NCBI GenBank assembly: GCA_002716645.1
Contig: PBBR01000003.1
Coordinates: forward strand, 1 to 19,275
From: Chloroflexota bacterium
GTDB lineage: Bacteria > Chloroflexota > Dehalococcoidia > UBA3495
Direction of reading: 5' to 3'
DNA length: 19,275 nt
The notes under the pieces are model-generated. The model was not told the origin of the DNA, searched no databases, and saw only the letters and a list, made by a program, of their open reading frames with translations. This document shows positions 1 to 19,275 of the stretch, piece after piece. Made by a program: the position numbers and the translations under genes. How positions within the stretch are numbered: the stretch's first letter is position 1; each line of letters starts with the position of its first letter.

Positions 1-1
1 A

Positions 2-88
2 ATTGAGGAATATGAACAAATTCAAGATTCAGTAGTACAAGCGGTTAACCATTATAAAGGTCTAGACAATAACGAAAATCATTCTTAG
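2..88 (+). CDS. C-terminal tail of an unknown protein (5' truncated)
   Basis: An open frame enters from the left edge and ends at TAG 86-88, giving 28 residues that read IEEYEQIQDS, then a segment ending in NNENHS. The tail is acidic and hydrophilic and carries no recognisable motif. It lies 77 bases before the next plus-strand gene, so it may be the upstream member of the same gene run. With only the last 28 codons visible no function can be assigned, and the frame could in principle be a chance opening; the good stop position and the following gene on the same strand are the only support. Confidence 0.45.
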   Translation: MEEYEQIQDSVVQAVNHYKGLDNNENHS

Positions 89-165
89 ATAGGAAATGAA
101 TTCAAGATATCAATGAAACCCAGGAAAGTATCAAGCTACACACCTAATTTACAAGGAGAATCCGT

Positions 166-438
166 ATGAATAGCGAACAATATGATCCCACTGACATGGA
201 TATATTAGTAGATAACACTACTAAGCGTATAGCTCTGCGATGGCATGCACCAGCACCGATAATACCTTTCGAGAACATCGAAATGTTTCGTGAATGGATG
301 AATAAATTGTCAAACTTAATACCCCAAATTGAAGAGATACTTTCGTTACCTGACGAAGAAACAAGTCCAATTGATTCAGAGTACTTTACTAAAGCTATCC
401 AGGAATGGGAGGAAATTATTCTAAGTAACGCTAACTAA
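166..438 (+). CDS. 90-aa protein, stand-alone copy of the domain found at the N-terminus of the neighbouring phosphatase
   Basis: The ATG has a good ribosome binding site (AAGGAGA, about 151-157). I recognise no named family. Residues 13-86 align with residues 13-82 of the next gene's product: a short beta-rich stretch after an N-T-T / N-P-T-T turn, then hydrophobic-Phe-(E/K)-(N/D) leading into an amphipathic helix (FREWMNKLSNLI against LEAFVDHIIREF), an acidic linker, and a closing A-I-x-x-W-E-E motif (AIQEWEEII against AISSWEEQL). Both proteins also have N-termini of nearly equal length before the match. Seen: the alignment. Inferred: a shared domain used once alone and once fused to a phosphatase, so it may be a partner-binding, sensor or adaptor module. 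Predicted cytoplasmic, with no signal peptide or membrane segment. Confidence 0.8.
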   Translation: MNSEQYDPTDMDILVDNTTKRIALRWHAPAPIIPFENIEMFREWMNKLSNLIPQIEEILSLPDEETSPIDSEYFTKAIQEWEEIILSNAN

Positions 439-804
439 TCATACGGGCCTATAACAAGTAATATCCTTACGTATTCAAATCCATTACTAGCTAATATGGC
501 TTCTTACTTAACCCTGGTTTAGCCGCCCCTATCATAAATATTCAACTTCCTGCCCCCTTTTGATGCCCATCACTCCAACAATTGTACTCATCTTTAGCTA
601 TACCAATCCCTACCAAAGACAATTATTCATTCCTGAGCTAAGTCGAGTCCATGGGGCGCAGATAGATTCACTGTTCCTTCTAATATCCAATTGTTTATCA
701 GTTCGTAGCACCATCAGAAACATGCGTTGAAGCGAAATAATCTCTAATAGGAAGATGAAGATTTGATGTACCACAAGTACGAAATTCACGACAAGGAGGT
801 CGCG
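439..804. other. Non-coding spacer of 366 bases before the phosphatase gene
   Basis: I see no gene, RNA or clear terminator here. The plus strand is strikingly C-rich and G-poor; 541-600 has about 21 C against 5 G. Such sequence resembles Rho-utilisation (rut) sites, which is inference only. An in-frame ATG (766) and TTG (763) upstream of the phosphatase lie in its last 40 bases but have a weaker ribosome binding site than the ATG at 805. Confidence 0.5.
793..799 (+). promoter_or_regulatory. Ribosome binding site that decides the phosphatase start
   Basis: AAGGAGG lies 5 bases before ATG 805. This near-perfect Shine-Dalgarno sequence favours 805 over the in-frame ATG 766 or TTG 763. The N-terminus starting at 805 also matches the length of the related 90-aa protein. 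Confidence 0.75.
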
Positions 805-1662
805 ATGGTTGATAAAGATTCATCGGAGAAACACGGACCCTTATTAGCTATTAATCCCACAACTGGCATTATAGTTCTGCTTATTAAAGGGAGTGTTATC
901 GCTTTCAAGGATTTTCAAGACTTAGAAGCATTTGTAGACCACATAATCCGAGAATTCGACGCGATTAAGCCATTAACTCAAAACTCGTTGAAAGAAGGTA
1001 TAGAAAATGGAGATGCTGAATTGGCCATTTCCTCATGGGAGGAACAATTAAAAAACATGAAAGCCAGCCAAAAAAAGAACATTGATAATGAAGCGCCTTT
1101 AAAGGAGGTTCAAATAAATATTAAGTCAGACAACCAAGAATCCAAGGCAAACCGACTTACTGGTAAAACTAATAGCAATTTTAAGAATGCTAATGAGCAC
1201 CCCTATGAATACCCAGGATTGGAAAACCCATCGTCCTTTGATCCTAAGCAGATTAGCTGGGTTACGGATGATCTGGCTATTACAAATAAGGAAGGCGGCA
1301 GTTTAGCAAGCTCAGAGAATCTATTTGTCATAAATGTTGCGGGAGAAATAATGAACCCAAACTGTGACGAACATATTCCAATAAATCCATACAACGGACC
1401 TGAAAAAACGCGCAGGGCAGTCACGAAAGTGGCCAGGATAATCAACAAAGAACTAGTGGAAGGTAAGCAAGTGGTAGTCCACTGTGCTATGGGAATGGAA
1501 CGGAGTGTACTTTGTGTAGTTTGGTACCTGAATCAATATTGCGATATGGCGATTGACGATGCATATGATTTGGTTCGCACTAGCAGGCCTATCGCGGTGG
1601 ATAGACGACATTGGATCGGCTTCGACAAAGAGAATGGCAAACATACTTCTAGGAGGGATTAA
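805..1662 (+). CDS. Two-domain protein: small N-terminal domain fused to a dual-specificity (cysteine-dependent) phosphatase
   Basis: Residues 13-82 repeat the domain of the 90-aa protein upstream. A hydrophilic linker (about 85-140) leads to a dual-specificity phosphatase domain (about 145-275). The P-loop signature is plain: VVVHCAMGMERS has the CX5R motif with Cys227 as nucleophile, Arg233 and Ser234. The C-terminal RP...W region is also typical. In most family members an Asp follows the 'hIPI' strand and serves as general acid; here the stretch is IPINPYNG, so that Asp is Asn or must be replaced by another acid such as Asp188. The likely substrate is a phosphoprotein, but other phosphate esters are possible. 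It ends in TAATG, overlapping the protease start by one base with an AGGAGGG ribosome binding site inside its own 3' end, so the two are translationally coupled. An N-terminal extension from TTG 763 or ATG 766 is possible. Confidence 0.88.
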   Translation: MVDKDSSEKHGPLLAINPTTGIIVLLIKGSVIAFKDFQDLEAFVDHIIREFDAIKPLTQNSLKEGIENGDAELAISSWEEQLKNMKASQKKNIDNEAPLKEVQINIKSDNQESKANRLTGKTNSNFKNANEHPYEYPGLENPSSFDPKQISWVTDDLAITNKEGGSLASSENLFVINVAGEIMNPNCDEHIPINPYNGPEKTRRAVTKVARIINKELVEGKQVVVHCAMGMERSVLCVVWYLNQYCDMAIDDAYDLVRTSRPIAVDRRHWIGFDKENGKHTSRRD

Positions 1663-3065
1663 TGAATAAGCTAAGTTTGGTTAAAGCATATTTTTCATTT
1701 TCCAAATACAAGACTGTTAAATTAAACAGGTTGGAAGATCAACTACAACCAGTCGGTACCGAACGACGCCGAAAACGATTCTGGCGCAAGCTAGGGGCAA
1801 TATTAGGTATAACCCTGACTGGAATTATTTTCGTCAGACATGGTGTTCCTCTTATTTCAACCCATGTTCCCACATTGATTGAAGGACTACCTCTAGAAAT
1901 CCAATTCGCTGCCATTATGTTGGGACTAGCACCAATCACCATTGGCTTAGGCTGGTTGTTGTACTTAGTCCTGAGAAACATGGCTGAAACACGAGCTATG
2001 GAGGTACAGGTCCGACAGCTACAAAACGTTTCAAAACTAATTGTATACACATATGGAAGTGGAGCCGTTGGTTTCTGTAAAGCTGTAGAAAAACTGAGTG
2101 ACGGCCATACCGTTAAAGAAATGTTCATTTTTGCTCATCCGCCAGTATCAGCTGTAAAAAAAGGGTTCCTAAAAATAAAGGGAGCTATAGTTGCTTGCGC
2201 CCCAGTCCAATTTGCTATGGGCTCAAATAGAGCGGCAATTGCCGCCAGGCGAGTAGAAAAAGATAGCTTCGACAGAACTCATGCAAATGTCTTGAAAGCA
2301 GTAGGTGCAAATAAAACAGCGATCGAATTTAGATTGATTCACATAGGACAAGGCCATACCAGTATTACTTGTGCCTCAGAATGGGGAGAAACACGAACTA
2401 CAGCAATAGTCGGGGCAAGTCCTGCAGTGTACACAATCGTCGTAAGAGATGCGGTAGACACTGATAACCATGAAGTGGACGTATCCGTGTTGAATAAAGC
2501 AAAAGCTTCCGTAGTGCGTATAGAACAAGATGAATTTGTTGGTTCAGGGGTTGTAGTTAATTCACAAGGGTTAGTTTTAACTTGCGCACATGTTCTCGAA
2601 GGTGAAGGACAACCAAGAATTATTTTCGATGACGGGGAGTCGACCACTGGTGACATCATACTCACAGATGAGGAAGCTGACATTGCAGCAATCCAGTGTT
2701 CAAAATCTGGCCCACTAAATCCAATCAATATGGGAGATTCTTCGTCTTTAGTTTCCGGAGACTGGGTATTCGCAATTGGATATCCTGGAATTGATGCCGA
2801 TGAGGTAGCACCTAACCCGAACCCAGGATTCATCACAGAGGTATCCGAACATAGGGGGCATGAAATTATTCTAACCGATAATTCTGTCACTCACGGTTAT
2901 TCTGGAGCCCCATTAATAACTACAAACGGTGAACTCGTGGGCCTCGTCACTTCAAAATACTCAGACGAAGATCACAACGTCACGATGTCCATATCTGGAA
3001 ACGAAGCTTTTGATGTCTTGAACGAATTGACAAACCCGAAATTCAGCATGTCAGGTGACAATTAA
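1662..3065 (+). CDS. Membrane-anchored trypsin-like serine protease (S1/DegP-like fold)
   Basis: The 467-aa product has a basic N-terminus (RRRKRFWRK, 35-43), two hydrophobic helices (about 44-65 and 79-104), an unassigned alpha/beta region (about 115-265), and a C-terminal trypsin-like domain (about 275-455). The triad is visible: His310 in LTCAHV, Asp340 in EEADIAA, Ser414 in HGYSGAPLI. The G-x-S-G-x-P form is typical of bacterial trypsin/Deg proteases; no PDZ domain follows. Positive residues flank both helices on their outer sides (RRRKRF before, RNMAETR after), so the positive-inside rule puts both ends, including the protease, in the cytoplasm. That differs from the usual periplasmic Deg topology and suits an intracellular signalling or defence protease. 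The start overlaps the phosphatase stop by one base, and the next gene begins 17 bases after its stop. Substrate unknown; the co-encoded proteins are candidates. Confidence 0.9.
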   Translation: MNKLSLVKAYFSFSKYKTVKLNRLEDQLQPVGTERRRKRFWRKLGAILGITLTGIIFVRHGVPLISTHVPTLIEGLPLEIQFAAIMLGLAPITIGLGWLLYLVLRNMAETRAMEVQVRQLQNVSKLIVYTYGSGAVGFCKAVEKLSDGHTVKEMFIFAHPPVSAVKKGFLKIKGAIVACAPVQFAMGSNRAAIAARRVEKDSFDRTHANVLKAVGANKTAIEFRLIHIGQGHTSITCASEWGETRTTAIVGASPAVYTIVVRDAVDTDNHEVDVSVLNKAKASVVRIEQDEFVGSGVVVNSQGLVLTCAHVLEGEGQPRIIFDDGESTTGDIILTDEEADIAAIQCSKSGPLNPINMGDSSSLVSGDWVFAIGYPGIDADEVAPNPNPGFITEVSEHRGHEIILTDNSVTHGYSGAPLITTNGELVGLVTSKYSDEDHNVTMSISGNEAFDVLNELTNPKFSMSGDN

Positions 3066-3082
3066 ACACGAAGGAGTTGATT

Positions 3083-3880
3083 ATGTTAAGCAAGTGGAAT
3101 TTTCAAGGGGAACGTAGACCTAGTAGGTCAGAAATTAAAGGTAAATCTAAAACTGATCTCCGAATACTTCCTCCTTGGGTTAAGTCGGTAACCAAGAATT
3201 TGCAGTCGCCACGTACGACACTAGTCTTAGTTAACAACTTAAGTGGGTCAGATCGAGACAGGAACAGAACAGACGAAGAATTGGCCAAGATAGGATTAAT
3301 TGGATCTCAACTTGCTGGTGAAATCGTATCAGGAAGAGAGCCTCAAGCGATTGCTACAGACCATGTCTGCCCACCTTGCACCTTTAGCACAGTGCAGGAA
3401 TTCTTTCCATACAGTGCAATAACTCTCGCACAACAATGGGAAGAGGAGGGTATGCCAACATTACTACCGAACAATATTCTCCCACCCCAAAGTGATAGAG
3501 AACGGAGAATGGCTATTTTATACGGCGTTGGCGATATAAATGAGCTGCAAGAGCTAGAGGAACTAATACTGAACTTATTTGATCCAAGTATTTATGAAAA
3601 ATGTTTCACTTCCTTTGATGGTCTCCCTAGCCATATGAACGATGTTACCCAATTTTTCGTTCAGTGGGAGCTAACTGATGATGAAGCTGCAGCAGCTCTA
3701 GGTGTGTCCAGTAACTCACCTGAATTTTCCGAAATCATGGATCTTCTTTCCAAGAAATCCAACTCAGTCGATAAGGATCGAAAACATAATATCAAACCAC
3801 CGTGCGAGCGAAGTTGGTCTAGCCTTAAATTCAGCAGTTTGGTATCTCAAAAAACTACAATCGGAGGGAAAGAATGCTAA
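3083..3880 (+). CDS. Unknown 265-aa protein of the protease/phosphatase cluster
   Basis: I do not recognise this protein. ATG 3083 has AAGGAG (3071-3076) six bases upstream; an in-frame TTG at 3077 overlaps that site and is unlikely. The first 25 residues are basic (GERRPSRSEIKGKSK). A strand-like TTLVLVNNLSG (45-55) is followed by a charged loop and helix. There is one CxxC (Cys96, Cys99), an acidic helical stretch INELQELEELILNLF (152-166), and a helical ELTDDEAAAALGVS (196-209) that looks like the first helix and turn of a helix-turn-helix but is too short to call. No signal peptide or membrane helix. It begins 17 bases after the protease gene and overlaps the next gene by 7 bases, so it belongs to the same translational unit. 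It could be a substrate or partner of the protease; that is inference. Confidence 0.85.
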   Translation: MLSKWNFQGERRPSRSEIKGKSKTDLRILPPWVKSVTKNLQSPRTTLVLVNNLSGSDRDRNRTDEELAKIGLIGSQLAGEIVSGREPQAIATDHVCPPCTFSTVQEFFPYSAITLAQQWEEEGMPTLLPNNILPPQSDRERRMAILYGVGDINELQELEELILNLFDPSIYEKCFTSFDGLPSHMNDVTQFFVQWELTDDEAAAALGVSSNSPEFSEIMDLLSKKSNSVDKDRKHNIKPPCERSWSSLKFSSLVSQKTTIGGKEC

Positions 3881-5256
3881 AACATATTACTATTACCCAG
3901 GCAATAACAAATTCAGACCGGCTAATTAAATTAGCTCTTGTCATGGTTATTTTCTTGGTAGGCTTTACCCTAATGGTCAAACCGGCATCGGCACAAGAAA
4001 CAGACGAACTTCTGACACTTTCTAGTCAAAATCCAAATCCGATTCTTACAACTTCTATTACAGGAATAACAGTTAACTTCACTCCAGGCCTAACCAGTCC
4101 TACCACTGGCACTGCTATTACGAGTGCTACTACAGGAGTAACAGTCACTTCTACCCCTGATATGACTCGTCCTACCACTGATACTCCTACCGGAAACTCT
4201 GAACCTGACTCAACCAATAGCTTAAATTCATCTAATGAAAGTCCTGAAATGTTGAGCTATGTGGATCCTTCTCAACAGGCGTTTACGAGATTTGAAATAC
4301 GTCAAAAGGCCCGCATTGATTTATCAGGAACATTAGAAGTCCTAGGTCCAAATTTTGGACAATCCGTTCCTTATTCTGTCGCCAAAGGTGATGAATTAAC
4401 TGTGTTTTCACTCTTTCCAGGGCAAACTGGCAAATATCTGTTGAATCTAAATGCGGCAGGTAAATCAGATCCGATTTTATGGATAGAAGGGGAGCTTACA
4501 CCAATCTCAGACGGTAGCTATAGGCACCAATTCATTAACGGTGACGCTAACCCTGAAATATTAGAACTCACACCGGAATCAGACGGCATGGTTATATCAG
4601 TTGGATCAGTTCGAGCTAGACTAAATAGTTGTGTAGCGCTTTCTTCCCCTGTTAATGGCAAATTTGAATTGGGAGCAGACCAAGATGGGGATGGCAAGAT
4701 CAGCAACCAAGAGCTAGTAACCTTACCTCTAGAATCCACAGATTCTGCCTGTGTCAAAACACGAGAAGTAAATATCCCGTTAACAAGCCTTTACAAATCA
4801 CAAATAACTGGTTCGCAAGGGGAGATTATTGCTAAGAATACAGGATTATATGATTTTCTAAATAAGTCAGCTATCGATTCTAATAAAGAATCACAAGAAG
4901 AGCTCGTAAAGGAATTCAAGGTTCAATGGATAAGGACACCAGTAGCCGCCTCCATTCCAATCCGAAACGATTCGTTAAGACCTCCTTCTGTCGAGTTTAT
5001 TGTGATTCCTGAGGTCGAAGAGGTAACCGGAGATATCATACAGAATGGTGTTCCCAATTCTGTAGATAAAGGAGATTTGGACGAAGTTCAGCAAAACCAA
5101 CTAATTGACACTGATAACTCTGACACTGGATTTCTCTTAGGCTTCATGATCGATCATTGGCTATGGTTGATAGTGGGTGGTGGTTTTTTGGTAGCAATTT
5201 ATCTCATATCTAAAACCATAATCACTACATATCTTTACGATGCTAGAAAATCCTAA
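3874..5256 (+). CDS. Secreted, membrane-anchored surface protein with Thr-rich linker and EF-hand calcium loop
   Basis: The 460-aa product starts with a signal peptide: hydrophobic core LALVMVIFLVGFTLMV (20-35) and an ASA-QE cleavage motif after residue 40. A low-complexity Thr/Ser/Pro stretch follows (about 55-122) with repeated T-T-G-(I/V)-T-V-(N/T) units, typical of a wall or surface spacer. Residues 130-370 look like beta-sandwich material of no family I can name. DQDGDGKISNQE (269-280) is a textbook 12-residue EF-hand loop with acidic positions 1, 3, 5 and 12. A C-terminal helix (about 428-450) and a short tail YLYDARKS anchor it as a type I membrane protein. ATG 3874 overlaps the previous stop by 7 bases and has CGGAGGG at 3862-3868. 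An extracytoplasmic protein in a cluster of cytoplasmic-type enzymes suggests an envelope sensor or a protein exposed to the invader; inference. Confidence 0.88.
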   Translation: MLKHITITQAITNSDRLIKLALVMVIFLVGFTLMVKPASAQETDELLTLSSQNPNPILTTSITGITVNFTPGLTSPTTGTAITSATTGVTVTSTPDMTRPTTDTPTGNSEPDSTNSLNSSNESPEMLSYVDPSQQAFTRFEIRQKARIDLSGTLEVLGPNFGQSVPYSVAKGDELTVFSLFPGQTGKYLLNLNAAGKSDPILWIEGELTPISDGSYRHQFINGDANPEILELTPESDGMVISVGSVRARLNSCVALSSPVNGKFELGADQDGDGKISNQELVTLPLESTDSACVKTREVNIPLTSLYKSQITGSQGEIIAKNTGLYDFLNKSAIDSNKESQEELVKEFKVQWIRTPVAASIPIRNDSLRPPSVEFIVIPEVEEVTGDIIQNGVPNSVDKGDLDEVQQNQLIDTDNSDTGFLLGFMIDHWLWLIVGGGFLVAIYLISKTIITTYLYDARKS

Positions 5257-5419
5257 TCATCTAGACCCACAAATCTAATTACCCCCAAGCACCTTAACTA
5301 TCAATAATCATTGTCTGACGGTCACTCTCGTCACTTACATGCGAACCGCGATAAAAACCCTCTTCATGCCCAAACACTACTCAGTTAGTAGCTAAACTTT
5401 TCAAAATAGGAGTTAACAT

Positions 5420-6358
5420 ATGAACATAAACGCGAATAATCTATTTGGTCACATTAACTACGGAGACCCGCAAATTTATAAGAATGTAGCCTTTATTCCT
5501 CTTTATTCAAACTCTAGTCCATCTTTGGAATACCGTACAATGCCCGAATTAAATATGGGAAGCGACTTGGAAATATCAGAAATAGGGGGTGGATCAGTAG
5601 GAAAACTATCGGTGACGAATAACACAGATGGCTTTGTATTGTTGGTAGACGGTGAAGAAGTCATGGGTGCAAAGCAAAATCGAGCATTCAATACAACTAT
5701 GATGATTGAACCCAGACAATCGAGCATACTACAAGTTAGCTGTACAGAGAGTGGCCGGTGGTCTCCATCTTTCCATAATTACTTTGGTGATTCTGGCGTA
5801 GTAATGCCATCCGCAGCCAGATATAACCGAAAGCGGTCTGTAGATGAAAGCCTTGCCTCGAGAGGCGAATTCAAGAGCGATCAACGGCAGGTATGGGAAG
5901 ATATAAATGATCTACAAGATTTGGCAGGAGAAACCACATCAACGTCAGCAATGCGCGATGTATATGAATCTCAAAGCAATGCTCTTGCTGAATTCGTTAA
6001 TGCGTTCGACTATCATTCTGGGCAGATTGGTATCGCGGTACTCATCGACAATGATGTCGTCGGTTTAGAGATGTTCTCCAGGTCATCTGCAATGAAGAAG
6101 ATGGCTCCAAAGATAATAAAGAGCTACGGTATGGACGTGAACCTCGGTCGTATTTCAGATATTAAACACGACAAAATATCAGATATCCCAATGTTTTTAA
6201 AGAAAATAAACAATATGAACCCTGCCTGTTTCAAATCTGAAGGGGTCGGATGGGATTATAGATTTGAGGCTGACAATATTTCAGGTTCAGCATTAATTTG
6301 TGAGGACGAAATGGTCCATGCATCCTTTTATAACGGTAATCGCCTTTACCAAAGTTAG
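5420..6358 (+). CDS. ARPP-1 domain protein
   Basis: Residues 20-115 carry the hallmark pattern of the ARPP-1 family (ARG and rhodanese-phosphatase-superfamily associated protein): an N-terminal strand 'nVAFIPLYS', a V-x-E-I/V-like strand, LLVDGEEVMGAKQNR (74-88), N91, and a VSC-x-E-x-GRW motif (Cys108, Glu110, Gly112, Arg113, Trp114). The C-terminal half (about 150-312) is helical then beta and fits the family's usual length of roughly 300 residues. No catalytic activity is established to my knowledge; as I recall, the family was named for gene-neighbourhood links to ADP-ribosylglycohydrolases and to rhodanese/cysteine phosphatases in predicted immune systems. The dual-specificity phosphatase four genes upstream fits this association. 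TAGGAG (5407-5412) lies 7 bases before the ATG. A 163-base spacer separates it from the surface-protein gene, so it may have its own promoter. Confidence 0.85.
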   Translation: MNINANNLFGHINYGDPQIYKNVAFIPLYSNSSPSLEYRTMPELNMGSDLEISEIGGGSVGKLSVTNNTDGFVLLVDGEEVMGAKQNRAFNTTMMIEPRQSSILQVSCTESGRWSPSFHNYFGDSGVVMPSAARYNRKRSVDESLASRGEFKSDQRQVWEDINDLQDLAGETTSTSAMRDVYESQSNALAEFVNAFDYHSGQIGIAVLIDNDVVGLEMFSRSSAMKKMAPKIIKSYGMDVNLGRISDIKHDKISDIPMFLKKINNMNPACFKSEGVGWDYRFEADNISGSALICEDEMVHASFYNGNRLYQS

Positions 6359-6595
6359 ACATTTCAAAGATCTTGAAGTCAAAAATAGATCAGATTCATA
6401 CACTACAAGAACCAAACTATGCCTAGAGGGTGTCTCAATAACCGGATGAAGATCCCCTTAAACATCATTTTAGAGCTTAGTCACCTAGATTCATCCCTCT
6501 TCAGTTTCAGCAACTAGCACTGTATCACCAAAATAACATTACCCCAGCCAACATCTTTTGTACTGCTGTAAACCTATATTTTAAGGAGATAATAA

Positions 6596-7900
6596 ATGGT
6601 AGCTGTAGAATTCAACACGTCACATATAACCTTGCACGGTAATAGTGTAGAAATCGCCGATTTATCAATACATAGTACCGAACTGGTAGATTATCTAGAG
6701 AATTTTCCTCTGGACGATAGGATAAGCAAATTTAACCAATTAATTGAGGTCGGCTTGGTGTGCATCCAAAGAGCTTCTGTAATCCAAGACAAAGATTTTG
6801 TACAGAACCAATTAAGAAGCGTAATTGACAATGTAGAAAAGGGACTCGCAATAGTACCTGATGTAGTCAAAGAAAAGATCCTAGCTAGCCTAGGAACCAA
6901 CGAAGGCCAGGTGTTACACCCTGTCGATTTAAAAATTAACGAAGTCGCAAAAGTGTTAAAGGACCGAATGGACGATGTGAAAAGGCTGTTATCCGATGAT
7001 ATAGACCCTCAAAAGAAAACCTCTAAAGTGGCTCAAGTATTTGAGAAGCTAGATAAAACATTGGACCCTGACTACGTCAAGTCGGTACCCAAAACTATTG
7101 AACTTGCCCTGAACGAAGTCACGTCAGAACACGGACTTCTATCGAAAAATGTCAAATCAGTAGTTATTGAAGCAATTAAACCCTTGAAAGATGAAGTAGA
7201 CAATCTTAGTAGAGAAATTTTAGGACAAGAAGCCGTCACAGAAGCGCTTCTAGAAACAACAGAGAAAGGCCAGGTTTATGAAGAAGCAACTGTATCCCGT
7301 CTGCAAGCCTGGTGTCGTGCTAACGGAGCAGAACTGTCCCATATAGGAATGGACAATAAACCTGGAGACATACTCTTAAATATAAAAAGTAGTTCTATCG
7401 CAGGGGTAGATCTCAGAATAGTCATTGAAACTAGAGACAGAAAAAATCACGCCGGCAGGAGGCCTCTTAATGATTCTATGGAAGAATCTATGTCCGAGCG
7501 CTCTGCCGACTGTGGTATCTACCTAAGTAAAGATATTGATGGATTTGGCAAAGAAATTGGAGACTGGGCAGAAGGAGACTGTTCCCTGGGCAAGTGGGTT
7601 GCTACTACTGATGAACACTTAATCAATGCAATACGCTTTTTGATACTTAGTCACCGAATATCCATTATGCAGTCACAAACCCCGAAAGTAGATCTTCAAG
7701 CGTTAGAACCGCAAATGACAAGAATCAGGACAGCTTTGAAACGTGTCGCGAATATTAATAAAAAGGTTACTACTATACGTCAAAGTGCCGATGAGATTAA
7801 AAAAGAGGGGGAGCTATTGAGGGATGACATCAGGGACTCCATCACATTGATGGAAGATAGTCTAAGAATCTCTCCTACTAGTCAAATACCCACGGATTAA
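6596..7900 (+). CDS. Coiled-coil protein with probable PD-(D/E)xK-like nuclease core
   Basis: The 434-aa product has long charged helices on both sides of a compact alpha/beta region. Residues 105-220 and 360-425 look like coiled coil (regular I/L/V spacing with K/E/D). The central region (about 222-340) runs KGQVYEEATVSRLQAW (helix with Glu229), GDILLNI (Asp258), then a strand VIETRDRK (Glu278, Arg280, Lys283) and RSADCGIYLSKD. This order, Glu-helix, GD, strand with E-x-(K), then a helix and a strand ending in '(Y/V)LS', resembles restriction-endonuclease-fold proteins such as RmuC and DUF2130. The usual Lys of E-x-K is Arg here, with Lys three residues further on, so activity is uncertain. 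It is preceded by AAGGAG (about 6581-6586) and a 237-base C-rich spacer. Likely cytoplasmic and nucleic-acid-directed; a structural role is the alternative. Confidence 0.75.
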   Translation: MVAVEFNTSHITLHGNSVEIADLSIHSTELVDYLENFPLDDRISKFNQLIEVGLVCIQRASVIQDKDFVQNQLRSVIDNVEKGLAIVPDVVKEKILASLGTNEGQVLHPVDLKINEVAKVLKDRMDDVKRLLSDDIDPQKKTSKVAQVFEKLDKTLDPDYVKSVPKTIELALNEVTSEHGLLSKNVKSVVIEAIKPLKDEVDNLSREILGQEAVTEALLETTEKGQVYEEATVSRLQAWCRANGAELSHIGMDNKPGDILLNIKSSSIAGVDLRIVIETRDRKNHAGRRPLNDSMEESMSERSADCGIYLSKDIDGFGKEIGDWAEGDCSLGKWVATTDEHLINAIRFLILSHRISIMQSQTPKVDLQALEPQMTRIRTALKRVANINKKVTTIRQSADEIKKEGELLRDDIRDSITLMEDSLRISPTSQIPTD

Positions 7901-8106
7901 ACTCAATCGTGGTTTAATTCTCCACTTGCAAACACATACCTTATCACAAACACCACCTACGGATATGAGCACCAGTTGCATGAGCGAAAGCACAGACTGA
8001 ACCGATGGTCTAATAAGCAGCTAATTCGCCAGTATAACTGCGACCAGATAGATACGTTTAAATATCAATCTATATATACAAGACCAGGAGCAAAGGGAGG
8101 CTCAGT

Positions 8107-8262
8107 ATGAAATTAACTAAAACTGACAAGAGAATGGAGCATAGAAGACGTCTTAGATACGGTCATCAAGGAGCCGGTTCATGTCATACAAGACAGGCCA
8201 GTGACGCTGAAGTTCTGAGACATGTTGAGAAGGCTCGCCGTAAGAACGAGGGGAAACTATGA
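8107..8262 (+). CDS. Small basic 51-aa protein, coupled to the exonuclease gene
   Basis: ATG 8107 is preceded by AGGGAGG (8094-8100) six bases upstream, one of the strongest ribosome binding sites in the window. The product begins MKLTKTDKRMEHRRRLRYGH and ends VEKARRKNEGKL; it is very basic, with Arg/Lys at both ends and a single Cys and several His in the middle (GSCHTRQ). The stop overlaps the next start as ATGA (8259-8262), so the two are translationally coupled. I recognise no family. A nucleic-acid-binding partner or regulator of the exonuclease is a reasonable guess; a short leader peptide that only helps initiate the next gene is the alternative. Its composition and the strong initiation signal make a chance frame unlikely. 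Confidence 0.72.
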   Translation: MKLTKTDKRMEHRRRLRYGHQGAGSCHTRQASDAEVLRHVEKARRKNEGKL

Positions 8263-9116
8263 TTAAAAATCATACACATCCATCCAAGTCATGTCCGAGG
8301 AAATTACTTATTATCGATGGTCATGCTGTGGCATTTTATTGCTGGTTCTCAAATTACTTAGACAGCATAATTCCCGGAGTGTTAAAAAAAATATCACAAG
8401 CTATCGACGAACATAGCCCATCACACATTGTAGTAGCATTTGATCCCAAGCCACCTACTTTTCGACATAACTTATATCCAGCATATAAAGCCAACAGACC
8501 TCCGGTTCCTAAGAAGTTTCTTGATGAGTGCAAACATCTGTTCAAAATTTTAGAGTCCATTAGAATTCCCTTTTACGAGTTATCTGGTTACGAAGCGGAC
8601 GACGTTATCGGTACCTGTGTCACCCACTTCAGCCAGATAGGCTTTGACTCAGTTATCCTGACTTGCGATCTAGATTTACTACAACTGACTAACCACTCAG
8701 TCCAAGTAGAGGTATTCAGTCAGTATTGGCCGACACGTATATTTGATCAAACCGCAGCAAAACGGCGATTTGGTGGCATAGAGCCAATCAATATCCCAGA
8801 TTTTAAGGCACTAGCTGGAGATAGATCAGATAACTTGCCAGGAATAGTAGGCATAGGATCTAAGAGTGCTACCTCACTCTTATTAGAAAGAGGTGATCTC
8901 GAAGGCATATATGAAGATTTGGACAGTGTTCTTGATCTGAATATTAGGGGTGCTAAGCGAATACATCAATTACTCGAGTCAAATCGCCAAAATGCTTATA
9001 TAATGCGCGACCTTGCAACTATAGTGAGAGATGCCCCTCTAAGCATTGATCCAAAAGATATTGAATGCGGGATAATATACAAGGACATACAGCGTGTATT
9101 AGAAGACGATTATTAG
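8259..9116 (+). CDS. Stand-alone 5'-3' exonuclease / FEN-family nuclease (DNA polymerase I N-terminal domain type)
   Basis: The 285-aa protein covers the 5'-3' exonuclease domain of bacterial DNA polymerase I without any polymerase part. Metal-binding residues of the family are in place: Asp20 (LLIIDGHA), Asp62 (VVAFDPKPPTFRH), Glu112/Asp114/Asp115 (YEADDVIGT), Asp137 and Asp139 (TCDLDLLQL), and Asp188/Asp191 (AGDRSDNLPG). The helix-hairpin-helix/H3TH segment GIVGIGSKSATSLL follows at 195-208. The arch with R-x-x-LYPAYKANR (69-80) is also canonical. Expected role: cleavage of 5' flaps or 5' ends of DNA, possibly RNA primers. It overlaps the 51-aa gene by 4 bases and is followed after 53 bases by another small nuclease-like gene. 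The sequence is divergent from housekeeping copies (for example CDLD for the usual DKD), which suits an accessory or phage-derived paralogue. Confidence 0.93.
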   Translation: MIKNHTHPSKSCPRKLLIIDGHAVAFYCWFSNYLDSIIPGVLKKISQAIDEHSPSHIVVAFDPKPPTFRHNLYPAYKANRPPVPKKFLDECKHLFKILESIRIPFYELSGYEADDVIGTCVTHFSQIGFDSVILTCDLDLLQLTNHSVQVEVFSQYWPTRIFDQTAAKRRFGGIEPINIPDFKALAGDRSDNLPGIVGIGSKSATSLLLERGDLEGIYEDLDSVLDLNIRGAKRIHQLLESNRQNAYIMRDLATIVRDAPLSIDPKDIECGIIYKDIQRVLEDDY

Positions 9117-9169
9117 ATTAGAAAAGCAGTCGATGACAATCAAAGATTAGATGTCGTACGGAGAAAATT

Positions 9170-9526
9170 ATGGAATTACCTCTATCTTGGTGGATAATGT
9201 CTGGTCTAGTAGTGACCGTATTATTAAGCATATTATTTAATATGTCTCTTATCAAACAATTGGGCAAAATACAGTCGCAACTAAAAAGCGTATACACCAA
9301 GCACGGACTTATGGCTGAACAGTTTTTACCTTTCTCAAAATTATTCCCTGGCGATCCTCGCAATTTTAGATTTTTAGGCTCACCAGTAGACGGTATTTCA
9401 TTTGAAGACGACAAAGTATTAATATTCGAATTTAAAACAGGGAAAAGCCGTCTTTCCCCTAAGCAAGAACACATAAAAGATTTAATTAGGAACGGAAAAG
9501 TATTTTTCAAAGAAGTACGGGTCTAA
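9170..9526 (+). CDS. Small membrane-anchored endonuclease-like protein related to Holliday junction resolvases (Endonuc_Holl type)
   Basis: The 118-aa product has an N-terminal membrane helix (about 8-25), a short linker helix (QLGKIQSQLKSVYTKHG) and a C-terminal compact domain: SPVDGISFEDD (Asp74), VLIFEFKTGKSRLSPKQE (Glu87-x-Lys89, Gln99), then a final strand KVFFKEVRV. The D...E-x-K pattern with a Gln in the next helix, and the overall size, match the family described as predicted membrane-associated endonucleases distantly related to archaeal Holliday junction resolvases (COG4741). GGAG (about 9161-9164) precedes the ATG. It follows the FEN-type exonuclease by 53 bases on the same strand and likely shares its transcript. 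Catalytic activity has not been shown for this family that I know of, so the activity is inferred from the fold. Confidence 0.8.
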   Translation: MELPLSWWIMSGLVVTVLLSILFNMSLIKQLGKIQSQLKSVYTKHGLMAEQFLPFSKLFPGDPRNFRFLGSPVDGISFEDDKVLIFEFKTGKSRLSPKQEHIKDLIRNGKVFFKEVRV

Positions 9527-9682
9527 AAGATATTTTACAGGCAGTGCGAACAATTTCTGCATCAATTGAAGTAACAGTAGGAATACAAGCACGGGAACGT
9601 ATCAGACGCTTTAACTCCAACAGTAATAGTATCTAGTACTAAATTACTTTGAGTTTGTCGAGTATCAGACGAACAGTGAAGA

Positions 9683-9705
9683 TTTAAACGTTTTTTTAAA
9701 CGTTT
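9683..9705. repeat. Two tandem 11-bp copies of TTTAAACGTTT
   Basis: Copies at 9683-9693 and 9695-9705, with one T between, so the period is 12 bases. The AAACGTTT core is itself palindromic. It lies about 90 bases before the tRNA fragment. Possible arm-type integrase sites or operator; alternatively a chance AT-rich repeat. Confidence 0.7.
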
Positions 9706-9706
9706 C

Positions 9707-9740
9707 TGCATCGGACATCGATAGAACCTTATCCGACGCA
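9707..9740. repeat. Inverted repeat TGCATCGGA / TCCGACGCA
   Basis: Arms at 9707-9715 and 9732-9740 pair with one G-A mismatch position (8 of 9) around a 16-base loop. No T-run follows, so it is not a standard terminator. It sits between the TTTAAACGTTT repeats and the tRNA fragment. Confidence 0.55.
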
Positions 9741-9790
9741 TATAGAATGAACCGTTCGTAAAACGATGTAGTTTTAAAGGCGGGAGTACC

Positions 9791-9837
9791 GCATGGGGTG
9801 TAGGGGGTCGTCGGTTCGAATCCGACCGCCCCGACCA
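9791..9837 (+). other. 3' half of a tRNA-Pro(GGG) gene; probable attachment site (attR-like) closing the island
   Basis: The stretch reads as the anticodon loop ATGGGGT (9793-9799) with GGG anticodon, G37 and the A32/U38 pair characteristic of tRNA-Pro(GGG), a GGGTC variable loop (9805-9809), a perfect T arm (GTCGG-TTCGAAT-CCGAC, 9810-9826), the acceptor 3' strand CGCCCCG (9827-9833), discriminator A and encoded CCA (9835-9837). The 5' half is missing: no CGGGGCG acceptor strand or D arm occurs upstream, and the 5' anticodon stem (ACCGC) pairs poorly with GTAGG. A terminator follows directly, as for a real tRNA gene. Loss of the 5' half with the boundary in the anticodon stem-loop is what integration by a tyrosine recombinase leaves at the distal end. 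The intact tRNA-Pro should lie beyond the left edge. The alternative is a decayed tRNA gene without integration. Confidence 0.75.
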
Positions 9838-9853
9838 CGCACAGTTTGTGCGT
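9837..9853. repeat. Short perfect hairpin directly after the tRNA CCA
   Basis: ACGCACA - GTT - TGTGCGT forms a 7-bp stem (9837-9843 with 9847-9853) whose first base is the last A of CCA. It could guide 3' processing or be part of the terminator region. Confidence 0.5.
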
Positions 9854-9857
9854 AAAT

Positions 9858-9884
9858 GGGCCTAGTAATAGGCCCTCTATTTTT
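9858..9884 (+). terminator. Rho-independent terminator after the tRNA-Pro fragment
   Basis: GGGCCTA - GTAA - TAGGCCC (9858-9875) is a perfect 7-bp stem followed by TCTATTTTT. It is almost identical to the hairpin at 10711-10728. Its position shows that the tRNA 3' end is on its native chromosomal side. Confidence 0.85.
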
Positions 9885-10012
9885 GCCCATTTTTCACGTG
9901 TTTTGATATGTATATACAAGCTAAAAACATATTCGAACTACCCACAAGTGGGCAGGACAACTGATTCAAACTGGTTAGCAAGTTACCTACACTTATCACA
10001 AACCATTCTGCT

Positions 10013-10018
10013 TATAAT
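10013..10018 (+). promoter_or_regulatory. Possible -10 box of the membrane-protein gene
   Basis: A perfect TATAAT lies 42 bases before ATG 10061. No convincing -35 stands 16-18 bases upstream. A 14-base sequence, GGTTAGCAAGTTAC (9973-9986), lies upstream and recurs at 19052-19065, also ahead of a TATAAT. Confidence 0.35.
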
Positions 10019-10060
10019 TCATCATTAGAACTATTGATAGATAGTCGGAGGAGAAAAGTC

Positions 10061-10678
10061 ATGAGTGCACGTGCTTTAACTGGGATTACACTGATAGTCG
10101 GGCCCATAATGATGATAGCGTTTTTTATGGCAGGACCAATGGGCGTCGCACTATCGGACCCATCTGATCTACAAGCCTTAAGCTCTTCCTTAGGCAATAA
10201 TGTCCTATGGTCTGAAATAAGCCTGTCATTGGCCGTGTTAGGACTATTATTGAGGACGGTTGGCCTTAACGGTATTAAAAATATGATGTCAGGTGGGGCC
10301 GGTTACCATTTAGCTGAACTTGGTTTCATCCTTATTCTTATTGGTGCTGCAGGAGAACTCATAGAAATAAGTCTTCTGATTGGTATAGCAAACAATGCAG
10401 CGTCTCAAGGACTAGTAGAGGCATTGCACGCTGTATCGGGAGCAATAGGACCAACAGCGGTTTCCTGCGCATTCCTTGGATTCGCTGCGATAGGCCTAGG
10501 CATACTAATACAAAAGAATTTCCATATGTTAATTGCATTAGGGGCTATAGTAATCGGAGTTATCGGAACAATATTGCCTATAGCTAACTACGAGTCAGAC
10601 TTAATGATAGTTCCCTATATAGGCCTATCACTAATATTGGTCATTCTTGGCGTACTAGTTCTACGGGCTAAAGATTAG
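10061..10678 (+). CDS. Polytopic membrane protein of unknown function
   Basis: ATG 10061 has GGAGGAG (10047-10053) seven bases upstream, so the longer frame from 10034 is not used. The 205-aa product has about six hydrophobic helices: residues 5-25, 45-65, 78-100, 115-140, 147-165 and 178-200 approximately, with few charged residues in them. No catalytic or transport motif is visible; small residues (Gly/Ala) are common in the helices. I do not recognise the family with certainty; it resembles the size and layout of DUF4386-type multi-pass proteins. It is the first gene on the chromosomal side of the tRNA fragment and is monocistronic, ending at a strong hairpin shared with the convergent alcohol dehydrogenase. 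Confidence 0.82.
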   Translation: MSARALTGITLIVGPIMMIAFFMAGPMGVALSDPSDLQALSSSLGNNVLWSEISLSLAVLGLLLRTVGLNGIKNMMSGGAGYHLAELGFILILIGAAGELIEISLLIGIANNAASQGLVEALHAVSGAIGPTAVSCAFLGFAAIGLGILIQKNFHMLIALGAIVIGVIGTILPIANYESDLMIVPYIGLSLILVILGVLVLRAKD

Positions 10679-10703
10679 AAGCCAATATTCGTTTTTATTG
10701 TGC

Positions 10704-10740
10704 AAGAAGAGGGCCTAGCAATAGGCCCTCTTCTTTGTTT
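10704..10740 (+). terminator. Strong terminator hairpin between convergent genes
   Basis: A perfect 14-bp stem, AAGAAGAGGGCCTA with TAGGCCCTCTTCTT (10704-10717, 10722-10735), closed by a GCAA tetraloop and followed by T-rich TTTGTTT. It ends the membrane-protein gene and may also stop reading from the opposing alcohol dehydrogenase gene, although the minus side lacks a good T-run. Confidence 0.9.
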
Positions 10741-10791
10741 ATGCTCCTTACGACAGTAAACTATAAGGATATCGGACAGTAGAGCAGTACC

Positions 10792-11889
10792 CTAGTTGTA
10801 AACTAATATACTTCTGGCAACTTCCCCTCTACCTAAAGCGTCATAAGCGATATTGATGTCATCAAGCGGATACCTACGGCTTACCAACGAATCTACCTTA
10901 AGTTTCCCAGACATGTACAGATCGACCATCTTGGGGAGATCAACCCAGGGTCTAGCTCCTCCATACCAGGATCCTATGATAGATTTTTCGGTTCTCGGTA
11001 GAGATAAAGCATTTAACGTTAATTCATCATCTTCAGCTGCCATACCCACCACTGTAGTTACCCCACCAATGCCAGTAGATTCATAAGCCTGAAGAATCGT
11101 CTTGGAATTTCCAATAGCTTCAAAAGCATAATCAGCTCCGCCGTCCGTAAGATCATGCACTTTTGCCGCCGTGTCACCTGTGCTTGCGTCTATGATATCT
11201 GTAGCACCAAACTCTCTGGCATAAGCAAGTTTGTTTTCTAGCATATCAACAGCTATTATTCTTCCGGCCCCCGCTAATACAGCTCCCTGTATTACATTGA
11301 GACCAACTCCGCCACAGCCAATCACTACAACACTGCTACCAGGCTCGACTTTAGCTGTATTGATCACAGCTCCTACTCCGGTCATTACTGAGCATCCTAC
11401 TAAACAGGCCATATCCAAAGGCATATCATCACGTACCGGCACAGCTCCAGACTGAGGTACAACAACGTATTCAGAGAACGAGGCAGTTCTGGCAAAGTGG
11501 TTGATATCCTGATTCCCCTTATGCAAACGGACCGTGCCATCAAACATAGCCCACCTGTCCGTATCCGCTCCATTGCAAAGGACTGGCCTACCGACGGTAC
11601 AATACTTGCACCACCCGCAATTGGGCCTAAAGTTTAAGATCACATGGTCACCAGGCTTGCTCATGGTTACTCCAGGTCCCACCCTCTCCACTACGCCCGC
11701 TGCCTCATGTCCTAAAACCATAGGCAGAGGAGGATTCCATTCCCCTTTCATAACATGGTAATCAGAATGACAGACTCCAGCTGATGATAAGCGGACTAAC
11801 ACTTCTCCTTCTTTAGGATCATCAAGATCCAGTTCTTCAACGACCAAAGGAGTATTAGCTTCATATAAAACTGCTGCTTTTACTTTCAT
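10792..11889 (-). CDS. Zinc-dependent alcohol dehydrogenase (MDR superfamily, class III-like)
   Basis: The 365-aa protein has the full medium-chain dehydrogenase layout. Catalytic zinc ligands are Cys40 (GVCHSD), His61/Glu62 (LGHEAAG) and Cys166 (CLVGCSVMTG). The structural zinc site is Cys91, Cys94, Cys97 and Cys105 (NCGWCKYCTVGRPVLC). The Rossmann motif is GCGGVG (191-196) with Asp215 at the end of the second strand, favouring NAD over NADP. It oxidises an alcohol or reduces an aldehyde; the substrate cannot be read from sequence. The LPMVLGHEAAG and CSVMTGVGA segments are closest to the class III / long-chain alcohol group. On the minus strand ATG 11889 follows GAGAGGGA. It is monocistronic and divergent from the uracil-DNA glycosylase gene, with a TATAAT at 11926-11931 (minus). 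Confidence 0.93.
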   Translation of the reverse strand: MKVKAAVLYEANTPLVVEELDLDDPKEGEVLVRLSSAGVCHSDYHVMKGEWNPPLPMVLGHEAAGVVERVGPGVTMSKPGDHVILNFRPNCGWCKYCTVGRPVLCNGADTDRWAMFDGTVRLHKGNQDINHFARTASFSEYVVVPQSGAVPVRDDMPLDMACLVGCSVMTGVGAVINTAKVEPGSSVVVIGCGGVGLNVIQGAVLAGAGRIIAVDMLENKLAYAREFGATDIIDASTGDTAAKVHDLTDGGADYAFEAIGNSKTILQAYESTGIGGVTTVVGMAAEDDELTLNALSLPRTEKSIIGSWYGGARPWVDLPKMVDLYMSGKLKVDSLVSRRYPLDDINIAYDALGRGEVARSILVYN

Positions 11890-11925
11890 ATTGTCCCTCT
11901 CTAAGATTCGGGTGTATGCTACGGG

Positions 11926-11956
11926 ATTATACTCCTATTGTTTATCATTCATCCAA
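11926..11956 (-). promoter_or_regulatory. Candidate promoter of the alcohol dehydrogenase gene
   Basis: On the minus strand TTGGAT (11951-11956) stands 19 bases before a perfect TATAAT (11926-11931), which is about 37 bases before the start codon. The spacing is long and the -35 imperfect. Confidence 0.4.
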
Positions 11957-12020
11957 TCGTGTTTGCTTATACTATGGCCAACAAAAAATCAGATTCTGGC
12001 GATGACCCGACAAACCTTTT

Positions 12021-12701
12021 ATGACTGAACTTTCAGATTTACAACATACCATCATAAATTGTCAGCTATGCCCGAGATTGATTGAACATTGCACAACAAT
12101 CGCGAGGGAGAAGCGGCGTATGTATATGGACTGGGATTACTGGGGAAAACCCCTCCCATCAGTCGGCGACCCAAAGGCACAGTTATTAATCATGGGATTG
12201 GCCCCCGCAGCGCATGGAGGGAACAGAACGGGGAGAATGTTTACCGGTGACAGAAGCGGAGACTGGGTATTTCGGGCCCTTCACAAATTCGGATTTGCCA
12301 GTTCTCCTGATTCTCATAATCGGAACGATGGCATGGTTATAACAAACGCCTATATCACTGGAGCTTTAAGATGCGCACCACCACAAAACAAACCTACGAC
12401 GGCTGAGCTTGCAAACTGTCAACAATACCTATTACAGGAAATCCAGCTGTTATCCAATGTAAAGGCGGTTATTGCCTTTGGGAAGATAGGATTTGATACA
12501 TATCTCCGCGCCCTGAAGATATTAAACATATATACAAATGAACCGCTCGCAAAATTCGGACATAACCTGGAGTATCATATGTCTAATGAGACTACACTGA
12601 TAGGTTCCTATCACCCAAGTCAGCAAAATACTCAGACAGGAAGACTCACAGAGGAGATGTTCGACGACGTATTTCGTACTGCATTAGGTTGCTTAACCTA
12701 A
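12021..12701 (+). CDS. udgB: Type 5 uracil-DNA glycosylase (UdgB-like, Fe-S)
   Basis: The 226-aa protein carries the type 5 signature: GLAPAAHGGNRTGRMFTGD (59-77), where the usual catalytic Asp/Asn of motif A is Ala, as in UdgB. The second motif is YHPSQQNTQTGRLT (197-210, His198). Four cysteines placed for the [4Fe-4S] cluster are Cys14 and Cys17 (NCQLCPRL), Cys118 (ALRCAPPQNKP) and Cys133 (ANCQQYL). UdgB removes uracil and some other deaminated or damaged bases, such as hypoxanthine, from DNA. No clear Shine-Dalgarno site precedes ATG 12021; the N-terminal distance to CxxC is normal for the family, which supports this start. Divergent from the alcohol dehydrogenase. A TATACT (11968-11973) is a possible -10 box. 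This family is found in actinobacteria, Thermus, Chloroflexota and archaea. Confidence 0.93.
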   Translation: MTELSDLQHTIINCQLCPRLIEHCTTIAREKRRMYMDWDYWGKPLPSVGDPKAQLLIMGLAPAAHGGNRTGRMFTGDRSGDWVFRALHKFGFASSPDSHNRNDGMVITNAYITGALRCAPPQNKPTTAELANCQQYLLQEIQLLSNVKAVIAFGKIGFDTYLRALKILNIYTNEPLAKFGHNLEYHMSNETTLIGSYHPSQQNTQTGRLTEEMFDDVFRTALGCLT

Positions 12702-12732
12702 CAAATTATCTCCAACAAGGTGATTGTCAATG

Positions 12733-12761
12733 TTGTTGTATACCTCTTAACTCAATATAAT
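12733..12761 (+). promoter_or_regulatory. Promoter of the PH-like membrane-protein gene
   Basis: TTGTTG (12733-12738), 17-base spacer, TATAAT (12756-12761), 32 bases before ATG 12794. Indicates that this gene has its own transcript rather than depending on the glycosylase gene. Confidence 0.55.
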
Positions 12762-12793
12762 ATTCCCAAGAGACTTGATAAGTAAGGATTGTA

Positions 12794-13342
12794 ATGGAAG
12801 ATTCGCAGAACCAACCAATATACTGGGACAAACATAGAATACCCGTAAATATAACGATAATATTTTCCCTGGTAGTAGTAGTATTCGGTATAGTGCAATT
12901 AACTCAGGGTATGGCCGGAAATATAAGCCCTGAAATATTAATAATCATGGGACTATTGGTAGGCGCTTATTCATGGCTTACTACCCCGAAAATATACGCG
13001 ATATATCCTGACGCGCTCATAGTAGCTTACGGACGGCCACGCCGTAAGGTTATCTATTTCAACAATATATCCGAGATCGACATGAGACAGAGACACTCTC
13101 CAGATAGATTGAGAGTGATACAAACTAATGGAAAAAGAGTGGCTATAGTTGCTAAAGACCCAGAATCATTCCACGATCAACTGGAATCAGCTTTAGCCTC
13201 TTTCAGGGGAGTTCAACCACAGCCTAGTGAAGTTCAATTGGATACGACGACTACCCAGTCTTCTAATGGCACAAACAGCGTTGAAGTACCAAATGACCCA
13301 ACATCATCTTACGACGACCCAAACGACTTCCACGAAAAATGA
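12794..13342 (+). CDS. Two-helix membrane protein with bacterial PH-like domain
   Basis: The 182-aa product begins with a short cytoplasmic stretch, then two membrane helices (about 18-37 and 45-62) separated by a short loop. Residues 65-135 have the beta-strand pattern of small bacterial PH-like (photosystem/YdbS-type) domains: IYAIYPDALIVAYG, RRKVIYFNNISEIDMR, RLRVIQTNGKRVAIVAKDPESF, and a closing helix HDQLESALASF. The last 40 residues are polar and disordered-looking (rich in Ser, Thr, Asn, Asp). The function of such proteins is unknown. The start has AAGGA about 8 bases upstream. Faces the CoA-transferase operon convergently, with a hairpin between. Confidence 0.8.
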   Translation: MEDSQNQPIYWDKHRIPVNITIIFSLVVVVFGIVQLTQGMAGNISPEILIIMGLLVGAYSWLTTPKIYAIYPDALIVAYGRPRRKVIYFNNISEIDMRQRHSPDRLRVIQTNGKRVAIVAKDPESFHDQLESALASFRGVQPQPSEVQLDTTTTQSSNGTNSVEVPNDPTSSYDDPNDFHEK

Positions 13343-13384
13343 TAACCCGATTGGGCATCCGAAGATAAACTCCCAAGGGGGTTA
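13336..13384 (-). terminator. Hairpin terminator of the minus-strand CoA-transferase operon
   Basis: TAACCC-GA-TTGGG (13343-13355) pairs with CCCAA-GG-GGGTTA (13372-13384), leaving a two-base internal mismatch and a 16-base loop. On the minus strand it is followed by TCATTTTT. The stem includes the stop codon of the minus-strand gene. The plus side has no T-run. Confidence 0.5.
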
Positions 13385-14563
13385 ATATATAACTTCTTGT
13401 TCTATTAGCTTTTCGACTTCAGCTTCCGTCAAACCTAGCAAGTCTTCGAATATTGCCAGATTATGCTGGCCTCGATTAGGCTGACCGGTAACGGACGCTT
13501 CTATTTCTCCATCGAATCGCCAGGGAACTACTGGCAACGAATGAGTGGTGTGGTCATCGTCTTCTTCCATATAATCCTGGAAAAAGTTTCGATACTCCCA
13601 GTGCTTATTGTTATTCAATTGCGGAACAGTCTGGGTATTACCGGCAGGCACTCCCTTATCTTGCAGTGCTTCCATAAGGTCAGTCGCATCCCAATCACGG
13701 GTGTATTTGCTAAGCAATGCGTCTAGGTCGTCATGGTTCAAACGCCTTTTCTCCAACGTATCAAACCTGAGGTCTTTCTCCAGTTCAGAACAAGCCAACA
13801 CGGCACACAATGATCCCCACTGCAAATCGTCTTTGATGCTGATACCGATCCATTCATCTTGCCCAATACAGGGGTAATTACCTTGTGGAGCATAATGGAT
13901 ATCACGGTTCCCCAATGGATCACTAGTCCTCTGGTTCATCCCGTAGTCTAATATCACTTCCGGCAGCAGCATAGTCGTAGCTTCCGCCATTGATACGTCG
14001 ATATACTCACCTTTACCTGTCTGACGAGCATTATGTATAGCAGCATTTATCAAGAATACTTCCATGATACCAACCATGGGGTCAGTCCATATCCCACTAA
14101 CTAATTCCGGTTCTCTATCCGGATAGCCCTGGAGAGCACTCCATCCGGTAAAGCATTGTACTAACGTACCGTATGCTACGTGTTTCATATCAGGACCAGA
14201 GTGCCCTAAGCCGGCAGAGGAAAGCATGACTATCTCTGGTCTTACACTGCGGAATTCTTCATAAGATAGTCCCAGTCTCTCTATTACTCCAGGAGCAAAG
14301 TTCTCTACTACCACATCGCTGATACTGGCTAGGTCTTTTACGAGTTGAATACCTTGAGGATGAGAAAGATTAAGGGTAATACTCTTCTTGGATTGATTTA
14401 TAAAATAGCTTATGGTCCTCGCCCTATATGGGTCCGGTCTCCGGCCACTTTCAATGCGGATAACATCGGCGCCCATAGCGCCAAGATATCGAGTGCACGT
14501 TGGACCCGCTATTTGCCAACTGAAATCAACTATTCTAACTCCGTCAAGCGCTAACCCATTCAT
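13382..14563 (-). CDS. CaiB/BaiF family III CoA-transferase (first copy)
   Basis: The 393-aa length and pattern are typical of formyl-CoA transferase/CaiB/BaiF proteins: LDGVRIVDFSWQIAGP (6-21), LGAMGADVIRIES (27-39), the SITLNL and PQGIQLVKDLASISDVVVENFAPGVIERLGL segment (61-99), and Asp161 in GIWTDPMVG, the position of the catalytic Asp that forms an aspartyl-CoA anhydride. The enzyme moves CoA between two carboxylic acids; substrates cannot be told from sequence. ATG 14563 has AAGGA upstream on the minus strand. It is the last gene of a three-gene minus operon after a second CaiB-type gene and a flavin reductase-like gene, 53 bases after the latter. Confidence 0.93.
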   Translation of the reverse strand: MNGLALDGVRIVDFSWQIAGPTCTRYLGAMGADVIRIESGRRPDPYRARTISYFINQSKKSITLNLSHPQGIQLVKDLASISDVVVENFAPGVIERLGLSYEEFRSVRPEIVMLSSAGLGHSGPDMKHVAYGTLVQCFTGWSALQGYPDREPELVSGIWTDPMVGIMEVFLINAAIHNARQTGKGEYIDVSMAEATTMLLPEVILDYGMNQRTSDPLGNRDIHYAPQGNYPCIGQDEWIGISIKDDLQWGSLCAVLACSELEKDLRFDTLEKRRLNHDDLDALLSKYTRDWDATDLMEALQDKGVPAGNTQTVPQLNNNKHWEYRNFFQDYMEEDDDHTTHSLPVVPWRFDGEIEASVTGQPNRGQHNLAIFEDLLGLTEAEVEKLIEQEVIY

Positions 14564-14616
14564 CCGTATATCCTTATAAAATCATTTAACCCTAATTCCA
14601 GATCTCACTATTAAAA

Positions 14617-15231
14617 CTAAGTCTCCGGTGTATATACCGGTCTGGTCATTTCGTATACATCTGAAGTACGACAATACATGCTCCCCGCAAGACGACCGGT
14701 TGGTTTCAGCAATTCATGGTTTATCCTGTGACCATCGATAATATCGTCTCTTACATGCATCAACACCACCTCACCAATGACTAAACCATGCTGATGTGAT
14801 CCGCTGCCTAGAGAGATAATCTGATTTAGTCGGCACTCCATATTAACTGGAGATTCCTTGACTCTGGGACATTTGACCGAATCAGAACTAACTGGAGTAA
14901 GCCCTGCTATATCAAATTCATTTACCTCTTCTGGATATTCTGCAGCGGTTATGTTCATTGCTTCAGCAATATCATCAACAACAACATTGACAACAAACTC
15001 GCCAGTTTCCTCAATATTAGCCAAAGTATCTTTACTTTTAAGTCCTGTATGTCTAGAGGACGAAAACACTATAGTAGGGGGATCTGATGCTACAGCGTTA
15101 AAAAATGAATACGGGGCAAGATTAACTACTCCGTCGCCTGACATTGTAGACACAAATGCAATAGGACGAGGTACCACTACGCCTGTTAGCACCCGATAAA
15201 AGTTCTCAAAAGTAGAAGGTTCTAATTTCAC
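14617..15231 (-). CDS. Flavin reductase-like, FMN-binding protein (DIM6/NTAB family)
   Basis: The 204-aa protein has the split-barrel flavin-binding pattern: TGVVVPRPIAFVSTMSGDG (16-34), NLAPYSFFNAVASDPPTIVFSSS (37-59), the K-DTLANI..GEFVVNVV segment (66-85) and a late HGLVIGEVV strand with an H-h-L-L-h-P-h-x-R-L motif. Family members bind FMN and act as flavin reductases or as small oxidoreductases beside monooxygenases. The start codon is GTG (15231 going down), with an AAGGTGG site that overlaps the stop region of the preceding CoA-transferase gene; the two genes are 9 bases apart and probably coupled. No monooxygenase is in the window, so its partner is unknown. Sandwiched between two CoA-transferases, it likely serves the same catabolic route. 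Confidence 0.88.
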   Translation of the reverse strand: MKLEPSTFENFYRVLTGVVVPRPIAFVSTMSGDGVVNLAPYSFFNAVASDPPTIVFSSSRHTGLKSKDTLANIEETGEFVVNVVVDDIAEAMNITAAEYPEEVNEFDIAGLTPVSSDSVKCPRVKESPVNMECRLNQIISLGSGSHQHGLVIGEVVLMHVRDDIIDGHRINHELLKPTGRLAGSMYCRTSDVYEMTRPVYTPET

Positions 15232-15240
15232 GATACCACC

Positions 15241-16422
15241 TTATTGAATAAAATCTTGATTGTGCTCCCCTAACATAGGCGCCCGATCCATACTAACCCT
15301 ATCACCCGATGCTAAATGAAATGGCCATCCAGGATATTTCAATGTTCCTGCTACAGGATGATCAACATCAACGAAGAATGCTCTTGCGTTGAATTGAGCT
15401 GAATCAAATAAATCGGCTGCTGTGTTCAACGGGAAGGAAGGTATCCTGGTAGACTGACACAATCTGTAAACATCTTCCTTATACATAGTGGATGTCCAAC
15501 TTATTAACAAAGCCTCTAAATTATCCCAGTGGTCTAGTCTTCCCTGTTCAGTAGCAAATCTATCATCACCTGCCCATTCTGGGGCTCCCATTATTTCGAC
15601 CATGCGTTCCCACTGATCCTGTTGACGAGGCGAGATCCCTACATATCCATCTTTACACGGTAACACTGCCAGTAGTGAAGCTTTGCCAGCACTGGATTTA
15701 CTACGCTGTTTTCCTGGAGCACCGATAGCGTACGCAGCTAGTGGAGTCTGAGGTAATAAAGCTAGAGATTCTACCTGAGAAACGTCTACGTGACATCCCT
15801 TACCATGAACACTTCTCCTGTTCAGAGCCAGTGCGGTAGCCGTAGCAGCGCATATTCCACCCAGAAACTCCGCCTGGTGTGCTCCCAGCTGCAAAGGAGG
15901 CTGTTTGGCAAGATCATCTACAGGACCAGGGTGTTCCATCGAATGACCACTTAAGTTACTGATGATCAGATTAGATGCTTCATATTTGGCCCAGGGACCT
16001 GACTGGCCATAAGGGGATACTGACGTCATTATAAGCATAGGGTTCTCTTTACTTAAGGAATCAAATCCCATCCCAAGATCATCTAAATATCCGGGAACGA
16101 AACTTTCGACAACGACATCGGACGACTTAACGAGGTCCAACAATATTTGTTTACCCGTGTCGGTCTTGATGTCTAGCACCAATCCAGATTTGTTGGTATT
16201 TACTCCCAGAAATGTTCCACTTGCCTCAATATCAGGAACATCATTTGGAAATGGTCCCAGGGTCCTAGAATAATCGCCCTCAGGAGGTTCAACCTTTATG
16301 ACGGTTGCACCAAGATCGGCAAACAGTTTCGCACAAAATGGTGCGCTGATTCCCTGACCCAGATCCAATACTTTAAGACCTTTAAACCAATTTACCGACA
16401 AAATCTGCCCTCGTCTTTTCAT
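15241..16422 (-). CDS. CaiB/BaiF family III CoA-transferase (second copy, Glu at the catalytic Asp position)
   Basis: The 393-aa protein shows the family segments FKGLKVLDLGQGISAPF (13-29), LFADLGATVIKVEPPEGD (33-50), SDVVVESFVPGYLDDLGMGF (101-120) and SVSPYGQSGPW (134-144). Where the family has a catalytic Asp in D-x-x-(x)-G, this protein reads AHQAEFLGG, putting Glu185 in its place. That pattern may mark a subgroup with altered chemistry or a different nucleophile. It is the first gene of the minus operon, under a promoter at 16448-16476. ATG 16422 gives MKRRGQILSV before the conserved FKGLKVLDLG; a TTG eight codons in, behind GAGGG, is a possible alternative start. It differs clearly from the other CoA-transferase in the operon, so this is not a recent duplication. 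Confidence 0.92.
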   Translation of the reverse strand: MKRRGQILSVNWFKGLKVLDLGQGISAPFCAKLFADLGATVIKVEPPEGDYSRTLGPFPNDVPDIEASGTFLGVNTNKSGLVLDIKTDTGKQILLDLVKSSDVVVESFVPGYLDDLGMGFDSLSKENPMLIMTSVSPYGQSGPWAKYEASNLIISNLSGHSMEHPGPVDDLAKQPPLQLGAHQAEFLGGICAATATALALNRRSVHGKGCHVDVSQVESLALLPQTPLAAYAIGAPGKQRSKSSAGKASLLAVLPCKDGYVGISPRQQDQWERMVEIMGAPEWAGDDRFATEQGRLDHWDNLEALLISWTSTMYKEDVYRLCQSTRIPSFPLNTAADLFDSAQFNARAFFVDVDHPVAGTLKYPGWPFHLASGDRVSMDRAPMLGEHNQDFIQ

Positions 16423-16447
16423 TCATTGATTATTTTGATACCAGCAA

Positions 16448-16476
16448 ATTCTAGTGTTGGCAATCAAAGCAGTCAA
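16448..16476 (-). promoter_or_regulatory. Promoter of the CoA-transferase operon
   Basis: On the minus strand TTGACT (16471-16476), exactly 17 bases, then TAGAAT (16448-16453), 25 bases ahead of ATG 16422. Both boxes match the sigma-70 consensus in 5 of 6 positions. Confidence 0.65.
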
Positions 16477-16512
16477 CAACTTGCTAATGTCATGTATATC
16501 TGAATATTCTTT

Positions 16513-16541
16513 TTGACAATCAATAAACGCGCTGTTATCTT
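16513..16541 (+). promoter_or_regulatory. Promoter of the ThDP decarboxylase operon
   Basis: TTGACA (16513-16518), 17-base spacer, TATCTT (16536-16541), 76 bases ahead of ATG 16618. It lies about 37 bases from the divergent minus-strand promoter, so one regulator could serve both directions. Confidence 0.6.
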
Positions 16542-16617
16542 TTGAACGGATTTTGGCGAACCACAACTGAACAAATCAGCTTGCAATTCTAATCCGTTCA
16601 AAATCAGCAGGTGAGTT

Positions 16618-17124
16618 ATGGACTGGACAGAAATCATCATAGATTCTCTAAAACTATCAGATACCTCTTTAATAGCCTATGTGCCCGATATTTCTATCGA
16701 CCGGGTGACAAGCAAAATAGACGAAGACCCCTATTTTCACCTTGTGTCTTGTACCCGAGAGGAAGAAGCAGTTGGCATCGCTGTAGGCGCATATGCTACT
16801 GGAAGGAACTCAGCAGTATTCATGCAATCAAGCGGGTTTGGCAACAGTATTAACGCTATAGCAAGTTTATGTATCCCCGCTCGCACTCCAATCCCAATTT
16901 TTATGAACATGCGCGGAGGCCCAGGCGAATTCAACATCGCTCAAGTACCGATGGGCCGTGCCACCCGACCAATACTAGATCAACTGGGACTGGTACATTT
17001 CACGCTAGACGACGAATACAACATGGACAAAATTGTTAATGGAGCTATAAAGCTGTGTCACGCCAACAGACAACCTGTCGCCATATGCATGACTCAGCTA
17101 TTGCATGGAGGCAAACTTGCTTAG
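16618..17124 (+). CDS. Alpha subunit of a split ThDP-dependent decarboxylase (sulfopyruvate/phosphonopyruvate decarboxylase type)
   Basis: The 168-aa protein matches the pyrimidine-binding half of ThDP decarboxylases, as in ComD: SCTREEEAVGIAVGAYATGR (44-63), holding the Glu that activates ThDP, then a VFMQSSGFGNSINAIASL helix (67-84) and IPIFMNMRGGPGEFNIAQVPMGRA. Residues 110-165 hold the closing RPVAICMTQLLHGGKL-like end. The Q-S-S-G-F-G-N and R-G-G-P-G-E-F pattern is that of sulfopyruvate and phosphonopyruvate decarboxylases. The partner subunit starts inside its last codons. Possible substrates: sulfopyruvate (to sulfoacetaldehyde), phosphonopyruvate, or another 2-oxo acid; sequence alone does not choose. 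The site before the ATG (CAGGTGAG) is weak. Confidence 0.87.
   Translation: MDWTEIIIDSLKLSDTSLIAYVPDISIDRVTSKIDEDPYFHLVSCTREEEAVGIAVGAYATGRNSAVFMQSSGFGNSINAIASLCIPARTPIPIFMNMRGGPGEFNIAQVPMGRATRPILDQLGLVHFTLDDEYNMDKIVNGAIKLCHANRQPVAICMTQLLHGGKLA
17107..17111 (+). promoter_or_regulatory. Ribosome binding site favouring a TTG start for the beta subunit
   Basis: GGAGG lies 5 bases before TTG 17117. The in-frame ATG at 17105 overlaps this site and has none of its own. Starting at 17117 gives MLRFDATKLVL, close to the usual M-K-R-x-D-A start of the family. Confidence 0.6.
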
Positions 17125-17671
17125 ATTTGATGCGACTAAATTAGTATTAACACACGCTGCCAATAGCCCAATAGTAGGCAACCTCGGCCCTACCACGGAC
17201 GAACTTTGGCACGCTGGCCACAGAGACCGTAATTTTTACACGTATGGAAACATGGGACTATGCTCCTCAATTGCGTTAGGCATGGCAGTGTCTACCGACG
17301 AAAAGGTAATATCACTAGATGGAGATGGCTCATTGCTAATGAACCTGGGAGCGATAGCTACTATTGGCAGAGAACAGCCTCGAAACCTAGTAGTAATTGT
17401 ATGGGACAATGAACAGTGGGGGCAGACTGGCCATCAAGATAGCCATACAGCTAAAGGTACTGATCTTGAGCAGGTAGCACAAAGTTGCTCCATACCACAT
17501 ACCTCTACTGTGCGGGACCTGGAGTCCCTTGACGAGGTCATGCAGAAAGCCATGACTGAAGATGGTCCATGGTTTATAGTGGCTAAAATAGAAGAACAGG
17601 GATATATGCCAGTATCACCAATTGAGCCAGAGATGACTTTATATCGATTTAGGAATTCATTTTCAGAATAA
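17117..17671 (+). CDS. Beta subunit of the split ThDP-dependent decarboxylase (sulfopyruvate/phosphonopyruvate decarboxylase type)
   Basis: The product (184 aa from TTG 17117; 188 from ATG 17105) is the diphosphate-binding half, as in ComE. NLGPTTDELW (22-31) and YTYGNMGLCSSIALGMAVS (41-59) precede the ThDP/Mg motif LDGDGSLLMNLGAIATIG (67-84) with Asn98 in VIVWDNEQWGQTGHQ closing it. The G-D-G...N spacing is right for the cofactor motif. The C-terminal VAKIEEQGYMPVSPIEPEMTLYRFRNSF is also typical. It overlaps the alpha gene by 8 bases, so the subunits are made in step and should form an alpha-beta assembly. Two adjacent genes in this order and with these sizes are the normal ComD/ComE layout. 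Confidence 0.88.
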   Translation: MLRFDATKLVLTHAANSPIVGNLGPTTDELWHAGHRDRNFYTYGNMGLCSSIALGMAVSTDEKVISLDGDGSLLMNLGAIATIGREQPRNLVVIVWDNEQWGQTGHQDSHTAKGTDLEQVAQSCSIPHTSTVRDLESLDEVMQKAMTEDGPWFIVAKIEEQGYMPVSPIEPEMTLYRFRNSFSE

Positions 17672-17747
17672 AATCCAATAGTCATTCGCTGTGCGCCAAT
17701 ACCAGTATTCGTAGCATTCAAACGCTTATTGAGAGGTCTGATTAGCA

Positions 17748-17957
17748 ATGAATTGCCATGAAAAAAAGGTGTACACAAATAAACAATCCGCGAACGCAGC
17801 TGCAGATGTACATAATCGAGACCTGTATCGTCAGGAAGGCGAGATGAATGCCTATCACTGTAAATTTCATAAAGGATGGCATTTGGGCCATCCTAAGAGT
17901 TATGATAAAAACTCTACGGGGCGGATCTTCAATATATTAGATAAGTTGAAAAAATAA
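17748..17957 (+). CDS. Small 69-aa protein with Cys/His pattern, possible zinc-binding
   Basis: The product holds Cys3, Cys38, His41, His45 and His48 in the arrangement CHEKKVYTNKQSANAAA ... AYHCKFHKGWHLGHP. The Y-x-(S/N)-x-x-x-A-x-x-A helix followed by an AY-x-C-x-x-(C/H)-x-x-W-H-L-G-H end recurs in small proteins of phages, plasmids and actinobacteria, where a Cys/His cluster likely binds zinc. The function of that group is unknown to me. It lies 76 bases after the decarboxylase beta gene without a terminator between, and is followed by a strong bidirectional hairpin. The ribosome binding site is weak. It could be a read-through passenger of the decarboxylase operon or independent. Confidence 0.65.
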   Translation: MNCHEKKVYTNKQSANAAADVHNRDLYRQEGEMNAYHCKFHKGWHLGHPKSYDKNSTGRIFNILDKLKK

Positions 17958-18027
17958 CCACATCTGCTCAAAATTACTTTATCTATTTGTGAAATCACCA
18001 TAATGTTAGCTTAACTGAGGAGTAAAC

Positions 18028-18060
18028 AAAACAGCGGGCCCAATAGGGCCCGCTGTTTTT
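18028..18060 (+). terminator. Bidirectional terminator between the 69-aa gene and the dienelactone hydrolase gene
   Basis: A perfect 14-bp stem, AAAACAGCGGGCCC with GGGCCCGCTGTTTT (18028-18041, 18046-18059), AATA loop, T-run on the plus side and A-run (T on the minus strand) on the other. It can end both convergent transcripts. Confidence 0.92.
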
Positions 18061-18081
18061 AATAACCATTTGGGATTTGTT

Positions 18082-18861
18082 CTACTTTAAGTATTTATTG
18101 AACCAACCAACCGTTCGAGAAAACGCATCAGTTGCCGCGGCTTCATTGTAGCTCGCCCTGTCATTACAGTTGAATCCATGACCGGCATCATCGTACATCT
18201 TGAAATCGTACGTAACACCACATTCTTTCAACTTTGCTTCTATAGTTGCTACATCGTCAGGCGTAGGATTCTGGTCTTGCCCTCCAAAATTACCCATCAC
18301 GGGAATTTGAATCTGATTAGTTATATCTATCGGCGCTGGACCATCTCCGAATGGAGCTAATATCCTACCGCCGTAGTAAACAGAAGCCGCGCTTAGACCC
18401 TGGCATCTGGTAGCTGCCAGATACGCTATCCGTCCGCCTACACAATATCCTACTATACCAATCTTTTGACCATTGGTGCGTCGGAACTGATCTCCCTGAG
18501 TCCACCTGATCACCTGATCTATGTCCTCAACTAACTGGTCATCATCGAGAGCAGCCATATAACGATTGATAGCTATTTGCATATCCTCTTCTGAATAACC
18601 TAATTGTGGATTTGGATGTTCTCTCCAATATAAGACAGGTGCAACTGCAACGTAACCTTCGGCGGCGTATTGATCGCATACTTTTTGTATATGATCGTTT
18701 ACCCCAAAAGCCTCTTGAGCCACTATGACTACAGGAAAACTGGTCCCTGCACTCGGTAACGGATGACTAACATACATAGCCATATCCGCACCTTCGGCTC
18801 CATGCATATCCTGATGCTCAGTCTCACCGGCCCATTTCAAATTCTCCCAAAATGATGGCAT
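18082..18861 (-). CDS. Dienelactone hydrolase family protein
   Basis: The 259-aa alpha/beta hydrolase shows the dienelactone hydrolase triad: Cys140 in VGYCVGGR, Asp196 in NFGGQDQNPTPDD and His228 in DAGHGFNC. Glu50 in QEAFGVN is the family Glu that positions the Cys. Classical members open dienelactones in aromatic degradation, but most of the family acts on unknown esters or lactones. AAGGAGGAGGG lies upstream of ATG 18861 on the minus strand, an excellent ribosome binding site. The N-terminal GADMAMYVSHP region matches the 'G..m..yva.P' strand of the family. No other aromatic-degradation gene is visible, so the substrate is open. It is monocistronic, convergent with the 69-aa gene and divergent from the next gene. 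Confidence 0.93.
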   Translation of the reverse strand: MPSFWENLKWAGETEHQDMHGAEGADMAMYVSHPLPSAGTSFPVVIVAQEAFGVNDHIQKVCDQYAAEGYVAVAPVLYWREHPNPQLGYSEEDMQIAINRYMAALDDDQLVEDIDQVIRWTQGDQFRRTNGQKIGIVGYCVGGRIAYLAATRCQGLSAASVYYGGRILAPFGDGPAPIDITNQIQIPVMGNFGGQDQNPTPDDVATIEAKLKECGVTYDFKMYDDAGHGFNCNDRASYNEAAATDAFSRTVGWFNKYLK

Positions 18862-19082
18862 ATCTAAATCCCTCCTCCTTGAGTATTAGAGCCAATACGC
18901 TGTATTGATGCCTGGCGGTTCTAAACCACGCACTCAAGTAATTCACAAATAAGCACTACTGAGCACGATTGGCAAGATTGTAGCAAAGGTAAAGCTAACA
19001 TACAAGAGGCTACGTGCTCACTCAAAGTGACAAAGACTACCTATATCCCTAGGTTAGCAAGTTACGTTCTGTTAAGCTTGAA

Positions 19083-19088
19083 TATAAT
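19083..19088 (+). promoter_or_regulatory. Possible -10 box of the dehydrogenase gene at the right edge
   Basis: TATAAT 23 bases before ATG 19112; no good -35 at the standard spacing. The 14-base repeat GGTTAGCAAGTTAC ends 17 bases upstream (19052-19065), where a -35 region would lie. Confidence 0.4.
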
Positions 19089-19111
19089 GCAATTAATACA
19101 GGAGTTATTCA

Positions 19112-19275
19112 ATGGCTAACATAGGATTCGTTGGACTAGGTATCATGGGCGGCACGATGGTTGAACGACTGATAGGATCAGGGCACAAAGTAATGGGGTA
19201 CAACCGAACACAATCCCGTGCCGACTGGTTAGTCGATTTAGGTATGGAGCGAGGGGAGAGCCCAAAACATGTAGC
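19112..19275 (+). CDS. 6-phosphogluconate / 3-hydroxyisobutyrate dehydrogenase family protein (3' truncated by the window)
   Basis: The first 54 codons are visible. The N-terminus MANIGFVGLGIMGGTMVERL has the Rossmann motif G-x-G-x-x-G (GLGIMG) and the IGFVGLGxMG signature of beta-hydroxyacid dehydrogenases. GHKVMGYNRTQSRADWLVDLG follows, with N-R-T after the second strand suggesting NADP preference (Arg/Thr instead of Asp). The CAGGAG site (19099-19104) is 7 bases before the ATG. Members oxidise 3-hydroxyisobutyrate, tartronate semialdehyde or related acids; the visible part does not decide. It is divergent from the dienelactone hydrolase. Confidence 0.92.
   Translation, partial: MANIGFVGLGIMGGTMVERLIGSGHKVMGYNRTQSRADWLVDLGMERGESPKHV

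What the first reader, a model, noticed from the sequence alone, without database searches (positions are those of the whole stretch)
166..7900. Candidate conflict system: phosphatase, membrane protease, surface protein, ARPP-1 and nuclease-like protein in one plus-strand array
The order is small domain protein, the same domain fused to a cysteine phosphatase, membrane-anchored trypsin-like protease, unknown 265-aa protein, EF-hand surface protein, ARPP-1 protein, coiled-coil nuclease-like protein. The middle four overlap or are nearly contiguous. ARPP-1 is known from predicted immune systems with rhodanese/phosphatase-superfamily partners, which matches. The combination with a predicted cytoplasmic protease and an exported protein is not one I can name. 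I infer a threshold-type defence system using dephosphorylation and/or proteolysis for activation. A kinase or ADP-ribosylation partner is not visible and may lie left of the window.
Basis: partly seen in the sequence, partly recalled or inferred. Interest (0 to 1): 0.82.

Follow-up and report, generated by a model that had tools for sequence, protein, structure and literature searches.

The report
ARPP-1, phosphatase, protease, nuclease gene array
A run of genes in an uncultured bacterium, probably of the ocean SAR202 kind, puts an ARPP-1 gene next to a cysteine phosphatase, a membrane protease and several nuclease-like genes; it looks like an unusual relative of a predicted anti-virus system, but the full set was not seen in any clearly separate lineage and its function is untested.

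Summary
The genes are real and mostly as described. ARPP-1 is certain (PF20208, E=7e-78). The phosphatase has an intact HCx5R site. The protease has an HtrA-like trypsin domain after two hydrophobic segments. The 90-aa protein is the phosphatase's N-terminal domain by profile comparison. The coiled-coil protein belongs to a wide PD-(D/E)XK nuclease-like family. The EF-hand is one loop below the Pfam cut-off. The conflict-system reading is partly supported: ARPP-1, R-P phosphatase and REase fold are modules of a published prediction (PMC9503650), and a canonical ARPP/phosphatase/ARG locus exists in the same order as the window's nearest sampled kin (L165). But no ARG, WYL, Nudix or Macro gene was found in the window, and tblastn found none of the window's phosphatase, protease, unknown, exported or nuclease genes in 80 ARPP-1 loci. 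ARPP-1, nuclease and phosphatase recur together only on what appears to be one close-relative contig. New: this phosphatase subfamily recurs beside nucleases (SNase in 6 of 8 viral loci; in L179 a stand-alone 5'-3' exonuclease 53% identical to window 8259-9116), so the unit probably reaches about 9.1-9.5 kb. Best reading: an ARG-less, nuclease-rich variant of that predicted module. Threshold, kinase and protease-activation steps are unproven. Interest moderate.

The parts
166..438 (+). 90-aa stand-alone copy of the domain fused to the phosphatase (three strands and two helices in a low-confidence model of the fused copy)
   Evidence: hhalign probability 93, score 40.7, best of 200 shuffles 20.7; model of the fused copy
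763..1662 (+). N-terminal domain + dual-specificity (R-P superfamily) cysteine phosphatase; likely real start ATG 805 (285 aa)
   Evidence: DSPc 5.1e-12; HCx5R; eight further full-length fusions P0110-P0117 at 35-39% identity
1662..3065 (+). Membrane-anchored trypsin/HtrA-like serine protease without PDZ match; catalytic domain predicted on the cytoplasmic side
   Evidence: Trypsin_2 1.5e-27; HhoA/HtrA best PDB sequence matches; hydrophobic segments and triad; side of membrane inferred from the basic N-terminus
3083..3880 (+). 265-aa protein of unknown family (TTG 3077 possible)
   Evidence: no significant match in Pfam, PADLOC, NCBIfam, PHROGs, none in plasmids or, for close kin only, viral contigs
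3874..5256 (+). Exported, C-terminally membrane-anchored protein with a short Thr/Pro-rich repeat and one EF-hand-like loop
   Evidence: two 72-nt tandem copies 4046-4189, 71% alike
5420..6358 (+). ARPP-1 protein
   Evidence: PF20208 E=7e-78; 49 proteins at E<=0.001 including itself; E79 E80 Q86 N87 R88 C108 E110 R113 W114 invariant in 44 of 44
6596..7900 (+). Helical protein with a central PD-(D/E)XK nuclease-like domain (aa 226-361)
8107..8262 (+). 51-aa ORF with a Shine-Dalgarno-like sequence, overlapping the exonuclease start
   Evidence: sequence; no Pfam match
8259..9116 (+). Stand-alone 5'-3' exonuclease (Pol I N-terminal type); probable member of the unit
   Evidence: 5_3_exonuc_N 3.5e-35; 53.6% identical homologue near a phosphatase of the same subfamily in L179
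9170..9526 (+). Holliday-junction-resolvase-related endonuclease with an N-terminal hydrophobic segment; possible member
   Evidence: Endonuc_Holl 3.1e-14; hydrophobic segment 3-32

Best explanation
The array is most likely an accessory conflict (anti-phage or stress) cassette of a Dehalococcoidia (SAR202-like) bacterium. It is a variant of the predicted ARG / R-P-phosphatase / ARPP / REase systems in which no ARG is visible and nucleases and a membrane protease are added. Proposed working, inferred at every step: (1) infection or damage makes modified or cleaved nucleic acid, nucleotide or protein; (2) the N-terminal domain, present free and fused, docks the cysteine phosphatase to that target or to its partners, and the phosphatase with ARPP-1 removes or captures phosphate- and sugar-bearing products; (3) the PD-(D/E)XK protein and the 5'-3' exonuclease degrade DNA; (4) the protease, held at the inner face of the membrane with an exported partner protein, releases or activates one of the others. 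Shown: families, active-site residues, gene order, linkage of the phosphatase with nucleases in other loci. Not shown: any activity, any order of activation, that all genes act together.
Against: No ARG, ART, Macro, NADAR, Nudix or WYL match in the 20 window proteins scanned. By tblastn 0 of 80 ARPP-1 loci carry the window's phosphatase, protease, unknown, exported or nuclease genes; the exonuclease matches in 2 of 80, at 33%. Only 2 of 48 ARPP-1 genomes have the nuclease family at all. The window's phosphatase is below the cut-off of Tc-R-P (23.2 of 27 bits), whereas the ARPP-linked phosphatases I scanned (L045, L165) score best as Tc-R-P or PTP-SAK. ARPP-1 and the nuclease are 163 and 237 nt from the gene before them. 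Equal contig length is only a proxy for linkage: chance expectation 0.22 over all ARPP x nuclease pairs, 0.011 for a close clade chosen after the fact. PADLOC has no match for ARPP-1 and only E=0.52 for the nuclease. Distant nuclease relatives sit by Ku (L126 by Pfam, L130 and L136 by eye), which points to repair.
Confidence: 0.4

Rival explanations
1. No single system: a tight four-gene membrane operon (phosphatase, protease, unknown, exported) followed by independent accessory genes (ARPP-1, nuclease, exonuclease, resolvase-like) that happen to share a strand.
For: Gaps of 163, 237 and 358 nt after the four-gene operon; no co-occurrence with ARPP-1 in 80 loci or with the nuclease in 26 loci, apart from 2 exonuclease matches; a number of ARPP-1 neighbours are housekeeping, e.g. 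nitroreductase, glycosyl hydrolases, amylase.
Against: The phosphatase is linked to the exonuclease in L179 and apparently, on a close relative's contig, to ARPP-1 and the nuclease; ARPP-1 neighbours R-P phosphatases (3 of 80 and L165) and nuclease-like genes elsewhere.
Confidence: 0.3
2. A nucleic-acid end-processing or repair unit: phosphatase and nucleases clean or degrade broken or foreign nucleic acid, with ARPP-1 acting on a sugar or abasic product.
For: This phosphatase subfamily lies just downstream of an SNase in 6 of 8 viral loci (5 distinct, as L174 and L175 are near-identical) and by a stand-alone 5'-3' exonuclease in L179; the window has three nuclease-like genes in a row and a UDG 2.5 kb on; nuclease relatives by Ku; ARPP-1 neighbours include ERCC4, DUF2779, RNase_T and PIN genes; PMC9503650 suggests an SRAP-like sugar cross-link for ARPP.
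Against: SRAP chemistry uses an N-terminal cysteine (recalled), whereas ARPP-1's invariant cysteine is internal, C108. The P-loop HCAMGMERS is of ordinary DSP type, not the HCTHGxNRTG of RNA 5'-phosphatases (recalled). It does not explain the membrane protease or the exported protein.
Confidence: 0.2
3. A protease-activated nuclease pair of the recently described kind (trypsin-like protease unlocking a pro-nuclease).
For: [quoted passage not shown] PMC12799240 (abstract, introduction and part 1 of 2 of Results read) shows such pairs at work in Hachiman and AVAST; PADLOC hits of this protease are to RT-Protease_XI, LmuA, Avs1b and HamA models.
Against: There the nuclease is MBL-fold and immediately upstream, and the protease is fused to a defence enzyme; here the nuclease is PD-(D/E)XK and four genes downstream, and the protease is membrane-anchored with no such fusion partner recognised. 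No other nuclease-family locus examined has the protease (0 of 26). The PADLOC hits cover only the trypsin part.
Confidence: 0.08

Closest known systems
ARG-centred counter-ADP-ribosylation conflict systems with R-P phosphatase and ARPP (predicted, PMC9503650 section 3.8)
   Same: ARPP-1 itself; an R-P superfamily phosphatase; a restriction-endonuclease-fold protein; sporadic occurrence
   Different: No ARG, WYL/Nudix regulator, recognised chaperone, Macro or NADAR gene in the window; DSPc-type phosphatase fused to a small domain of its own; extra membrane protease, exported protein, 5'-3' exonuclease and resolvase-like gene
Nuclease-protease pairs of Hachiman, AVAST, Lamassu and DRT (PMC12799240)
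   Same: Trypsin-like protease and a nuclease encoded close together
   Different: PD-(D/E)XK instead of MBL nuclease; protease membrane-anchored, with no defence enzyme fused; not adjacent; no sensor ATPase recognised
Mrr_cat restriction-endonuclease family (PF04471)
   Same: E..GD..Ex(K/R) motif; relative P0098 scores above the Pfam cut-off (25.1 of 21 bits)
   Different: The window protein itself has no significant Pfam match; long helical flanks; Arg in place of the usual catalytic Lys (Arg in 40 of 44 rows)

Membership tests
ARG/R-P/ARPP predicted system | ARPP domain | tested here: met
   PF20208 E=7e-78
ARG/R-P/ARPP predicted system | R-P superfamily phosphatase in the neighbourhood | tested here: met
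   DSPc 5.1e-12 with HCx5R; not of the Tc-R-P/PTP-SAK type by cut-off
ARG/R-P/ARPP predicted system | ADP-ribosylglycohydrolase (ARG), the centre of the system | tested here: not met
   No PF03747 match among the 20 window proteins scanned; the left flank lies outside the window
ARG/R-P/ARPP predicted system | WYL or Nudix transcription factor (stated for over 42% of systems) | tested here: not met
   None; WYL found in 18 of 80 other ARPP-1 loci
ARG/R-P/ARPP predicted system | REase-fold effector (optional) | tested here: met
PD-(D/E)XK nuclease superfamily (6596-7900) | Core fold with acidic E, D, Ex(K/R) residues | tested here: met
   E229, D258, E278 in 44 of 44; R or K at 280 in 44 of 44; fold elements
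PD-(D/E)XK nuclease superfamily (6596-7900) | DNA cleavage | not testable with these tools
   needs biochemistry; the ExR variant could lower activity
Nuclease-protease pair (PMC12799240) | MBL-fold nuclease immediately upstream of the protease | tested here: not met
   No lactamase-type match in the window proteins scanned
Nuclease-protease pair (PMC12799240) | Protease fused to a HamA/Avs/LmuA-type enzyme | tested here: not met
   Only the trypsin part matches those models
HtrA/Deg protease family (1662-3065) | Trypsin-fold domain with triad | tested here: met
HtrA/Deg protease family (1662-3065) | C-terminal PDZ domain | tested here: not met
   No PDZ match; the protein ends 39 aa after the Trypsin_2 match
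EF-hand protein (3874-5256) | EF-hand motif above Pfam cut-off | tested here: not met
   17.4 bits against 25.9

The most novel reading that the evidence does not exclude
A phosphatase-coupled nucleic-acid-degrading cassette: a DSP subfamily whose recurrent partner is a nuclease (SNase in viral contigs, 5'-3' exonuclease in a relative's genome, three nuclease-like genes here) has joined ARPP-1 and a cytoplasm-facing membrane protease in an uncultured, probably marine bacterium, giving a defence system in which dephosphorylation and/or proteolysis unlocks the nucleases.
Probability: 0.17. Interest if true: 0.75.

Novelty: new variant of a known kind. Interest (0 to 1): 0.45.

Why it matters
By sequence, ARPP-1 has no solved relative (0 chains at E<=0.1), and in the one paper that my searches turned up on it (PMC9503650; searches; section 3.8 and passages read) its activity is proposed, not tested. 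A setting with a phosphatase and nucleases but no ARG asks directly whether ARPP-1 acts on ADP-ribose or on nucleic-acid sugars. The repeated pairing of this phosphatase subfamily with nucleases, in viral contigs and in a bacterial genome, is a concrete biochemical lead. The lineage's defences are little studied, in my impression (not a search result).

Tried and rejected
Shared N-terminal module between the nuclease and the phosphatase: hhalign score 14.9, inside 60 column-shuffles (best 18.4); rejected.

RNA 5'-phosphatase reading of the phosphatase: the P-loop does not carry the recalled HCTHGxNRTG signature; not pursued.

ARPP-1 in viral contigs: 148 pattern matches, none a relative. Unknown protein, protease and exonuclease in viral contigs, and unknown protein in plasmids: nothing; the single-protein viral scans reach close kin only. 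Nuclease, phosphatase and the 69-aa protein (17748-17957) in named phages: no match; the exonuclease matches 767 phage records, none at 60% identity or more (top rows 32-38%).

Synteny with the eight genomes nearest by UDG (50-60% identity): UDG in each, with DLH in two, ADH in one and a 27% exonuclease match in one; three of the stretches are under 8 kb. No empty site could be shown. The ARPP-1 locus L164 (7.3 kb) was read but its neighbours were not scanned.

Protease near the 80 ARPP-1 loci: phmmer with the window's protease domain, none at E<=10 among 1,137 ORFs of 81 loci; a low-sensitivity test. The Pfam neighbour tallies print only the first 25 of 127 and 130 families, so a rare trypsin neighbour could be hidden.

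Promoters and terminators in 1-10000: no excess over shuffles. No tRNA or Rfam match.

Foldseek with the nuclease model: nothing at E<=0.001. Families not listed there or by VIA-align are untested, not excluded. The model's pTM is 0.41. A literature search for SAR202 and phage defence listed no paper with the word SAR202 among the 10 shown of 1,627; one for phosphatase with thermonuclease in marine phages listed one unrelated paper.
Full report
What is there. Phosphatase and protease overlap by one base, the unknown protein starts 17 nt (ATG 3083) or 11 nt (TTG 3077) later, and the exported protein overlaps it by 7 nt. ARPP-1, nuclease and exonuclease follow after 163, 237 and 358 nt. Shine-Dalgarno-like sequences stand before the starts I looked at. 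Promoter and terminator patterns show no excess over shuffles.

Families. ARPP-1: PF20208 E=7e-78; 49 proteins at E<=0.001, itself included. In an alignment of 44, E79, E80, Q86, N87, R88, C108, E110, R113 and W114 are among the invariant columns, in line with the conserved Cys and Gln noted in PMC9503650. Phosphatase: DSPc 5.1e-12, with Tc-R-P at 23.2 bits, under its cut-off of 27. Eight further full-length fusions with the same N-terminal domain exist as metagenome proteins (P0110-P0117). The 90-aa protein is that domain. Protease: Trypsin_2 1.5e-27, nearest solved sequences HhoA and other HtrA/Deg proteases, two hydrophobic segments after a basic N-terminus, so the catalytic domain is predicted, not shown, to face the cytoplasm. 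Its residues 105-250 match nothing significant. The exported protein's EF-hand is one loop below the Pfam cut-off. The 265-aa protein is an orphan in every search made.

Where ARPP-1 lives. In those 80 loci, 3 to 21 kb long and many cut by contig ends, tblastn at 1e-4 found none of the 90-aa, phosphatase, protease, unknown, exported, nuclease or resolvase-like genes; the exonuclease matched in two, at 33%. A profile of the phosphatase gave one weak hit, L045 at 3.5e-4. Clusters of neighbours: WYL regulator in 18 loci (13 as next upstream gene), ARG in 10, DUF2779 in 6, ERCC4 in 5, R-P phosphatase in 3. Pfam over 257 of the 258 nearest ORFs agrees: WYL 17, ARG 7, DUF2779 at least 6, Tc-R-P at least 3 (lists capped at 25 families). 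PADLOC over the first 128 shows DrmD and other helicase models matched by two members. This reproduces published contexts. Some neighbours are housekeeping.

Organism. The window's UDG has strong matches in a subset of the class of L065 (best 60%, G325), and the window's CoA-transferases, flavin reductase and TPP enzymes fit a SAR202-like bacterium; other classes were not searched, so that name is my inference. In the order of G325, ARPP-1 occurs in 3 of 197 genomes, one only as two weak partial matches; one, L165, is the canonical ARPP / TPR-R-P phosphatase / ARG locus. No synteny with the window was found in eight near genomes.

The phosphatase goes with nucleases. In the same order 1 genome of 197 has a strong match, two more are weak. 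Its 5-kb contig L179 reads phosphatase, an unnamed protein (vWA-like by eye, no Pfam match), then a 5'-3' exonuclease 53.6% identical to window 8259-9116, co-oriented. The Pol I-sized gene of the same genome is only 37% identical. In 57 genomes searched with the exonuclease, the other two hits at E<=1e-55 lie in Pol I-sized ORFs. In viral (IMG/VR) contigs (8 loci, 7 contigs, two near-identical) an SNase lies within about 330 nt upstream of the phosphatase in 6 of 8 (5 distinct), 4.4 kb away in L172, and was not found in L173. Two of the 8 also carry a trypsin-like protease about 2 kb on (L168 by Pfam, L169 by similarity), with no phmmer match to the window's. The unit should therefore probably be drawn to about 9.1-9.5 kb; this rests on one bacterial locus for the exonuclease.

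Linkage. Matching longest-contig lengths suggest that ARPP-1, nuclease and phosphatase of a close relative (88, 95, 86%) share a 31,992-bp contig, and that a 48% ARPP-1 and a 56% nuclease share a 4,355-bp contig. Expected chance matches for ARPP x nuclease are 0.22 over all pairs and 0.011 for the close clade, chosen after the fact. The ARPP and phosphatase lists also share 3,318 bp, but from different sources, so probably by chance.

Judgement. Observation confirmed, the EF-hand being weak. The conflict reading is plausible in part: three modules of a published prediction stand together, the genes are accessory, and the nuclease family keeps conflict-type and mobile company. The defining ARG is missing, so the array is not a member of that system as tested, though it may work like one. 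Protease activation resembles PMC12799240 (abstract, introduction and part 1 of 2 of Results read) only in outline.

Noticed in passing
window 17748-17957: A 69-aa protein with homologues within 2 kb of phosphatases of the window's subfamily in viral contigs (L171 51% over 64 aa; L174/L175 34%) and weak PHROG matches: two genes of this window share viral neighbours.
   Followed up: partly
L168 7542-8417, L169, L170, L171, L174: Conserved SNase-phosphatase gene pair in viral contigs, with a trypsin-like protease downstream in L168 and L169.
   Followed up: partly
L126, L130, L136: Distant relatives of the window's nuclease sit by Ku genes (L126 by Pfam, the others by eye), hinting at a role in end joining in some Chloroflexota.
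   Followed up: partly
L165 8954-13229: ARPP-1, TPR-fused R-P phosphatase and ARG in one locus of the order of the window's nearest sampled kin: a canonical example of the published system.
   Followed up: yes
L084 7986-9267: The nuclease of a Nostoc plasmid is split into two ORFs, decayed or a sequencing error.
   Followed up: no
window 1-89: The tail of an upstream plus-strand reading frame (about 28 aa visible) ends at 89, so the array may start left of the window.
   Followed up: no
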